Source of the DNA: Bacillus cereus
Lineage (GTDB): Bacteria > Bacillota > Bacilli > Bacillales > Bacillaceae_G
Reading direction: 5' to 3'
DNA: 64,000 nucleotides
Assembly: GCF_002584535.1 (NCBI RefSeq)
Contig: NZ_NUOT01000045.1
Location: forward strand, 1-64,000
Positions 1 to 64,000 of this stretch are shown piece by piece; position 1 is the first letter of the stretch; every line of letters starts with the position of its first letter. The translations under genes and the position numbers were made by a program. The notes below the pieces were generated by a model. It was given only the letters and a program-made list of their open reading frames with translations. It had not been told where the DNA came from and did no database searches.

Positions 1-1
1 G

Positions 2-148
2 ACACCACCAAGTAATGGAAACGGAAATAACCAAGGTGGAACGACACCACCGAGTGGCGGAAATGGTGACGGACAAGTGAGTACAAATCCACCGAGCACT
101 GGAAATAGTCAAGGCGAGACAAGTGCAAATCAAAATGATGGTCAATAA
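2..148 (+). CDS. C-terminal tail of a Gly/Asn/Pro/Thr-rich protein (5' truncated by window)
   Basis: An open frame enters from the left edge and stops at TAA 146-148. The visible 48 residues are a low-complexity tail built from TPPSNGNGNN- and NPPSTGNSQGE-like units. Such Asn/Gly/Pro/Thr tails occur at the ends of secreted or cell-wall-associated Bacillus proteins, including class A penicillin-binding proteins, but nothing catalytic is visible, so the identity cannot be decided here. A strong terminator follows 42 bases after the stop, consistent with a real gene end. Confidence 0.6.
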   Translation, partial: TPPSNGNGNNQGGTTPPSGGNGDGQVSTNPPSTGNSQGETSANQNDGQ

Positions 149-189
149 ATCGAATGCTCGTTAAAATTCATTTTGAATAAAAGTGTAAT

Positions 190-234
190 AAAAACCCCTA
201 AGATACCGTATTAATTGGTAACTTAGGGGTTTTT
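190..234. terminator. bidirectional rho-independent terminator
   Basis: Inverted repeat AAAAACCCCTAAG ... CTTAGGGGTTTTT around a 19-base loop, with A and T tracts on both outer sides. It lies between the plus-strand gene ending at 148 and the minus-strand gene ending at 244, so it probably serves both. Confidence 0.85.
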
Positions 235-243
235 ACATGCTTT

Positions 244-522
244 TTAAATATTAAAAGTGCCGTGAAAGTTTTGGAAATAAATAGATGGAAAATGATAAAA
301 AATTTGCGGTCCAGCATATGAAGAAGTGACTGGATAAGTATGACCAAGGCTACTAGGAGGAGCTCCATGATACCAAAAAGAAGGTGTTTCAGCAGGTGGA
401 TATTGCTGCCAAACTGCAGGAAGTTCAATTCCGATATCAGAAGCTGCTGCATGAACGGGAGCTAGATGAACAGAAGGAGACACAGGAGCTGCAACAGTAA
501 TTCTTGAAGGAAATAGATACAT
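244..522 (-). CDS. small Pro/aromatic-rich hypothetical protein (92 aa)
   Basis: Minus-strand ORF of 92 residues starting at ATG 522 behind a good ribosome site (AGGGGTGA, about 9 bases upstream). The protein is rich in Pro, Ala, Tyr, Phe and His (for example QQYPPAETPSFWYHG), has no Cys, no membrane segment and no recognised domain. Composition recalls small spore-coat or exosporium-associated proteins of the B. cereus group, but this is only a compositional impression. An overlapping minus-strand frame (198-452) has no ribosome site and was not chosen. Its downstream end meets the shared terminator at 190-234. Confidence 0.6.
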   Translation of the reverse strand: MYLFPSRITVAAPVSPSVHLAPVHAAASDIGIELPAVWQQYPPAETPSFWYHGAPPSSLGHTYPVTSSYAGPQIFYHFPSIYFQNFHGTFNI

Positions 523-660
523 AAAAGAATCACCCCTAAAGTGCGTGATACCACAGTATATTCTTTTAGTTGTTGTAAAGGTGCGTATTTAGGAACGATT
601 AAGTGTAATAAGTAAGGCCTATGTTTTAGAATTAGGCACAAAGTCGTAAGACTAAATTAA

Positions 661-777
661 TCTATCACAGGTAGTGAATTTTTCATCGATAGGAATGCTA
701 TTTGGTATTTTCAAGATTTCGATTTAGTTGTATATCATTTGGAAATGGATGAAATTGAATTTAATGATGTAAAATAA
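661..777 (+). pseudogene. short remnant of an unidentified gene
   Basis: Frame 661-777 is open for 38 codons between two stops and reads like protein (ITGSEFFIDRNAIWYFQDF, then a DLVVYHLEMDEIEFNDVK-type end), yet it has no start codon or ribosome site. A canonical terminator follows at 852-884. Best explained as the 3' end of a lost gene; family not recognised. The rest of the 535-1089 gap is AT-rich with no other signal seen. Confidence 0.3.
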
Positions 778-851
778 TAACTTTATTAAAAATAAAAAAT
801 TTTTATATCAAAATTATATTGTATTAATATCAGTATATAAAATATGTGTAG

Positions 852-884
852 GCGAGTTGGTGATTGATACAACTCGCTTTTTTC
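852..884 (+). terminator. rho-independent terminator behind the gene remnant
   Basis: GCGAGTTG ... CAACTCGC hairpin followed by TTTTTT. No intact gene precedes it; it appears to be the surviving terminator of the decayed unit at 661-777. Confidence 0.7.
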
Positions 885-1089
885 TGTGTTTAAAAAAGAT
901 AATAGACATATGAAAATAAATGGTTTATTTTACTAGATTTATATAAGGGTTTATTTAAAATTAATATATTTCGGTTCAAAAGAAAAAAGAAATTTATGAA
1001 ATCTTTTAGTGAAAAACCTCAACGTTATTCTTAAAAAACAGTTTTGTTACAGTAGGAAAAGTATAGGAAACTTATCATTATAAAATAAA

Positions 1090-1118
1090 TTGAAATGTTC
1101 TAAAAACTCTGATACATT
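1090..1118 (+). promoter_or_regulatory. predicted sigma-A promoter of prpCDB
   Basis: TTGAAA at 1090-1095, a 17-base spacer, TACATT at 1113-1118. Expected start near 1125, some 75 bases ahead of prpC. The -10 region GATACATT also resembles a sporulation sigma-E -10 box, so sigma-E use cannot be excluded. Confidence 0.55.
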
Positions 1119-1144
1119 GAAATAGAAATGTAGTTTCACGATAT

Positions 1145-1158
1145 TGTAAAGGCTTACA
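1145..1158. promoter_or_regulatory. cre-like site (CcpA) in the prpC leader
   Basis: TGTAAAGGCTTACA matches the catabolite-responsive element pattern with one mismatch at the central CG. It sits about 20-33 bases after the predicted start, a position suited to CcpA repression or roadblock. CcpA control of methylcitrate genes is established in B. subtilis (mmg operon); for this site it is inference. Confidence 0.5.
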
Positions 1159-1199
1159 GTTATGTGCACGAAGATCTATTAGGATTGGAGGAAATGATA

Positions 1200-2318
1200 A
1201 TGAAAGCTGAAGAAAAATTTTCCCCGGGATTAGATGGTATAGTCGCAGCGGAGACGAAAATTTCGTTTCTTGACACAGTCAAAGGTGAAATTGTTATTCA
1301 AGGATATGACTTAATTGAATTATCAAAGACAAAAGGGTATTTAGACATTGTGCACCTTCTACTAGAAGAACATCTACCAAATGAGGATGAAAAGAAGACG
1401 ATTGAAAAGAAATTGAAGGAAGAATATGAAGTGCCAGAAGGTGTATTTAATGTTTTACAAGCATTGCCAAAAGAAACGCATCCGATGGATGGGTTACGTA
1501 CAGGCGTATCTGCACTTGCTGGTTACGATAATGATATTGAAAATCGTTCGCTAGAAGTAAACAAAGCCCGTGGTTATAAACTGCTGAGCAAAGTGCCAAA
1601 TATTGTTGCGAACAGTTATCATATTTTAAATAATGAAGAGCCAATTGAGCCACTTCAGGAGTTATCCTATAGTGCGAATTTCTTCTACATGTTAACTGGT
1701 AAAAAACCAACTGAGCTTGAAGAGAAAATCTTCGACCGCTCCCTTGTTTTATATAGTGAACATGAAATGCCGAACTCTACATTTACAGCACGCGTTATCG
1801 CATCTACACAATCGGATCTATACGGTGCTTTAACAGGTGCAGTTGCCTCTTTAAAAGGAAGCCTACATGGCGGAGCGAATGAAGCTGTTATGTATATGCT
1901 GTTAGAAGCAGGAAATGTTGAGAAATTTGAAGAGTTACTGCAAAAAAAGCTGCATAACAAAGAAAAAATCATGGGATTTGGACATCGCGTTTACATGAAG
2001 AAGATAGATCCAAGAGCTTTAATGATGAAAGAAGCTTTAAAACAGTTATGTGATGTAAAAGGCGATTATACATTATATGAAATGTGTGAAGCTGGAGAAA
2101 AGATTATGGAGAAAGAAAAAGGGATTTATCCGAATCTAGATTATTATGCAGCTCCAGTTTATTGGATGTTAGGTATTCCAATTCAACTATATACACCAAT
2201 CTTTTTCAGTTCTAGAACAGTTGGCCTATGTGCGCATGTGATTGAGCAGCATACAAATAATCGCTTGTTCCGCCCACGTGTAAATTATATCGGCGAGCGA
2301 CATGTGCTTAGCAAATAA
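1200..2318 (+). CDS. prpC: 2-methylcitrate synthase
   Basis: Condenses propionyl-CoA with oxaloacetate to give 2-methylcitrate, the entry step of the cytosolic methylcitrate cycle. The 372-residue length equals B. subtilis MmgD. Citrate-synthase landmarks are present: the SLHGGANE His (~222), the GFGHRVY His (~262) and the Asp of PNLDYY (~313). Start: ATG 1200 lies 8 bases after GGAGG (1187-1191); in-frame ATGs at 1164 and 1194 are badly placed. First gene of prpC-prpD-prpB. The operon context and the propionyl-CoA-yielding genes downstream favour methylcitrate over plain citrate synthase, although these enzymes often accept both acyl-CoAs. Confidence 0.93.
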
Positions 2319-2373
2319 AAACAACTGGGGAGTTGTTAAGGCCGCCCGCCAGGTGGGTGTTTGACCGACACCC
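2319..2373 (+). other. structured GC-rich intercistronic segment between prpC and prpD
   Basis: Two consecutive hairpins: AACAACT-GGGG-AGTTGTT directly after the prpC stop, then GGGTGT-ttgaccg-ACACCC at 2355-2373, joined by a GCCGCCCGCC run unusually GC-rich for this DNA. No T-run follows, so it is not a typical terminator. It could stabilise or process the transcript between the two genes. Confidence 0.5.
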
Positions 2374-2416
2374 ATTCTTAATAATAACGAATTTTCGACA
2401 GAAAGGAAAGAATAGC

Positions 2417-3853
2417 GTGATTAAAACAAATGAAATTAAACAAAAAGATGCAATTTTAGAAGAGATTACGGATTATGTATTAAACAAAGAGGTGACGAGT
2501 TCAGAAGCATTCAGTACTGCACGCTATGTGTTACTTGATACGCTTGGGTGTGGAATTTTAGCATTACAATATCCAGAGTGTACGAAATTACTAGGGCCAG
2601 TCGTACCAGGAACAGTTGTGCCAAATGGTACACGTGTACCAGGAACTTCATTTGTACTCGATCCAGTAAAAGGCGCTTTTAATATTGGATGTATGATTCG
2701 TTGGCTAGACTACAACGATACATGGCTTGCAGCAGAATGGGGACATCCATCAGATAACCTAGGTGGCATTTTAGCTGTTGCAGATTATATAAGCCGTGTA
2801 CGTATTTCTGAAGGAAAAGAACCATTAAAAGTAAGAGATGTACTTGAAATGATGATTAAAGCACATGAAATTCAAGGTGTACTCGCGCTAGAGAATAGTT
2901 TAAACCGCGTTGGTCTTGACCATGTACTGTACGTAAAAGTAGCAACAACAGCAGTTGTTACAAAAATGCTTGGTGGTACACGTGAAGAAATCTTCAACGC
3001 ATTGTCTCATGCTTGGATTGATAATTCTAGTCTTCGTACATACCGTCATGCTCCAAATACAGGTTCTCGTAAATCTTGGGCAGCTGGAGATGCAACAAGC
3101 CGTGGTGTTCATCTTGCACTTACTGCATTAAAAGGTGAGATGGGTTACCCAACAGCATTATCTGCGCCAGGATGGGGATTCCAAGATGTATTATTTAATA
3201 AACAAGAACTAAAATTAGCAAGACCTTTAGATTCTTATGTAATGGAAAATGTATTGTTTAAAGTATCATACCCAGCAGAATTCCATGCTCAAACGGCTGC
3301 AGAGTGCGCAGTAAAATTACATCCAGAAGTGAAAGAACGATTAGAAGAAATTGATCGTATTACAATTACGACACATGAATCAGCAGTTCGTATTATCGAT
3401 AAAGAAGGTCCGTTAAATAATCCAGCTGACCGCGATCATTGCTTACAATACATTACTGCAATTGGTTTATTAAAAGGTGATATCGTTGCGGATGACTATG
3501 AAGATGAAGCAGCTTTTGATTCTCGTGTAGATGAATTAAGAAATAAGATGGTTGTTGTTGAAAATAAACAATACAGTTTAGATTACCTTGATCCGAACAA
3601 GCGCTCAATCGCCAACGCTGTTCAAGTTCATTTTAAAGATGGCACAGTAACAGAAAACGTAGAGTGTGAATATCCATTAGGTCATCGTTTCCGTAGAGAT
3701 GAAGCAATTCCAAAAGTTGTTCAAAAGTTCTCTGCAAATATGGCTGTACATTATTCAAGTAAACAACAAGAAAAAATTCATGAAGCGTGTCTGAATGAAG
3801 AAAAATTAGAAAATATGAATGTAAATGAATTCGTAGATCTTTTCTTAATATAA
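2417..3853 (+). CDS. prpD: 2-methylcitrate dehydratase (MmgE/PrpD family)
   Basis: Dehydrates 2-methylcitrate to 2-methylaconitate, the second methylcitrate-cycle step; aconitase rehydrates the product. The 478-residue protein is of the usual MmgE/PrpD length and shows family stretches such as [21 protein letters not shown] and [13 protein letters not shown]. Start: GTG 2417 behind AAAGGAAAG; an in-frame ATG at 2333 would add 28 residues encoded by the structured intercistronic segment and is unlikely. It lies 98 bases after prpC and 16 before prpB on the same strand, with no terminator between, so the three genes should be co-transcribed. Confidence 0.92.
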
Positions 3854-3869
3854 AATAGGGGGAATATGA

Positions 3870-4778
3870 ATGGCTTGGGTTGTAAATAAACAGTCGACAC
3901 AAGAAGAGCTTGCTAATCGATTCCGAGCTTTAGTAGAAGCACCTGAAATTTTACAAATCCCTGGTGCGCATGATGCGATGGCCGCTCTTGTTGCGAAAAA
4001 TACTGGATTTTCAGCTCTTTATTTATCAGGAGCTGCTTATACAGCAAGCAAGGGTTTACCGGATTTAGGTATTGTAACGTCTACTGAAGTAGCTGAAAGA
4101 GCAAGAGATCTTGTTAGAGCAACTGATTTGCCGCTTCTTGTTGATATTGATACAGGATTTGGTGGCGTGTTAAATGTAGCGCGAACTGCTGTAGAAATGG
4201 TAGAAGCAAATGTAGCTGCTGTTCAAATTGAAGATCAACAATTACCAAAGAAATGTGGACATTTAAACGGGAAAAAACTTGTTTCCACTGAAGAATTGGT
4301 GCAAAAGATTAAAGCGATTAAAGAAGTAGCGCCAACACTTGTTATTGTGGCACGTACAGATGCTCGCGGCGTAGAAGGATTGGATGCAGCAATCGAAAGA
4401 GCGATTGCTTATGTAGAAGCAGGCGCAGATGCTATTTTCCCAGAAGCGCTTCAATCTGAAGAGGAATTCCGCTTATTTAACAGCAAAGTAAATGTTCCTT
4501 TACTTGCAAACATGACTGAATTTGGAAAAACGCCATATTATAGTGCAGAAGAATTTGCAAATATGGGCTTCCAAATGGTCATTTATCCAGTTACATCACT
4601 TCGTGTTGCTGCAAAAGCATATGAGCGTGTATTTACGCTTATTAAAGAAACAGGCTCACAAAAAGAAGGACTATCTAACATGCAAACGAGAAGTGAATTG
4701 TATGAGACAATTTCGTATCATGATTTTGAGGAATTAGATAACGGTATTGCTAAAACAGTTTTATCTGAGGATCAATAA
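3870..4778 (+). CDS. prpB: methylisocitrate lyase
   Basis: Cleaves 2-methylisocitrate to pyruvate and succinate, ending the methylcitrate cycle. The 302-residue protein has the isocitrate-lyase/PEP-mutase fold signatures: the metal-binding VDIDTGFGG strand (~91-99), QIEDQQLPKKCGH with the catalytic Cys (~130), and VARTDA. The KKCGH form is that of PrpB-type enzymes rather than the glyoxylate-shunt isocitrate lyase. ATG 3870 follows a GGGGGAA ribosome site. Last gene before a long-stem terminator. Confidence 0.94.
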   Translation: MAWVVNKQSTQEELANRFRALVEAPEILQIPGAHDAMAALVAKNTGFSALYLSGAAYTASKGLPDLGIVTSTEVAERARDLVRATDLPLLVDIDTGFGGVLNVARTAVEMVEANVAAVQIEDQQLPKKCGHLNGKKLVSTEELVQKIKAIKEVAPTLVIVARTDARGVEGLDAAIERAIAYVEAGADAIFPEALQSEEEFRLFNSKVNVPLLANMTEFGKTPYYSAEEFANMGFQMVIYPVTSLRVAAKAYERVFTLIKETGSQKEGLSNMQTRSELYETISYHDFEELDNGIAKTVLSEDQ

Positions 4779-4783
4779 AACAA

Positions 4784-4849
4784 AAAAGGCGATGATGATT
4801 ACATCTTTGGCAAAAACAACTGCTTGATGTGGAGACTCATCGCCTTTTC
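4784..4849 (+). terminator. long-loop terminator/attenuator between prpB and the regulator
   Basis: AAAAGGCGATGA pairs with TCATCGCCTTTT across about 40 bases; a shorter ACATC/GATGT stem lies inside. It fills most of the 107-base gap to the regulator, leaving little room for a separate promoter, so the regulator may depend on read-through. Confidence 0.75.
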
Positions 4850-4885
4850 CTATTTCCTAATTGCTTGCAAAAGAGGTGGAAACAT

Positions 4886-6646
4886 ATGAACTTTATAGAA
4901 GATTACTCTGTAGGAAGATGGCTCAATAAAGATTGTCAATTTGTGAAAATGAGTAATACGATTGCAGAGGCAATCGATCTACTTGTCGCATCAAAAACTG
5001 ATGAACTGCCTGTACTAGAGGGGAAAAGAATGGTTGGTATAGCGAAATTAGTAGACTGTGTTCAGTGGATGAAGGAAGAAAATGATGTGAGTACTTCAGT
5101 TCATATGATTATAGATGATTCCTTCCATAAGGGAACGAGAAAAAAACAAATGGAAGGGGTTCAGCACCTGCCATTTTATGTGATAAATGAAAAAAATGGA
5201 ATGTTAGAAGGGGTTATAGATCAAAGAGAGATTTTTGCTTTTCAGAAATTTATAAAAGAGAAATTAGAAGATGCAGAGCGTGTAATTGAATGGTTACGGC
5301 TCTCATTTGATACGGCATATGAAGGTATAGCGATTGTAGATGAAAACGGCGTTATTCAAATGTTTAATGATACGTATAGCCGGTTCGTTGGCGTAACGAA
5401 AGACGAAGCAATTGGACAGTGTGCTGAAAATATTATTGAGAATACACGCCTTCCAGTTGTATTAAAAACAGGAGTACCAGAAAGAAATCAAGTACATCGT
5501 TTGCAAGGGCAAAACCTAGTTGTACACCGGATGCCAATTTGGAAGAACGGACGAGTAATCGGTGCTGTAGGCATGCTTATTCATGAAGGAATTTCAGATA
5601 TTTATAAAATACTAGAGAGATTTGATCAAAAAGATCGTGCTGTCAAACCGTCATTTTCTAAACCGAAGAAGAAGCAAATTCGATTCGAAGATATTCTTGG
5701 AGAAAGTCAGACGATTTCTGAAACGAAAAAAATGGCTCGAAAAGCAGCGCAGTCTAAGGCCTCCGTATTAATTACTGGTGAAAGTGGTGTTGGTAAAGAG
5801 CAATTTGCGCGTGCTATACATGATGCAGGTATAACCCAAAACGGTCCATTTATCAGTGTAAACTGTGCTGCTATTCCTGATAATTTACTAGAGTCTGAAT
5901 TGTTTGGCTATGCGGAAGGTGCATTTACAGGTGCGAAAAAGAATGGAAAGGCAGGGAAGTTTGAACTTGCGAATCATGGAACGTTATTTTTAGATGAGAT
6001 TGGTGACATGTCTTTATTAACGCAGGTAAAAATATTACGTGTTTTACAGGAAAGAGAAATAGAAAAAATAGGTGGCACACATCCAATTCCTGTTGATTTT
6101 AGGCTAATTGCAGCGACAAATAAAGATTTAAAACAAATGGTGAGAGAGGGTACATTTAGAGAGGACTTATACCATCGTCTTCATGTTATTCCGATCCATA
6201 TTCCGCCGCTCCGCTTTCGAAAACAAGATATCCCGCTTATTGTTGAAGAACATTTACAAAAATTATGTCACATGTATGGAACTGAAGAAAAAACAATTGA
6301 TAAAGAAGTATTGCGCCTAATGTTCCATTACAATTGGCCAGGTAATGTTAGGGAACTGATCAATGTGTTAGAAAGATTATTTGCACTATCGGATGATACG
6401 CATATACGAGCTAAAGATTTGCCAGAAGAATTCTATTATCGGGATATGGAGCAGAAAAAATTAGTACCTATGATTCAGTCTTTACCAGCAAAACAAGAAG
6501 CGATGAAAGTGGTACGTGAAGAGGAAGAACGAGGGCTAATTGAACGCGTTTTAAAAGAAGCAAAAGGAAATAAGTCAAAAGCAGCAGCATTATTAGGAAT
6601 TTCTAGGGCGACCTTATATAACAAATTGTCACGATTCAAAATCTAA
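4886..6646 (+). CDS. sigma-54-dependent transcriptional activator (CBS-PAS-AAA+-Fis)
   Basis: An enhancer-binding protein of 586 residues that opens sigma-54 promoters by ATP hydrolysis. Order: paired CBS-like segment (~10-130), PAS domain (~145-250, FDTAYEGIAIVDENGVIQMF), AAA+ core with Walker A GESGVGKE (~297), sigma-54-contacting GAFTGA (~345), Walker B LFLDEIGDM and WPGNVREL (~484), and a C-terminal Fis-type helix-turn-helix (NKSKAAALLGISRATLYNKL). Start: ATG 4886 behind GAGGTGG; an in-frame ATG at 4829 lies inside the terminator. Position between prpB and a sigma-54 promoter (6731) suggests control of valine/propionate catabolism; the ligand is unknown, though CBS and PAS domains suggest sensing of a nucleotide or a CoA-linked or acid metabolite. 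PrpR-like in role by inference only. Confidence 0.9.
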   Translation: MNFIEDYSVGRWLNKDCQFVKMSNTIAEAIDLLVASKTDELPVLEGKRMVGIAKLVDCVQWMKEENDVSTSVHMIIDDSFHKGTRKKQMEGVQHLPFYVINEKNGMLEGVIDQREIFAFQKFIKEKLEDAERVIEWLRLSFDTAYEGIAIVDENGVIQMFNDTYSRFVGVTKDEAIGQCAENIIENTRLPVVLKTGVPERNQVHRLQGQNLVVHRMPIWKNGRVIGAVGMLIHEGISDIYKILERFDQKDRAVKPSFSKPKKKQIRFEDILGESQTISETKKMARKAAQSKASVLITGESGVGKEQFARAIHDAGITQNGPFISVNCAAIPDNLLESELFGYAEGAFTGAKKNGKAGKFELANHGTLFLDEIGDMSLLTQVKILRVLQEREIEKIGGTHPIPVDFRLIAATNKDLKQMVREGTFREDLYHRLHVIPIHIPPLRFRKQDIPLIVEEHLQKLCHMYGTEEKTIDKEVLRLMFHYNWPGNVRELINVLERLFALSDDTHIRAKDLPEEFYYRDMEQKKLVPMIQSLPAKQEAMKVVREEEERGLIERVLKEAKGNKSKAAALLGISRATLYNKLSRFKI

Positions 6647-6665
6647 ACAACTTGTTATAAATGAT

Positions 6666-6689
6666 GTAAAACTGTCTAGACAGTTTTAC
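6666..6689. promoter_or_regulatory. perfect 24-bp palindrome, likely enhancer (UAS) of the activator
   Basis: Perfect dyad centred between 6677 and 6678, core ACTGTCTAGACAGT. Its centre is about 81 bp before the expected start of the sigma-54 promoter at 6731. The same ACTGTCT half-site recurs before the second sigma-54 promoter (13008-13045). A T-rich run follows, so it might also end the regulator transcript, but a dyad without a loop makes a poor hairpin. Confidence 0.6.
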
Positions 6690-6730
6690 GTTTTCTTTTC
6701 ATTTTGCCCATGTTCTATCAAGTTTTTAGT

Positions 6731-6748
6731 TTGGCATAGATTTTGCAT
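6731..6748 (+). promoter_or_regulatory. sigma-54 (-24/-12) promoter of the acyl-CoA dehydrogenase-mmsB-mmsA operon
   Basis: TTGGCATAGATTTTGCAT agrees with TGGCAC-N5-TTGC at correct GG-to-GC spacing (TGGCAT 6732-6737, TTGC 6743-6746). Lies 40 bases before the start codon and directly after a gene for a sigma-54 activator. Confidence 0.88.
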
Positions 6749-6786
6749 ATAAATAAAATGAAGACCGAAATGATAGGGGGATACAG

Positions 6787-8496
6787 ATGGAGAAAACAAA
6801 GTTGCAATGGGACGAATTTTTTTCGCTGAATAAGGAGCTTAATACTTCCTTTTTTACACCTGAGGATTTTTCAGGTGATGAAGATTTGATTGCAAAAACA
6901 ACAGAACAATTTGTTAAACAGGAAATTGTTCCTGAAATTGAAAATATCGAGCAACACAATTATCAAGTTTCTCGCAGATTGTTTGAAAAGGCTGGCGAAC
7001 TTGGATTGTTAAGTATAGAAGTTCCAGAAGAATATGGAGGATTCGAATTAGGAAAGGCAGTTTCTGGGCTGGTAGCAGAGAAGATGGGATATGCAGGGGC
7101 TTTTAGCGTTTCCTTTAATATTCATGCTGGAGTAGGAACGTTGCCATATATATACTATGGAACAAAAGAGCAAAAGGAAAAATACTTACCAAAAATCGCA
7201 TCGGGAGAATGGGTTGGTGCGTATGCGCTAACAGAGCCAAACGCTGGATCTGATGCGTTAAGTGCAAAAACAAGTGCTGTCTTAAATGAAGAGGGAACGG
7301 CATGGAAATTAAACGGTGAAAAGCAGTGGATTACTAATGCTCATATGGCTGATGTATATGTTGTTTTTGCGAAGACAAATAAAGGAATGACAGCATTTAT
7401 TGTCGAAAGAACATGTGAAGGTGTTTCGATTGGCCTAGAAGAAAAGAAGATGGGGATTAAAGGATCTTCAACTGCGACACTCATTTTAGAGGATGTTGTA
7501 ATTCCAGTAGAAAATGTATTAGGAGAAGTTGGAAAGGGACACCACGTAGCTCTTAATATTCTCAATTTCGCTAGATTGAAACTTGCTTTCGGAAATATTG
7601 GAACAGCGAAGCAAGCAATTGGCCTATCTGTTCAATACGGAAAAGAAAGAAAACAGTTTCAGACAGAGTTAGTTGATTTTACGATGATCCAAGAGAAAAT
7701 TGCGAATATGATTATTGCTACATACGGTGCAGAGAGCGCGGCTTACCGAACAGCAGGTGTAATTGATGAAGCGATTCATGAGAATGATGAAAGCATTATG
7801 CAGAAAATGTCTCAATTTGCAATGGAATGCGCAATCAACAAAGTAAATGCTTCAGAAACGCTTGGGAATATTGTGGATGAAGCAGTACAAATTCACGGTG
7901 GTTACGGTTATATGCAAGAATATGAAGTAGAACGATTATATCGTGATGCTAGAATTAGCCGTATATTTGAAGGAACGAATGAAATTAATCGTTTAACAGT
8001 TGCAAAAATGCTAATGAAACAAACAAAGCAACTAGGAGATCAAGTAGATGAAGGTACGTTTGAGAATGTAGAACGAAATCATCGTTATATTTTATTATCA
8101 AAACAATTATTGAAACAATCTTTGAAAACGCTATCTAAAACTCCTGAAATAAAAATTGAACAAGAGCAAGAATATTCACGCGTATTAGCAGACATGTTGA
8201 AAGATGTATATGTAATGGAGTCAGCATTTTTACGTACGAAGAAAGCGGTAAGTAAAAATGGTGAAGAAAAAGAACGTACAAAACAGCTTGTAACAGATGT
8301 TCTTTGTGAAGAAGGGTATCGCAAAGTAGAATCAGCAGCAATAGTTCTTCTTTCTGCAGCAGTGCAAGAAGAGCAGAATAGAAACGCTATTCTAGATGAA
8401 ATTGGTCAACTGTCAGTGCCTCTATATACGAACGTATTTACGAAAAAGAGAGAAATCGCAAAAGCGATTATAAATCGTGGGAAATATATTGTTTAA
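6787..8496 (+). CDS. acyl-CoA dehydrogenase (long form)
   Basis: FAD-dependent alpha,beta-dehydrogenation of an acyl-CoA. Context points to isobutyryl-CoA (valine catabolism), but the specificity cannot be read from sequence. The 569-residue protein has the usual domain (~30-400; EWVGAYALTEPNAGSDA flavin/substrate loop, QWITNA, IFEGTNEINR with the active-site region) plus a C-terminal extension of about 160 residues, as in the long AcdA/FadE-like proteins, unlike the ~380-residue MmgC of B. subtilis. ATG 6787 follows GGGGGATAC. First gene of a sigma-54 unit; mmsB begins 16 bases after its stop. Confidence 0.92.
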   Translation: MEKTKLQWDEFFSLNKELNTSFFTPEDFSGDEDLIAKTTEQFVKQEIVPEIENIEQHNYQVSRRLFEKAGELGLLSIEVPEEYGGFELGKAVSGLVAEKMGYAGAFSVSFNIHAGVGTLPYIYYGTKEQKEKYLPKIASGEWVGAYALTEPNAGSDALSAKTSAVLNEEGTAWKLNGEKQWITNAHMADVYVVFAKTNKGMTAFIVERTCEGVSIGLEEKKMGIKGSSTATLILEDVVIPVENVLGEVGKGHHVALNILNFARLKLAFGNIGTAKQAIGLSVQYGKERKQFQTELVDFTMIQEKIANMIIATYGAESAAYRTAGVIDEAIHENDESIMQKMSQFAMECAINKVNASETLGNIVDEAVQIHGGYGYMQEYEVERLYRDARISRIFEGTNEINRLTVAKMLMKQTKQLGDQVDEGTFENVERNHRYILLSKQLLKQSLKTLSKTPEIKIEQEQEYSRVLADMLKDVYVMESAFLRTKKAVSKNGEEKERTKQLVTDVLCEEGYRKVESAAIVLLSAAVQEEQNRNAILDEIGQLSVPLYTNVFTKKREIAKAIINRGKYIV

Positions 8497-8512
8497 ATAG
8501 GAGGAGAGTAGT

Positions 8513-9403
8513 ATGAAAAAGATTGGTTTTATTGGTTTAGGTAATATGGGCCTTCCGATGTCTAAAAATTTAGTTAAATCAAATTATACGGTATATGGCG
8601 TTGATTTAAATAAAGATGCTGAAGCTTTTTTTGAGAAAGAAGGAGGAATCATTGGCTTATCAATTGCAAAATTGGCAGAAACATGTGATTTGATTTTTAC
8701 AAGTTTACCATCACCGCGAGCTGTTGAAGCTGTTTATTTCGGCGAAGAAGGATTAATCGAAAATAGTCATTCGAATATTGTGCTAGTTGATACAAGTACA
8801 GTAGCACCGCAACTAAATAAAAGATTGGCAGATGCTGCGAATGATAAAAAAGTAGATTTCTTAGCAGCGCCGGTTAGTGGTGGAGTGATTGGAGCGGAAA
8901 ATCGCACATTAACTTTTATGGTCGGTGGATCAAAAGAAGTATATGAAAAAGGGTTATCGGTGATGGAAGTATTAGGAGCAAATATTTTTCATGTGAGTGA
9001 ACAAATTGACAGTGGCACAACTGTAAAATTGATTAATAACTTACTAATCGGTTTTTACACAGCGGGCGTTAGTGAAGCTTTGACATTAGCGAAGAAAAAT
9101 AATATGGATTTAGATAAAATGTTTGATATCTTAAATGTTAGCTATGGACAAAGTAGAATTTATGAACGTAATTATAAAAGCTTTATTGCACCAGAGAACT
9201 ATGAGCCAGGATTCACTGTGAATTTACTAAAGAAAGATTTAGGATTTGCGGTTGATTTAGCGAAAGAAAGTGAACTTCACTTACCTGTAAGCGAAATGCT
9301 TCTGAATTTGTATGATGAAGCTGATAAAGCGGGATATGGTGAAAAAGACATGGCTGCTTTATATCAGAAGGTAAGTGAGCAATTAATCTCTAGTGATAAA
9401 TAG
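8513..9403 (+). CDS. mmsB: 3-hydroxyisobutyrate dehydrogenase
   Basis: NAD-dependent oxidation of 3-hydroxyisobutyrate to methylmalonate semialdehyde. The 296 residues start with the Rossmann motif GFIGLGNMG (~5-13), carry the substrate loop APVSGGVIGAENRTL (~119) and the catalytic Lys in TTVKLINN (~171), as in beta-hydroxyacid dehydrogenases. Ribosome site AGGAGGAGAG. It stands between the acyl-CoA dehydrogenase and mmsA, exactly as expected for valine degradation; alternative substrates of the family (tartronate semialdehyde, 6-phosphogluconate-like) are less likely here. Confidence 0.92.
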   Translation: MKKIGFIGLGNMGLPMSKNLVKSNYTVYGVDLNKDAEAFFEKEGGIIGLSIAKLAETCDLIFTSLPSPRAVEAVYFGEEGLIENSHSNIVLVDTSTVAPQLNKRLADAANDKKVDFLAAPVSGGVIGAENRTLTFMVGGSKEVYEKGLSVMEVLGANIFHVSEQIDSGTTVKLINNLLIGFYTAGVSEALTLAKKNNMDLDKMFDILNVSYGQSRIYERNYKSFIAPENYEPGFTVNLLKKDLGFAVDLAKESELHLPVSEMLLNLYDEADKAGYGEKDMAALYQKVSEQLISSDK

Positions 9404-9447
9404 TAATGGATCCTAGAAAATATAAAAAATAAAAAGGAGCGAATACA

Positions 9448-10908
9448 ATGATTACAACAGAAATTAAACGAGTGAAAAATCATATTAATGGTGAATGGGT
9501 AGAATCTACTGGTACAGAGGTTGAAGCTGTTCCGAATCCTGCAACTGGAAAAATAATTGCGTATGTTCCGCTTTCACCAAAAGAAGATGTAGATCGAGCT
9601 GTTGAAGCTGCAAAAGTTGCTTACGAAACATGGTCAAAAGTGCCGGTTCCAAATCGTTCAAGACAGCTATATAAATATTTACAGCTTTTACAAGAAAACA
9701 AAGAAGAGCTTGCAAAAATTATTACATTAGAAAATGGTAAAACATTAAAAGATGCAACTGGTGAGGTGCAGCGTGGTATTGAAGCTGTAGAACTTGCAAC
9801 ATCAACACCAAATTTAATGATGGGTCAAGCACTTCCGAATATTGCAGGGGGAATTGATGGTTCAATTTGGCGCTATCCAATTGGAGTTGTTGCAGGTATT
9901 ACACCGTTTAACTTCCCGATGATGATTCCATTATGGATGTTCCCATTAGCAATTGCTTGTGGTAATACATTTGTATTAAAAACATCGGAAAGAACGCCAC
10001 TTTTAGCTGAGAGACTTGTAGAATTATTCTACGAAGCAGGCTTTCCAAAAGGGGTTTTAAACTTAGTACAGGGTGGGAAAGATGTTGTAAATAGCATTTT
10101 AGAGAATAAAGATATTCAAGCTGTTTCATTTGTTGGATCAGAGCCAGTTGCACGTTATGTATACGAAACAGGAACAAAATATGGAAAACGAGTACAAGCA
10201 CTTGCAGGAGCGAAAAATCATGCGATTGTTATGCCAGATTGCAACCTTGAAAAAACGGTACAAGGTGTGATTGGTTCAGCGTTCGCGAGCAGTGGAGAAC
10301 GCTGCATGGCATGCTCGGTTGTAGCAGTTGTGGATGAAATTGCTGATGAATTCATTGATGTTCTTGTGTCAGAAACACGTAAACTAAAAGTTGGTGATGG
10401 TTTCCACGAAGAGAATTATGTAGGGCCATTAATTCGCGAATCTCATAAAGAGCGTGTACTAGGCTATATTAATAGCGGTGTAGCAGATGGAGCTACTTTA
10501 CTAGTAGATGGTCGTAAAATTAATGAAGAAGCCGGCGAAGGATATTTTGTTGGAGCGACAATCTTTGATGGCGTAAATCAAGATATGAAAATTTGGCAAG
10601 ATGAAATCTTTGCTCCAGTATTAAGTATTGTGAGAGTAAAAGATTTGGAAGAAGGAATTAAACTGACAAACCAATCAAAATTTGCAAATGGTGCGGTTAT
10701 TTATACATCAAGTGGCAAACATGCACAAACATTCCGTGATAATATCGATGCAGGAATGATTGGCGTAAATGTTAATGTTCCAGCTCCGATGGCATTCTTC
10801 GCATTTGCGGGAAATAAAGCGTCCTTCTATGGTGATCTTGGAACAAATGGAACAGATGGTGTACAATTTTATACACGTAAAAAAGTTGTGACAGAACGCT
10901 GGTTTTAA
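9448..10908 (+). CDS. mmsA: methylmalonate-semialdehyde dehydrogenase (CoA-acylating)
   Basis: Converts methylmalonate semialdehyde to propionyl-CoA, CO2 and NADH, linking valine catabolism to the prpCDB products upstream. 486 residues, normal length; aldehyde-dehydrogenase fold with [23 protein letters not shown] and the catalytic Cys in SGERCMA (~286). The B. subtilis homologue is IolA, but no inositol gene is present, so the MmsA role is favoured. Ribosome site AAGGAG; 44 bases after mmsB. Transcription ends at the terminator 10946-10985. Confidence 0.94.
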
Positions 10909-10945
10909 TAGTTGAATAAAATACACATGTACATTGTTACTTGTA

Positions 10946-10985
10946 CAAAAAATACACCACTCGTTAGAAAGTGGTGTATTTTTAA
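10946..10985. terminator. bidirectional terminator between mmsA and the LysE exporter
   Basis: AAAAAATACACCAC ... GTGGTGTATTTTTT with A/T tracts on both sides, between converging genes. Confidence 0.88.
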
Positions 10986-10988
10986 TTG

Positions 10989-11621
10989 TTAACTATTCTT
11001 TTCGAAAGCTAACTTGATACCAAATCCAATTAAGACAATGCCAGTAATTCCTTGGATATATCTTTGGGTAGCTGTTTTTTTCATAAAAACACTAATTTTA
11101 TCAATTAAGAAGATATAAAAGGCAAACCATATTACGGTTAAAACAAGATAGGTAAGACCCATGATTAGAAATTGAACGAGTGTATTATAGTCAGGACTTA
11201 AAAATTGCGGTAAAAAAGTTAAAAAGAATACAGCGATTTTTGGATTTAAAAGATTGGTTAGAAACCCTTGGCGAAAACAGGAACTGTTTTCATCGGCATG
11301 TTTCATAGGTAGTTCATTCGTAGCTATGCTGTTTTTGTCTTTTAAAGATAACAGTGCTTTAATACCTAAATAGACGAGATAAATAGCACCGACATATTTA
11401 AAAATAGAAAATAAGAAAGCCGATTTAACAATAATAGCGGAAAGTCCAATTACAGCAGCTAACGTATGAATTAAAAGAGCGATACATGTACCGAAAACTG
11501 TTTTTACTCCTCCCATTTTTCCTGAAGTAAGGGTGTTTTTCGTAGCCATTGCGGTGTCAGGCCCCGGTAAAATAATAAGACAAATTGACATAATAATAAA
11601 AAGAAGATAGTTCGCCACCAT
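10989..11621 (-). CDS. LysE/RhtB-family amino-acid exporter
   Basis: Integral membrane exporter of about 210 residues with the six-helix LysE/RhtB pattern: LPGPDTAMATKNTLTSGKMGG near the N-terminus (family consensus PGP..), GAIYLVYLGIKALLSL, and FLTNLLNPKIAVFFLTFLPQF. Substrates in this family are amino acids or derivatives; none can be assigned. Start: ATG 11621 or the next GTG, behind AAAGGTGG; a GTG at 11624 is also possible. Converges on mmsA. Monocistronic. Confidence 0.87.
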   Translation of the reverse strand: MVANYLLFIIMSICLIILPGPDTAMATKNTLTSGKMGGVKTVFGTCIALLIHTLAAVIGLSAIIVKSAFLFSIFKYVGAIYLVYLGIKALLSLKDKNSIATNELPMKHADENSSCFRQGFLTNLLNPKIAVFFLTFLPQFLSPDYNTLVQFLIMGLTYLVLTVIWFAFYIFLIDKISVFMKKTATQRYIQGITGIVLIGFGIKLAFEKNS

Positions 11622-11771
11622 CACTCCACCTTTCTGTTTGTATGTTTTGAAAATTCAATCAAAATAAGTGTAACACAATTAAAGTTGTATGTTAAATAAA
11701 AATTAATTATGTTAAAGCGTATTTAATAAATTTATTCAAAGAGGTGTAAAATGTGGGAAATATAAATATCG

Positions 11772-11820
11772 GAAAAGGCTAGATGGAACAGCAAATGAGC
11801 TGTTTTCACCTAGCCTTTTA
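11772..11820 (-). terminator. terminator of the hydroxyisobutyryl-CoA hydrolase gene
   Basis: Long interrupted stem, AAAAGGCTAG on one side and CTAGCCTTTT on the other, with an inner AACAGC/GCTGTT arm, just past the stop at 11822. On the minus strand it ends in a T-run. Confidence 0.82.
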
Positions 11821-11821
11821 C

Positions 11822-12874
11822 TTATGCATTGAGAAGATTAAAGAATCGATTTACATCTTCATCTGAGACATCACTTAATTGTTTATATTTATATTGTGGG
11901 TTTTGATCTTTGTCTACTACGACGGAGCGTACTCCTTCAAAGAAATCTTCGTGTCTCATGAAATTTTTAGCGAGCACGAGGTCTGTCGCAAAGCATTCTT
12001 CTACCGATTTTCCCTTGCCATCAATAAGTTGTTTTAATGTTACTTTTAATGAAAATGGAGATTTTGATAGTAATGTTTCTTTCGTTTTTAAAGTAAAGGT
12101 ATTGCTAGCATTTTCTAATGAATGGACGATTTCTTCAATTGTTTGGAATGAAAAATGTGTATTAATTCCTTCTAATAAAGAAGCCAGTTCACTTTCTATA
12201 TTAGGGGTGGTTGCAAATTTATGAATGATTTCTTTTAAAGTAGTATGTACATCTTGCTGGTTCCAGTTAACATTTTCAAGTTCTGTAAGGAGAGCAGGTA
12301 ATGAATCAGATGTCATATAATAATCAGCAGCATTTATATATAATACATCAGCAGCTTTTAAAACAGATGCTGTTAACGCGACATAACGACCAGTTTGTCC
12401 AGGTGCTTTATTTAAGAAGTAAGCAGCTCCAACATCTGGGAAGAAACCAATATTCATCTCAGGCATTGCCCATTTTGTACGTTCTGTCACAATTCTATGT
12501 GTAGCACCATTCGTAAGGCCGACACCACCGCCCATTACAATTCCATCTAAACAAGCGACAATTGGTTTTGGGTAATGATATATATAAGTATCTATTTCAT
12601 ATTCTTCTTCAAAGAACTGTTCGGCATGTTGTAATGCAACTTCATTTGAACGTGCTTCATATAATGTTTTAATATCGCCGCCAGCACAAAATCCTTTTGT
12701 ACCAGCCCCTTTTAAGACGATAATGGCAATGTGGTCATCTTTCTCCCATTCTTTGAGCTTTTGTCCAATTGGTTTTAACATGTCATAAGATATAGAGTTA
12801 AGTGCTTTTGGACGGTTTAAAGTAATCGTTGCAACACCGTTTTCACTAATAGAAAATAAAACATTTTCGGTCAT
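11822..12874 (-). CDS. 3-hydroxyisobutyryl-CoA hydrolase (enoyl-CoA hydratase/isomerase family)
   Basis: Hydrolyses 3-hydroxyisobutyryl-CoA to the free acid that MmsB oxidises. The 350-residue length and C-terminal extension are those of HIBYL-CoA hydrolases, longer than simple ~260-residue enoyl hydratases. Crotonase landmarks: RPKALNSI, oxyanion-hole FCAGGDIKTLYEAR (~60) and MGGGVGLTNGATHRI (~110), and MPEMNIGFFPDVGAAYFL with the Glu/Asp pair typical of the hydrolases. Start ATG 12874 is preceded by GGAGGA; a longer in-frame start at 12922 lacks a good ribosome site. Transcribed away from the mms operon from its own sigma-54 promoter, so likely co-regulated with it. Confidence 0.9.
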   Translation of the reverse strand: MTENVLFSISENGVATITLNRPKALNSISYDMLKPIGQKLKEWEKDDHIAIIVLKGAGTKGFCAGGDIKTLYEARSNEVALQHAEQFFEEEYEIDTYIYHYPKPIVACLDGIVMGGGVGLTNGATHRIVTERTKWAMPEMNIGFFPDVGAAYFLNKAPGQTGRYVALTASVLKAADVLYINAADYYMTSDSLPALLTELENVNWNQQDVHTTLKEIIHKFATTPNIESELASLLEGINTHFSFQTIEEIVHSLENASNTFTLKTKETLLSKSPFSLKVTLKQLIDGKGKSVEECFATDLVLAKNFMRHEDFFEGVRSVVVDKDQNPQYKYKQLSDVSDEDVNRFFNLLNA

Positions 12875-12952
12875 TTCGAATCCTCCTCTTATATATCTTC
12901 TCATTCTTATTTCTCGATACAAGCTAAAATGTCCTTTATAATTTATCTAAAA

Positions 12953-12968
12953 TGCAAGTAGTGTGCCA
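12953..12968 (-). promoter_or_regulatory. sigma-54 (-24/-12) promoter of the hydroxyisobutyryl-CoA hydrolase gene
   Basis: Read on the minus strand: TGGCACACTACTTGCA, a full match to TGGCAC-N5-TTGCA. It lies about 80 bases upstream of the ATG at 12874. Confidence 0.9.
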
Positions 12969-13007
12969 ATTTTGGTATCTTTAATTAAGAAGAAGTAGTA
13001 GCGATAA

Positions 13008-13045
13008 AGTGTCTAACTGTCTAAACAAATGGGCATTAAGACAGT
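13008..13045. promoter_or_regulatory. likely enhancer sites for the sigma-54 activator
   Basis: Half-sites AGTGTCTA (13008), ACTGTCTA (13016) and an inverted AGACAGT (13039-13045) share ACTGTCT with the perfect palindrome at 6666-6689. The cluster centre is about 86 bp upstream of the expected start of the promoter at 12953-12968, nearly the same offset as at 6666. The remainder of 12969-13288 shows no gene. Confidence 0.55.
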
Positions 13046-13284
13046 GAACTAGATACTTTTAGAATGGTGCATATTTTGACGAGTTATATTTGCAGGATTT
13101 CAACATACGAAAATGAATAGTACAACATCAGTTGTTTCCAATGTAAATGATATTGTTTGCAACTTGATAATGAAGGGAATATTATATTTACCATGTTTAA
13201 TTTAAATGAACATAAGTAATTAGGGATAGCAACTTCCTTTTGTTGTATTCAGCGAATGGTCTTACTTTTAAGAAAGAGGGAGTT

Positions 13285-13294
13285 TGTATATAAT
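13285..13294 (+). promoter_or_regulatory. -10 element of the small membrane-protein gene
   Basis: TATAAT at 13289-13294, preceded by TG; the -35 region is weak. It lies 27 bases before the ATG at 13321. Confidence 0.4.
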
Positions 13295-13320
13295 AGGGAG
13301 TAGGGAAAGGGGAGATCGGA

Positions 13321-13578
13321 ATGCCAGGGCCTTTACTAGTATCGGTTATTATTTTGTCTTCTCTCATGTTAGGAATTACACAGTATTTTCATCGCACAGA
13401 TACGACAGAAGAAATTAAAGATAAAGTACGTCTCGTATTTCCCGTTTTTATAATCTCTATTTCACTCTGTTTTGTGTTAAATAGAGATGGGTATATCGTG
13501 GCCTTATTTTCATTTTTTATAGCGATTATATTAATCACTATATTGTACTATATAATGAAAGATTATTTACAAAAATAA
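13321..13578 (+). CDS. small membrane protein of unknown function (85 aa)
   Basis: ATG 13321 follows GGGGAG. The 85 residues form three hydrophobic segments (about 4-20, 37-52, 58-77) with a short charged loop after the first (TDTTEEIKDKVR). No domain recognised. It has its own -10 box and terminator, so it is monocistronic. It is placed between the valine-catabolism region and sbcDC with no evident link to either. Confidence 0.72.
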   Translation: MPGPLLVSVIILSSLMLGITQYFHRTDTTEEIKDKVRLVFPVFIISISLCFVLNRDGYIVALFSFFIAIILITILYYIMKDYLQK

Positions 13579-13579
13579 G

Positions 13580-13606
13580 AATGCCTGAAAGGGCATTTTT
13601 ATTTTT
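13580..13606 (+). terminator. terminator of the 85-aa membrane protein gene
   Basis: ATGCC-tgaaagg-GGCAT stem followed by TTTTATTTTTG, immediately after the stop. Confidence 0.7.
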
Positions 13607-13758
13607 GTAAAAAAATAATTTCACATACTGTATTATAGTGAGAAATACATAAAACATTAAAAAAGCAAAATAAATTCTACATCATGTATTCACTTGTCAA
13701 TCGTGAATAGCCGCTATACTATTAAAGTATAGAGAACAAGAAAAGGGGCTGTACTTAT

Positions 13759-13998
13759 ATGAAATTTGAGATGCATACAAAGGTTATTTCAAATGAAAAA
13801 GAAATGAGATTACATATAGAAGAAAATATATTTCAATTAACTTTAGATGGTTATCATTTATTTGCTTTGGATGAAATGTTACCTTTATATAAATCTGATC
13901 AAGAAAAAATCGGTAGTGCAATTGTTCAAAAGATAGAGTGGGAAAATGAAAAGACAACACTGAACTATCAACTTGTTTCATTACAATCAGTAAATTAA
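13759..13998 (+). CDS. small conserved protein (79 aa, DUF2584-like)
   Basis: ATG 13759 behind AAAAGGGGC. The 79-residue, acidic, soluble protein (MKFEMHTKVISNEKEMRLHI...) resembles the small DUF2584 family, without known function; the family call is from memory of its size and N-terminus. An inverted repeat CTATACT-atta-AAGTATAG overlaps its probable -10 region at 13714-13732. sbcD starts 21 bases after its stop with no terminator, so it may be co-transcribed with sbcDC. Confidence 0.68.
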   Translation: MKFEMHTKVISNEKEMRLHIEENIFQLTLDGYHLFALDEMLPLYKSDQEKIGSAIVQKIEWENEKTTLNYQLVSLQSVN

Positions 13999-14019
13999 AA
14001 GAGAGAAAGGAAGGGAAAG

Positions 14020-15177
14020 ATGAAGTTATTTCATACAGCGGATTGGCATTTAGGAAAACTTGTTCACGGTGTATATATGACCGAAGATCAACAAATTGTT
14101 TTAGAGCAGTTCGTTCAAGCTGTGGAAGAAGAAAAACCAGATGCCGTAATTATTGCAGGTGATTTATACGACCGAGCAATTCCTCCGACAGAAGCAGTAG
14201 ACTTATTAAATGATGTATTACAAAAAATAGTGATTGATTTACAAACGCCAGTAATTGCAGTAGCAGGGAATCATGATAGTCCAGATCGTATCCATTTTGG
14301 CAGTAGTTTAATGAAGAAACAAGGATTGCATATTGTGGGACAATTCCGATTCCCTTATGAACCAGTTGTTTTAAAGGATGCGTATGGAGAGGTACATTTT
14401 CATTTAGTTCCGTATGCTGATCCAAGTATTGTAAGACACGTTATGAAAAATGAAGATATTCGTTCACATGATGATGCGATGCGTATTTTTATGAATGAAC
14501 TTTCGGAAACAATGGATCAAGAAGCAAGACACGTATTTGTAGGACATGCATTTGTTACTTCTTCAGGTGAAGCAGAAGACAACACGAGTGATGCAGAGCG
14601 GCCGCTTTCTATTGGTGGTGCTGAATACGTAAATAGCCACTATTTTGACAAGTTTCATTACACGGCGCTTGGTCATTTACATCAAGCGCATTTTGTCCGT
14701 AATGAAACAATTCGCTATTCAGGTTCACCCCTTGCATATTCCATTTCTGAAGAGCGTCATAAGAAAGGATATTACATTGTTGAATTAGATGAAACAGGAC
14801 AAACAACAATAGAGAAACGCTTATTTACCCCTCGTCGCCAAATGCGAACAGTAGAAGCGAAAATAGATGATTTATTAAAACATCCGACCAGCGAAGATTA
14901 TGTTTTCGTTAAACTATTAGATGAAAATCCTGTATTGCAACCGATGGAGAAAATTCGTTCTGTATATCCAAATGCAATGCATGTTGAACGTTCTATACAA
15001 AGGCGGGAACTTACAGAATCAAATGAAATGACCGTATCTAGACATAAAACAGATGATTTATCTCTTTTAAAAGCCTTTTATAAAGAAATGAAGGGCTCAA
15101 ATTTATCAGAAGAGAAAGAGCGTCTTTTCTTAGAAGTATTACAAACAGTGCAGGAACGGGAAGGTGAACGAGGATGA
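14020..15177 (+). CDS. sbcD: exonuclease SbcCD subunit D
   Basis: Nuclease subunit of the SbcCD (Mre11-Rad50-type) complex, which cleaves hairpin and protein-blocked DNA ends during repair. 385 residues with the phosphoesterase motifs in order: FHTADWHLGK (~4-13), IIAGDLYDRA (~46), AVAGNHDSPDR (~83), FVGHAFVT (~170) and TALGHLHQ (~213). Ribosome site GGAAGGGAAAG. Its stop overlaps the sbcC start by four bases (ATGA), indicating translational coupling. Confidence 0.96.
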   Translation: MKLFHTADWHLGKLVHGVYMTEDQQIVLEQFVQAVEEEKPDAVIIAGDLYDRAIPPTEAVDLLNDVLQKIVIDLQTPVIAVAGNHDSPDRIHFGSSLMKKQGLHIVGQFRFPYEPVVLKDAYGEVHFHLVPYADPSIVRHVMKNEDIRSHDDAMRIFMNELSETMDQEARHVFVGHAFVTSSGEAEDNTSDAERPLSIGGAEYVNSHYFDKFHYTALGHLHQAHFVRNETIRYSGSPLAYSISEERHKKGYYIVELDETGQTTIEKRLFTPRRQMRTVEAKIDDLLKHPTSEDYVFVKLLDENPVLQPMEKIRSVYPNAMHVERSIQRRELTESNEMTVSRHKTDDLSLLKAFYKEMKGSNLSEEKERLFLEVLQTVQEREGERG

Positions 15178-18100
15178 GACCACTTCAGCTTATTATGACA
15201 GCGTTTGGTCCATATAAACAGCGAGAAGTTATCGATTTTAGTGATCTTGGTGATCATCGTATTTTTGCCATTTCAGGAAATACGGGTGCGGGAAAAACGA
15301 CGATATTTGATGCGATTTGTTATGTGTTATATGGAGAAGCGAGCGGAGAAGAACGCAGTGATACAAGTATGCTTCGCAGCCAATTTGCTGATGACAATGT
15401 ATATACGAGTGTAGAATTAACCTTTCAATTGAAAGGTAAACAATATGAAATTAAAAGGCAGCTTGGTCATAAAAAACAAGGGAATAAAACAATTACTGGG
15501 CATGCTGTTGAATTATTTGAAGTAATAGATGATGAGAAGGCTCCATGTGTAGACCGTTTTCATGTAACAGACGTGAACAAAAAGGTCGAGGAGCTAATCG
15601 GACTAAGCAAACATCAATTTAGTCAAATTGTCATGCTTCCGCAAGGGGAGTTCCGAAAACTATTAACATCTGAAACGGAAAATAAAGAAGAGATATTACG
15701 CCGTATTTTTAAAACAGATCGTTATAAATTAATGCGTGAACTATTAGATCAAAAGCGGAAACAGTGGAAGGACATTTTGCAAGAAAAACAAAAAGAAAGA
15801 GAACTATACTTCCGAAATGTTTTTAAGTTACCAGTTCGAGACGGTTCGGTATTAGAGACACTAGTGCAGCAAGAACATGTCAATACGCACCAAGTAGTTG
15901 AAGCGCTTGAACAAGAAACAAGTTGTTATGAAGCGGAAGTTGAACAATTACAAATGCAACAAGTAGCACAAACGCAACAATTAAAAGTTGTAGAAGATCG
16001 TTTTCATGCAGCGAAATCTGTTAACGAAAAATTAAAAGATTTACAGATGAAACAAGAACAACAAACAAACTTACAAGAAAATCGTGCGCAAATAGAAATA
16101 GAGGAGCAACGATTTAAACGTGCAGAACAAGCAAAACGATTATTACCATTTGAACAATGGTATGAAGAAGCGATGCAAACCGAACAAAATACGGAACGAT
16201 TGCTGAAACAAATATCTGTAAAGAAAGAACAAACAGTTAAGGCGTTTGAACTGGCTCATGCAAAATATGAAGAGTTAAAAGGGAAGGAATCTGCACGTGA
16301 AGAAGGTAAGAAGAACGTACAAAGATTGGAAGAATTACAGCCAATCATTGCTTCATTAGCAGAGAAAAAATCAAAATTACAAAAGGCAGAACTTCAGAGT
16401 GAGAAATTGAAAGCTGGTCTTTATAAGTTTGAGAAGCAACTAGAAGAGCAAAATTCTCAAAAACAGCAAATAGCTGGAGAACTGCAACAGTTAGAAGTAG
16501 CACTTGAGCAGTATGTAGAAAAAGTGGAAGAACTAACAAATATGCGAGAAGATGCAAAAGTCTTAAAGCAAGCATATGACGTTTGGCAAGAAAAACAAAA
16601 ATATGAACAAGAAAAAGATACTGCCTATCAAAGGCTGGAATTAGCAGTTAAAGCCTATGAAGATATGGAAAGTCGCTGGTTAAACGAACAAGCTGGGGTA
16701 TTAGCACTTCATCTTTATGAAGGAGAATCTTGCCCAGTATGTGGTAGCACGGCTCACCCAAAGAAAGCTACAGAGCAAGGAGATTCCATTGATGAAAAAC
16801 AGTTAAATGAGCTGCGAGAAAATAGGAATGCTGCCGAAAAATTGCACATTCAATTAGAAGAAAAATGGAATTTCTATCGCCTACAATATGAACAAGTGAT
16901 AGAAGAAGTCGCGAAGCGTGGATATCGCTCAGAAGAATTAGTTGAAACCTATCGTGCATTGGTGCAACAAGGAAAACAACTAGCAGCTGATGTAAACTCA
17001 TTAAAAGAAAGTGAAGAAAAGCGCAAACAACTAGCACAAAGTCTGAAAAAGTTTGAAGAAAAATTAGAAGAATTACAGAAACAAAAGCGTGAAGTTGAAG
17101 TGATGCAGCACGGTACTGAGATGGAGTGTATGCAACTTCGTACTTTCTATGAACATGATCAGCAGAAAATTCCTGAGGACTTACAAACATTAGAAGCGTG
17201 GAAGCAGCAATTTGATCAAGCTGCAAGCACACTCCGTTTTATGGAAGAGGAATGGAAAAAAGTTCAAGAAGCGTATCAACATTGGCAAAATGAAAATATA
17301 CGTGTGCAAGCTGAGCATGATGGGGTTGTAAAACAAGTGAACAGTGCAAAAGAGAAGAGAGAAGAGACTTTTGTACGATTTACGAAAGAGCTTGAAAAAG
17401 GTGAATTTATCGATCAACAAGGTTATAAAGCAGCGAAATTAACAGATGTAGAAATGAAACATCTGCAAGATCGAATTCAAAAATACTATTCATCACTTGA
17501 AGTATTAGCGAAACAAATTGAAGAATTAGCAAATGAATTAGAGGGAAAAGAATGGGTGGATATTACAGTTCTAGAAGAACAAATGAAGGAACTAGAAATT
17601 CAGCTCGATATTACAAAAGAAAAACGCCAACGTACTCAAAGTGCAGTTGCATATATTTCTGATCTATATGAAAACATTAAACGAATCGACGAACAAATTC
17701 ATGAAGAGGAAAAAGCTTTTCAAGAGCTTGTTGATTTATATGAGGTTATGAAAGGGGATAATGAAAGCCGTATTTCTTTTGAACGTTACATTTTAATTGA
17801 GTATCTAGAACAAATTGTTCAAATTGCTAACGAAAGACTTCGTAAACTATCAAATGGACAATTCTATTTAAAACGGAGTGAACGAGTTGAAAAAAGAAAT
17901 CGTCAAAGTGGACTAGGATTAGATGTATACGATGCATACACTGGCCAAACACGTGACGTAAAAACATTGTCTGGTGGAGAGAAATTTAACGCATCACTTT
18001 GTCTAGCACTTGGTATGGCAGATGTCATTCAATCTTATGAAGGCGGCATTTCTATTGAAACAATGTTCATCGATGAAGGGTTTGGCTCACTAGATGAAGA

Positions 18101-18263
18101 GTCATTAACAAAAGCAGTCGATGCATTGATTGATTTACAAAAATCAGGACGATTTATCGGTGTTATTTCGCACGTACAAGAGTTGAAGAATGCAATGCCG
18201 GCAGTACTTGAAGTAACAAAACAGAAGGATGGTTGTAGTCAGACTAGGTTTGTGGTGAAGTAA
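15174..18263 (+). CDS. sbcC: exonuclease SbcCD subunit C (Rad50-type ATPase)
   Basis: SMC-like ATPase subunit of SbcCD, 1029 residues. N-terminal Walker A GNTGAGKTT (~34-42) and Q-loop QIVMLPQGEFRKLL; two long coiled coils rich in Glu/Gln/Lys; zinc-hook CPVCGS (~519); C-terminal signature TLSGGEKFNASLCLALG (~931) and Walker B MFIDEGFGSLDEES (~965). Full length, so the gene appears functional. The last ~340 bases are repeated in decayed form at 19583-19827, on the far side of an integrative-element remnant, so this 3' end may have been supplied or restored by that element. Confidence 0.96.
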   Translation: MRPLQLIMTAFGPYKQREVIDFSDLGDHRIFAISGNTGAGKTTIFDAICYVLYGEASGEERSDTSMLRSQFADDNVYTSVELTFQLKGKQYEIKRQLGHKKQGNKTITGHAVELFEVIDDEKAPCVDRFHVTDVNKKVEELIGLSKHQFSQIVMLPQGEFRKLLTSETENKEEILRRIFKTDRYKLMRELLDQKRKQWKDILQEKQKERELYFRNVFKLPVRDGSVLETLVQQEHVNTHQVVEALEQETSCYEAEVEQLQMQQVAQTQQLKVVEDRFHAAKSVNEKLKDLQMKQEQQTNLQENRAQIEIEEQRFKRAEQAKRLLPFEQWYEEAMQTEQNTERLLKQISVKKEQTVKAFELAHAKYEELKGKESAREEGKKNVQRLEELQPIIASLAEKKSKLQKAELQSEKLKAGLYKFEKQLEEQNSQKQQIAGELQQLEVALEQYVEKVEELTNMREDAKVLKQAYDVWQEKQKYEQEKDTAYQRLELAVKAYEDMESRWLNEQAGVLALHLYEGESCPVCGSTAHPKKATEQGDSIDEKQLNELRENRNAAEKLHIQLEEKWNFYRLQYEQVIEEVAKRGYRSEELVETYRALVQQGKQLAADVNSLKESEEKRKQLAQSLKKFEEKLEELQKQKREVEVMQHGTEMECMQLRTFYEHDQQKIPEDLQTLEAWKQQFDQAASTLRFMEEEWKKVQEAYQHWQNENIRVQAEHDGVVKQVNSAKEKREETFVRFTKELEKGEFIDQQGYKAAKLTDVEMKHLQDRIQKYYSSLEVLAKQIEELANELEGKEWVDITVLEEQMKELEIQLDITKEKRQRTQSAVAYISDLYENIKRIDEQIHEEEKAFQELVDLYEVMKGDNESRISFERYILIEYLEQIVQIANERLRKLSNGQFYLKRSERVEKRNRQSGLGLDVYDAYTGQTRDVKTLSGGEKFNASLCLALGMADVIQSYEGGISIETMFIDEGFGSLDEESLTKAVDALIDLQKSGRFIGVISHVQELKNAMPAVLEVTKQKDGCSQTRFVVK
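17925..17965 (+). repeat. left copy of a direct repeat inside the sbcC 3' end
   Basis: 41 bases starting GTATACGATGCATACACTGG are identical to 19583-19623, where the repeat starts exactly at the edge of the toxin remnant. Homology continues beyond it with differences, to about 18180 in this copy. Confidence 0.85.
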
Positions 18264-18322
18264 TACCTTGAACCCTTCTAATTTACCCAGCATTTTGAAC
18301 GTTATTTTAGTCCCAAGTCACA

Positions 18323-18671
18323 CTAGCGGTCACACTTTTCGAATACTTCGTCGAGCTTTTCAGCTACAGAACGTTGCATATCAGGAAGTACGTGACTGTA
18401 CGTATTTAATGTCGTACCTATATCAGCGTGACCTAGTCGTTCTGAAATTAATTTTACATTAACGTTTTGTTGTATCAACAACGTAGCGTGAGTATGTCGT
18501 AAATCATGAAATCGTATTCTAGGTAGCCCAAGTTTTTCAGTTACATTGTAGAACAATCTCCGTATGCTACGAGAATCTAACGGTTTCTCATATTTGGAAG
18601 TAAGTACTAAGTCTAAGTCGGTGTATTTATCACCGGCTTTTTCTTTTTCATATTCGACGAAATTACGGTGA
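18323..18671 (-). pseudogene. tyrosine recombinase/phage integrase, C-terminal fragment
   Basis: On the minus strand, an open frame of about 115 codons with no start begins after an in-frame TAA near 18672. It encodes the C-terminal catalytic region only: a TSKYEKPLDSRSIRRLFYN stretch, then FHDLRHTHATLLIQ (catalytic His/Arg box), ISERLGHADIGTT and the Tyr nucleophile in LNTYSHV. Complete Bacillus phage and ICE integrases have about 370-390 residues, so the N-terminal two thirds and the first catalytic Arg region are missing. The immunity gene stop at 18677 lies directly at the break, marking an internal deletion. Confidence 0.85.
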
Positions 18672-18676
18672 GTTTT

Positions 18677-19093
18677 TTATCCTAACTCTGTTAAACTCTT
18701 ATTAAACTTTTCTATAATATTTTGATATTCTTCTTTTTCAAACTCATCATCCCATGTATGTTTACTAATTTCTAATTGGGTATACGGTAAAAGTGATTCT
18801 AAACAATTTCTTTTATCATTAATTGCTTCTGGCGCTAACTCTGATAATATTTCTAGTAACTGACCATCATACATAACTCCAGCTGATGGGTCCTCTCTTA
18901 TAAAAATACAAGCTTGTTCTATAGCTAATTTTAATAAAATATTTTGTCTTAACATTGTGTAAACATCATCTAATGATAATTCTTGAATCGTTTTATTTAA
19001 AAGCTTTTTATACCAGTTATCAAATTTTGAATTGATTTCAAAAGAAGCTTCTATATTATATATTTCTTTTAACAATGACTTTTTAACATCCAC
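18677..19093 (-). CDS. immunity protein-like gene (CdiI-type, 138 aa)
   Basis: GTG start at 19093 overlaps the stop of the toxin frame by one base (TAGTG), a classic coupled toxin-immunity arrangement; the toxin frame also supplies a GGAGG about 8 bases upstream. The 138 residues are acidic and helical (DVYTMLRQNILLKLAIEQA; EDPSAGVMYDGQLLEIL) and resemble contact-dependent-inhibition immunity proteins; the exact family cannot be proved by eye. It should bind and neutralise the cognate C-terminal toxin domain in the cytoplasm. The frame is intact although the toxin is broken, consistent with an orphan immunity gene. Confidence 0.68.
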   Translation of the reverse strand: MDVKKSLLKEIYNIEASFEINSKFDNWYKKLLNKTIQELSLDDVYTMLRQNILLKLAIEQACIFIREDPSAGVMYDGQLLEILSELAPEAINDKRNCLESLLPYTQLEISKHTWDDEFEKEEYQNIIEKFNKSLTELG

Positions 19094-19606
19094 TATTCGA
19101 TACCTCCATATGATTTGAATAATTCTTCAATTTTATTTTTGTTTGCTTTCTTCAATCCTTGCTTTAATCTCTCCCTTGTATCAGGTGATAAGCTAGGATT
19201 TTTTAATGAATTTTCAAGAGCTCTTTGAATCTTTTTCAGTCTTATATGAATCAGTTATCTCTTGAAGATGATTCCAATAGCCACCACTTGCTTTAGGAAC
19301 AGGATTTCCTTGTAAATCTCTCAAAGTGCCACTAAAATCCATTTCAGTTAAATGGTCATTAACAATATTATCCAAAGTTTTTAGATTTTTCTTTTGTGCT
19401 CTAGTTAAACTAGAAGCTGCATCATCAACTGTATTGCCTCCCGTACCTTCTCCATTATCTGCCCTCCAAAGAAAGTCTTTTATCGAAGGTCTCCCTGAGC
19501 CCGCACATTCAAAAACAAACTCATTATGATTACGATTAAATAAAGACGCATCGTATTCAAAGCCTTTTGTATAGCGGTTTCCGTATACGATGCATACACT
19601 GGCCAA
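19093..19606 (-). pseudogene. polymorphic toxin, C-terminal fragment with frameshift
   Basis: Minus strand. The first frame (element sequence begins at 19582) reads RYTKGFEYDASLFNRN, then DDAASSLTRAQKKNLK, HLTEMDFSGTLRDLQGNP and GGYWNHLQEITDSYK, and shifts near 19238. The other frame continues smoothly as LKKIQRALENSLKNPSLS and on to KNKIEELFKSYGGIE, stopping at 19093. So one base was gained or two lost at the DSYK codons. The GNPVPK...GGYW(N/D)HLQE pattern is that of C-terminal toxin domains of LXG/CDI-type polymorphic toxins (possibly toxin type 28); the delivery N-terminus is absent, cut at the repeat. Not expected to be active. Confidence 0.72.
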
Positions 19607-19827
19607 ACACGTGACGTAAAAATATTGTCTGGTTTAACGCATCACTTTGTCTAGCATTTGGTATGGCAGATGTCATCCAATCTTATGAAGGTGGCATTTC
19701 TATTGAAACAATGTTCATCGATGAAGGGTCTGGCTCACTAGATGAAGAGTCATTAACAAAAGCAGTCGATGCATTGATTGATTTATAAAAATCAGGACGA
19801 TTTATCGGTGTTATTTCGTACGTACAA
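19583..19827 (+). pseudogene. decayed duplicate of the sbcC 3' end
   Basis: Aligns to sbcC from 17925 to about 18180, starting with 41 identical bases. Differences include a 10-base deletion removing the ABC signature SGGEK region, several point changes (for example a Phe-to-Ser change in the Walker B loop) and a CAA-to-TAA stop in ATTGATTTATAA. Homology ends near 19827, short of the sbcC stop. It looks like the displaced original gene end, no longer under selection. Confidence 0.88.
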
Positions 19828-19937
19828 GTATGGAGGAATCTTTATAGACTAGAAATAAAAATAGAGTATAAAAGATTCATTTCAAATTAGGGATGTTTAG
19901 TGTTTAGGTTTTTTGAGGAGAAATTTACCGATTAAAA

Positions 19938-19980
19938 GATAATAATAGACCAGCCTATTAAAGGACTGGTCTATTATTGT
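19938..19980 (-). terminator. terminator of the HU gene
   Basis: AATAATAGACCAG ... CTGGTCTATTATT with a 10-base loop, beside the HU stop at 19982; T-rich on both sides. Confidence 0.82.
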
Positions 19981-19981
19981 T

Positions 19982-20254
19982 TCATTTTACAGCTTCCTTT
20001 AATTCTTTCCCTGCTTTAAATGCCGGTACTTTTCCAGCTGCGATTTGGATTTCTTCACCCGTTTGAGGATTGCGACCTGTACGTGCAGCTCTCTCGCGTA
20101 CCTCAAATGTTCCAAAACCAATAAGTTGTACTTTGTCACCAGTTTGTAAAGCATTCGTAATTGTATCAAATACAGATTGAACAGCTACTGAAGCTTCCTT
20201 TTGTGAAATATCGGCAGTTTGAGCTACATTTTTAATTAATTCAGTTTTGTTCAT
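19982..20254 (-). CDS. HU-family DNA-binding protein
   Basis: Nucleoid-associated histone-like protein of 90 residues: [19 protein letters not shown] start, [23 protein letters not shown] with the RNPxTG tip of the DNA-bending arm, and a [15 protein letters not shown] end. Standard HU length. ATG 20254 follows GGGGTG. B. cereus-group genomes carry several HU paralogues, so the symbol hupB/hbs is not assigned. Monocistronic; next to the element remnant but a core gene. Confidence 0.95.
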
Positions 20255-20491
20255 TTTTTCACCCCATATTATTTTTTGTCTAGGTCTATTTCGATGATGA
20301 GTAAAAGAATGTAGAAAGATTTGTGAAAAGTAAAAGTTGCTTGGATTACACTGTTATCTTAATTTCGGTGAAAGAGGCAGAATCCCTGCAAGATATGAGT
20401 GAATTTATATTAATTGTTCCTTAAAATAGGCGAATTCATATAGATTATAATAAATCAGATATATAAAATAGAAGAGAGGGGGAATTCAATT

Positions 20492-21256
20492 ATGATTATT
20501 CGTACAAAGTTAGACGAAATCATATTAATTCGGCAGCATGAACATGGATTTTTGGCGGGAGAATTTGCAAGAAATTTTAGAAAAGATGCATTTGAAGATA
20601 AGACATATTTAAAAGAGTGTATTAATGCGATTTATGAACATGATAGAGGGTGGATCGGCTTAGATAAAACACCATTTTGGAATGATGCTAAAAATACACC
20701 TTATACGTTTATGGATTGTCCGAGTTCGCTAAGGTTTGTTTTTTATACATTAGGGCTAAATGAGATTGAAAATACAAATCCGTACGGTGCTATACTATGT
20801 AGTAAGCATTTTATATCATTCCCTCTTAACCAAGACGATCAGGAAATGATAGAGTTTTATAAACAGGAATTGGATCGTCAAAAGAAATTTTTGAAAACGC
20901 TAACAAAAAAACAACATGCTATGTTTGATAAGCATTATAAACTTTTGAAGTTTTGTGATGAGTTATCTTTATATGCTTGTATGAATGAACCTGGTGTAAC
21001 GAAAAAAGAAGAAATTGATTTATTTAAAGAAGGATTTGAAGGAACTGAAATTTTTAACACTATTACAAATAAACCGTTAACAGCTGAATGGATAGATAAA
21101 GAAAAGATACGAATTACACCGTTTCCCTTTGAATCAGAATTTAAGGCACATGTAAGATATAAATCTATACAAAAAAATATAATAAAGGAAATTGGTATTG
21201 TTAAAGCGGATAAAGAAGCAAAACCTAAGAAACTAGAATTATATTTTGTGAGATAA
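20492..21256 (+). CDS. DUF3891 family protein
   Basis: 254 residues beginning MIIRTKLDEIILIRQHEHGFLAGEFARNF, the characteristic N-terminus of the DUF3891 family (I-R-Q-x-x-H, then A-G), with a conserved EHDRGW further on. The His-rich motifs suggest a metal-dependent HD-like fold, but no function is established. Ribosome site GAGAGGGGGAA. The MBL-fold gene follows 40 bases later without a terminator, so the two may share a transcript. Confidence 0.82.
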   Translation: MIIRTKLDEIILIRQHEHGFLAGEFARNFRKDAFEDKTYLKECINAIYEHDRGWIGLDKTPFWNDAKNTPYTFMDCPSSLRFVFYTLGLNEIENTNPYGAILCSKHFISFPLNQDDQEMIEFYKQELDRQKKFLKTLTKKQHAMFDKHYKLLKFCDELSLYACMNEPGVTKKEEIDLFKEGFEGTEIFNTITNKPLTAEWIDKEKIRITPFPFESEFKAHVRYKSIQKNIIKEIGIVKADKEAKPKKLELYFVR

Positions 21257-21296
21257 GCATGTAGTTATATAAAAATAAGGAAAAGAGGGGAAAGAA

Positions 21297-22226
21297 ATGT
21301 ACAATGAATGCAGTAGCGAGCATTTTATGGTTGAGAAATTAGAAGATGGTATTTACGCGGCAATCGCAAAAGAAGGAGGAGGTTCCTTAGCAAATGCTGG
21401 TTTTATTGATATGGGGGATCAAGCTATTATTTTTGATACATTTAATACACAACAAGCTGCAGCGGATTTAAAAAAGATAGCAGAAGAAATAACTGGCCAA
21501 CCTATATCATGGGTTATTAATAGTCATTGGCACGGAGACCATATTCGTGGGAATCAGGTTTTTGAAAATTGTACTATCATATCTAGTCATACAACATACG
21601 AGAAAATGGCAAAAATTCATCCTCCTAGAATTGATAAACAGAAACAAGACATAGAAGGTTTACATATATATTTACAATCCCTACAAGATCAATTCACTCA
21701 AACAAATGATGTAGGCTTACGAAAACAGATTTCATTCTTAAATCAGTTAGCCATTTCATTACCTACACTACAACTTGTATTACCCCAATGTTCTTTCCAA
21801 AATGAATTTACTATATACGGTTCGAAAAGAACTGCAAAATTGATTACGTTAGGCGGAGGGCATTCCGTTTGTGATACGATTCTTTACTTATCTAAAGAAA
21901 AAATTTGTTTTATGGGAGATTTATTATTTGTGAAGTCACATCCTACCTTTTTTGAAGAATCTAATCTTCAAGAATGGAAGCGTATGTTAGAATTGATTGA
22001 GGAATTTGAAATTAATAAGGTAGTACCAGGACATGGCCCTGTAGGTGTAAAAACAGACTTGAGAAAAGTAATAGAGTATATTGAAGAATTAACGTTATTA
22101 GTCAGCGAGAATGCAAATATTGATGAGGTCAAATGTCCGAGTGCTTATATAAATTGGTATGCGCCTGAGGTTTTTACATCAAACTTAAAGTATTTGAAAA
22201 AATTAATGACATCACCAATTATGTGA
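21297..22226 (+). CDS. MBL-fold metallo-hydrolase
   Basis: 309 residues with the metallo-beta-lactamase fold metal ligands: INSHWHGDHIRGN (HxHxDH, ~75-84), LGGGHSVCDTILY (third His, ~187), MGDLLF (bridging Asp, ~206) and VPGHGPVG (~243). Substrate unknown; the family includes glyoxalase II, lactonases and beta-lactamases. A helical insertion (about 100-160) separates the first and third ligand sites. Ribosome site AGAGGGGAAAG. Confidence 0.88.
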   Translation: MYNECSSEHFMVEKLEDGIYAAIAKEGGGSLANAGFIDMGDQAIIFDTFNTQQAAADLKKIAEEITGQPISWVINSHWHGDHIRGNQVFENCTIISSHTTYEKMAKIHPPRIDKQKQDIEGLHIYLQSLQDQFTQTNDVGLRKQISFLNQLAISLPTLQLVLPQCSFQNEFTIYGSKRTAKLITLGGGHSVCDTILYLSKEKICFMGDLLFVKSHPTFFEESNLQEWKRMLELIEEFEINKVVPGHGPVGVKTDLRKVIEYIEELTLLVSENANIDEVKCPSAYINWYAPEVFTSNLKYLKKLMTSPIM

Positions 22227-22267
22227 AAAATAGTACTGTATAAGAAATTATATAAGAGTGATATAAG

Positions 22268-22306
22268 TAAAGGGTACTCCATTTTTATATGGGGTACCCT
22301 TTGTTT
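22268..22306 (+). terminator. terminator after the MBL-fold gene
   Basis: AAAGGGTACtCCAT ... ATGGgGTACCCTTT stem followed by GTTTCT; it faces the end of the minus-strand symporter at 22317 and may serve both. Confidence 0.82.
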
Positions 22307-22316
22307 CTAAGTTTTA

Positions 22317-23684
22317 TTAACTTACAATTTTTTCATTTGATGCTTTGAGCTTTTCGGCTTGTAAAAATCGATTTGTTTCTGCTACCACAACACCACTTAA
22401 TCCAATTAGACCAACTAAGTTTGGAATAGCCATAAGTCCATTTGCAATATCAGCGAATGTCCACACGATTCCGAGTTTTAAGTTGGCACCAATTGCAATC
22501 ATTACAATGAAGATGACTTTATAGTATTGTACAGCACCTTGTCCGAATAAATAGGCTACACATTTTTCACCATAATAAGACCATCCTAAAATAGTGGAGT
22601 AGGCGAATAAAATGATTGTAATACCAAGAATCATGCTACCAGCATTGCCAAATACAGATTGGAAAGCAAGTGTTGTCGCTTCAACACCAGTTTTTCCGGA
22701 TTTCCAGGCACCCGTTGTAATCAATACTAAACCAGTAATTGTACAAACAATAAATGTATCAAGAAAAGTTCCTGTCATTGACACAAGCGCTTGTTTAGCA
22801 GGTGAATCTGTTTTTGCAGCAGCTGCAGCAATTGGCGCACTTCCTAAACCTGCTTCATTGGCAAACACTCCGCGTGCCATCCCGATTTGAATAGCGGAAG
22901 CAACCGTAGCCCCGATAAAACCACCAGCAGCTGCAGTGCCTTGAAATGCACCAGAAAAAATAAGTGAAAATGCTTCTGGAACTTGATCAAAGTGATAAAA
23001 AACGATTATAAGACCTGAAATGACATAAAAGAAAGCTTTAAGTGGAACGAAAAATCCAGTGACTTTCCCGATTTTTTTCACGCCACCTAAAATAACAATC
23101 GCAATTAAGAAAGCCATTAATATACCAGTTAAAGCAGGAGGAAATGAAAAGTTTATTCTCATAGCTTCTGCAACAGAATTCGATTGGACCATATTTCCGA
23201 TTCCAAAAGAAGCGGTTGTTCCGAAAATAGCAAATAAAATAGCTAGCCATTTTTTCCCTAAACCACGTTCTAAGTAATACATCGGACCGCCGGAATATTC
23301 ACCGTTTTCATTATTTACACGATATTTTACCGCGAGGATCGCTTCTGCATATTTCGTGGCCATACCGAACAATGCAGTAATCCACATCCAAAATATTGCC
23401 CCAGGTCCACCAATTGTAACAGCAGTTGCGACCCCGGCTATATTTCCCATCCCGATGGTCGCGGCCATCGCTGTCATGAGCGCTTGGAAATGACTAATAT
23501 CCCCTAAAGAAGATGTATCTTCTGATTTTCGAAATGCTAGTTTGTGAGCGTATAGTAGTTTGCTAAACTGTAACCCTTTTAGACGCACTGTGAGAATGAT
23601 TCCAGTTCCGACTAGAAGGAATAAGGTCGGTAATCCCCATACGTAGTGATTGATTTGTTCTAATACTTTACTTACTGTCTCCAT
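22317..23684 (-). CDS. AgcS-family sodium:alanine/glycine symporter
   Basis: Inner-membrane Na+-coupled amino-acid carrier, 455 residues, about 11 membrane segments, with family stretches GMGNIAGVATAVTIGGPGA (~100), ALFGMATKYAEA, YSGGPMYYLERGLGK, GVFANEAGLGSAPIAAAAAK and GWSYYGEKC. Start: ATG 23684 after AAAAGGAG; the longer open frame upstream (to 23954) is riboswitch RNA. The tandem glycine riboswitch and its terminator (23704-24015) argue that glycine is the main substrate. Homologues include B. subtilis AlsT/GlnT. Confidence 0.94.
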   Translation of the reverse strand: METVSKVLEQINHYVWGLPTLFLLVGTGIILTVRLKGLQFSKLLYAHKLAFRKSEDTSSLGDISHFQALMTAMAATIGMGNIAGVATAVTIGGPGAIFWMWITALFGMATKYAEAILAVKYRVNNENGEYSGGPMYYLERGLGKKWLAILFAIFGTTASFGIGNMVQSNSVAEAMRINFSFPPALTGILMAFLIAIVILGGVKKIGKVTGFFVPLKAFFYVISGLIIVFYHFDQVPEAFSLIFSGAFQGTAAAGGFIGATVASAIQIGMARGVFANEAGLGSAPIAAAAAKTDSPAKQALVSMTGTFLDTFIVCTITGLVLITTGAWKSGKTGVEATTLAFQSVFGNAGSMILGITIILFAYSTILGWSYYGEKCVAYLFGQGAVQYYKVIFIVMIAIGANLKLGIVWTFADIANGLMAIPNLVGLIGLSGVVVAETNRFLQAEKLKASNEKIVS

Positions 23685-23703
23685 CTTTATTCTCCTTTTA
23701 GAA

Positions 23704-23739
23704 AAAATAAAAAACCACTTCACATAAATGAAATGGTCT
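23704..23739 (-). terminator. riboswitch expression-platform terminator
   Basis: On the minus strand ACCATTTCA-tttatg-TGAAGTGGT followed by TTTTTTATTTTTT, between the aptamers and the symporter ribosome site. Expected to be the ligand-controlled decision point. Confidence 0.8.
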
Positions 23740-23794
23740 CTGGAGAAACAAGGAATAGAAAAATAAACCGATGTAAATCGGCGTTTTCTTTCTC

Positions 23795-24015
23795 TTGTCT
23801 CTGTCCTTTTACCTGAGAGATTATCCGCTAATACAAGCGGATTTGCTCCTTCGGTGCTCTGTTTCCTCCGCACTATATGATAGGCGAGAGGGAGTCTCTC
23901 CAGAGATTCGTCCCCATGCAGTTCTACTTGTAAACCAAGACCTGAGAGTTTCAAAGCTGAGTCGTCAACTTTTTGCCCCGTCGGTAGATCAATTGATCTT
24001 CTCCTGAATGGTTCA
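23795..24015 (-). ncRNA. tandem glycine riboswitch
   Basis: Two consecutive gcvT-type aptamers on the minus strand. Upstream: CAGGAGAAGATCAATT, ACCGACGGGGCAAAA, AAACTCTCAGGT, then GAACTGCATGGGG. Downstream: CTCTGGAGAGACTCC, GCACCGAAGGAGCAAAT, AATCTCTCAGGTAAAAGGA and CAGAGAC. These are the conserved glycine-aptamer cores, in the normal tandem arrangement with a short linker. Glycine binding usually switches the following gene on. Confidence 0.95.
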
Positions 24016-24183
24016 TCCGAATTATGTGATTAAAACTTAAACATATTGTTATGAAATGATTTTTACATAATCAATAAACAACATTATAGGTTCCGTATAA
24101 ATGAATTGCAATCATTTTTTATTGGAAAATAATTTTAAACAAAAATTTTATTTCTCAAAATGGAAGGGAATGGTGTAGTTAAT

Positions 24184-24768
24184 TTATTTTTTTGTTATCC
24201 CTAATTTACCTTCTACTTCCGCTAATGTAGATAAAGCTATGACAATATTTTGATCAGCAAGACCTAAAGATTGCGTAGCATTTTCTAGACTATCTTTTAA
24301 AGGTTTCTCATTGTTTAAGCCTTGCGTAACAGATAATGCAGCATTTTCCATACAATTTGAAGCTGCTGTAAACGCAGTTTTAAAATGCTCTATTTTCTGC
24401 TTTATTGCAGGATCTTTTATTTTCTCTTCAACTTTAAAGATCTCCGTTTTTTTAGAGATCTCGTTGAACTGGTTTGCTATACTATTCATTTTATCTAGTA
24501 AATCAGCTGTATTTATGTTACCTGGATTTGAATTTAGTTCAGTCCATGTCGGTAACCAATCATGCTCCACGATATTATCATAGTTTGTAGTAAGTAAATC
24601 AATTGGGGATTTTAATTCTTGTTGATAGATTTTTTTATCGACAGGTTCTTTAACAGTTTGAATTTTTTTCTCCTTCGTGTAGTTCGAAAAAATAATGACC
24701 CCAATGCTGGCAATTATCAGTGTGCTAAAAAGACAAAGGCACCATTTTTTATAGAACGATTTTTTCAT
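24184..24768 (-). CDS. membrane-anchored hypothetical protein (194 aa)
   Basis: ATG 24768 follows GGAGGAAATA. One hydrophobic segment (about 9-28, CLCLFSTLIIASIGVIIF) with a positive N-terminus suggests an N-in anchor, followed by a soluble, Lys/Glu/Asn-rich helical domain outside the cell. No Cys lipobox directly after the segment and no family recognised. Monocistronic; the 170 bases before the glycine riboswitch leader hold nothing else seen. Confidence 0.72.
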   Translation of the reverse strand: MKKSFYKKWCLCLFSTLIIASIGVIIFSNYTKEKKIQTVKEPVDKKIYQQELKSPIDLLTTNYDNIVEHDWLPTWTELNSNPGNINTADLLDKMNSIANQFNEISKKTEIFKVEEKIKDPAIKQKIEHFKTAFTAASNCMENAALSVTQGLNNEKPLKDSLENATQSLGLADQNIVIALSTLAEVEGKLGITKK

Positions 24769-24957
24769 TTGGTATTTCCTCCTAATATGAAAAACATAAG
24801 CTGTATTAATCTATAATAACAAGTTACATAGGTAGAAGTTGTTGTATTTTGTCGAAAAAAGGAAGGGACTGGAGAAATAAATAATAATGGGATTATACAG
24901 TAAGAATAAAATATTAAATGATATTACTTTTAATAACATATAAGGATGAGGTTTTCG

Positions 24958-25196
24958 ATGGAGAAAAAGAGATGGGAAATATACTCTAATATAATTATGG
25001 TATTAGTTTTAGGGGGCTATTGGCGCTAATATTCATGACGAAAGAATCAAAGATTGAAGATTTTCCAGTTCCTATGTCAGCTATTCATATTGAAGATGAC
25101 AATCAAGCAGATTATCAATATATAAGTCTAATGCCTATTTCAAACGCGAAGGGGTGGGAGAACCTTGGAGAAGATGGGCATACTGTAGTATTTTAA
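24958..25196 (+). pseudogene. frameshifted small membrane-anchored protein
   Basis: ATG 24958, with GATGAGG upstream, gives MEKKRWEIYSNIIMVLVLGG and then stops at TAA after GYWR. The next frame continues naturally as LLALIFMTKESKIEDFPVP... to ISNAKGWENLGEDGHTVVF, stopping at 25194-25196. Adding one G to the G5 run in TTAGGGGGCTA would join a membrane helix (NIIMVLVLGGLLALIFM) to an extracytoplasmic tail, about 79 residues in all. Either a pseudogene, a homopolymer sequencing error, or an on/off slippage switch. Family unknown. Confidence 0.6.
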
Positions 25197-25386
25197 AAAG
25201 GAGATAGGAAAGGTTGAATCAGTTACTGAGAATGTGAGTTTCATTATCAATATACTCCTTTTATTGAGTTATTTAGTAAATATATTATAAGCATACCATG
25301 GTAAGGTTCCTTTTTGTTTTTATTCCGAATATTTTGTTTTATAATTAATTTGTATATAACACTTTATATAGAAATGAGCTGATTGA

Positions 25387-26203
25387 TTGTCAATTATTAA
25401 GAAAATAGGTCGTTTTTGTCCCGTAGATGACAAAGGATACATTATAAATGATTCACATATCAATAATATTCAACCAGTTTTTCTGGAGGTAATACAAGAA
25501 GTAAAGAATGCGTGTTTTCAATCGTTACAGGATGATTTGCATAGCATTTACATTAGAGGGTCTGTTCCAAGAGGGATTGGAATAGAGGGGATTGCAGATA
25601 TAGACACAATTATATTCGTTCGAAAAGATCCGAGAACAATAGACTTGGAATGGAGTGAAAATATAGAGCAACAATTGCTTCGAAAATTTGGTTGTATATC
25701 TGGGGTGGAATTAAGTTTTTATGAAGTAGAAGAAGTGTTACATTCCAGTCGTTTTTCATTTATAAGTTTTATGATTCAAACACACGGAGTATGTATATTC
25801 GGTGAAGATATAAGATCACAGCTACCTAAATATAAAGTAAGTCAAGAATTAGCTCATGAACACCTGAAATATTTACAGATACAAATTGAACAAGCGCGTG
25901 AAGAGCTAATTCATAATAAAGGTAGGGAGGATATAATAGATTGTTGCAGCTGGATTATGAAAATCATAGTTAGAGCAGGATTAGCAATTAACAATTGATA
26001 AAGAAGGACTTTATTCTAGAGACCTTTATCCAGCGTATGAGTTGTTTAATAAGCATTTTCCAGAACAAGAACAAAATATGAGGAAAGCGCTACAATATGC
26101 AGTTAATCCTATAGACGACATAATGGAAATTACAGCATATTTAGATAACTTTGGGAGTTGGATGATAAAAGAAGCGAATTATTATTTAAATAATAGTGAA
26201 TGA
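25387..26203 (+). pseudogene. nucleotidyltransferase-domain protein with frameshift
   Basis: The first frame (TTG 25387, weak ribosome site) encodes about 203 residues with a nucleotidyltransferase core: YIRGSVPRGIGIEGIADID (GS...D-x-D, the Pol-beta-type metal site), then ELSFYEVEEVL and CIFGEDIRSQ. After GLA at ~25985 one extra A gives AINN-stop; skipping it, the other frame runs on as LTIDKEGLYSRDLYPAYELF and ends ...WMIKEANYYLNNSE at 26203. The full product would be about 271 residues, resembling aminoglycoside-nucleotidyltransferase-like proteins. The core metal site is intact, so a truncated product might fold in part; treated as a broken gene. Confidence 0.75.
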
Positions 26204-26269
26204 AACAAAACATAATTTTATTATGTAAACAAATAGTGCCATTTTTTAGTTATAGTAAGGGGGAGCAGC

Positions 26270-26890
26270 ATGTTATTAAAAATGATATTTTGTCGGGTTG
26301 AAAAAGAGAAAAAGGGTTTATTTTCAGAGGCGCAAGAGAAATGGGGAGGTTTACAAAATCTAGAGGGATTTTATGGACAGTTCGGGGGCTGGAATAAAGA
26401 TGAGGCCTGTATATTTACAGTATGGGGAAACATGGATACATATCAAAAATTTATGAATGAAATGCATGATCCAATTTTTCATAATAGCAATCAAAAGGAT
26501 ACGTATTTATCTTGTAAAATAGAGTTATTTCAAACGTTATTTGATATGAAAGCTACTTCATTTACGAATGCACTTGTAAAAAATCTATTTGTCAGGGTAG
26601 CAGTTTGTGATGTGAAAAGAGGCAGGGAAGAGAACTTTTTACATATACAAGAAACAATTTGGAATAAAGGAATGGAAAAATCAGAAGGAATGTTAGGTGG
26701 TGTTGTGGGAAGATCTCTTAAAAACTCCAATCGCTATGTCGTTCTTTCTTTATGGGAAAATGAAATGTCACATCAGCGTTATGTGAAAGAAATTTTCCCT
26801 AGATTATATGCGTTAGCTAATGTAACTATGGATGTTGAAAGTATAAATGGAAAGCAAGTTGCGTGTATAGAAGAATGGTCTGTATATTAA
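26270..26890 (+). CDS. YdbC-like (DUF4937) protein, tandem ABM-like domains
   Basis: 206 residues behind GGGGGAG. Two related halves of about 100 residues each have the ferredoxin-like ABM pattern (MIFCRVEKEKKGLFSEAQEKW...FGGWN...CIFTVWGNMDTYQKFM and LFVRVAVCDVKRGREENFLHIQE...VVLSLWENEMSHQRYV), as in B. subtilis YdbC/DUF4937 proteins. ABM folds include small mono-oxygenases and heme-binding proteins, but no function is established here. Monocistronic. Confidence 0.75.
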   Translation: MLLKMIFCRVEKEKKGLFSEAQEKWGGLQNLEGFYGQFGGWNKDEACIFTVWGNMDTYQKFMNEMHDPIFHNSNQKDTYLSCKIELFQTLFDMKATSFTNALVKNLFVRVAVCDVKRGREENFLHIQETIWNKGMEKSEGMLGGVVGRSLKNSNRYVVLSLWENEMSHQRYVKEIFPRLYALANVTMDVESINGKQVACIEEWSVY

Positions 26891-27173
26891 TTATGAAAAA
26901 AGTAAATAAATGATGTTATATCTAGGATAAATGCTTTTAATAGTTATTGTTGTATGAATTGTTAGTTTTAAAAGTAGAAGGTGTGCAGTGAATGAATGTA
27001 TGATTGGTATCTCGTTCAATGAGATGAATTCTTTTAAACATGAAATTTATAGAAGACGTCAGATACCCTTTCATGTTAATATATTTAAGTTATATTAGGA
27101 GGCTTACCCTTTTGTGATTGTACGGTAGAAGCAGTGTGAGCTTGAATTTTTTAGAGAAAAGGATGTGCCTAAC

Positions 27174-27881
27174 TTGCGTATTAATAAATTTATTAGTGAA
27201 TCTGGAAAAGCATCTAGACGTGGAGCAGATAAGTTAATTAATGAAAGAAGAGTAATTATTAACGGAAAGGTTGCAAAAATAGGTGACCAAGTACAACCAG
27301 GTGATGACGTGCGAGTAAATGGAGAGCAGCTTCGAATTGCTCGAGACCATGTGTATATCGCTTTAAATAAACCAGTAGGTATTACATGTACAAGTGAAAA
27401 GGCAGTTAAAGGTAACATTATCGATTTAGTAAATCATCCTTTACGAATTAATCACGTTGGACGTCTTGATAAAGATTCAGACGGTTTAATTTTGTTAACG
27501 AATGATGGCGATATTATTAATGAAATTTTACGTGCTGAAAATAAACATGAAAAAGAATATATTGTTTCAGTAGATAAGCCGATTACGCCTGAATTTTTAA
27601 AACAAATGGCAGCGGGTGTTAAAATTTTAGGAACAAAAACACTTCCTTGTGAAATAACACAGTTATCAAAATATGAATTCCAAATTATTTTAACACAAGG
27701 ATTGAATCGCCAAATTCGTCGTATGTGTGAGGCTTTAGGTTATCAAGTTTACACATTAAAACGTACGCGAATTATGAATATCCAGTTGAATAATTTACCT
27801 GTTGGACAATGGAGAGATTTAACGAAGAAAGAGAAAAAAAGATTATTTGCAGATTTAAACTACGAACCGCAAGATTGGTAA
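27174..27881 (+). CDS. rluF: 23S rRNA pseudouridine(2604) synthase RluF
   Basis: Pseudouridine synthase of the RsuA/RluB-E-F family, acting on large-subunit rRNA. About 235 residues: N-terminal S4 RNA-binding domain (RINKFISESGKASRRGADKLI, ~1-60), then the synthase core with catalytic Asp in HVGRLDKDSDGLILLTNDG (~97) and the LNRQIRRMCEALGYQVYTLKR box. Start chosen at TTG 27174 (MRINKF-), 11 bases after AAAAGG; a GTG at 27165 would be only 2 bases from that site. B. cereus enzymes may differ in target from E. coli RluF. Confidence 0.88.
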   Translation: MRINKFISESGKASRRGADKLINERRVIINGKVAKIGDQVQPGDDVRVNGEQLRIARDHVYIALNKPVGITCTSEKAVKGNIIDLVNHPLRINHVGRLDKDSDGLILLTNDGDIINEILRAENKHEKEYIVSVDKPITPEFLKQMAAGVKILGTKTLPCEITQLSKYEFQIILTQGLNRQIRRMCEALGYQVYTLKRTRIMNIQLNNLPVGQWRDLTKKEKKRLFADLNYEPQDW

Positions 27882-27888
27882 AAAGGGT

Positions 27889-27938
27889 AGGGGAAATCAA
27901 AAAACATGAAATTTGTTTTTGGTTTCCTTTTTTTATTG
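27889..27938 (+). terminator. terminator after rluF
   Basis: GGAAATCAAAAAACA ... TGTTTTTGGTTTCC hairpin with TTTTTTT, seven bases after the rluF stop. Confidence 0.72.
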
Positions 27939-27960
27939 GGCAAAAAATGTTTTTTGACAC

Positions 27961-27989
27961 TTGCAAAAATAAAATGAATAGGATATAGT
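27961..27989 (+). promoter_or_regulatory. predicted sigma-A promoter of thrS
   Basis: TTGCAA (27961-27966), 17 bases, TATAGT (27984-27989), placing the start near 27996, just before the T-box leader. Confidence 0.6.
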
Positions 27990-27995
27990 AAATAA

Positions 27996-28266
27996 CAATA
28001 AATGGATGTATTGCAAAAGCAAAGAAGAGGACACGAGTTATTTTTAACGGTTATACAGAGAAGGAAGGAATGCTGAGAACTTCCTAACGCAGGAAAATAA
28101 CTTACCACCTTAGAGCTGCACTAGGGAAAATGAAAGTATCTAGTGCCGTGTAAGCGACGTTACCGCAAAAGAAGCCATTGTATGTTTAGTATGATGGGAA
28201 TCTGGGTGGAACCACGGGTAAAAAGCACGCTCGTCCCTATTATTAGGGATGAGTGTGCTTTTTTAT
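27996..28266 (+). ncRNA. T-box leader of thrS
   Basis: Leader that reads uncharged tRNA. Stem I base GAGTTATTTT/AAAATAAC frames a specifier region with ACC codons (28104-28109), a Thr codon. The conserved T-box GGGTGGAACCACGG lies at ~28203-28216. The terminator GCACgCTCgTCCCTA/TAGGGATGAGTGTGC with TTTTTTA (to 28266) competes with the antiterminator formed through the T-box. Confidence 0.95.
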
Positions 28267-28287
28267 TTATGAAATGGAGCGATGAAA

Positions 28288-30213
28288 ATGAGAGAACAGA
28301 TGATTAAGATTATTTTTCCAGATGGTAGTGCCAAAGAATTTGTAAAAGGAATTACGCTAGAAGAGATTGCAGACTCAATTAGTTCGAGTTTAAAAAAGAA
28401 AGCAGTAGCCGGAAAGGTGAATGATCAATTATTTGACTTACGTCGAAATATCGAACAGGATGCAGAAATTCAAATTATAACTATGGATTCAGATGAAGGA
28501 GTAGAAGTTGCGAGACATACTGCTGCACATATATTAGCGCAGGCTGTAAAAAGAATATATGGCGATGTAAAACTTGGTGTAGGACCTGTTATTGAAAATG
28601 GTTTTTATTATGATATGGATCTTCCAGGTAGTATAGGTGTTGAAGACTTACCTAAAATTGAAAATGAAATGCAAAATATTATAAATGAAAACTTGAAGAT
28701 GGAACGAGTTGAAATTACTAGGAAGGAAGCGAAAAAAGTTTTTCAAGATATAAATGATCACTTAAAGTTAGAGCTTTTAGAAGCAATCCCTGAAAATGAA
28801 CTTGTAACAATTTATAAACAAGGAGAATTTGTTGATTTATGCCGTGGCCCGCATTTGCCGTCAACTGGTTACTTGAAAGCATTTCAATTAACTCATGTTT
28901 CAGGTGCATATTGGCGAGGAGATAGTAATAATCAAGTACTTCAGCGTATATATGGCGTTGCGTTTTCTTCTCAAAAAGAATTAGAAAACTATTTGCGGTT
29001 TTTAGAAGAAGCAGCAAAGAGAAATCATCGCAAGCTAGGAAATGAACTTGAGTTATTTATGTTCTCGGAAGAAGCACCAGGAATGCCCTTCTATTTACCG
29101 AAAGGACAAATTATTCGAAATGAATTAGAGTCCTTTTTAAGAGAAATACAACAAAAATACGATTATCAAGAAGTGCGCACTCCTATTATGATGAATCAAG
29201 GATTATGGGAAGAATCGGGGCACTGGGATCATTATAAAGATAATATGTATTTTTCAGAAGTAGACCACAAAAGCTTTGCATTAAAACCGATGAATTGCCC
29301 TGGACACATGCTTATTTTTAAAAATAAATTACATTCCTATCGTGATTTACCAATCCGAATGTGTGAATTTGGTCAAGTACATCGCCACGAATTCAGCGGT
29401 GCGTTGAATGGGCTACTAAGAGTTCGTACATTCTGTCAGGATGATGCACATTTATTTGTGACACCTGAACAAATAGAAAGTGAAATAAAGTCAGTGTTAA
29501 AACAAATTGACTATGTCTACAGAACATTTGGTTTTGAATATGAAGTTGAGCTTTCAACAAGACCTGAAGATTCAATGGGGGATGATGAGCTATGGGACCA
29601 AGCTGAATCGTCTCTCGAGAATGTGCTGAAATCATTGAATTATAATTATAGAGTAAATGAAGGAGATGGAGCATTTTACGGACCGAAAATTGATTTTCAT
29701 ATTAAGGATGCTTTACAAAGAAGCCATCAATGTGGAACAGTTCAACTTGATTTCCAAATGCCAGAGAAATTTGATTTGAATTATATTGATGAGAGAAATG
29801 AGAAAAGAAGACCAGTTGTTATCCACCGTGCTGTATTAGGCTCTTTTGATCGATTCTTAGGAATATTAATTGAACATTTTGGGGGAGCATTCCCGGCGTG
29901 GTTAGCTCCAGTTCAAGTAAACGTAATTCCTGTTTCTACTTTAGCTCATGATCAATATACAAAAGAAATGGAAGAAAAGCTCAAACAGGCAGGTATTCGA
30001 GTTAAACGAGATATTCGTAGTGAAAAATTAGGGTATAAAATACGGGAAGCTCAGATTCAAAAGGTACCATATGTTCTTGTTATAGGGGATAAAGAAGTGG
30101 AGAATGGATCGGTAAATGTGCGTAAATACGGAGAAGAAAAATCAGAAGTTGTATCACTAACTGAATTTATGGAAAACGTACAGAATGAAATTTATAATAA
30201 ATGTTCTCAATAA
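28288..30213 (+). CDS. thrS: threonine--tRNA ligase
   Basis: Charges tRNA-Thr. About 641 residues: N-terminal TGS domain (~3-62), editing domain with HTAAHILAQAVK (~73) and the YWRGDSNNQ region, class II core with motif 2 RVRTFCQDDAHLF and motif 3 RPVVIHRAVLGSFDRF, and a C-terminal anticodon-binding domain (VNVIPVSTLAHDQY onward). Start: ATG 28288, 10 bases after GGAG; ATG 28282 is too close. Controlled by the T-box leader. Bacillus species often carry two ThrRS genes (ThrS/ThrZ); which one this is cannot be told from the window. Confidence 0.96.
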   Translation: MREQMIKIIFPDGSAKEFVKGITLEEIADSISSSLKKKAVAGKVNDQLFDLRRNIEQDAEIQIITMDSDEGVEVARHTAAHILAQAVKRIYGDVKLGVGPVIENGFYYDMDLPGSIGVEDLPKIENEMQNIINENLKMERVEITRKEAKKVFQDINDHLKLELLEAIPENELVTIYKQGEFVDLCRGPHLPSTGYLKAFQLTHVSGAYWRGDSNNQVLQRIYGVAFSSQKELENYLRFLEEAAKRNHRKLGNELELFMFSEEAPGMPFYLPKGQIIRNELESFLREIQQKYDYQEVRTPIMMNQGLWEESGHWDHYKDNMYFSEVDHKSFALKPMNCPGHMLIFKNKLHSYRDLPIRMCEFGQVHRHEFSGALNGLLRVRTFCQDDAHLFVTPEQIESEIKSVLKQIDYVYRTFGFEYEVELSTRPEDSMGDDELWDQAESSLENVLKSLNYNYRVNEGDGAFYGPKIDFHIKDALQRSHQCGTVQLDFQMPEKFDLNYIDERNEKRRPVVIHRAVLGSFDRFLGILIEHFGGAFPAWLAPVQVNVIPVSTLAHDQYTKEMEEKLKQAGIRVKRDIRSEKLGYKIREAQIQKVPYVLVIGDKEVENGSVNVRKYGEEKSEVVSLTEFMENVQNEIYNKCSQ

Positions 30214-30255
30214 TAAAAAATCACACCGCTTATTAAAAGTGGTGTGATTTTTTAT
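30214..30255 (+). terminator. thrS terminator
   Basis: AAAAAATCACACC ... GGTGTGATTTTTT immediately after the stop. Confidence 0.88.
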
Positions 30256-30305
30256 TACGATAAGCAAATTATTAATAGTTGTTTTCGCTTACTTATTCAA
30301 AATCT

Positions 30306-30334
30306 ACCTTACAAAAATGTAAGGTGAATGTAAG
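30306..30334. promoter_or_regulatory. BceR-type response-regulator site before bceAB
   Basis: ACCTTACA-aaaa-TGTAAGGT inverted repeat; its core TTACA-N4-TGTAA fits the TNACA-N4-TGTNA pattern known for BceR-like regulators. A third TGTAAG follows 11 bp downstream of the second, about one helical turn. No other element stands out between 30256 and 30504. Confidence 0.6.
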
Positions 30335-30504
30335 ATAAATCGCAGGAAAATTGCAAATAAAAGTGAGAATATTAAGAAATAAGGGGGCTTATCAATTTCG
30401 TTATAGAGGATAGAAAATTTAAGAAATATTAAGAATTTATGTAGGAGAAATCTAAGAAGTGTATGGCAAAGTAATGATATACAAAATGGGATGGAGTGAT
30501 AGGA

Positions 30505-31272
30505 ATGGCAACAAATGTAGTGACAGTAGAAAGTGTGGAGAAAACATATGGTAAAAGAAATGAAAGCCAGTCAAAAGCATTAAGAGGGGTATCACTCACG
30601 ATACAAGAAGGGGAATTTGTTGGGATTATGGGTCCTTCTGGATCTGGGAAAACAACATTACTTAATGTAATTAGTACACTTGATTATGCAACAGGAGGAA
30701 GTGTGACAATAGCAGGCACAGATATTACTTCAATGAAGGGGAACGCTTTATCAGATTTTCGTTCTCAAAAACTAGGATTCATTTTCCAAGATTTTAATTT
30801 GCTTGAAAATCTCTCGATTTATGAGAATATTGCTTTGCCACTTTCATTACAAGGAGTGCCTTCAAGTGAGATAAGCGGGAAAGTAAATGAGGTTGCAAAG
30901 AAACTGGATATTGTGGAGATTTTAACAAAGTATCCATCAGCTGTTTCTGGTGGACAAAAACAGAGAACAGCTGCGGCGCGGGCTTTAGTACATAATCCAG
31001 CTATTGTATTAGCGGATGAACCAACAGGTGCACTTGATAGCAAAAATGCAAAAAGTTTGCTAGAAGCGATGCAAGATTTACATGAAAATCATGGAGTAAG
31101 TATATTAATGGTAACGCATGATGCATTTAGTGCAAGTTATTGTCAGCGGATTCTGTTTATTCAAGATGGACTACTTTATAAAGAATTGAAACGCCAAGGA
31201 ACACGTGAGGATTTTTATCAAGATATTTTGGGTGTGCTTGCTCATATGGGCTCAGCGGCTGAATCCAAGTAG
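30505..31272 (+). CDS. BceA-type ABC transporter ATPase
   Basis: ATPase of a peptide-antibiotic resistance/sensing transporter. 255 residues: Walker A GIMGPSGSGKTT (~45), Q-loop FIFQDFNLLENLS, signature AVSGGQKQR (~150), Walker B VLADEPTGALD and an H-loop MVTHD. The MacB/BceA type is shown by sequence and by the large one-protein permease next door. Start ATG 30505 with GGAG 8 bases before; GTG 30496 is less well placed. Permease starts 11 bases after its stop. A BceR-like site upstream suggests antibiotic-induced expression. Confidence 0.92.
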   Translation: MATNVVTVESVEKTYGKRNESQSKALRGVSLTIQEGEFVGIMGPSGSGKTTLLNVISTLDYATGGSVTIAGTDITSMKGNALSDFRSQKLGFIFQDFNLLENLSIYENIALPLSLQGVPSSEISGKVNEVAKKLDIVEILTKYPSAVSGGQKQRTAAARALVHNPAIVLADEPTGALDSKNAKSLLEAMQDLHENHGVSILMVTHDAFSASYCQRILFIQDGLLYKELKRQGTREDFYQDILGVLAHMGSAAESK

Positions 31273-31283
31273 GAGGTGAGATC

Positions 31284-33164
31284 ATGTTATTGAAATTATC
31301 ACGTCATAGTATGAAAAAAATGCTAAAGGACTATCTAGTTTTACTTGTTGGTCTTGTCATTAGTATAAGTATTTTCTACATGTTCCAAACGATGGCAATC
31401 AACAGTCAATTTACAAAAGATAATAGTATGATTAGTAGTATTCGCCTTGTATTTTGGGTCGGTGCGGTCTTACTTTCCTTCATTACGGTCTTTTATATCG
31501 TATATGCGAATTCCTTTTTACTTACATTGCGCAGGAAAGAGCTTGGTATGTATATGATGCTCGGTGCGAAGAAGAAAAAAGTAGCTCAGTTATTATTTAT
31601 CGAAACATTCGGCATGGGAATTATCAGCATTATTATCGGAATTATTGTAGGAATATTGCTAGCAAGTGCAGCAGGAAATTTTTTAATGAATGGTTTAGAG
31701 ATTTCGGCAAAAGGCTATGCGCCATTTTATATGCCTGCAGTTCTTGTTACATGTGGATTTTTCTTGGTCTTATTTATTATTACTGGAGTTATCAATAGTG
31801 TACGTTTATTGCGCAAAACTGAACTTGAGTTACTTCGTGAAGATGAAACACAAGATGAAATAGAAAAGAGTAAGCGCCGTGTTATCATTTTTACTGTAAT
31901 GGGAGTACTGCTGTTAGGAACTGGATACTATTCTATCCTTCATATAGACAAGTTACGTGAAATAGGTTTTATACTAGCAACGGGTGCTACAACAATAGGG
32001 ACATATTTTATTTTTAGTTCATTGCTACCATTGTTTGTGACACGATTAAAAAGTAACAAAAATCGAAATGAAACAGGTTTAAATAGCTTTACATACGCTC
32101 AGCTTCGTTTCCGGATCAACAGTCTATCACGGGTGCTTGGAACTGTCGCAATGCTAATTGCACTTGGTGCAGGGGCGATGACAGCTGGAATGGCATTTCA
32201 AAAAAATGTTGGTATTATGACGGATTTTTCTCGAGTCTATGATGTGACAATTCACGATCAGAATGAAAAAGATAAAGCTGCATTAAAGGAAATGAACATT
32301 GTAGAGCAGCGGACTTATAAATATAAAGTAGACGGGGAAGCAGTTTATTATTTACGAGACGATTTAACTGCAAAACCACCGCTCATTTCTGATCATCAAG
32401 ATACTAAAAATGTAAAAGAGCCTGTACGTAAACGCGTAAAGGAACCTTTAACTGAATCATTATATACATCTATGGAAGCACCTGACGCTTCGCCTAATCT
32501 CCCGCGTATTCCAAGAGATTGGGAAGATGCGATTGTAAGAGAAATTCAAGTTACGCATAATCAATTTAATGGAAAACCTGTACGAATTGCAGATGACAAT
32601 CAATATAAAAATATTCAAGGAACAGAACATAGTGTCACACTAGTACAAGTAGATGATTTACAAAAATATAAACCTTTATTAATGGATATCGATCAACGAC
32701 AAAAAGAGTTAGTAGAAAAAGAAACAGGCAAAAAAATAGAATTATATACAAAAATGACAACTTACCAATTTATGAATAGTTTTATGAGCGGTACGATGTT
32801 CATGGGATTCTTCCTTGGAATTGCATTCTTAGCAATGATGGCGAGCTCTCTCATGTTTAAAATATTAACAGGAGCTTCTCGCGATGTACGTCGTTACGAA
32901 ATGCTTCGGAAAATTGGAGTACGACGTAGTATGTTATCACGTAGCATCTATAAAGAGATTTCATATCTCTTTATTTTCCCAGCTATCATTGGTATTGCAC
33001 ATGTTTTAGTAGGGCTTAACTTGTTCCGTCTCTTCTTAGTTGATCCATTTGTAAAAGTTTGGATGCCGATTGGGATTTTTCTTATTATTTATGTTGTCTA
33101 TTACTGGATAACGGTGCAACTGTATAAAGGAATGGTTTTGCCAAAAGAACAAGTTTCAAAATAA
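31284..33164 (+). CDS. BceB-type ABC transporter permease
   Basis: 626 residues behind AGGAGGTGAG. FtsX-like permease with about ten membrane segments: one at ~16-36, three at ~52-165, two at ~200-245, then ~275-300, and three near the C-terminus, plus a large extracellular domain of about 200 residues (~300-500; DFSRVYDVTIHD... to LYTKMTTYQF) between segments 7 and 8, diagnostic of BceB-type bacitracin/lantibiotic resistance modules. Together with the ATPase it probably removes or detects cell-wall-active peptides. No histidine kinase or regulator gene is adjacent. Confidence 0.92.
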   Translation: MLLKLSRHSMKKMLKDYLVLLVGLVISISIFYMFQTMAINSQFTKDNSMISSIRLVFWVGAVLLSFITVFYIVYANSFLLTLRRKELGMYMMLGAKKKKVAQLLFIETFGMGIISIIIGIIVGILLASAAGNFLMNGLEISAKGYAPFYMPAVLVTCGFFLVLFIITGVINSVRLLRKTELELLREDETQDEIEKSKRRVIIFTVMGVLLLGTGYYSILHIDKLREIGFILATGATTIGTYFIFSSLLPLFVTRLKSNKNRNETGLNSFTYAQLRFRINSLSRVLGTVAMLIALGAGAMTAGMAFQKNVGIMTDFSRVYDVTIHDQNEKDKAALKEMNIVEQRTYKYKVDGEAVYYLRDDLTAKPPLISDHQDTKNVKEPVRKRVKEPLTESLYTSMEAPDASPNLPRIPRDWEDAIVREIQVTHNQFNGKPVRIADDNQYKNIQGTEHSVTLVQVDDLQKYKPLLMDIDQRQKELVEKETGKKIELYTKMTTYQFMNSFMSGTMFMGFFLGIAFLAMMASSLMFKILTGASRDVRRYEMLRKIGVRRSMLSRSIYKEISYLFIFPAIIGIAHVLVGLNLFRLFLVDPFVKVWMPIGIFLIIYVVYYWITVQLYKGMVLPKEQVSK

Positions 33165-33194
33165 TGCTAAATGAGGTGATTTACTGGAAAAGTG

Positions 33195-33229
33195 AAAAAC
33201 GCGCTTATGAAGGATAAGCGCGTTTTTTC
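33195..33229 (+). terminator. terminator of the bceAB unit
   Basis: AAAACGCGCTTAT-gaagg-ATAAGCGCGTTTTTT. Confidence 0.9.
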
Positions 33230-33296
33230 ATCAAAGTGCAAGAACAAGTACAAGGTGGAAGAAAAGATTTTTCTTTTCAACAAGAAGTATCTAGAT

Positions 33297-33341
33297 AAAA
33301 AAGATAGATGAGAATAATCTGTTCTCATCTATCTTTTTTGA
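33297..33341 (-). terminator. terminator of the pyruvate oxidase gene
   Basis: AAAAAAGATAGATGAGAA ... TTCTCATCTATCTTTTTT, symmetric and so possibly bidirectional, three bases past the minus-strand stop. Confidence 0.88.
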
Positions 33342-33343
33342 TT

Positions 33344-35044
33344 TTATAAAGGTGGTAAATCAATTTTTCCTTCTTCGAACAACTCTTTTAGCATGTGTTT
33401 CGTATATCCAGCTGCTTGTCCGAATGTAATTTTTGCAGGCATTGGTGCTTCATTTACGTCTACTACTACATCAATAATACAAGGCTTATTTTGCTTAACA
33501 GCATTTTCAAAGGCAGGAAGTAATTCATCAATATGTTCTACTCGGTATCCAACTCCGCCACATATTTCTGCATATTTTGCAAAATTAGGATTTGTTAAGT
33601 CTGTACCAAATTCAACATTTCCCATTACTTCTTGCTCAAACTTAATCATAGCGATTTTATTGTTGTTTAAGACAACAACAATAATTGGTAACTTATATTT
33701 TACTGCAGTGACAAAATCATTCATCGTCATTCCAAATCCACCGTCACCACAAATTGCAAAGACTTGTTTATCTGGATAGGCAAGTTGCCCAGCAATTGCG
33801 CCAGGTAGACCACATCCGAGTGTAGCAAGCCAACTTGAGATGATGAATTGTTGGTTCGTCATCCGAAAATGACGGGCAGCCCATACTGTGACATTCCCAA
33901 CATCAACTGATAAAATGGCATCATCATGAGCAACATGTTGCAAGGCATGCATAACTCTTTGTGGTTTGATTGGAGTGGAAGAATCCTCTTCTTGGTTATG
34001 CAATTTTTCTTCCCATTTTTTCATCAATTCTTGATGATGTTCTAGGAATGAATGATCGTTATGCTTCTCCACATTTTCTAAAAACCATTTCAATGTTTTA
34101 TCCGCATCACCAGCTAATCCGATGTCTGTCGCATAACGCTTTCCGATTTGTGTAGGATCTGTATCAATATGAAGCGTCTTTGCTTTTTCGGGTAAAAAGC
34201 CAGTGAAAGGGTAAGAAGTTCCGACCATGATTAATGTATCCGCATTCTTCATTGCTTCGTAAGACGGTTTTGTCCCAATTAATCCTAGTCCGCCTATACA
34301 GAGAGGATGTTCATCAGGAATAATTCCTTTTGCTGGTAGTGTTAAAACAATAGGGGCACCAATATGTTCTGCAAATGTAAGTAAAGATTCCTTCGCATGT
34401 TTTGCCCCTTTTCCAGCTAAAATAACAGGTTTTTTTGCGTCATTTAATGCAAGTTTTGCCAATTTTAGATCCTCTTCTTGCGGAAAGAGTTCGGGCAATG
34501 TAAAAGAAGAACTTGTTATACGTGCCCCAGCTTCCACTTCAAACTTCGGAACATCATCTGGAATAGTAAGAACAGATACACCTTTCTTTGTATATGCCAT
34601 CCGAATCGCTTGGTTTACAACGGCAGGGAGTTGTTCAGCTGACATAATTCGTTGATTATAGACAGCGACATCATCAAACATTCTTTCTAAGTTTACCTCT
34701 TGGAAAAATCCTGTTCCGAGTAAATCAGATTCAACTTGCCCTGTAATTGCGAGAACTGGCACTTGATCTAGTTTTGCATCATATAATCCATTTAATAAAT
34801 GGATCGCTCCAGGACCAGCAATTGCCATACAAACGCCGAGTTTACCTGTTAATTTTGCATAGGAAGCGGCTGCTAAAGCACCAGCTTCTTCATGACGAAC
34901 TTGAATGAATTTGATTTTGTCTTGTTTCTTTCGAAGCGGTTCAATAATAGAATTGATTGAATCCCCAGGCATGCCGTAAATGTGGTCAACGCCCCAATCG
35001 ATAAGTAAATCAACAAGTGCTTCACCGGCTGTTTTACGAAACAT
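33344..35044 (-). CDS. pyruvate oxidase (TPP-dependent)
   Basis: 566 residues, a TPP enzyme of the PoxB/CidC/YdaP group that oxidatively decarboxylates pyruvate to acetate at the membrane. Layout: N-terminal PYR domain (GVDHIYGMPGDSINSI with the TPP-activating region, FIQVRHEEAGALAAASYAKLTG), central FAD/nucleotide-binding domain (~190-340), C-terminal TPP domain with the GDGGFGMTMNDFVTA...NN motif (~436-465). Start ATG 35044 behind AAGGAGGA. Acetolactate synthases look similar, but the length and best resemblance are to YdaP-type pyruvate oxidase. Monocistronic. Confidence 0.88.
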   Translation of the reverse strand: MFRKTAGEALVDLLIDWGVDHIYGMPGDSINSIIEPLRKKQDKIKFIQVRHEEAGALAAASYAKLTGKLGVCMAIAGPGAIHLLNGLYDAKLDQVPVLAITGQVESDLLGTGFFQEVNLERMFDDVAVYNQRIMSAEQLPAVVNQAIRMAYTKKGVSVLTIPDDVPKFEVEAGARITSSSFTLPELFPQEEDLKLAKLALNDAKKPVILAGKGAKHAKESLLTFAEHIGAPIVLTLPAKGIIPDEHPLCIGGLGLIGTKPSYEAMKNADTLIMVGTSYPFTGFLPEKAKTLHIDTDPTQIGKRYATDIGLAGDADKTLKWFLENVEKHNDHSFLEHHQELMKKWEEKLHNQEEDSSTPIKPQRVMHALQHVAHDDAILSVDVGNVTVWAARHFRMTNQQFIISSWLATLGCGLPGAIAGQLAYPDKQVFAICGDGGFGMTMNDFVTAVKYKLPIIVVVLNNNKIAMIKFEQEVMGNVEFGTDLTNPNFAKYAEICGGVGYRVEHIDELLPAFENAVKQNKPCIIDVVVDVNEAPMPAKITFGQAAGYTKHMLKELFEEGKIDLPPL

Positions 35045-35122
35045 AATAAATCCTCCTTATGCATTGAGATACTATTATGTTTTGGATAAATAGGTAAAAT
35101 ATACAAGAAATGAATCCTTATT

Positions 35123-35860
35123 TTAATGATGGTCAGCGAAAAGAATAAAAACGGTTATGAGTAAAAATCCACTAATAGACCAAGAAAGGAAGGGGAGAGG
35201 AGAAAGGTGTTTCTTAGCCTTCCATAACATCTCATGTATTGTGACATAACCTAAAGAACCGATTGCACTCCCCATTATCAGCCCTTGTAAGTGAAGTGCT
35301 TTCCCGTGCATCATCACCCCAAAGATTGTACCAGTACCGAGGATAATCGATAATAACAAGATTGTTAATAGAAATGAAATATATTTATGCTGTGTAAATA
35401 GAAAAGGAATGATTAAAGCTAATCCTTCTGGAATATGGTGTGTGACAATCGCAAATAAGAACGGAATTGCAGTTTCGTCATGATTTGTAAAAGCAGCTCC
35501 TAATGCAATACCACTCGGCATATTGTGAATAAAAATAGCGAAGGAGAGAAATAAAAAAGTTTGCCATGCTTGCTGGTCTTTTTTATGTATGATAGGGTGA
35601 TGGCAATAATTATCAAGTAAACTCATAAGTAATATACCAATGGTAATGCCGAGCGTGGGGCCAATGATTTCATAGCTTGAAAAAGTTTCTGGAATGATTT
35701 CTAGCGATAATAACCCAAATAAAATGCCTCCACATAGCGCGTATAAACGATGCATTTTTTCTTCGATAAGTTGACGCGTGGCAAGTCCAACTGCGCCACC
35801 TAATAGTAATCCACCAAACGAAAAAAATGTAACGATCATTGGAAACCATAGTCGCTCCAT
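35123..35860 (-). CDS. ZIP-family divalent metal transporter
   Basis: About 245 residues with eight hydrophobic segments and the two ZIP metal-path motifs: HNMPSGIALG (~122) and HHIPEGLALI (~148), plus a His-rich loop CHHPIIHKKD between segments 3 and 4. Predicted to import Zn2+ or a related metal. Start: ATG 35860 after TGGAGTG; an in-frame ATG at 35890 has no ribosome site. Located behind the pyruvate oxidase promoter on the same strand, but 78 bases separate the genes. Confidence 0.88.
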   Translation of the reverse strand: MERLWFPMIVTFFSFGGLLLGGAVGLATRQLIEEKMHRLYALCGGILFGLLSLEIIPETFSSYEIIGPTLGITIGILLMSLLDNYCHHPIIHKKDQQAWQTFLFLSFAIFIHNMPSGIALGAAFTNHDETAIPFLFAIVTHHIPEGLALIIPFLFTQHKYISFLLTILLLSIILGTGTIFGVMMHGKALHLQGLIMGSAIGSLGYVTIHEMLWKAKKHLSPLPFLSWSISGFLLITVFILFADHH

Positions 35861-36010
35861 ATAATCACACTCCATTTTTCTAGCCTTCATTTTCAGCTTA
35901 CTGTGTGAAAGAAGAGATTAGTCCAACTTATTTGGAAGTAATTTTTTATATAACTTAAATCTGGTAATGATGATGTATGTAATAAAAGGTTAAATTTCTT
36001 TAAGATCAAT

Positions 36011-37267
36011 CTATTTAGTAACATCTGATATCACTGTCAATAAGGCATTGGGTGATTTTTGGGATTGTGAAATGGTGTCATAAAATGCCTTTCGAATAGA
36101 AGTTTCTCTTGGGTCATCAAACATTTGCATACCAACGCGTGTCATTGCATAAGAAAAACCAACTCGATTGATTGGATCTGCGAAACATAAAGAGCCACCC
36201 GCACCTGGATGTCCAAAGCATGAGGAATTTCCATAGTGAGAGCCTGTTTCTAACGGTTTGAAAAAGCCTAATGTAAAAGCGGTGTCTACGGTTTGTACAA
36301 CATCACGCCAACAACCGTTCGTTTGTACAGGTGGTTTCGATAGTTCACTTAAAGTATATGGGCTTAAACCTAATATGGGGCCACCATTAGCAAATTCACT
36401 ATAGATTTTTGCCATATCACGCACTACACCGATGCCATTTCCAGATGGAAATTCTATTTCTCGTAATTCTCTTTTGTTGAAGTTATCATGTGCAAGTAAT
36501 CCTTTTGGATCCACCATGCTACGCTTTGCTAAGGATTTTGGATTCAAAAAAGCCCATAGTAAGCTTTTTGGGAAAGAGCTAAAGCTTTTAAATATGTCAA
36601 AGATAGATTGGATTCCCTTAATAGTCGCTATACGTTCATTTGGCAGTGAAGTGGGTATACCAATATACATTTCTGCTTGTAAAGGCTGTGCAATCTCTTC
36701 ACTAAAAAATTGAGTCAAATTTCTTCCTTTTGGATCTACATGACGAATTAATTCACTTATATACCAACCGATTGTCCATGTATGGTAGCCATGTCTTGTG
36801 CCGGGTTCCCAAGCTGGTTTCATGGTTTCTAAATAAGGAGCAACGTGCTTCGTATCAAAATCACCAAGTGTATATAATGGTAATTTGTTAATACAACATA
36901 ACCCAGCTTGGTGTCCAAGCAACTGCCGGACTGTGATGTTTTCTTTTCCATTTACTCCGAATTCGTTCCAATAAGTAGATACTTTCTCTTCGTAATCGAT
37001 ATAACCTTTTGAATGCGCTAAGGCCAATGCAAGACTAGCAAATCCCTTTGTTGCAGAAAAAATGAGAATTGCTGTATCTTCTTGCCAGCGTTTTTTTGTA
37101 TGATGGTCACGATATCCGCCCCATAGATCAACAACGCACTCATCGTTATAATAGATGCAGCAAGCAGCTCCTAATTCTTCACGGTTTGTAAAATTCTCTA
37201 TAAATGCATGTTTAACTTTTTCAAATCCAGGTTTGACGAAACCGTCAATATGAATGGTTTGTTCCAT
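36011..37267 (-). CDS. serine hydrolase of the beta-lactamase/EstB family
   Basis: 418 residues behind AAGGGG. Class C-type fold: nucleophile motif SATKG (SxxK, ~72), the Tyr motif YHTWTIGWY (~161) and GHPGAGGSLCFADP (HxG, ~355). No signal peptide, so it is probably a cytoplasmic esterase (family VIII) or D-amino-peptidase-like enzyme rather than an antibiotic beta-lactamase. No operon partner. No clear terminator was seen between it and 35860. Confidence 0.85.
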   Translation of the reverse strand: MEQTIHIDGFVKPGFEKVKHAFIENFTNREELGAACCIYYNDECVVDLWGGYRDHHTKKRWQEDTAILIFSATKGFASLALALAHSKGYIDYEEKVSTYWNEFGVNGKENITVRQLLGHQAGLCCINKLPLYTLGDFDTKHVAPYLETMKPAWEPGTRHGYHTWTIGWYISELIRHVDPKGRNLTQFFSEEIAQPLQAEMYIGIPTSLPNERIATIKGIQSIFDIFKSFSSFPKSLLWAFLNPKSLAKRSMVDPKGLLAHDNFNKRELREIEFPSGNGIGVVRDMAKIYSEFANGGPILGLSPYTLSELSKPPVQTNGCWRDVVQTVDTAFTLGFFKPLETGSHYGNSSCFGHPGAGGSLCFADPINRVGFSYAMTRVGMQMFDDPRETSIRKAFYDTISQSQKSPNALLTVISDVTK

Positions 37268-37483
37268 CGTTGTATCCCCTTAGTGTTTAAATTATAATAT
37301 TTTAAAATATTGTTATGTATATTAATACTCCACTAAAATATGTAAATCCTTTTTGTTTAGTGAAGGAAAGGAGATTGATATTAAAGATAGAATATATATT
37401 CAGTTGTGGAGAGAAGGGAAAAGAGTAACCATGCAAAGTAACACATCTTTTTGTAATTAATAAAAAACGCACCTTGTTTATGT

Positions 37484-37735
37484 AGGTTTACAGCTCTTGT
37501 AGTAACAGTTACTTTTGAAATCGTTCAGAATGTGAGACACAAAATGAGAAAAGGTTTAGGTTAAAAGGGGGATTCTGGGAACACTGTAATAACGATAAAA
37601 TCAGTTGATAAAAATGGTAAACTCGACATAGAAATTAAAGCTAACACATTTTCATATTGAAATGCCAAACTCTTTGTTACTGAGAGTGAATCATTATTAA
37701 AATCACTTCTATTATGCTTTTAATAGAAGTTTACT
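37484..37735 (+). pseudogene. unidentified gene fragments in a decayed zone
   Basis: Two coding-like stretches without start codons. One, 37484-37564, reads RFTALVVTVTFEIVQNVRHK and ends MRKGLG. The second, about 37580-37735, reads NTVITIKSVDKNGKLDIEIK, stops in-frame, then continues AKLFVTESESLLKSLL. Both look like pieces of lost small proteins; families unrecognised. The rest of 37268-38343 is AT-rich remnant sequence. Confidence 0.3.
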
Positions 37736-37823
37736 TAAAAGAAAGTATATCGGTAAAAAGATGATGAAATAAGAAAGTGTTAGCCTCATTTTTATTAAAC
37801 AAATAGATGTTTTAGTTGAATAA

Positions 37824-37991
37824 ATCAAAGAAAAAAATCGATTTCTTTCCATAAGTATATTAGGAGAAACAATCGGAACTTGTATCCTTGCATATTACAT
37901 TTTGGATGAGACTATTTCTTTACAACAAGGTATAGGTATTGTACTTATCTTAATTGGTCTAACGTTATTTCTATTACAACCAAAGAAATAA
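37824..37991 (+). pseudogene. EamA/DMT-family transporter, C-terminal fragment
   Basis: Open frame without a start ending at TAA 37989-37991; reads LSISILGETIGTCILAYYIL, then DETISLQQGIGIVLILIGLT and LFLLQPKK. This is the last helix pair of an EamA-type exporter (ILGE..GT.LAY..L.E.....Q.IGI.LIL.G). About 80 percent of the gene is missing. Confidence 0.7.
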
Positions 37992-38078
37992 CGAATCATA
38001 GGATTATGGTCTATTGTTGTTATTGATTACTGAAAAATGTTAAGATTATAAAAATAAATCAAGGGGAGAGTCTAGAAA

Positions 38079-38254
38079 TGATTTATGTGATTAGACATGG
38101 ACAAACAGATATGAGGAAAGAATGAAGACTTCAAGGGAGGCTAGGGTTGCCATTAAATGAATATGGCATAGAGCAAGCAGAGTATTTAAGAGATAGGCTT
38201 AAAAATATAAAGTTTGATTATGTATTTTCCTCATCACAAGAAAGAGAATTCTAG
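38079..38254 (+). pseudogene. histidine phosphatase fragment with internal stop
   Basis: ATG 38079, with AGGGGAG upstream, reads MIYVIRHGQTDMRKE, then TGA, then RLQGRLGLPLNEYGIEQAEY and FDYVFSSSQE before another stop. The RHGQT catalytic motif and the spacing match phosphoglycerate-mutase-like phosphatases, but the second half, including the second His, is absent. A complete relative is encoded at 38946-39521. Confidence 0.8.
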
Positions 38255-38343
38255 ATAAAATATTTCATTTTAATATTCTTTATTTTGTAATTATTTATAA
38301 ACATAAATAATTACTATGCTTTTTTATTAGGAGGGGATTTGTG

Positions 38344-38862
38344 GTGAATATAGTACCAATACAGAAAGATGAAACTCTAATTATAAACATGTCCAAACTG
38401 TACTGCATGGTGCATGAAGGAAAAGATTTTGATGAAATGGTAGAAAGAATTACAAGACATATAGATTATGAAAATTTCAAGGGTATAGTAGCTATAAGTG
38501 ATGAGAATGAAATTATCGGTTTTGTTTATGGATATGAATCTTTAGAAGGGCAGTACTACAATCATTTGTTAAGGGAAGCATTAAGTTCGAAACAGGTGGA
38601 TCGATGGTTACATGATTGTTTTGAATTTGTTGAATTAGCGGTCCATTCCGATTATCGGAAAAAAGGAGTAGGAACTGCATTACATAATAATTTATTAGAT
38701 GGAATATGCAATAAAACTAGTGTTTTGACGACACAGGTAAGTAACAATCATGCTCGTTCGTTATATGAGAAACTAGAATGGAGTAATATAATGGAACCAT
38801 TTCATCCAAGTAAAGATGATGTTCCTTATGTTATAATGGGAAAAGATTTAAGTACTGTATAA
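38344..38862 (+). CDS. GNAT-family N-acetyltransferase
   Basis: About 172 residues; acetyl-CoA site FVELAVHSDYRKKGVGTALHNNLLD (~98-122, R/Q-x-x-G-x-G/A type), then NNHARSLYEKLEW near the end. Target unknown. Two adjacent GTG codons (38341, 38344) follow AGGAGGGG; 38344 has the better spacing. Monocistronic between the decay zone and a bidirectional terminator. Confidence 0.85.
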   Translation: MNIVPIQKDETLIINMSKLYCMVHEGKDFDEMVERITRHIDYENFKGIVAISDENEIIGFVYGYESLEGQYYNHLLREALSSKQVDRWLHDCFEFVELAVHSDYRKKGVGTALHNNLLDGICNKTSVLTTQVSNNHARSLYEKLEWSNIMEPFHPSKDDVPYVIMGKDLSTV

Positions 38863-38895
38863 TAATTGGCATCATATTTAGTAAGCAACTAGAAA

Positions 38896-38937
38896 ATAAA
38901 AAAGAAGACCTGTTGCTAAAGTCTTCTTTTTTAAATA
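38896..38937. terminator. bidirectional terminator
   Basis: AAAAAAGAAGAC ... GTCTTCTTTTTT between two converging genes. Confidence 0.85.
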
Positions 38938-38945
38938 TTAAACAT

Positions 38946-39521
38946 TTAATCTAAATGCACCGTGCAATTATATAATTCTGAATCCCAGCCATTTTCTAGC
39001 TTTTTAATTTTAGTTATGGATGTATTTTTTGGAGAATCTGTCGTGCTCAAATGAGGTACTAATTCTTTAAGAAGATGCTTAATGTATGAGCCATGACTAA
39101 CGATTAAGATGTTTTTGTTAGGGTGTTTATATGTAATGTCTTCAATAAACGGTAAAGCTCTCGCTTTAACACTGTCAGCACTTTCAATTCCTAAATCGAG
39201 TTCTCTCCAGCTCTTTCCCCATTTCGAAATTCGCTCTTCTTCAGTTGTTCCTTCGATTTCTCCACCGCCCACTTCACGAAGTCTAGGGTCTAAATGGATT
39301 TCTATATTTTTAATGCTTTTTCCTATTGGTTCGGCAGTTTGCTTTGCTCTTAGTAAATCACTAGAATAGATTAAATCCCAATTTTCTGTAGCTAAACGTT
39401 CTGCTAGTTTATAAGCATCAGAGAGTCCGTCTTGATCAAGTGGGATATTTGAATTACCTTGAGCTCTCCCTTCTTTATTCCAGTGTGTGCTGCCGTGCCG
39501 AATGATTCCTAGTGTTGTCAT
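38946..39521 (-). CDS. histidine phosphatase family protein
   Basis: 191 residues of the phosphoglycerate-mutase-like branch 1: catalytic LGIIRHGSTHWNKEGRAQG (~4-22), YSSDLLRAKQTAEPI (~53), LREVGGGEIEG (~81) and the second His in ILIVSHGSYIKHLL (~139). Probably a small-molecule phosphatase; bacterial relatives act on phosphoglycerate, alpha-ribazole-phosphate or sugar phosphates. ATG 39521 follows AAGGGGGATAC. Monocistronic. Confidence 0.9.
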   Translation of the reverse strand: MTTLGIIRHGSTHWNKEGRAQGNSNIPLDQDGLSDAYKLAERLATENWDLIYSSDLLRAKQTAEPIGKSIKNIEIHLDPRLREVGGGEIEGTTEEERISKWGKSWRELDLGIESADSVKARALPFIEDITYKHPNKNILIVSHGSYIKHLLKELVPHLSTTDSPKNTSITKIKKLENGWDSELYNCTVHLD

Positions 39522-39698
39522 TTTGTATCCCCCTTACAATAATAGATTTACCTTGGTAATTATATAATAATTCTGAAAAAAAGTTCAACAGATTGTAAAT
39601 AAATATGGACATGTGAGAGCGGAAGGAGTAGCGTTTTCTTTTTACAGGATGTTTCCTTATTTTTTAGCCTAGATTTTAGAAAATGAAGGGAGATACAG

Positions 39699-39950
39699 AT
39701 GAAAGAAAAATGCGAAGGTATTGTGGAATGGTTTAAACAAGATGAAGGCTATGGGAGTATTTTAATAGATGGAAAAGAGGATAGTCACGCTTTTGTACAC
39801 TTTAGCTTAATCGCACCTGATTCAAGCAGGTTTCCAGATGGTTTTAGATACCTTTTACAAGGGCAGAGAGTTTCATTTCATTTAATTGAAATGCCAAAGT
39901 TAAATGAACAATCAAAAACTGCTAGAAATGTTGTAATTCTATCAAATTAA
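39699..39950 (+). CDS. divergent cold-shock-domain protein (83 aa)
   Basis: 83 residues behind AAGGGAG. The start CEGIVEWFKQDEGYGSILID corresponds to the cold-shock [15 protein letters not shown] strand pair (RNP1 FGF replaced by YGSI), and HAFVHFSLI corresponds to VFVHFSAI (RNP2); the C-terminal half (GQRVSFHLIEMPKLNEQSK) keeps the VSF strand. An insertion of about 12 residues lies in the middle loop. It may bind single-stranded RNA or DNA; loss of one RNP1 aromatic suggests altered binding. A canonical cold-shock protein is encoded at 44095-44298. Confidence 0.75.
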   Translation: MKEKCEGIVEWFKQDEGYGSILIDGKEDSHAFVHFSLIAPDSSRFPDGFRYLLQGQRVSFHLIEMPKLNEQSKTARNVVILSN

Positions 39951-40019
39951 CCATGTTCAAGTAGGATTTTTTTGTATTATAAAGAATCTTTACTGTATGG
40001 ATTGGAAGGGGAGAATAAG

Positions 40020-40529
40020 ATGGAAGTTATAATTCGTGCAGTAGAGATACAAGATGCTAAAGCAATTCATCGTATATGCATCCAAAATGATGTTTTACCT
40101 TATATGGTTTTCTTACCTAGTATGCGAATAGATGCGATGGAAAATAGAATTCGAAATTTAGCGCCGAATCAATTTGAATTTGTTGCAGAATATGACAGGC
40201 AAGTAGTAGGATTTGTTGGTTTAACGCAAGGACAAGGAAGAAGGTCACATTCGGGAGATTTATTTATCGGTGTAGACAGTGGATATCATAATAAAGGTAT
40301 TGGAAAAGCTTTATTAACAAAAATGCTGGATCTTGCAGATAATTGGTTAATGCTAGAGAGAGTAGAACTTGGTGTTTTGGAAATAAATCCTGGTGCAAAA
40401 GCACTATATGAAAAGTTTGGGTTTAAAGATGAAGGTATAAAAAAGGGGAGTTTAAAATCTCACGGTAAGTTCATTGATGAACTCATGATGAGTCGTTTTC
40501 GGCCAAATGGTTTAATTGCACATACGTAA
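40020..40529 (+). CDS. GNAT-family N-acetyltransferase
   Basis: 169 residues: IIRAVEIQDAKAIHRI at the start, DLFIGVDSGYHNKGIGKALLTKMLDLA (~82-108) as the acetyl-CoA loop and LEINPGAKALYEKFGF (~122) near the end, as in RimI/PhnO-like enzymes. Start: ATG 40020 follows GGGGAG; a longer ATG frame from 39972 lacks a ribosome site. Substrate unknown. Confidence 0.88.
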   Translation: MEVIIRAVEIQDAKAIHRICIQNDVLPYMVFLPSMRIDAMENRIRNLAPNQFEFVAEYDRQVVGFVGLTQGQGRRSHSGDLFIGVDSGYHNKGIGKALLTKMLDLADNWLMLERVELGVLEINPGAKALYEKFGFKDEGIKKGSLKSHGKFIDELMMSRFRPNGLIAHT

Positions 40530-40575
40530 AGATTGGATAATTACAAGGAATTTACAAAAAGATGTATAAAGGACA

Positions 40576-40609
40576 TAAAGCATGATATAAGATGGTCATG
40601 CTTTTTTGT
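40576..40609 (+). terminator. terminator of the acetyltransferase gene
   Basis: AAAGCATGA-tataagatgg-TCATGCTTTTTT. Confidence 0.85.
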
Positions 40610-40797
40610 TGCGGTGAGATTGTTAAGTAGGATATGTTGGTTGTGCGATGAAGTGTAATTTTTATTTTGACATAGTATATAGTTCCACTCATTTGTTTTT
40701 AAGATGTCATATTGAATTGAAAATGAAGCTTTTACTTATTATGTGAATACTCTATACTAGAGTACATACATTTTAAATTGGAGCGATTAAATACGAT

Positions 40798-40947
40798 ATG
40801 GAGCTGAGGAACTTAGAGCAAATCATTGAAATGAAAAAAGAAGAACTATTTACGCTAGTATCTAATTATGGATTTCAACATGAAGAAGTACTTACAGTAA
40901 GTCAAGAACTAGATAAATTAATTAACTATATAATGTTATTAAAATAA
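40798..40947 (+). CDS. Spo0E-like small regulatory phosphatase (49 aa)
   Basis: A short ORF (49 residues) carrying the Spo0E family signature SQELDKLI near its end, in the expected two-helix layout (LRNLEQIIEMKKEELFTLV then EEVLTVSQELDKLINYIM). Such proteins dephosphorylate Spo0A-P and delay sporulation. ATG 40798; GGAG lies 14 bases upstream, a rather long spacing. A TATACT box near 40752 may be its -10. Monocistronic; B. cereus-group genomes carry several of these peptides. Confidence 0.85.
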   Translation: MELRNLEQIIEMKKEELFTLVSNYGFQHEEVLTVSQELDKLINYIMLLK

Positions 40948-41298
40948 GAAGCTATTATAATTTGTAGTGAATGCCATTTTTCGTAATATAACATCAACGT
41001 TCTGAACCTCATAATACACAAAGAATATAGAATTACATTCATTTTCTCGTATGGATAACACTTGAAAAAAGATGAGTATCTTTTAACAATTCCTTATGAA
41101 TTGATTCCCTAGACAACTATAAATATTAAAATAAAGAAAATTTCAATATTTAAACAATTAAATGTTAGACATGTTAAAAGTATATGTGGAAATAATATGT
41201 ACATTTTAAGAACTTTATTAGCTGCTAGTCGAGAAAGTGAATTTTTGGTTATAATAATAAAGGAATTTATTATCGTATCGGTTAGGAGCGCAGCAAGT
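40948..41298. other. intergenic stretch before the coproporphyrinogen oxidase gene
   Basis: AT-rich, no convincing gene. A TATAAT at 41250-41255 could be the -10 of the following gene, but the -35 is weak. A short plus-strand frame from 41197 is just the in-frame extension of the next gene. Confidence 0.5.
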
Positions 41299-42699
41299 AT
41301 GAAAACAGTTGTTGTCATAGGTGGAGGGATTACAGGTCTTTCTACGATGTATTACTTAGAAAAACTAAAAAAGGATTACAATATAGATTTAGAATTAATC
41401 CTTGTAGAAAAAAATGAATATTTAGGCGGGAAAATTCACAGTGTGAAAGAAAAAGATTTTATTATAGAAGCAGGGGCTGATTCAATCGTTGCTCGAAACG
41501 AAAATGTTTTGCCCTTTGTAAAAGAGTTGCATTTGGAAGAGGAATTGGTATACAACGAAACGGGTATTTCTTATATTTACTCAAATGATATGTTACATCC
41601 GATTCCTGCTGACACAGTATTTGGTATACCAATGAGTGTAGAGTCGCTATTTAGTAGTACGTTAGTTTCAACGAAAGGCAAAATCATTGCACTGAAAGAC
41701 TTTATTACAAAGAACAAAGGTTTTACGAAAGATACCTCACTTGCTGTATTTTTAGAAAGTTTTTTAGGGAAAGAGTTGGTTGAGAAACAAATTTCTCCAG
41801 TTCTTTCGGGAGTCTATTCCGGTAAATTGAACGAGCTTACAATGGCATCTACATTACCATATTTACTTGATTACAAAAATACATATGGCAGTATTATGAA
41901 AGGGTTTGAAGTAAATAAAAAACAATTTCAGGCTGCTGGGAATAAGAAGTTTTTATCTTTTAAAAAGGGTCTTTCTACGATTATTAATCGTTTAGAAGAA
42001 AAATTGACTGGGACAGACATACGAAAAGGAGTAACAACGACGAATGTAAAAAGAGTCGACGACGGATATGAAGTTTCTTTTTTGAATCAAGAGACAATAA
42101 AAGCGGATTACGTTGTTTTAGCTGCTCCACATGATGTTGCACAAACAGTATTAAGTTCTAATGAATTAGATGATGATTTCAATAAGCTGAAAAATTCCTC
42201 TCTTATTAGCATTTATTTAGGGTTTGAAATACCTGACGAACAATTACCTGCAGATGGTACGGGTTTCATTGTTTCAGAAAATAGTGATTTACATTGTGAT
42301 GCATGTACATGGACGAGTAGGAAATGGAAGCATACATCAGATAAACAAAAATTATTGGTAAGAATGTTTTATAAAAGTTCCAATCCTGCTTATGAAAAAA
42401 TGAAACAAAAAAGTAAGGAAGAATTGGTCCAAGTTGCTTTATCTGACATTGAGAAAAGCCTTGGGATTCAAGGGAAACCGCAAACTGTTGAAGTTACGGG
42501 CTGGAAAGATTTAATGCCAAATTATCATTTAGAACATAATCACGCAGTTCAATCTTTAAATAAGAAATTATCAGCTGCTTTTCCAAATATGTATCTAGCT
42601 GGGGCTTCATACTATGGCGTAGGTATTGGAGCTTGTATAGGAAATGGAAAGAAAACAGCAGAGAAGATTATGAACGCATTGAATAACCGTACTGAGTAA
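41299..42699 (+). CDS. coproporphyrinogen III oxidase (HemY/CgoX-type)
   Basis: FAD enzyme of Gram-positive heme synthesis that oxidises coproporphyrinogen III (formerly called protoporphyrinogen oxidase HemY). 466 residues: dinucleotide motif VVVIGGGITGLSTMYYLE (~4-21), KNEYLGGKIHS, EAGADSIVARNENVLPFVKEL, ISPVLSGVYSGKLNELTM and a C-terminal NMYLAGASYYGVGIGACIGNGKK FAD motif. Start: ATG 41299 after AGGAG. No other hem gene is nearby, so it is probably a second copy apart from the main hem cluster. Confidence 0.88.
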   Translation: MKTVVVIGGGITGLSTMYYLEKLKKDYNIDLELILVEKNEYLGGKIHSVKEKDFIIEAGADSIVARNENVLPFVKELHLEEELVYNETGISYIYSNDMLHPIPADTVFGIPMSVESLFSSTLVSTKGKIIALKDFITKNKGFTKDTSLAVFLESFLGKELVEKQISPVLSGVYSGKLNELTMASTLPYLLDYKNTYGSIMKGFEVNKKQFQAAGNKKFLSFKKGLSTIINRLEEKLTGTDIRKGVTTTNVKRVDDGYEVSFLNQETIKADYVVLAAPHDVAQTVLSSNELDDDFNKLKNSSLISIYLGFEIPDEQLPADGTGFIVSENSDLHCDACTWTSRKWKHTSDKQKLLVRMFYKSSNPAYEKMKQKSKEELVQVALSDIEKSLGIQGKPQTVEVTGWKDLMPNYHLEHNHAVQSLNKKLSAAFPNMYLAGASYYGVGIGACIGNGKKTAEKIMNALNNRTE

Positions 42700-42717
42700 T
42701 GTAACCTTTAATATTTT

Positions 42718-42760
42718 TTGACAAAATCCCCTTCTAGTAAAAGAAAGGGGATTTTGTCTG
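42718..42760 (+). terminator. terminator of the cgoX-type gene
   Basis: GACAAAATCCCCTT ... AAGGGGATTTTGTC, long near-perfect stem ending in T-rich sequence. Confidence 0.85.
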
Positions 42761-43145
42761 TTGTTACTAAAAATTGTACATATCGTTTACTATTTAACTT
42801 TGATTAGAGTGTCTGCACGTGTAGTTTCACTGTCTGTAACTATTTTTTAATAGTCTAAATCATTTTTTAAATCAAATACCTATAGCATGAAGACAGAAAA
42901 ATCATCAAAAAGGGAAATGGATAGTTTGAAATATTTATATAATATTTTTATTTGTAAGCAAAATTCAATTATGTTAAAATGTCTGAAAGATAAAAATTCT
43001 GATTATTATTGTGTTAGGTTTAAAACGAATGAAATATTGTGTATAAACCGAATAAATTAAGAAAATCATTAAGGAGCCTGATTCATGTATTTTGAAAACA
43101 GGTTTTTTTATTTATGGTGAATTTTCCAGTAAGAGAAGATTTTTC
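42761..43145. other. intergenic stretch, no gene seen
   Basis: About 385 AT-rich bases; no start-plus-ribosome-site combination and no strong hairpin found, apart from the promoter at its right end. Confidence 0.5.
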
Positions 43146-43154
43146 TGATATAAT
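43146..43154 (+). promoter_or_regulatory. extended -10 promoter of the RimJ/L-type gene
   Basis: TGATATAAT (TGnTATAAT), 29 bases before the ATG at 43184. The -35 region is not obvious, as allowed for extended -10 promoters. Confidence 0.55.
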
Positions 43155-43183
43155 AAACGAGTAGAAAGAAGAGGAGGGTTTTA

Positions 43184-43738
43184 ATGACATTTCCTGTTTT
43201 AGAAACAGAACGATTACGTTTAGTTGAAATTGATCAATCTTATTGTCAAAAAATATATGAAATCTTTTCGCTTGAAGAAGTAACGCGTTATTATGGAATG
43301 AATTCTTTTACAGAATTTGGACAGGCTTCACGTATGATTGAGTCTTTTTCAAAAAATTATTTTGAAAAACGTGCAATTCGCTGGGGAATTGTATTGAAAG
43401 AAACAGGTACGCTAATTGGTACAATTGGATTGAATAATTTACAACTTTGGAGTAAACGTTCTGAGATTGGATATGATTTACATCCTTCTCATTGGGGAAA
43501 GGGCTACGCATCAGAAGCTGCTAGAAAAATCATTACTTATAGTTTTCAGGAATTAGATTTATTTAGAATTGGAGCAATTACATATCCTGAAAATGTCATC
43601 TCATGTAAGATGCTATCCAAAATAGGATTTCAGAAAGAAGGAATACTGCGCGGATATATTCAACAAGGAGAAAAACAACATGATGCGTGTATCTATTCTA
43701 TAATACGAACGGATTTGGAAAGGAACCATGATATATAA
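43184..43738 (+). CDS. GNAT N-acetyltransferase (RimJ/RimL type)
   Basis: 184 residues behind GAGGAGGG: FPVLETERLRLVEI start, IGYDLHPSHWGKGYASEAARKII (~86-108) acetyl-CoA motif and NVISCKMLSKIGFQKEGILRGYI end, typical of the RimJ/RimL group that acetylates protein N-termini or small amines. Substrate unknown. Terminator overlaps its 3' end. Confidence 0.9.
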   Translation: MTFPVLETERLRLVEIDQSYCQKIYEIFSLEEVTRYYGMNSFTEFGQASRMIESFSKNYFEKRAIRWGIVLKETGTLIGTIGLNNLQLWSKRSEIGYDLHPSHWGKGYASEAARKIITYSFQELDLFRIGAITYPENVISCKMLSKIGFQKEGILRGYIQQGEKQHDACIYSIIRTDLERNHDI

Positions 43739-43756
43739 TATGCATGGTTTTTTTCG
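43721..43756 (+). terminator. terminator overlapping the end of the RimJ/L-type gene
   Basis: AACCATG-atatataatatg-CATGGTTTTTTTT; the left arm lies within the last codons. Confidence 0.8.
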
Positions 43757-43780
43757 CATTAGTTATGGAAAGGAATAATA

Positions 43781-43813
43781 AAAATCCCTCTCATCCAAAG
43801 ATAAGAGGGATAT
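43781..43813 (-). terminator. terminator of the YdjO-like gene
   Basis: Minus strand ATCCCTCT ... AGAGGGATTTTTATT, 8 bases past the stop. Confidence 0.82.
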
Positions 43814-43820
43814 GAAACCA

Positions 43821-44006
43821 TTAACCTAATTTAGGCAATAAACGTTCTCCGCTTTTCATGTTACTTTTACATAAAGGGCATTTTGGCTCTTCTTCAAATG
43901 AAAAGTTCTTTCTCATCCATCCTAAACAATCCTCTGATTCGCATTCCCAAACAGGGGTTTGTTCTGGTGGTACTTCGGCTACATCGTTCTTTCGATTGCG
44001 ATACAT
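43821..44006 (-). CDS. YdjO-family cold-inducible zinc-ribbon-like protein
   Basis: 61 residues: VWECESEDCLGWMRKNFSFEEEPKCPLCKS, with two Cys pairs (C-x4-C and C-x2-C) that could bind Zn, as in B. subtilis YdjO, a cold-inducible protein of unknown role. ATG 44006 follows AGGAGTGG. It lies 88 bases downstream of a cold-shock gene on the same strand, although a terminator separates them, an arrangement that supports a cold-stress role. Confidence 0.85.
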   Translation of the reverse strand: MYRNRKNDVAEVPPEQTPVWECESEDCLGWMRKNFSFEEEPKCPLCKSNMKSGERLLPKLG

Positions 44007-44045
44007 GTGACCACTCCTTTTATGTAAAAATTTTTAATTATATAT

Positions 44046-44090
44046 TAAAAAGGTTGTTAACCGTGCGATGGTAACAACCTTTTTATTGTT
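44046..44090 (-). terminator. terminator of the cold-shock protein gene
   Basis: Minus strand AAAAAGGTTGTTA ... TAACAACCTTTTT. Confidence 0.88.
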
Positions 44091-44094
44091 TAAA

Positions 44095-44298
44095 TTATAG
44101 CTTTACAACGTTTTTAGCTTGAGGTCCACGGTTGCCTTCTTCAACTTCGAAGCTAACTTCTTGACCTTCGTCAAGAGATTTGAAACCTTCGCCAGTGATA
44201 GCAGAGAAGTGAACGAATACATCGTTACCGTCTGCAACTTCGATGAAACCGAAACCTTTTTCGCTGTTAAACCATTTTACTTTACCTGTTAATGTCAT
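44095..44298 (-). CDS. CspA-family cold-shock protein
   Basis: 67 residues, a single cold-shock domain with RNP1 KGFGFIEV (~15-22) and RNP2 DVFVHFSAI (~26-34), the RNA-chaperone fold that melts structured mRNA. Start ATG 44298 behind GGAGG. Highly conserved, so the cspA-E paralogue cannot be told apart reliably. The long upstream region (44299 to about 44470) may act as a cold-responsive leader. Confidence 0.95.
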
Positions 44299-44743
44299 GG
44301 TAAGAGCCTCCTAAAAATAAGAAAAATAAATTACAATATGATCGGTCTTATTTCAATGAAAATAAAAATTCACATATTATCAAAAATCAATTATGAATAC
44401 GTATTATCCTTAATAGATGCTTGATAATATGCAAAGTGAAACGTCTATAAATTTGACCTTAAGACCTATCTTACAACAAATGGTGAGAAATAGCAAGTGC
44501 TGGAAGTAAGTGGAGTAAGGGAGGTGCTTCAATCACGCTACTGGTACAGTGATTGGATTGTATTTTATGTTTTTAAGTTCTTTATTAATTAGGTATAAAA
44601 ATAGGTCTTTTCAATGTAGTATGCCTAGTATAAAGTGCCTCAGATGATTAGGAATGGTATTTCTTATTGCCTTCTTTTTATTGAATATAGTAAATTTAAT
44701 GTAAAATAGGAAGTGTTTGTAAGTGGTGGAGGGAGGAGTAGTT
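44299..44743. other. intergenic region upstream of divergent csp and CPBP genes
   Basis: No intact gene. A plus-strand open stretch 44531-44647 (NHATGTVIGLYFMFLSSLLI) reads like a membrane-protein remnant without a start. A TTATTG-18-TAAAAT pair near 44680-44706 could be the promoter of the CPBP gene. Confidence 0.4.
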
Positions 44744-45646
44744 TTGAATAATAGTCGATTTAAAACAATTAAAGCAGCCAAGGAAGGGCGAAAGAAAGTA
44801 CATCCAATTTTAGCAGTAATATTATCGGTTGTATTTTTGACTCTTGGCGAATTGTTTATGGTATTTATATTATTTTTACCGAAAGCAGAAACGACATTTA
44901 TGAAGGGGATTTATGATAATGTAAGGATGTTATTGACATTTGGTGCAGCGATTTTAATTGTATTTTTATGGGTTCGTTTTGTGGAAAAACGTCGATTTTC
45001 ATCAATTGGTTTTTGGAAAGATAATGCTTTGAAAAAATATTTACGTGGAGCTTTCATTGGTTTTATATTTATAACAATACCAGTTTTAATTTTAGTTTTA
45101 AGTGGTTCTGTTACCTTACATGTGCAACAGATTTCAAGTACATTCATATTAGGAATATTAGGTTCTTTAATCGCGTTTTTGGTACAAGGTGCCGCAGAAG
45201 AAATTGTTGTACACGGTTGGTTATTTCCAGTTATTTCAGTTAGAAGTCGGATATGGATTGGGATTGTTATTACATCATTTCTCTTTGGATTTCTCCATCT
45301 GTTAAATCCAGGCATAACAATTCTTTCTATATCAAATATCATATTAGTTGGTGTATTTGCAGCGTTCTATGTATTAAAAGAGAATAGCCTTTGGGGAATA
45401 TGCGCTTGGCATTCTATATGGAACTGGGCTCAATATAATATATATGGTTTTGCGGTAAGTGGTACAACAATATACTCTACACCTTTGTTTAAATCAACAA
45501 CAAGAGGACCAGAATCGTTACATGGAGGAACTTTTGGAATTGAAGGAAGTGTAATTACAACAATTATGCTTGCGGTTGCCTCAATAGTATTATGGAAACA
45601 ACTGTGGGGCAGACGATCGAAACAGCATAATATGGATAGTTTGTGA
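44744..45646 (+). CDS. CPBP-family intramembrane metalloprotease
   Basis: About 300 residues, eight hydrophobic segments, with CAAX-protease/bacteriocin-processing (CPBP) motifs in order: AAEEIVVHGWLFPV (EE motif, ~152; the usual Arg is replaced by His), FLFGFLHLLNPG (F-x-x-x-H, ~184) and WHSIWNWAQYN (~227). Probably a membrane protease or self-immunity protein. Start: TTG 44744 after GGAGGAG; an upstream GTG at 44723 precedes the ribosome site and is unlikely. Confidence 0.85.
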   Translation: MNNSRFKTIKAAKEGRKKVHPILAVILSVVFLTLGELFMVFILFLPKAETTFMKGIYDNVRMLLTFGAAILIVFLWVRFVEKRRFSSIGFWKDNALKKYLRGAFIGFIFITIPVLILVLSGSVTLHVQQISSTFILGILGSLIAFLVQGAAEEIVVHGWLFPVISVRSRIWIGIVITSFLFGFLHLLNPGITILSISNIILVGVFAAFYVLKENSLWGICAWHSIWNWAQYNIYGFAVSGTTIYSTPLFKSTTRGPESLHGGTFGIEGSVITTIMLAVASIVLWKQLWGRRSKQHNMDSL

Positions 45647-45763
45647 TGAGGGTGAAAATTCACTGCAAGTATCGAAGCCGTGATCGGATTGTTTGGTTTT
45701 TTATTGAGCGAACATAGTGTAATAATTGTCAAAAATCCATATGTCCTTGGTCCAAATTTGTAA
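45646..45763 (+). pseudogene. possible broken small gene overlapping the CPBP stop
   Basis: ATG 45646 overlaps the preceding TGA. Its frame gives only MRVKIHC... and a 23-codon ORF, but removing one A in GTGAAAATTC yields KFTASIEAVIGLFGFLLSEH and then SVIIVKNPYVLGPNL to TAA 45763, which looks like a hydrophobic small protein. Low confidence; family unknown. Confidence 0.25.
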
Positions 45764-46120
45764 TAGCATCGCCTATCATATATTTAAATGGATTTAAAAT
45801 AAAAATGCTTTTCTAATTCAATTGATTTTAAATATAGGTAGGATAAAGCTAATCGTATTTTGCTGAAAAGAGATAGAGTGCGTGAAAAATAATTTGAAAT
45901 TTTAGAAAATTTAATTCTTTTTGTAGAATAATCTTGCAATATGAAATGGAATAGAAATACAATAAAAGGAAACATAGGGGATGAACTGATAAAATAATAC
46001 TTTTGGGGAGAATTTTTATGAAAAAACATCTTCAATGAATCATTTATAACGAGTACATTTAAAAAATGAAATCACTAGAAGGAAAATGAGTGATGGAATG
46101 TTGAGGGGGGAATGTGTTCA
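45764..46120. other. intergenic stretch, no gene seen
   Basis: AT-rich. A minus-strand frame (45784-46035) lacks a ribosome site and is rich in Phe/Ser/Lys, as expected of antisense translation. No clear promoter motif was identified. Confidence 0.5.
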
Positions 46121-46726
46121 ATGAAAACACTATTAAAAATACTAGGGATAATTGCTGGGATGGCAGTAATTGGCGTGGCACTAACTTATGGAATCTTGTA
46201 CTATCTCAATAATAGTAAGCCAACCGCTAAAAAAACATCAATTGCAGCTCCAGCAGTGGAAGTATTAGCTGATAGTAAAGTAAAAACAGAGAATGCGAAA
46301 ATTTTAGAAAATGGGAATTATTCATTGCCAAATAGTGATTTTAATAAAGACTTTAAGTGGACTGATGAAAAAGTACAGACTGCATTACATGAAATGGCAC
46401 ATCAAAAAGTAAAAGCAGATCAAAAATGGGGTTATATTTTTATAACACAAGAACGAATTGAAAGTTTAATTGAGATTGTTAAGAGTGGAAATATGAATCA
46501 AAAAAGTGCATATATAGGTATTTTAGAAAGATGGAAGCAAGGAAAATACGAGAAAGTTGATGCTGATCATAATACGATTTGGAAATTACAAAGCGGTAAC
46601 CTTGGTGAAGGTAAGGGGATAATGTCACAGGATGAGCAGAAAGATTTGATTAATAAAGTCTTCATGAAAAAAGAGACATTTTCAGGAAGTACGTTAATAG
46701 CGGGTGGGGAACAAGGGGAAAAATAA
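46121..46726 (+). CDS. DUF6241-type membrane-anchored protein
   Basis: About 201 residues: N-terminal helix LLKILGIIAGMAVIGVALTY (~4-30), then an extracytoplasmic domain with WTDEKVQTALHEMAHQKVKA, WGYIFITQERIESLIEIV and NGDE/K-rich loops. It resembles the DUF6241 family of B. cereus; function unknown. The HEMAH string is not accompanied by further protease features. Start: ATG 46121 with GGGGGG upstream; ATG 46112 is too close to it. Confidence 0.72.
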   Translation: MKTLLKILGIIAGMAVIGVALTYGILYYLNNSKPTAKKTSIAAPAVEVLADSKVKTENAKILENGNYSLPNSDFNKDFKWTDEKVQTALHEMAHQKVKADQKWGYIFITQERIESLIEIVKSGNMNQKSAYIGILERWKQGKYEKVDADHNTIWKLQSGNLGEGKGIMSQDEQKDLINKVFMKKETFSGSTLIAGGEQGEK

Positions 46727-46770
46727 CTTGTAAAATATACATAATTATATTGAAAATATTAGATTGTTCA

Positions 46771-46817
46771 GACCTTGTCTTGGTGGAGAAATATACCAAG
46801 GCAAGGTTGTTTTATTT
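46771..46817 (+). terminator. terminator of the DUF6241-type gene
   Basis: ACCTTGtCTTGGT ... ACCAAGgCAAGGT followed by TGTTTTATTT. Its T-tract touches the marR -35 box. Confidence 0.82.
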
Positions 46818-46855
46818 GACATATGAAATATATGAGAATAAGATTCATATATGAA
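46816..46855 (+). promoter_or_regulatory. marR promoter with overlapping operator
   Basis: TTGACA (46816-46821), 17 bases, TAAGAT (46839-46844). The dyad TTCATATATGAA (46844-46855) begins at the last -10 base; the same sequence occurs twice before the MFS gene, pointing to autoregulation. Confidence 0.75.
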
Positions 46856-46878
46856 ATAAAAAAGGAAGGCTTTTTCAA

Positions 46879-47301
46879 ATGGATATGAAAAAAAGGGAAT
46901 TATACGGAAGTATTCGAGATGTTTATCATCAATTGCAAAAAAATTTGGATAAGGCGATAGAAGAGTATGATATAAGTTATGTCCAATTTGGTGTAATACA
47001 AGTACTTGCGAAATCCGGAAAGGTATCGATGTCGAAGTTGATTGAAAACATGGGATGTGTTCCAAGCAATATGACCACCCTAATTCAAAGAATGAAGAGG
47101 GATGGATATGTTGCAACGGAAAAAAATCCAAATGATCAACGGGAAACACTTGTTTATTTAACTGAAAAGGGAGAAACAACTAGAGAGCAAGTCGATGGGA
47201 AGTATGCAAAATTTTTACAAGAAAATTGCAGTTGCTTTACTGATGAAGAAGAACGAAAGCTGCAAGAACTATTATTAAAATGGAAGCACCATTTAGTATA
47301 A
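46879..47301 (+). CDS. MarR-family transcriptional regulator
   Basis: 140 residues, winged helix: VSMSKLIENMGCVPSNMTTLIQRMKRDGYVATEKNPNDQRETLVYLTEKG (~49-100 in two parts) with the DxRxxxxxLT wing. Two Cys near residues 120 (ENCSCF) might sense oxidants or electrophiles. Ribosome site AAGGAAGG. It should repress itself and the MFS exporter downstream through the repeated TTCATATATGAA operators. Confidence 0.9.
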   Translation: MDMKKRELYGSIRDVYHQLQKNLDKAIEEYDISYVQFGVIQVLAKSGKVSMSKLIENMGCVPSNMTTLIQRMKRDGYVATEKNPNDQRETLVYLTEKGETTREQVDGKYAKFLQENCSCFTDEEERKLQELLLKWKHHLV

Positions 47302-47311
47302 TTACGGTATA

Positions 47312-47347
47312 AGAAAAAGTGTAACATCTTCTGTTACATTTTTCTTT
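47312..47347 (+). terminator. terminator of marR
   Basis: AAAAAGTGTAACA-tcttc-TGTTACATTTTTC, between marR and the MFS gene. Confidence 0.85.
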
Positions 47348-47357
47348 ATATAAATCA

Positions 47358-47369
47358 TTCATATATGAA
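47358..47369. promoter_or_regulatory. MarR operator copy upstream of the MFS gene
   Basis: Perfect dyad TTCATATATGAA, identical to the core at 46844-46855, followed by ATAAAAA. Confidence 0.7.
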
Positions 47370-47414
47370 ATAAAAATATATATAAAGTTTGAGGTGAAAG
47401 GACAATTTTAGTAA

Positions 47415-47436
47415 TTTATTTCATATATGAAATAAA
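47415..47436. promoter_or_regulatory. extended MarR operator before the MFS gene
   Basis: Perfect 22-bp palindrome centred on TTCATATATGAA (47420-47431), the longest of the three copies, ending 14 bases before the MFS ATG. Confidence 0.72.
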
Positions 47437-47450
47437 AGTGGAGGAAAAAG

Positions 47451-48647
47451 ATGAAAGGAAAATCAATGTTGTGTATTTTAGCAGTTATTGCGTTTTTTAT
47501 TGGTTTAGATGGTTTAATCGTTTCACCATTATTGCCTGTGATTTCACAAACAACAGGAATGCCTGCTGAAAAAGGAGGGCTTTTAATTACAGCCTATGCA
47601 CTGTGCTATGGGATAGCGGCTCCATTTTTTGGACCATTGTCTGATAAAGTAGGGAGAAAACATTTGATTGTTATAGGGCTAATTATTTTTTCAATCACTA
47701 CATTTTGTACTGGGCTTATGGATCGTTTTGAAATACTCTTATTGTTCCGTGGATTGACTGGTTTATCAGGTGCGATGATCATGCCAAGTGTATTTGCACT
47801 AGTAGGAGATAAAGTACCATACGAGTCTCGCGGAAAAGCGATGGGAATGATTATGGGAGCGATGATTGGATCAACGGTATTAGGCGTGCCTATCGGTGCG
47901 TTTTTATCTGAGGTAGGAAATTGGCAATGGACATTTTATATCATTGGATTACTGACTTTGCTTGTTACGATAATTGCAAGTCAATTGTTAGAAAAAGAGG
48001 TACCGAAAAATCAATTATCAGTTTCTGCACCGAAAGCAATGATGAAATCATATAAAGTGATATTCACGAATTTTTCTATTTTCTTTGCGTTATCAGCAAC
48101 ACTTTTATGGACTGTTGGCTTACATGGTATGTTCTCATACATAGGTGTGTATTATGAAAGAAATTTTGGATTTACAGTTGGACAGATTGGAATTGTAATA
48201 TTCTTTGCTGGTTTAGGGAGTGTAATTGGTAATATAGTTGGAGGGAAATTAGCAGATAAAATAGGAAAAAAAATAGTGGTTTCCATTGCGGGTGTTATCG
48301 CTTCAGTTAGTGTAATTACATTTTCACTCTATATTGATAATATCAAAATCGCGATTATGGCACATATGGTTTGGAGCCTATTCATTGGATTTGGTCAAGC
48401 ATCACTAACAGCTTTGATTTCTGAATTAAGTCCAGCAATTAGAGGGACAATTATGGCGTTGAATAGTTCTGCAATGTATATTGGAATGACGATCGCTTCG
48501 AGTGTTTCATCGTTTACCTTGAGTAAAGGATTTCCATTTGTTACTTTAGGGATTATTTGCGCAATTGCTAGTTTACTTGTTTTGCCGATGATTTATTTTC
48601 TTGTTAAGGAAAAGACTATGTCTAATAAAAAGGAAAGAATCATGTAA
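47451..48647 (+). CDS. MFS drug-efflux transporter (DHA1 type)
   Basis: 398 residues, twelve membrane segments. GPLSDKVGRKHLIVIG (loop 2-3, ~63-78) and RGLTGLSGAMIMPSVFALVGD (motif B/C region) identify a DHA1 proton-driven multidrug exporter; VLGVPIGAFLSEVGNWQW is the motif C-like antiporter segment. Ribosome site GTGGAGG. Preceded by two operators of the neighbouring MarR regulator; substrate unknown, probably the inducer of that regulator. Confidence 0.9.
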   Translation: MKGKSMLCILAVIAFFIGLDGLIVSPLLPVISQTTGMPAEKGGLLITAYALCYGIAAPFFGPLSDKVGRKHLIVIGLIIFSITTFCTGLMDRFEILLLFRGLTGLSGAMIMPSVFALVGDKVPYESRGKAMGMIMGAMIGSTVLGVPIGAFLSEVGNWQWTFYIIGLLTLLVTIIASQLLEKEVPKNQLSVSAPKAMMKSYKVIFTNFSIFFALSATLLWTVGLHGMFSYIGVYYERNFGFTVGQIGIVIFFAGLGSVIGNIVGGKLADKIGKKIVVSIAGVIASVSVITFSLYIDNIKIAIMAHMVWSLFIGFGQASLTALISELSPAIRGTIMALNSSAMYIGMTIASSVSSFTLSKGFPFVTLGIICAIASLLVLPMIYFLVKEKTMSNKKERIM

Positions 48648-48691
48648 AAGGGAAAGTATACCTATCAACTTAAACATATTCTCAAATGAAC

Positions 48692-48743
48692 AAGGTGAGT
48701 TGATTTCTTGCGTAAAGGAAAATCAACTCACCATCTTTTTATG
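48692..48743 (+). terminator. terminator of the MFS gene
   Basis: GGTGAGTTGATTT ... AAATCAACTCACC followed by ATCTTTTTA. Confidence 0.85.
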
Positions 48744-49089
48744 TATCTGGCTATTTGTAATCGTCTTTAAGATGTAGAGAAAAGCAGGGAAGATAAGCAG
48801 GTGATAACTATTCAAAAAAGTCTAATTTGGCAACTAGAAAAAACATTGTTATCTAGGAACAAAGATTCTATGGAGCAAAAACATCAAGAATAAAAAATAT
48901 TCATTTGATAGGATTTAGATAGATTATAAAGAGGGAAAAAGGAGCGGATTTGTCCTTAAAGTTATATTGAAACTCTTGACTTATTTTGGTATATTTTGTG
49001 ATAATATGTTGAGTTAGAAGAGAACTTCTTTGATTTAAACACAATAGAAAACGATTACATTAATAGGAATGAACTTATGGAGGAACAAT
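48744..49089. other. intergenic stretch with one doubtful 30-codon frame
   Basis: A GTG near 48801 opens MITIQKSLIWQLEKTLLSRN and ends about ten residues later; it has no good ribosome site and was not called. The remainder is AT-rich and holds the leader of the next gene. Confidence 0.4.
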
Positions 49090-49974
49090 ATGGGGAATCT
49101 TATTCTTTCTGAAAACTTTTTGATGGAAGAACCGAAAAAGGAATTGTTGTTTCAATTATTTGAAGAGGTGTTTCATATTCCTGTTCAAACGTTGCAAAAT
49201 TTTGAATCCAATGGATTTTGGGATGCTACATACAAACCTTTTTCTTATTTACAAGAAGGGCAAGTAATTGCAAATGTGTCGATGTTTGCGTTACCAATGT
49301 TTATAAAAGGAGAGCAGATTTATGCAGCTGGTATTCAATCTGTCATGACACATCCAAAATATAGGAGAAGAGGTTTGATGAAGCAGCTTCTTGGTAAAGT
49401 ATTACAAGAAATAGATAAACAATATGAATGTGCAATGTTATTTACAGAGAAACCGGAACTATATGAACCATTTGGTTTTCGAGTTGTACAACAACATCTG
49501 ATGACGTTATTATATGATAAAGTTCAATCTCGTTCATCTTCACTTCGAAAATTAGATTTTTATAATGAAGAAGATATGCAACTTATAAAAGAAATAATAC
49601 AAAACGCTCAACAGCTTTCGATGGAATTTTCACCATTAAACTATCAGTCTTCTTTTTATTTTAATATGTACGATGTGAAATGGAATGAAAAACTATATTA
49701 TTCAGAGAAACTGGACGCACTTATTGTATTTGAAGTGAAAGATCAAGTGTTAAAATTATTTGGTGTTTTTGCACAAATTATTCCGATTTTAGATGATGTA
49801 TGTGCCGAAATAACTGAACCATTTACAGAGATTGAATTTTACTTTTATCCTGATGAATTAGGTATTGAAGAGGTAGCGTGCAAAGAGTTTCAGTCTGAAA
49901 AGTACTTAATGATTCGCGACAGTGAAAAGTTTGATTTGAATGGATATAAGTTTCCAATTTTAACAGAATTTTAA
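49090..49974 (+). CDS. GNAT-family N-acetyltransferase (Eis-like layout)
   Basis: 294 residues. N-terminal acetyltransferase domain with AAGIQSVMTHPKYRRRGLMKQLLGKVLQEID (~75-105, in two parts R-R-R-G-L-M) followed by a second domain of about 150 residues, as in two-domain Eis-type enzymes, though shorter than the ~400-residue Eis proteins. Start: ATG 49090 after GGAGG; ATG 49069 lacks a ribosome site. Target unknown. Confidence 0.82.
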   Translation: MGNLILSENFLMEEPKKELLFQLFEEVFHIPVQTLQNFESNGFWDATYKPFSYLQEGQVIANVSMFALPMFIKGEQIYAAGIQSVMTHPKYRRRGLMKQLLGKVLQEIDKQYECAMLFTEKPELYEPFGFRVVQQHLMTLLYDKVQSRSSSLRKLDFYNEEDMQLIKEIIQNAQQLSMEFSPLNYQSSFYFNMYDVKWNEKLYYSEKLDALIVFEVKDQVLKLFGVFAQIIPILDDVCAEITEPFTEIEFYFYPDELGIEEVACKEFQSEKYLMIRDSEKFDLNGYKFPILTEF

Positions 49975-50018
49975 ATAGAATCTTAATCTATAATTAATAA
50001 CTAGTTACTTATTTTTAT

Positions 50019-50053
50019 AAAAAGGAGCATCTGTTATGGATGCTCTTTTTTGA
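50019..50053 (+). terminator. terminator of the Eis-like acetyltransferase gene
   Basis: AAAAAGGAGCATC-tgttatg-GATGCTCTTTTTT. Confidence 0.88.
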
Positions 50054-50093
50054 TGTGTAAACAGTAAATTTAATGCTAGATAAAACGAAAATT

Positions 50094-50261
50094 CTATTTG
50101 TTTTTACCGCAATTACATCCTTTTTTCTTTACATACCCTTGGCGATATAGGCTTTGTGATGATTGATGATTGGAAGATTGTGAAGATGAAGTGCGGATAT
50201 CTTTATTATTAGAAGAATCTTTGTTAGAAGAATAATTGTTAGAATCGTACTCTTTATTCAT
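50094..50261 (-). CDS. small Ser/Asn-rich protein with Cys-x-Cys tail (55 aa)
   Basis: A very strong ribosome site (GGAGGTGATGGTATC) precedes ATG 50261. The 55-residue product is Ser/Asn/Lys-rich and ends VKKKGCNCGKNK with a CNC motif. It has no membrane segment. Function unknown; composition and the basic Cys-containing end recall small sporulation-associated peptides of the B. cereus group, which is only an impression. Easily missed because of its length. Confidence 0.75.
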   Translation of the reverse strand: MNKEYDSNNYSSNKDSSNNKDIRTSSSQSSNHQSSQSLYRQGYVKKKGCNCGKNK

Positions 50262-50574
50262 GATACCATCACCTCCAGTTTGATATATAGATAGTATATG
50301 TGAAAACTCTATTAATCGTTACTGTAGTTTAAGGTAATGAATATAATGAAAATATGAGAGGATTCGTACATACAAGATTTTGAAGAACCAAAAGGATGCT
50401 TACAGAGTAAGTAAACATCTTTTTAGAACTCATTTTTCAGCTTATTAACCGGAGTAAAGTGCAATATAATTTTTATAGGATCTTAAGTGAAAGGTACTTA
50501 AACTCTGATTTACTAGATAAAGAATATATTTGCGCTGTTGATATATAAATACACTTCAATGCTAACTTCTCCTA
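50262..50574. other. intergenic stretch, no gene seen
   Basis: AT-rich region holding the leader of the 55-aa gene (minus) and the downstream side of the cupin gene. No terminator of good quality was found for the cupin gene. Nothing else seen. Confidence 0.45.
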
Positions 50575-51216
50575 TTAATACCCCCAATATGGATGAAATG
50601 GAAACTGTTGTTGGTAGTATGAAGGTGGCTGTCCGGAATAGGGGGGATTTTGATGTGGTGTATTGTACAAAGTATTTCGATTTTGAGTGCAGTTTGTCGG
50701 AGGCCCAATTACGGTAGTTGATTGAATAGGGGATACCGCTTTCTTCCACTCCTGTTCATCGAGACAATAGGTATGAGCCATTACAGTTGATGGTGTCAGT
50801 CTTAAAATATCTGAACCAAATATAACTTCTGGTGTAGGAGCGTTAAAAATTGCTAATAAATGTGTATGATCTACAGAGGCAATTTCATAATGCCACCAAC
50901 CTTGGGGTACGTTAGCCACTTGACCTGGTTTAATAGGAAGATTAAGAAGTTGATTTGTAAATGGGTTAAGTATGGATACAATAGCTGCTCCAGAAATACA
51001 GTAAACAAGTTCAGCAGCATTTTGATGTACATGTGGCTCAACGACATTACCAGTGCTTAAAAAAATATCTAATAAAGATGTATTGTCTAATGTATTTAAT
51101 TGTTTAATCCCTAGTACATTTATATAATTTTGCGCATCTTTTTTAAAAAAATTACTTGTACTTAAATCATGAGTAAAACGGACAGAGGGAGAAGTGTAAT
51201 CTATATTGGAAGTCAT
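50575..51216 (-). CDS. cupin-domain protein with Pro/Gln/Tyr-rich tail
   Basis: 213 residues. One cupin barrel: EPHVHQNAAELVYCISG (motif 1, HxH...E, ~60-76) and NVPQGWWHYEIAS (motif 2 His, ~108), as in oxalate-decarboxylase-like and auxin-binding-like cupins. The last ~45 residues are low complexity (NPPYSGQPPSYYQQQ, ending FPFHPYWGY), a tail common in Bacillus coat proteins. Start ATG 51216 behind AAAGGTAGG; an upstream ATG at 51258 lacks one. Possibly a spore-surface metal-binding enzyme; inference only. Confidence 0.85.
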   Translation of the reverse strand: MTSNIDYTSPSVRFTHDLSTSNFFKKDAQNYINVLGIKQLNTLDNTSLLDIFLSTGNVVEPHVHQNAAELVYCISGAAIVSILNPFTNQLLNLPIKPGQVANVPQGWWHYEIASVDHTHLLAIFNAPTPEVIFGSDILRLTPSTVMAHTYCLDEQEWKKAVSPIQSTTVIGPPTNCTQNRNTLYNTPHQNPPYSGQPPSYYQQQFPFHPYWGY

Positions 51217-51488
51217 TGGTTTTCCTACCTTTCTCTTTTGAAATAGGGTTAAATACATGGATTAGGATATGAGTCTAGTTATTTTAGTGTGCAGTATTGA
51301 TTTTCCTATTCGTGTATAAAGAATAGATTTAGAATGAATAAATGATGTTTTTTGAAAAAGCATAGGCTTTATTTACCTTGTAAAAATCAAACTATTTTCG
51401 TAAATACATTGATACCCTTGAGTGATGTAACGCTTAAAGAAAAAAGGTATTGTATTCTTACATCCAAATGATAAAGGAGTGAATGATT

Positions 51489-51797
51489 ATGTCATATAGT
51501 GAAATGATTAGAAAAGAAGTACTGAGCTGGGAGGGTGTTTCTGAAAAGCCACATCGCTTTGGGGGAATTGAATTCAATTATAAAAAGAAAGAGTTAGGTC
51601 ATCTTCATGGTGACAAATTAGCAGACCTTCCATTTCCAAAACCAAAACGGGATGAATTAGTAAATCAAGGATTAGTAAGTCCACATCATGTATTACCTGA
51701 ATCAGGATGGATTAGTTATCATATAAAAAGCGTAGAGGATCTGCCGTTTGTCATTGAACTTTTTCGGATGCAGTATGATAGATTCGTAAAAAATTAG
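51489..51797 (+). CDS. DUF5519/luciferase-domain-like small protein
   Basis: 102 residues: EVLSWEGVSEKPHRFGGIEF, ELGHLHGDKLADLPFPKPKRDEL and HHVLPESGWISYHIKSVEDL, the ordered motifs of the DUF5519 family (G..E....GR.LGHLHG..LADLPFP). Biochemical role unestablished. Start: ATG 51489 with AAAGGAG at good distance; ATG 51483 is alternative. Monocistronic, followed by a long-stem terminator. Confidence 0.82.
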   Translation: MSYSEMIRKEVLSWEGVSEKPHRFGGIEFNYKKKELGHLHGDKLADLPFPKPKRDELVNQGLVSPHHVLPESGWISYHIKSVEDLPFVIELFRMQYDRFVKN

Positions 51798-51819
51798 AGA
51801 AAAGTTGAAGTTGGTACTT

Positions 51820-51864
51820 CATTTACAAAATAACTAGGTATAAATACCTAGTTATTTTGTAAAT
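51820..51864 (+). terminator. long-stem terminator
   Basis: ATTTACAAAATAACTAGGTA pairs with the matching arm ending in TTTTGTAAA; about 20 bp, tiny loop. Probably also works from the other side. Confidence 0.82.
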
Positions 51865-52039
51865 CGCTGAGAAATTCTGATTATTTTTTGCTTTTACAAA
51901 GTAAGAATAGATGTGAAACGTACATATTTAAGGAAATAGAAAAAATATTAGATGAATTACAAAACTTTTTTGAATTGTATGTACGAATTCAGTTAATATA
52001 TGAAAAAGTAGAATGTTGACTAAGGAGTATGAGGTGTTT

Positions 52040-52543
52040 ATGAAAGAAGATATTAAGATTAGAGATGCAAAAATTAGTGATTTATCTAGTATAGTGGATA
52101 TATACAATTCAACTATTTCAAGCAGAATGGTAACTGCTGATACAGAACCTGTTACTGTTACGAGCAAGGAACAATGGTTTCATGAACATTCACCTTCTTT
52201 TAGACCTTTATGGGTAATAGAATCGCAAGGTGAGATATGCGGATGGGTTAGTTTTCAATCCTTTTACGGTCGACCAGCTTATAATGGAACAGCTGAAATA
52301 AGTGTATACATTCATCAAATGCATAGAGGTAGGGGGATAGGTAAATATATCATACAAAAAGTGTTAGATACTTGTCCGAAACTCAAGATTAAAACATTAT
52401 TAGCATTCATATTTGCTCATAATAAAGCTAGTCTTCAGTTATTTTCTTGTTTTGATTTTGAAAAATGGGCGCATTTGCCTAACGTTGCAGAACTAGATGG
52501 AATAGAAAGGGATTTAATCATTCTTGGTAAAAGGATTTCTTGA
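52040..52543 (+). CDS. GNAT acetyltransferase, phosphinothricin-acetyltransferase-like
   Basis: 167 residues: IKIRDAKISDLSSIVDIYNSTI start, the EPVTVTSKEQWFHEH segment and ISVYIHQMHRGRGIGKYIIQKVLD (~92-115, acetyl-CoA loop) are typical of the Pat/MnaT group acting on methionine derivatives or phosphinothricin. Start ATG 52040 after GAGGTG; an ATG at 52013 is upstream of it. A coding-like remnant (ETYIFKEIEKILDELQNFF and on, ending at 52020) lies just before the gene. Confidence 0.85.
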   Translation: MKEDIKIRDAKISDLSSIVDIYNSTISSRMVTADTEPVTVTSKEQWFHEHSPSFRPLWVIESQGEICGWVSFQSFYGRPAYNGTAEISVYIHQMHRGRGIGKYIIQKVLDTCPKLKIKTLLAFIFAHNKASLQLFSCFDFEKWAHLPNVAELDGIERDLIILGKRIS

Positions 52544-52637
52544 TATTTGAGTGAAATATTATAATAATAGTGTAATAAGGTCAGTATAATAAGAGATTAA
52601 ATTTGTATGTGAAAGTAGAAAATATGCAGTTGGATTT

Positions 52638-52677
52638 GAAAATAAACAAGTTAATTAATCTAGCTTGTTTATTTTCA
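52638..52677 (+). terminator. terminator after the Pat-like gene
   Basis: AAATAAACAAG ... CTTGTTTATTTTC. Confidence 0.78.
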
Positions 52678-52705
52678 TTTCATTTAATATTATGCATAAT
52701 TTCAT

Positions 52706-52734
52706 GCAATCGATTGCGTATTTTGTTTTATAAT
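52706..52734 (+). promoter_or_regulatory. beta-amylase promoter with LacI-family-type operator
   Basis: Perfect dyad GCAATCGATTGC at 52706-52717 with central CG, as in LacI/MalR/CcpA-type operators, overlapping the expected -35 position of a TATAAT at 52729-52734. This suggests repression by a sugar-responsive regulator. Confidence 0.6.
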
Positions 52735-52777
52735 GAAAACGGATACATAAAAATGTAATTTAAAGAGGAGAATGTCG

Positions 52778-54418
52778 ATGAAAAATCAGTTTCAATATCT
52801 TTGTATTGTTATTTTGTCTATCGGGATGTTATTTGTATCATTATTAATTCCGCAAATTAGTTTTGCGGCTGTAAATGGAAAAGGAATGAATCCGGACTAC
52901 AAAGCATATGTAATGGCCCCGTTAAAAAAGATTCCAGAAGTAACAAACTGGGAGACATTTGAAAATGATCTAAGATGGGCAAAACAGAATGGCTTTTCTG
53001 CTATTACCGTTGATTTTTGGTGGGGAGACATGGAAAAGAACGGGGATCAGCAATTTGATTTTTCATACGTACAGCGTTTTGCTCAATCGGTAAGAAATGC
53101 AGGTATGAAAATGATTCCGATTATTTCTACACATCAGTGCGGTGGAAATGTTGGGGATGATTGCAACGTACCAATTCCTTCATGGGTTTGGAATCAAAAA
53201 AATGATGATAGTCTTTACTTTAAATCTGAAACCGGAACCGTTAATAAAGAAACATTGAATCCACTTGCTTCAGATGTAATTCAAAAGGAATATGGTGAAC
53301 TATATACGGCATTCGCAGCAGCTATGAAACCGTATAAAGATGTAATCACAAAAATATATTTGTCTGGTGGACCAGCTGGAGAACTGAGATATCCTTCCTA
53401 CACATCTGCTGATGGAAGCGGTTATCCATCACGTGGAAAGTTTCAAGCATATACAGAATTTGCAAAATCAAAATTCCGTTCCTGGGTATTAAATAAATAT
53501 GATTCCTTAAATGAAGTGAACAAAGCGTGGAGTACAAAACTTACTTCTGTTTCAGAAATTTTACCACCAAGTGATGGGGAACTGTTTCTAAAGAATGGAT
53601 ATAATTCTTCATATGGAAAAGATTATTTAGAATGGTATCAAGGTGTTTTAGAAAGTCATGCAAAATTAATTGGTGAATTGGCACACAATGCTTTTGATCC
53701 AAGTTTTCAAGTACCAATCGGTGCAAAGATTGCAGGAGTACATTGGCAATATAATAATCCGGTTATGCCTCACGGAGCAGAAAAGCCGGCAGGGTATAAT
53801 AATTACAGCCATTTACTCGATGCTTTCAAAAGCGCAAAGTTAGATGTAACATTTACTTGTCTAGAAATGACAGATAAAGGTAATTATCCGGAATATTCAA
53901 TGCCTAGAACATTAGTACAAGATATTGCAACATTAGCTAATCAAAAGGGAATTGTATTAAATGGTGAAAATGCTTTAAGCATCGGAAATGAAGAGGAGTA
54001 TAAACGAGTTGCAGAAATGGCTTTTAATTATAATTTTGCTGGATTTACTTTACTTCGTTATCAAGATGTAATGTATAATAATTCACTAATGGGAAAATTT
54101 AAGAATTTATTAGGTGTGACACCTGTTATGCAAACGATTGTAGTAAAAAATGCTCCTACAACAATAGGAGATACTGTATATATTACGGGGAATCGTGCGG
54201 AATTAGGAAGTTGGGACACGAAACAGTATCCAATTCAATTATATTATGATTCTCGTAGTAATGATTGGAGAGGAAATGTTGTGTTGCCAGCTGAAAGAAA
54301 TATAGAATTTAAAGCGTTCATTAAAAGTAAAGATGGAACGGTCAAATCATGGCAAACAATGCAACAAAGTTGGAATCCAGTCCCCCTGAAGACTACCGAT
54401 TATGTAAGTTTGTGGTAA
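52778..54418 (+). CDS. secreted beta-amylase (GH14 with CBM20)
   Basis: Releases maltose from starch ends outside the cell. 546 residues, the length of known B. cereus beta-amylase precursor. Signal peptide ~1-30 (hydrophobic CIVILSIGMLFVSLL, cleavage near SFAA), GH14 barrel ~31-440 with FWWGDMEKNG, ISTHQCGGNVGDDCN and GGPAGELRYPSY (catalytic acid Glu), CLEMTD and GENAL (second catalytic Glu), then a starch-binding CBM20 (~445-546; TVYITGNRAELGSWDTKQYP, SWQTMQQSWNPVP). Start ATG 52778, 8 bases after GAGGAG; ATG 52772 is too close. Monocistronic. Confidence 0.97.
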   Translation: MKNQFQYLCIVILSIGMLFVSLLIPQISFAAVNGKGMNPDYKAYVMAPLKKIPEVTNWETFENDLRWAKQNGFSAITVDFWWGDMEKNGDQQFDFSYVQRFAQSVRNAGMKMIPIISTHQCGGNVGDDCNVPIPSWVWNQKNDDSLYFKSETGTVNKETLNPLASDVIQKEYGELYTAFAAAMKPYKDVITKIYLSGGPAGELRYPSYTSADGSGYPSRGKFQAYTEFAKSKFRSWVLNKYDSLNEVNKAWSTKLTSVSEILPPSDGELFLKNGYNSSYGKDYLEWYQGVLESHAKLIGELAHNAFDPSFQVPIGAKIAGVHWQYNNPVMPHGAEKPAGYNNYSHLLDAFKSAKLDVTFTCLEMTDKGNYPEYSMPRTLVQDIATLANQKGIVLNGENALSIGNEEEYKRVAEMAFNYNFAGFTLLRYQDVMYNNSLMGKFKNLLGVTPVMQTIVVKNAPTTIGDTVYITGNRAELGSWDTKQYPIQLYYDSRSNDWRGNVVLPAERNIEFKAFIKSKDGTVKSWQTMQQSWNPVPLKTTDYVSLW

Positions 54419-54432
54419 TTATATTATGTAAA

Positions 54433-54472
54433 CAAAAAGATCCTTTAATATGAGATAAAGGATCTTTTTGTT
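54433..54472 (+). terminator. beta-amylase terminator
   Basis: AAAAAGATCCTTT ... AAAGGATCTTTTTG. Confidence 0.9.
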
Positions 54473-54499
54473 TTTGAAGGAAAAATAAATCTTAAAAAA

Positions 54500-54526
54500 T
54501 GTCACATTCATCTTCCTTCATCCGTC
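54500..54526 (+). promoter_or_regulatory. ECF41-type promoter
   Basis: TGTCACA (54500-54506), 16 bases, CGTC (54523-54526): the promoter form recognised by ECF41 sigma factors. It lies 31 bases before the oxidoreductase whose downstream neighbour is an ECF41 sigma gene. Confidence 0.88.
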
Positions 54527-54557
54527 TTGTGTGTAAAACAATAAGGAGGAAATTTAT

Positions 54558-55841
54558 ATGCAGAACTTTAATGTGGCAATTATAGGCGGGGGACTTGCTG
54601 GATTGACAGCTTCGATTTATTTAGCAAGGGAAGGTAAAAAAGTTGTTGTATTAGAGAAATCGAGTCGCTTTGGCGGAAGAGCAATAACAACGAATAAAAA
54701 CGGCGTTCTTATGAATCTTGGGGCGCACGCTTTATATCGCGGTGGAGAAGCACTATCAACTCTTAAGGAACTCGGAATCAACATTCTAGGAGGAATACCT
54801 TCTACTAGTGCACATGGTATATGGAAAAATGATGTGTATACAATACCGACAGATTTTCGGTCAATCTTAGCTACACCATTATTTTCATGGTCTGCAAAAA
54901 TACAATTTTTCAATTTGATGTTAAAGTTAGGGAAATTTGATTTGAAGACAATTCCTAAAATGAGTTTGAGTATATGGGCAGAAAAAGAAATTAAAGATCC
55001 AATGGTAAGAAACATGTTTTATGCATTATGCCGAACATCGACTTACACATATGCTCCTACATTACAGTTAGCATCTTCTGTACTAAAACAAATACAACGA
55101 TCAATGAAAGAAGGGGTTTTTTATGTCGATGGTGGATGGGAGACGATCATAACAAAGCTAAGAGACGAAGCTACAAATGCTGGCGTTCATTTTATAGCGA
55201 GTAAAAATGTAGTTGAAATTGAGCACTGTGGTCATATTCAAAGAATTCGTTGTTCTGGTGAGGAACTCTTTGAAGTTCCTACTGTTGTTGTTACTATACC
55301 ACCAAAAGAAGCTTGTAAAATTATAAAGGGAGCAAAAGATACTGCGCTACAAATATGGAAAGAACAGTCTATGCCAGTTACAGCAGCTTCGTTAGATCTT
55401 GGTTTAAGAAGGTTACCCAATCCATCATATCAATTTGCTTTAGGATTAGATCAACCTGTATTTTTTACGAATCAATCAAGAGCCGCTAAGTTAAGTGATG
55501 ATGGAACGGTAGTAGTGGGATTGATAAAATATCACAATCCTGCATTACAAGCTAGTAACTTTAATGACGATAAAGTTTTGTTAGAACATACAATGGATTT
55601 ATTACACCCGAAGTGGCAACAGGAGTTAGTTGAAAAGCAATATTTGCCTAAAGTAACAGTTGTATATGATTTCCCTCATATTGGTCGTACTGAAAATCCA
55701 GGGCCTGCTGTTCCTGAAATGCCAGGGATATATGTTGCAGGAGATTGGGCTGGCCATGATGAATTATTAGCTGACGCTGCAGTTTCTAGTGGTAAACGAG
55801 CAGCACTACAAATTTTAGAACAAAGTAAAATCACAAATTGA
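54558..55841 (+). CDS. FAD-dependent oxidoreductase (amine-oxidase/phytoene-desaturase-like)
   Basis: 427 residues with a flavin-binding start NVAIIGGGLAGLTASIYLAR (~4-23), RFGGRA, a substrate-domain middle section (~100-330) and a C-terminal PGIYVAGDWAGHDELLADAA FAD motif. Belongs to the FAD/NAD(P) amine-oxidase/desaturase superfamily; substrate unknown. Ribosome site AAGGAGGAAA. Its stop overlaps the region before the sigma factor start (12 bases apart), so they form one unit. ECF41 sigma factors are usually encoded beside such 'COE' oxidoreductase, decarboxylase or epimerase genes. Confidence 0.88.
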   Translation: MQNFNVAIIGGGLAGLTASIYLAREGKKVVVLEKSSRFGGRAITTNKNGVLMNLGAHALYRGGEALSTLKELGINILGGIPSTSAHGIWKNDVYTIPTDFRSILATPLFSWSAKIQFFNLMLKLGKFDLKTIPKMSLSIWAEKEIKDPMVRNMFYALCRTSTYTYAPTLQLASSVLKQIQRSMKEGVFYVDGGWETIITKLRDEATNAGVHFIASKNVVEIEHCGHIQRIRCSGEELFEVPTVVVTIPPKEACKIIKGAKDTALQIWKEQSMPVTAASLDLGLRRLPNPSYQFALGLDQPVFFTNQSRAAKLSDDGTVVVGLIKYHNPALQASNFNDDKVLLEHTMDLLHPKWQQELVEKQYLPKVTVVYDFPHIGRTENPGPAVPEMPGIYVAGDWAGHDELLADAAVSSGKRAALQILEQSKITN

Positions 55842-55852
55842 AAGAGGGTCAT

Positions 55853-56728
55853 GTGAGTTTGGAACTGGAGCAATTGTATCAAGCATATAAGCCTTTATTG
55901 TTTTCTTTAGCCTATCGTATGCTCGGGAGTGTTATGGACGCTGAAGATATTGTTCATGATACATTTCTTTCATTAGATCAAATAGAAGAGCTAGAGTCTG
56001 TTGATAATATAAAAGCGTATTTATGTAAGATGGTTACGAACCGCGCCATCGATAAATTACGTTCAGCAGCTCATAAACGAAATGTTTATGTTGGCATGTG
56101 GTTACCTGAACCACTCGTTGAAGAAAATGATGATCCTTCCATGACATATATAATGAGGGAATCTATTTCTACAGCGTATCTTTTGCTTTTACAACAGTTA
56201 TCTGAAATTGAACGGGCAGTGTTTATATTACGAGAAGTTTTTGGTTACGATTATGATGAAATTGCATCAATTGTTGATAAAAACAATGCAAATTGTCGGC
56301 AAATCTTTCATCGTGCTAGAAAGGGCATTGTAGATAAATCGAAAGCTTCAAAATTAAGTATAAAGCAGATGGCTGCATATGTGGAACAATTTGTCGCATC
56401 TTTGCAGCGAGGAGACGTAAAGGCAATGCTAGAAGTGTTAAAAACAGATGCGATATTCAAATCAGATGGTGGAGGGAAGGTTACAACAGCTCTTAAACCA
56501 ATTTACACATCTGAAAGGATTGTGCGCTTATTCTTAGGAGTTATCAAAACGTTACCAGAAGAACATTCCATTGCATTTAGAATGGTGAATGGTACACCTG
56601 GTATTACTGTAAATATAAATAATCGCGCTACGTATGTGCTTTCGTTTGAGTTTCAAGAAGAGAAAATAGCATCTATTTATATGATGATGAATCCCGATAA
56701 GCTTATGCATTTAAATGAGAATGTATAG
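55853..56728 (+). CDS. ECF41-group RNA polymerase sigma factor
   Basis: 291 residues. Sigma-70 region 2 (LYQAYKPLLFSLAYRMLGSVMDAEDIVHDTF, ~6-36), WLPEPL linker motif (~85), region 4 (LSEIERAVFILREVFGYDYDEIA, ~115-165) and a C-terminal SnoaL-like extension with DGGGK (~206) and MNPDKL (~280). WLPEP, DGGGK/R and NPDKL are hallmarks of ECF41, in which the fused domain replaces an anti-sigma factor. Start: GTG 55853 with AGAGGG before it; TTG 55838 is alternative. Predicted to activate its own operon through 54500-54526. Confidence 0.93.
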   Translation: MSLELEQLYQAYKPLLFSLAYRMLGSVMDAEDIVHDTFLSLDQIEELESVDNIKAYLCKMVTNRAIDKLRSAAHKRNVYVGMWLPEPLVEENDDPSMTYIMRESISTAYLLLLQQLSEIERAVFILREVFGYDYDEIASIVDKNNANCRQIFHRARKGIVDKSKASKLSIKQMAAYVEQFVASLQRGDVKAMLEVLKTDAIFKSDGGGKVTTALKPIYTSERIVRLFLGVIKTLPEEHSIAFRMVNGTPGITVNINNRATYVLSFEFQEEKIASIYMMMNPDKLMHLNENV

Positions 56729-56732
56729 AATG

Positions 56733-56767
56733 AAAAAGACGCATCTCAATAGAGATGCGTCTTCGAT
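56733..56767. terminator. bidirectional terminator
   Basis: AAGACGCATCTC-aata-GAGATGCGTCTT between the converging sigma gene and the 52-aa gene. Confidence 0.85.
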
Positions 56768-56782
56768 TTAAAATCATGTAAA

Positions 56783-56941
56783 TTACTTCTCTAACATTTC
56801 AAGAGGAACATCCTTTTCGCCTAATACCTCGAACTTAATTTCTCCGTCCTCTTCGTAAATACGTTTAATAATCGGTATAGTTATCATTCGCTTTTTGTGC
56901 TGTTTACGTTTTCTAGCAGCGTCTAAATTAATCACGTTCAT
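56783..56941 (-). CDS. small basic/acidic hypothetical protein (52 aa)
   Basis: ATG 56941 with AAAGGATG 8 bases upstream. The 52 residues split into a basic start (NLDAARKRKQHKKRMITIPI) and an acidic end (IYEEDGEIKFEVLGEKDVPLEMLEK). No membrane part, no family recognised. The basic half could bind nucleic acid. Its leader holds a GC-rich hairpin with a T-run (56985-57012). Too short for usual ORF cut-offs. Confidence 0.68.
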   Translation of the reverse strand: MNVINLDAARKRKQHKKRMITIPIIKRIYEEDGEIKFEVLGEKDVPLEMLEK

Positions 56942-57255
56942 GTTCAAAGCATCCTTTCTTACATACAGTTATAAACAAAAGAAAATGCGTCCGAAAAGGG
57001 CGCTTTTTTAATTTGAAATACCGATTAAAAATGATTTTATAATTGCATTTTGATTGTAAAATAATGTGAATGGAATAATTACACGTAGAAATTAACTTTA
57101 CCAAAAAACGAAACAATACGCTACAAAAAAATTCAATTCTTTGTCTTATAACAGGAAAAACCTATTCGTTTAGCATATAATGAAAGGTAGACAAACATAA
57201 TCAACTTTCTCATCAATTTTTTATCATTAAATTTGTTGGAAAGGAGATAGATTGT
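56942..57255. other. intergenic stretch with a leader hairpin
   Basis: GCGTCC-gaaaa-GGGCGC followed by TTTTTT at 56985-57012 could be a terminator on either strand; it may act as an attenuator in the minus-strand leader of the 52-aa gene. The rest is AT-rich; nothing else seen. Confidence 0.45.
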
Positions 57256-57837
57256 ATGAATTCATTAGAATTATTGTTGTTAGAGCTTGAAAAATACGGA
57301 AAAGAGCACGATAGTAAAAAAGAGAAACGAGAAGAAAAATTAAGAAATATTTCTCGTGAAATGGGACAATTTTTATCTATTTTAATAAAAGGGTGCGGCG
57401 CTCAAAGAATTTTAGAAATTGGTACTTCAAATGGATATTCAACATTATGGCTGGCAAATGCGGCTAAAGAAACGAAAGGAAATGTTACAACTGTTGAACT
57501 TTCTTCAGGACGAGTTGCAGAGGCACTTATGAATTTTGAAAAGGCAAATCTTAGATATCAGATTGATATTCATAATCAGGAAGCGGGGGCGTTTCTAGAT
57601 ACACAAGTAGAGTGTTCGTTTGACTTTATTTTCCTAGATTCAGAGCGTACTCAATATATGTGGTGGTGGGAAAATATAAAGCGAATATTAGAACCTAAGG
57701 GATTTCTGGTAATCGATAATGCAACTTCGCATGCAGAAGAGTTAGCGGAATGTATTCAGATGATTGAAGAAGATGATACGTTTGAAACAGTATTGCTAGG
57801 TTTTCAAAAAGGAGCGTTTGTAGCACGAAAAAAATAA
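57256..57837 (+). CDS. SAM-dependent O-methyltransferase (CCoAOMT/catechol type)
   Basis: 193 residues behind AAAGGAGAT. Class I methyltransferase: LEIGTSNGYSTLWLANAA (motif I, ~54-71), VTTVELSSGRVAEALMNF (motif II acidic), FDFIFLDSERTQYMWWW (metal/catalytic Asp, ~122) and GFLVIDNATSH. The LDxERxxY and DNATSH pattern matches the cation-dependent catechol/caffeoyl-CoA-type family, whose substrates are catechols. Pairs with the AMP-dependent ligase starting 38 bases downstream. Confidence 0.85.
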   Translation: MNSLELLLLELEKYGKEHDSKKEKREEKLRNISREMGQFLSILIKGCGAQRILEIGTSNGYSTLWLANAAKETKGNVTTVELSSGRVAEALMNFEKANLRYQIDIHNQEAGAFLDTQVECSFDFIFLDSERTQYMWWWENIKRILEPKGFLVIDNATSHAEELAECIQMIEEDDTFETVLLGFQKGAFVARKK

Positions 57838-57875
57838 AAAATATAGCCATAACAAACAAGGGGATTCAATAAAAA

Positions 57876-59312
57876 ATGCATATACATTCTTATTTTTATG
57901 AGCAGGCACAAAAAAAACCTGACTGCGTTGCACTTTCGGAACAACATAATAGTTGGACTTATAAAGAGTTGGCGCAGAATGTTTCAAATCGTGTATCAGT
58001 GCTTATGCAAGAAGGAGCGGCACCAGGGCATATTTTTATTATAAAGTTAGACAATTGTATGGAATGGATTCAAGATGCCCTTGCAGTTTCAGAAATTGGT
58101 GGAATTATACTGCCAGTTCATCCAGACGTTACAGAAATGGAATGGAAAACAATTGTAAGTAGAACGGAGCCTAATTGGATTATCACATCTAAAGGGACTG
58201 TATGTCAAACAATGGAGCATAATACCATCTCATTTCCTTTTAGACATGTGAATAGTAAGGAAGAGTTATACTTTTTTGGCTATACTTCAGGTTCAACGGG
58301 CACACCGAAAGGTTTTGTTAAAAGTCATCGATCATGGACTAGTAGCTTTAAAGGATGGAGTAAGGCGTTTTCGCTAACTGAAAGTGATCGCATAGTAGTT
58401 CCATTACATTTATCTTATTCAGCTCAGCTATACCCGGCACTTCATGCATTAGCTACAGGAGCTGAGATTATTTTATTATCTAATTTCACACCAGAGGCAT
58501 TTTTCAAAGCGAAAGGCTCATGTGCTTCTATTACACCAGCTTTAATTGAACCTTTAACTCGTTATGCAAAGCAAAAACAAAGTGTACAGGAAATGATTCC
58601 GAGATGTATGATTTCAGTTGGGACAAAATTATCGCCTATACAAAGAAAAAAATTTGAGGAATGTTTTTCTAAATCATTTTTGTATGAGTATTACGGATCA
58701 TCAGAAATGGGGTATGCCTCATTATTAACACCAGAAGATGCAAGAACGGCACCTGAAACAGTCGGAGTACCATTCCCCGATGTGGAGATTGCTTTCTTTA
58801 ATGAGAAGAAAGAACGAATAATAACTGATAAAGAAAATTTCGGGAAATTATTTGTTCGATCTGGTCAGGATTTTGAAGGATATATTGAAAATGAAGAGCA
58901 AACAAAAGCTACTTTCATAGAAGATTGGGTAACATCACATGATATTGGTTTTCAAAGAAAAGATGGAAAAATTGTTTTAATAGGTAGAGACCGAGACGTT
59001 ATAAAAGCTGCTGGGAGCTTTGTGTATGCTGGTGAAATAGAAGAGGTATTGAAGGGACTTACTGGTGTTATAGAAGCTATAGTGTTTGCAGAAAAAGATG
59101 ATAATCGTGGAGAAGTCATACACGCTATTATTGTAAAGGAACCTTCTCAAACATTATTAGCTATTCAACGAGAGTGTCGTCAGAAATTAATATCATATAA
59201 GCAACCAAGAAATTGGACTATATTATCACAATTACCTAAGAAGCCGAATGGGAAGGTAGACAAAATAAAATTGAAAGAGGAATTACTAAACAATAAACCG
59301 TGTAATATGTGA
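57876..59312 (+). CDS. AMP-dependent acyl/aryl-CoA ligase (YhfT-like)
   Basis: 478 residues of the adenylate-forming ligase superfamily: P-loop FGYTSGSTGTPKGFVKSH (~131-148), YEYYGSSEMG (A5, ~267), TSHDIGF and GRDRDVIKAAGSFVYAGEIE (A8 hinge, ~370), and LPKKPNGKVDKIKLKE with the A10 Lys (~460). Short for the family, similar to B. subtilis YhfT (long-chain acyl-CoA synthetase-like). Ribosome site AAGGGGA. Follows the O-methyltransferase gene with no terminator between. Substrate unknown. Confidence 0.87.
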   Translation: MHIHSYFYEQAQKKPDCVALSEQHNSWTYKELAQNVSNRVSVLMQEGAAPGHIFIIKLDNCMEWIQDALAVSEIGGIILPVHPDVTEMEWKTIVSRTEPNWIITSKGTVCQTMEHNTISFPFRHVNSKEELYFFGYTSGSTGTPKGFVKSHRSWTSSFKGWSKAFSLTESDRIVVPLHLSYSAQLYPALHALATGAEIILLSNFTPEAFFKAKGSCASITPALIEPLTRYAKQKQSVQEMIPRCMISVGTKLSPIQRKKFEECFSKSFLYEYYGSSEMGYASLLTPEDARTAPETVGVPFPDVEIAFFNEKKERIITDKENFGKLFVRSGQDFEGYIENEEQTKATFIEDWVTSHDIGFQRKDGKIVLIGRDRDVIKAAGSFVYAGEIEEVLKGLTGVIEAIVFAEKDDNRGEVIHAIIVKEPSQTLLAIQRECRQKLISYKQPRNWTILSQLPKKPNGKVDKIKLKEELLNNKPCNM

Positions 59313-59526
59313 AGAATCCGCCTTTAGCACGTAGCATTCTAGGTCTTAAGTCTGAGGAAAATAATGCACGAAACAGGTATACTTATGGTAAGAAACAGGG
59401 AATGACTGCATAAGCAGGAGTTTATTAAAAATCGATTTCAAACAAATATCATATAAGTGGTATAAGATATCTTAGATGAAATATAGTGCAAATAAATTCG
59501 CACATATAAATAAAGGAGCGATTTTG
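59313..59526. other. leader region of telA
   Basis: No gene; a TTG/ATG frame starting at 59476 is only the in-frame extension of telA. No clean terminator was found for the ligase gene. Confidence 0.4.
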
Positions 59527-60636
59527 TTGACTGAATTAGAGAAAAAAGAACCTGTATCAGTAGCGAAAGATAATATGCAAGTAGTTGTTGATACAGTTAT
59601 TAAAGATGAAGAACTTGTTGAACTGAATAAAGAAGCTGATTTATATGTGAAAAAGTTAAATAGTGAACAAAATACTGATCTTTCAAAAGTGTTATCCCAG
59701 CTCGGAGATTTAGGAGATAAAGAGCAGCAAGCAGCAGGTCAAACATTATCAGCATTAAAACGTCCTGTGACTGCAATGATGAACGGGAAGAATGAAGAGA
59801 TTCCGAATACATTGCTAGAACTGCGTAAAGTCGTATCAGAACTTGATCCTAATTCATTAAAAGCGTCGGGTATGAAGAAATTTATGTTTAAAGTTTTTAA
59901 GAAAAATCCACTTGAAACGTATGTTCATAAATATCAATCTATAGATAAACAAATTGAAGAAATTATAAGATCATTGCTTATTGGACGTGACAATCTCCAA
60001 GAAGACACGGTTGGTTTAGAAATGCTAAAAGAGCAATCACATGATAAAATCCATGCATTGGATAAGCAAGTATATCTTGGCAGAAAACTTGCTAGTATGC
60101 TTGAAGCAGAAAAGCAAAATCCAGATCGTCAAAAGGATATTCCATTAATCAATGATGCGTTAGAAAAAATTCTTGTACGTACACGCAACATGCAGCAAGC
60201 AAAAAGTGTATTGTTGCAATCTATCGCATCAGTAGACATCATTAAGAAAAATAACGAAAAGTTAACAGAGGCAATTCGTAATGCAATTACAATGACGCAA
60301 AACGTAGTTACTGTTTCAGCAGCGATTCAGCTAGCACTAACGAACCAACGTAAAACAATCGATGCGGTTAATGCGACGAATGAAGCAATCGAATCAATGG
60401 TATTAAGTAACTCACAAGCTTTAAAACAAAACACAGAAGAAACGACGAAGTTGCTTGAAAATCCAGCAATCAGCATGGATAAGCTGCGCGAATCATTCCA
60501 AAATGTATTTGCAGCTATTGAAGCATCTGAGAAATCATCAGAACGCATTATCGAATCAAGTAAGAAATTTGTTATTGAACTTGATACATTTAATGATGAA
60601 ATGAAGCAGAAGCTCATTCAGCGTCCAAAGAAATAA
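59527..60636 (+). CDS. telA: TelA-family toxic-anion/stress resistance protein
   Basis: 369 residues: TELEKKEPVSVAKDNMQVVV start, LVELNKEADLYVKKL, then a long alpha-helical body (coiled-coil character ~150-365) with the TelA/YaaN conserved stretches QPLSALKRPV-like TLSALKRPVTAM and NAITMTQNVVTVSAAIQLALTNQRK (~265-290 in parts). Family members are linked to tellurite, lantibiotic and envelope-stress resistance. Start: TTG 59527, 8 bases after GGAG; TTG 59524 is next best. Followed 24 bases later by the membrane protein at 60661. Confidence 0.9.
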   Translation: MTELEKKEPVSVAKDNMQVVVDTVIKDEELVELNKEADLYVKKLNSEQNTDLSKVLSQLGDLGDKEQQAAGQTLSALKRPVTAMMNGKNEEIPNTLLELRKVVSELDPNSLKASGMKKFMFKVFKKNPLETYVHKYQSIDKQIEEIIRSLLIGRDNLQEDTVGLEMLKEQSHDKIHALDKQVYLGRKLASMLEAEKQNPDRQKDIPLINDALEKILVRTRNMQQAKSVLLQSIASVDIIKKNNEKLTEAIRNAITMTQNVVTVSAAIQLALTNQRKTIDAVNATNEAIESMVLSNSQALKQNTEETTKLLENPAISMDKLRESFQNVFAAIEASEKSSERIIESSKKFVIELDTFNDEMKQKLIQRPKK

Positions 60637-60660
60637 AAGGTCATTAGAGGAGGTGAAAAG

Positions 60661-61494
60661 ATGGGTTTCTTCGAATTTGTTTTAATGATAGGTGGAATTT
60701 TGCTTTTGCTAGGGTTTACAGTTGTTGTTTTACTCGTTTACTTCGGCCGAAAATTTTACTTATCCTGGACGAAACCGTATAAGCGGGCACACGAATCAAT
60801 TGAAAAATTATCAAATAAATCAACACCATTTTTACAAGAATTTACGCAGCATCCTCTGTTTTATCGCTGGATTCGTACAGAAGGAAAAAAAGAACAAAAA
60901 GCATTTAACACACTTTTTTGTGCGGCAGATCAACGTACAAGAGAACAAGTTTTCTCTATGTTACCGAAAGATAAACAGAAAAAAGCACATGTAATGGCAA
61001 AAACAACGAAAAAAGTTACAAATGAAGATATTGATGTAACTACAGTGAAAGTAAAGGATTTCTTAAGGCAAGAAGCACAACAATCATCTAAGCCAACGGA
61101 TCTATCGTTTTATAAATTGTATTTTTACGACCGTTATCCGGATGCATTAAATACCATTCAGGCGTATAAACGATCTGTTAATCCTTCATTACAAAGAATG
61201 GTTGATGAGATTACGATTTCAGTCTTAAATGCACTTCCTTACTATCAAGAACAACGTATGTTTGAACAACAACACAAACTGGAAACATTCTTAATGAAAG
61301 ACTTAATCGCTATGTTGTCATTAGTAACACAGCTGCCGCCATCACAACGTCCTGAAAAAGAAGAAGAATTGCAAGTTTACTTACAAAACTTTCAAAAAGA
61401 AATGGAAGCGGTAGAACGAGATATTCGGGACTCTATTGATCATGATTTGAATGTGAAGATGAGAGCGGCGAAGGAGAAATTTAAGAATAAGTAA
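60661..61494 (+). CDS. membrane-anchored protein paired with telA (unknown function)
   Basis: 277 residues behind GAGGAGGTG. One N-terminal hydrophobic segment (~6-29, VLMIGGILLLLGFTVVVLLVYF), then a soluble, Lys/Gln/Glu-rich helical domain with YFYDRYPDALNTIQAY and LETFLMKDLIAMLSLVTQLP. No family recognised with certainty; in other Bacillus telA genes are paired with xpaC, but this protein is longer and single-pass. Operon position suggests it anchors or assists TelA. Ends at a strong terminator. Confidence 0.75.
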   Translation: MGFFEFVLMIGGILLLLGFTVVVLLVYFGRKFYLSWTKPYKRAHESIEKLSNKSTPFLQEFTQHPLFYRWIRTEGKKEQKAFNTLFCAADQRTREQVFSMLPKDKQKKAHVMAKTTKKVTNEDIDVTTVKVKDFLRQEAQQSSKPTDLSFYKLYFYDRYPDALNTIQAYKRSVNPSLQRMVDEITISVLNALPYYQEQRMFEQQHKLETFLMKDLIAMLSLVTQLPPSQRPEKEEELQVYLQNFQKEMEAVERDIRDSIDHDLNVKMRAAKEKFKNK

Positions 61495-61496
61495 AG

Positions 61497-61536
61497 GAAA
61501 GCCTCTTGAGTAAATTACTCAAGAGGCTTTTGGTTT
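61497..61536 (+). terminator. terminator of the telA operon
   Basis: AAGCCTCTTGAGT-aaat-TACTCAAGAGGCTTTT. Confidence 0.92.
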
Positions 61537-61692
61537 TAATATACATTTAAGGGGGATGTTGTATATTTTTGGATTATAAAATGATAAAATATACAATGTT
61601 ATATTGAGATTTTAGAATGCTAAGTGGAAAGCGGTTATAAGTTGCACATTTAGTATGGTAGCCTATGAATCAGATAAAATGGGGGACTTAAA

Positions 61693-61758
61693 ATGAAAAA
61701 TCATTTTGAGGAGAACGATAAAAAAGAGAAAGATCGCTTTGAAAAAACGCTAATTTAA
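61693..61758 (+). CDS. possible 21-codon leader peptide
   Basis: ATGAAAAATCATTTTGAGG opens a 21-codon, Lys/Glu-rich frame (MKNHFEENDKKEKDRFEKTLI) preceded by GGGGGACTTAAA. It stops 55 bases before the membrane protein gene. It may be a translated leader or the start of a decayed gene; no conservation evidence available here. Confidence 0.25.
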   Translation: MKNHFEENDKKEKDRFEKTLI

Positions 61759-61813
61759 AAAATAGTAAATATCTCTTGTGAAAAATAGATCAAAATAAGG
61801 AGATCAGCCTATT

Positions 61814-62959
61814 GTGTTAATTATTATTTTTATTTTTCTCGTATTGTTATTACTTATTATCCCAATCGGAAGGATTTGGAAAAGTTTTCTACAAGAAAGA
61901 GAGATTACCGTAAATGTATTACAAATTAAGAATTGGGAATTTATATCTATTAGTATAAGCTATTTTATATTATGGTTAGGTATAATGGGAAATCTAAGGG
62001 ACGTACAAGCAGGACAGCCTTTGCACAAATATGAGTATAATGGTGTTATGCAAGATCAATATGCTTCTTTAGCCCCAGATCATATTTTCATTGTCGTATT
62101 TTTGTTTATTTTAGGAGGTTTTTCATATTGGAAATTAAGTTCAGATATAGAAAAGCTTTCGCCTGTTATATATATTGTTTATAGTTCGTTATTAATCTTA
62201 AATGTTGTGTTTACAGTGGTTTATATAACACATACGGGTATGACTGTTTATGCAGAATTTCTAAGATTAAGATATATTTCCGTTTTGTTTATTCAAGCTA
62301 GTGCTCTTTCAATCAGTTTATTATTTATATCTAAATTAAAAGATTCCTTGAGCTATTTTATTCAATGTAGGCAGAATAGAGATTATAAACAGGAAAACAA
62401 ATTTATGAAGTTTTTATATCGTATTTCTTTTGGATATGAAAAGATGTCGAGAATTTGGATGATTAGTTTATTTCCTATTTTATTGATTGTTCAATTTATA
62501 TTAGTGCTTTTTGGACAAAGACCAGATAGTTTTATTCGAGTGTTTTTAGAAACGAGTAGTTTTAATTATTCAAAAATCGCTGCACCTAGTCCTGAAGTAC
62601 TTTCTGGTGATGGACATTACCTGTGTACAGTTTCGGTTAAAGGACATAAGAAAATTGTTAAACCGCTTAGAGCTGGTATTAGGCATGGAGAAAGAATTAC
62701 TGTAAATCGGCAGTTATTAATCGCAAATGCTTTTGAAAACGTTATTGAGGAATGTGCTCCAAAATGTCATAAAGTAATTCGGAATTTTTACGATAACTAT
62801 GGTTATCCAATTAGCAAACATATCAACACAAAGTGGTCAGCCGATCTCATTTATATAATAATGAAGCCGCTAGAATGGTTTTTCTTACTCGTATTGTATA
62901 CAGTAGATGAAAATCCTGAAAATAGAATCCACATTCAGTATAGTGAACTAAGAAAATAG
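61814..62959 (+). CDS. DUF6688-type polytopic membrane protein
   Basis: 381 residues from GTG 61814 (AAGGAG 11 bases upstream). Six or so hydrophobic segments in the first 240 residues (LIIIFIFLVLLLLIIPIG at the start, HIFIVVFLFILGGF, IYIVYSSLLILNVVFTVVYI, ILLIVQFILVLF), then a soluble domain SPEVLSGDGHYLCTVSVKGHKK...IRHGERITVNRQLLIANAFEN resembling DUF6688 proteins. Function unknown. Monocistronic. Confidence 0.78.
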   Translation: MLIIIFIFLVLLLLIIPIGRIWKSFLQEREITVNVLQIKNWEFISISISYFILWLGIMGNLRDVQAGQPLHKYEYNGVMQDQYASLAPDHIFIVVFLFILGGFSYWKLSSDIEKLSPVIYIVYSSLLILNVVFTVVYITHTGMTVYAEFLRLRYISVLFIQASALSISLLFISKLKDSLSYFIQCRQNRDYKQENKFMKFLYRISFGYEKMSRIWMISLFPILLIVQFILVLFGQRPDSFIRVFLETSSFNYSKIAAPSPEVLSGDGHYLCTVSVKGHKKIVKPLRAGIRHGERITVNRQLLIANAFENVIEECAPKCHKVIRNFYDNYGYPISKHINTKWSADLIYIIMKPLEWFFLLVLYTVDENPENRIHIQYSELRK

Positions 62960-62988
62960 CACTTTCTTTTTAAAACATATGCAAGATA

Positions 62989-63021
62989 TAATCCCCTACA
63001 AAATGGAGTGGGGGATTTTTT
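62989..63021 (+). terminator. terminator of the DUF6688-type gene
   Basis: AATCCCCTAC ... GTGGGGGATTTTTTA. Confidence 0.85.
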
Positions 63022-63259
63022 ATTATTACTTAGATTTAACAGCAGTTTTACTAGAAAGGGTACTTTCATTGTGCAACTAATCCACCGTAGTTACTACATA
63101 CATATAAGTTTCTCAAGAGGTAGCTGTTTTATCTGTATAACTACCTTTTATTTGTTTGATGATTTTATATATTCTTCAGGATTCGACTAAGCGAGAACGG
63201 AATTATTGTTAATTTTGTATGCAGCTTGTCCGATATATAAGTGAATGGATTTGCTTGCA

Positions 63260-64000
63260 TTTTCTTTTACCCGCCAATTTGTTGAAATATCATATGATGC
63301 AGCTGCAAAACCGATATTTCAACAGATTTGAGGTTTAAGCTGCGATGGAGAATGTGAAAAAACGACTATTGCAAATGACAAAAGCTAAGCATTTGCAAAT
63401 CATGCTTGGGACAGGGACATTAGCAAATGATTCAATCGCTTTGCAGCTAAAGTTATTAAAGGGACGTGGATTCATTTTAACAAATGGTGAGTTTGGAAAT
63501 CGTTTAATCAAGCAGGCGATTCGAGTAAACTTATCGTTTGATACATATGAAATAGAAATTGGGAGACCATTTTTATACAATGAAATAGAGAAATTAGTGA
63601 AACATCAAGAGTATGAATGGTTATGGTTTGTTCATCACGAAACATCCACTGGTATGCTAAATAATTTAGAAGAGTTAATTGGAATTAGTAAAAAGTACGG
63701 TATTAAATTATGTGTAGATTGTATTAGCTCTATTGGAGCAATACAATCCTCTCTAGAAGATGTGTATTTTGCTAGCGGAGTTAGCGGAAAAGCGATTGGA
63801 GCATACACGGGATTATCTTTTGTATTTTACAATCATATTGTGAATGCAAATGAAACATTACCTACCTACATGGACATAGGAATGTATGAGGAAAACGGGA
63901 GTGTACCGTATTCTCAATCTTGGAATTTAATATATGCATTACAAGAAGCGCTAAAGAAATTTGAAGATGAAACCGAGTATAAGAAGATGTATCAAACATA
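63260..64000 (+). pseudogene. class V aminotransferase, 5' end degraded, 3' end beyond window
   Basis: From ATG 63345 the frame is open to the window edge: MENVKKRLLQMTKAKHLQIM, LGTGTLANDSIALQL, FVHHETSTGMLNNL (~90), LCVDCISSIGAI (PLP Asp, ~118) and GVSGKAIGAYTGLSF with the PLP Lys (~146), i.e. an alanine-glyoxylate/phosphonoacetaldehyde-type aminotransferase. Upstream, another frame reads FVEISYDAAAKPIF and then a damaged version of the expected FHRSEEFKAAM joint, with short deletions and a stop, so the N-terminal ~50 residues are broken. No ribosome site at 63345. The 63022-63259 stretch before it shows only a weak hairpin (63117-63150). Confidence 0.72.

What the first reader, a model, noticed from the sequence alone, without database searches (positions are those of the whole stretch)
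6666..13045. Two sigma-54 promoters share ACTGTCT enhancer half-sites at the same offset
Seen: near-perfect -24/-12 promoters at 6731-6748 (plus) and 12953-12968 (minus). A perfect 24-bp palindrome with core ACTGTCTAGACAGT is centred about 81 bp before the first expected start; three ACTGTCT-like half-sites are centred about 86 bp before the second. The activator gene (GAFTGA, Fis HTH) lies at 4886-6646. Inference: this is the activator's recognition element, tying acyl-CoA dehydrogenase-mmsB-mmsA and the hydroxyisobutyryl-CoA hydrolase into one regulon.
Basis: partly seen in the sequence, partly recalled or inferred. Interest (0 to 1): 0.72.

Follow-up and report, generated by a model that had tools for sequence, protein, structure and literature searches.

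The report
Two-promoter sigma-54 valine-breakdown regulon
Two stretches of DNA in front of valine-breakdown genes carry the same protein-docking pattern at the same distance from the same kind of promoter, and four relatives with the same regulator gene keep both, so that regulator very probably switches both gene sets on together.

Summary
Both sigma-54 promoters exist and each has an ACTGTCT-containing element upstream. The shared element is better written as four half-sites, TGT-N5-TGT-N4-ACA-N5-ACA (two overlapping TGT-N12-ACA sites; one mismatch at each window promoter). Its core ends exactly 49 bp before the -24 element at both promoters. ACTGTCT alone, and even the array alone, is no rarer than chance; array plus promoter at that distance is (2 in the window, 0 in 200 shuffles).

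The regulon inference is supported. Five genomes with a close dehydrogenase but no regulator there have neither, and hibch lies on the same strand downstream. Of 398 Bacilli genomes, only the three sampled ones with this arrangement have two distinct pattern matches, at exactly these genes.

The four orthologues lack PAS but keep CBS, so CBS is the likelier sensor (inference). More distant relatives keep the element only in part or not at all. No B. cereus-group genome was available, and nothing here measures binding or transcription. New member of a known kind.

The parts
4886..6646 (+). Gene of the sigma-54 activator: CBS, PAS-like, AAA+ with GAFTGA, Fis-type HTH_8 with recognition helix SRATLYNKL
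   Evidence: Pfam, NCBIfam PrdR model full length but below cut-off, tree
6665..6690 (+). Enhancer array of the dehydrogenase promoter, TGT-aaaac-TGT-ctag-ACA-gtttt-ACG, 11/12; contains the perfect palindrome 6666-6689; core 6673-6682
   Evidence: 5 of 1000 shuffles of the 140-bp upstream region reach 11 at any position
6732..6747 (+). Sigma-54 promoter TGGCATAGATTTTGCA, 49 bp after the core
6787..8496 (+). Acyl-CoA dehydrogenase gene (isobutyryl-CoA by context)
   Evidence: NF058590 above cut-off
8513..9403 (+). mmsB, 3-hydroxyisobutyrate dehydrogenase, 16 bp after the dehydrogenase gene
   Evidence: Pfam; PDB 5je8 579 bits; gap; TIGR01692 below cut-off
9448..10908 (+). mmsA, methylmalonate-semialdehyde dehydrogenase, 44 bp after mmsB
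   Evidence: TIGR01722 above cut-off; gap
11822..12874 (-). hibch, 3-hydroxyisobutyryl-CoA hydrolase gene, convergent to the operon
   Evidence: Pfam ECH_2; PRK05617 above cut-off
12953..12968 (-). Sigma-54 promoter TGGCACACTACTTGCA of hibch
13010..13035 (-). Enhancer array of the hibch promoter, TGC-ccatt-TGT-ttag-ACA-gttag-ACA, 11/12; core 13018-13027, 49 bp before TGG
   Evidence: 3 of 1000 shuffles reach 11
13039..13045 (-). Further ACTGTCT half-site upstream of the hibch array

Best explanation
The elements at 6665-6690 and 13010-13035 are upstream activating sequences of the sigma-54 activator encoded at 4886-6646. Shown here: both promoters carry the same array at the same distance, and in the relatives examined array, sigma-54 promoters and the regulator gene between prpB and the dehydrogenase gene are present together or absent together. 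Inferred: activator dimers bind TGT-N12-ACA half-site pairs through the helix SRATLYNKL; two such pairs overlap at each promoter. When the N-terminal CBS module meets its signal, probably a metabolite of the valine / propionyl-CoA route, the AAA+ domains assemble and use ATP to open the sigma-54 polymerase complex. Acyl-CoA dehydrogenase, mmsB and mmsA on one strand and the hydroxyisobutyryl-CoA hydrolase on the other are then made together, most of the steps from isobutyryl-CoA to propionyl-CoA. No sigma-54-like site was found before prpC in the window scan, so the prp genes are not clearly in the regulon.
For: Same core-to-promoter distance, 49 bp, at both window promoters. Array at 12/12 before the dehydrogenase gene in 4 of 4 syntenic genomes (gaps 50, 51, 50, 50) and at 11-12/12 before ech-hibch in 4 of 4 (gaps 48, 49, 51, 51). 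Strict pattern in 16 chosen genomes: one match in each of these four, at the predicted place, one in G357, none in 11, reversed control 0. Relaxed pattern in 398 genomes: only G037, G111, G144 have two distinct places, exactly these promoters. Five of five regulator-free relatives lack promoter, core and array between prpB and the dehydrogenase gene, with hibch downstream on the same strand. Palindromic motif finding without the window finds the core and ranks the two window sites first and second. Window protein and its four orthologues form one clade, 99/97. Helix SRATLYNKL in 10 of 11 rows of the wider clade and in 0 of the other 23 rows.
Against: No binding or expression data. The array alone is not rare (27 of 100 shuffles). 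The relaxed genome scan also gave 13 other places in 11 genomes, and the reversed control 4 places in 4 genomes. G221 has only 10/12 (34 of 1000 shuffles reach it) and its hibch lacks the element; G347 has no core within 140 bp of its dehydrogenase or mmsB promoter and none before ech or hibch. G357 and G197 have cores at other distances. Non-palindromic motif finding chose other sequence in 2 of 2 runs, and with the guided, unsymmetrised matrix 13018 ranked third, behind 22740. The four orthologous genomes are two pairs of near relatives, so with the window there are about three independent lineages.
Confidence: 0.88

Rival explanations
1. The 24-bp palindrome at 6666-6689 is the transcription terminator of the regulator gene, and its likeness to the hibch half-sites is coincidence.
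For: It starts 20 bp after the stop codon, folds well as RNA (-13.5 kcal/mol, z -3.90), and is listed as terminator-like with a T-rich tail, though only 3 of 13 pairs are G-C.
Against: In the four orthologues the same place folds no better than, or little better than, shuffles (z -0.3 to -1.9) while the four TGT/ACA triplets are kept. hibch has the element with no gene ending before it in the window. A second role as terminator is not excluded.
Confidence: 0.05
2. The sites are real enhancers but belong to another sigma-54 activator of the cell, such as BkdR.
For: Sites of TGT-N10-12-ACA type serve many Fis-type activators (PMC6615313, passages), and valine use in Bt needs sigL for bkd as well (PMC4428206).
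Against: Regulator-free relatives G348, G233, G357, G197 have other sigma-54 activators but no match to the relaxed array-promoter pattern anywhere. The regulator lies beside the site in 5 of 5 cases counting the window. BkdR itself was not searched for in these genomes.
Confidence: 0.06
3. The likeness of the two upstream regions is chance in AT-rich DNA.
For: Array alone: 27 of 100 shuffles of the window have two or more. ACTGTCT alone is at chance level.
Against: With the promoter at 48-51 bp: 0 in 200 shuffles, and both promoters have it at the same spacing in 4 of 4 orthologous genomes.
Confidence: 0.01

Closest known systems
PrdR (sigma-54 activator of proline reductase genes; NCBIfam NF041552)
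   Same: Full-length match 7-584; [quoted passage not shown]
   Different: Score 496.7 against a cut-off of 795; neighbours and targets are valine and propionate genes, not prd genes
BkdR / bkd operon of Bacillus
   Same: Sigma-54 control of branched-chain amino acid breakdown (PMC4428206, abstract, sections 16-18, passages)
   Different: bkd covers the upper steps to acyl-CoA; here the steps after isobutyryl-CoA. Bt BkdR has two PAS/PAC domains in that paper; this protein has CBS and one PAS-like stretch
GabR and SoxR of B. thuringiensis
   Same: Sigma-54 activators of the same bacterial group that bind repeats upstream of their target promoters (PMC4279683, PMC4941409, passages)
   Different: SoxR's protected sequence is an AT-rich 11-bp inverted repeat with 7 bp between, not TGT/ACA arrays; GabR's is a 21-bp repeat whose letters were not seen
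mmsB-linked relatives in G357 and G197 (L086, L084)
   Same: Same wider clade, helix SRATLYNKL, cores TGTCTAGACA / TGTCTGGACA upstream of mmsB
   Different: N-terminus without the CBS part; cores at 61-63 and 83-85 bp; GAFTGS instead of GAFTGA

Membership tests
Sigma-54-dependent promoter | GG at -24 and GC at -12 with correct spacing | tested here: met
   TGGCAT-N5-TTGCA and TGGCAC-N5-TTGCA; kept in 4 of 4 orthologous genomes, as TGGTGC before ech-hibch in G111 and G144
Sigma-54-dependent promoter | Transcription requires sigma-54 | not testable with these tools
   No expression data; the B. cereus rpoN supplement could not be read
Fis-type sigma-54 activator (bEBP) | AAA+ with Walker A and GAFTGA, C-terminal HTH_8 | tested here: met
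   PF00158 238 bits, PF02954 52.3 bits; GAFTGA
[quoted passage not shown]
   TGT-N12-ACA at both window promoters; definition from PMC6615313
Upstream activating sequence of TGT-N10-12-ACA type | Bound by its activator | not testable with these tools
   No binding data
PrdR equivalog | NCBIfam NF041552 score above 795 | tested here: not met
   496.7 bits
PrdR equivalog | Linked to proline reductase genes | tested here: not met
   Neighbours are prp genes, acyl-CoA dehydrogenase, mmsB, mmsA, hibch
BkdR | Lies beside the bkd operon | tested here: not met
   Neighbours as above; no sequence comparison with BkdR was run

The most novel reading that the evidence does not exclude
An activator family in which the sensor is exchangeable while the DNA code stays: CBS plus PAS in the window, CBS alone in four orthologues, PAS alone in the mmsB-linked relatives, all with the helix SRATLYNKL and TGTYYRRACA-like cores. 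The CBS module senses a CoA ester or another adenosyl metabolite of the valine / propionyl-CoA route directly, and the overlapping TGT-N12-ACA pair at a fixed distance seats two dimers in one fixed geometry.
Probability: 0.2. Interest if true: 0.65.

Novelty: new member of a known kind. Interest (0 to 1): 0.45.

Why it matters
It gives the lower valine pathway of this organism a candidate activator, a defined DNA element and a two-promoter regulon that I did not find in the parts read of two sigma-54 studies of the B. cereus group. Nature supplies plus and minus examples: without the regulator, dehydrogenase and hibch genes in one direction; with it, two sigma-54 operons (convergent in G111, G144, G037 and the window), which makes the claim easy to test. 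The CBS-only orthologues single out the CBS module as the likely sensor.

Tried and rejected
Looked for B. cereus-group genomes and reached none. The window's own genome is not held. Plasmids gave no match. The window's SbcC in 200 genomes gave at most 43% identity. The order of G012 held 15 genomes, none with a closer regulator.

Terminator reading of the palindrome: rejected as the main explanation, kept as a possible second role. ACTGTCT as the unit of recognition: replaced by the TGT/ACA array. Non-palindromic motif finding chose other sequence in 2 of 2 runs. One search lost nine rows through too strict a motif filter and then stopped with an error; one search replaced it.

CBS structure prediction reached mean pLDDT 60.2 and was not used further. 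Hairpin after prpB: a covariance model gave one strong forward-strand match in 8 of 14 genomes, all at prpB; those eight sequences had built the model, so the news is only that no strong match lies elsewhere. I read it as a conserved terminator. Rfam gave nothing there at gathering score.

Rows left out: one search extracted 15 upstream regions; one search scored 11 of the 15. The four left out (G347 dehydrogenase, G347 mmsB, G357 mmsB, G197 mmsB) have no core at 48-51 bp. Motif finding used 5 of the 13 non-window regions per run, G221 in both sets. Synteny was examined only for loci returned (at most 30 per search), not for all 116 of 398 genomes with a regulator match.
Full report
WHAT IS THERE. 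The window has prpC, prpD and prpB, then an activator gene (4886-6646), then acyl-CoA dehydrogenase, mmsB and mmsA on the plus strand, and hibch on the minus strand facing them, with a LysE-like gene between. The palindrome is the only perfect one of that length in 64 kb. ACTGTCT itself is at chance level: 7 found, 5.47 expected.

THE SHARED ELEMENT. Aligned by their promoters, the two upstream regions share a 10-bp core, TGTCTAGACA and TGTTTAGACA, both ending exactly 49 bp before TGG. Each core lies in an array TGT-N5-TGT-N4-ACA-N5-ACA with one mismatch in twelve letters. This equals two overlapping TGT-N12-ACA sites, one of them perfect at each promoter. [quoted passage not shown] By itself the array is not rare in this DNA: 27 of 100 shuffles have two or more. 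At 48-51 bp before a sigma-54 promoter it occurs twice in the window and not once in 200 shuffles.

CONSERVATION. Searching 398 Bacilli genomes with the regulator, and two families more deeply (24 and 39 genomes), gave four genomes with the order prpB - regulator - dehydrogenase: G111, G144, G037, G399. In a tree of AAA+ and HTH parts they form one clade with the window protein, support 99/97. All four have a sigma-54 promoter before the dehydrogenase gene with the array at 12/12 and gaps of 50, 51, 50, 50 bp. All four have a sigma-54 promoter before ech-hibch (ech is broken in G144) with the array at 11-12/12 and gaps of 48, 49, 51, 51 bp. One of the outer spacers is 6 instead of 5 in five of these eight arrays, and in G111 and G144 the -24 element before ech-hibch is TGGTGC. 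Against 1000 shuffles of each 140-bp region, 0 to 3 reach the observed score in these eight, 5 and 3 in the two of the window, 34 in G221.

THE NATURAL CONTROL. Eight of the 398 genomes have a dehydrogenase 64-72% identical to the window's. Three (G111, G144, G037) have the regulator before it. Five (G348, G233, G357, G197, G216) do not: prpB is followed directly by the dehydrogenase gene, no sigma-54-like site, core or array lies between them, and hibch lies downstream on the same strand.

GENOME-WIDE TESTS. The strict pattern TGTYYRRACA-N38-68-TGGCAY-N5-TTGCW in 16 chosen genomes gave one match in each of the four regulator genomes, at the predicted place, one in G357 beside a relative of the regulator, none in the other 11, and none for the reversed control. 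A relaxed pattern in 398 genomes gave 19 places in 14 genomes; the reversed control gave 4 places in 4 genomes. G037, G111 and G144 alone have two distinct places, the dehydrogenase and the ech-hibch promoter; G132 has three copies of one sequence; ten genomes have one place each, genes not examined. G399 lies outside that sample, and its ech-hibch core begins CGT, which the pattern would miss.

BLIND MOTIF SEARCH. A palindromic Gibbs sampler on five promoters without the window, and again on an alternative five (G221 in both), found this core at 48-51 bp, and its matrix ranked window 6673 and 13018 first and second. Without the palindrome condition it chose other sequence, mostly the regulator's coding end, in both runs, so the blind result depends on that condition. 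With a matrix from guided cores, 13018 was second when symmetrised and third, behind 22740, when not.

WHERE IT FADES. In the wider clade G221 has 10/12 at 49 bp before its dehydrogenase gene; before its hibch there is no core, and the one sigma-54-like match (TGGTGTGTCTCTTGC) lies at or beside a tRNA gene region, not at the gene. G347 has no core within 140 bp of its dehydrogenase or mmsB promoter and nothing before ech or hibch. G357 and G197 have cores at 61-63 and 83-85 bp before an mmsB promoter; that of G197 is a weak sigma-54 match (TGGCATGCAATGTGC) that I picked by eye. The two-promoter regulon is therefore shown for the window and its four close orthologues, about three independent lineages.

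MECHANISM. Shown: the activator has CBS, PAS matches just under cut-off (22.4 against 22.6 bits), AAA+ with GAFTGA, and HTH_8. The four orthologues keep CBS (26-37 bits, cut-off 24) and show no PAS at E up to 1; L084 and L086 align without the CBS part (not scanned with Pfam). The helix SRATLYNKL is in 10 of 11 rows of the wider clade (L083 has SRSTLYNKL) and in 0 of the other 23, of which 19 have HR(S/T)TLY. Inferred: dimers bind the TGT-N12-ACA pairs, DNA looping brings the AAA+ assembly to the polymerase, and CBS is the pathway sensor. CBS domains often bind adenosyl compounds (recalled, no call), so a CoA ester is a reasonable candidate, but nothing here tests it.

KNOWN OR NEW. Searches of the held open-licence library listed no paper that I recognised as describing this regulon; one search listed 15 of 27 papers holding TGTCTAGACA. 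In PMC4428206 (abstract, sections 16-18 and passages) the Bt HD73 study names eight activators, none with CBS, and 16 operons; I recognise neither this regulator, the dehydrogenase operon nor hibch among them. Its sigL mutant cannot use valine, isoleucine or leucine as nitrogen source, which agrees but is also explained by bkd. PMC4524646 (passages) reports branched-chain degradation genes down in a B. cereus rpoN mutant and 32 predicted regulon genes; the tables naming them are in a supplement that I could not read, so hibch or the operon may already be listed there. Subscription papers are mostly not in the library. Activator class, promoter class and site type are all known, so I file this as a new member of a known kind.

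LIMITS. No genome of the window's own group was reached. The genomes used for conservation are unnamed. Nothing here measures binding or transcription.

Noticed in passing
window 4785-4852 (+): Terminator-like hairpin right after prpB with an invariant stem GCGATGA, at the same place in 8 relatives with or without the regulator (fold z -4.06). Single copy where found; no Rfam family.
   Followed up: partly
L083, L084, L086, L001, L087, L085: GAFTGA loop of the AAA+ domain reads GAFTGS in five and GAFTGT in L085, an unusual last residue in a motif that contacts sigma-54.
   Followed up: no
L001 10830-10847: A paralogue in Peribacillus butanolivorans has a single TGT-N12-ACA dyad (TGTATAATTAGTTATACA) before a sigma-54 promoter at 10899-10914 and, downstream, permease, mmsB-like and aldehyde dehydrogenase genes.
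   Followed up: partly
L165, L166, L167 (G078, G103, G114): Three genomes share an almost identical TGTTTAAACA-sigma-54 promoter region unrelated to this regulon by sequence; genes not examined.
   Followed up: no
window 23791-23913 (-), 28013-28241 (+), 44047-44384 (-): Glycine riboswitch, T-box leader and cspA thermoregulator at Rfam gathering score.
   Followed up: no
window 47416-47435: The only perfect 20-bp palindrome in the window outside the one at 6666-6689.
   Followed up: no
PMC4428206 against window 4886-6646: The Bt HD73 study lists eight sigma-54 activators, none with a CBS domain; either the gene is absent there or was missed.
   Followed up: no
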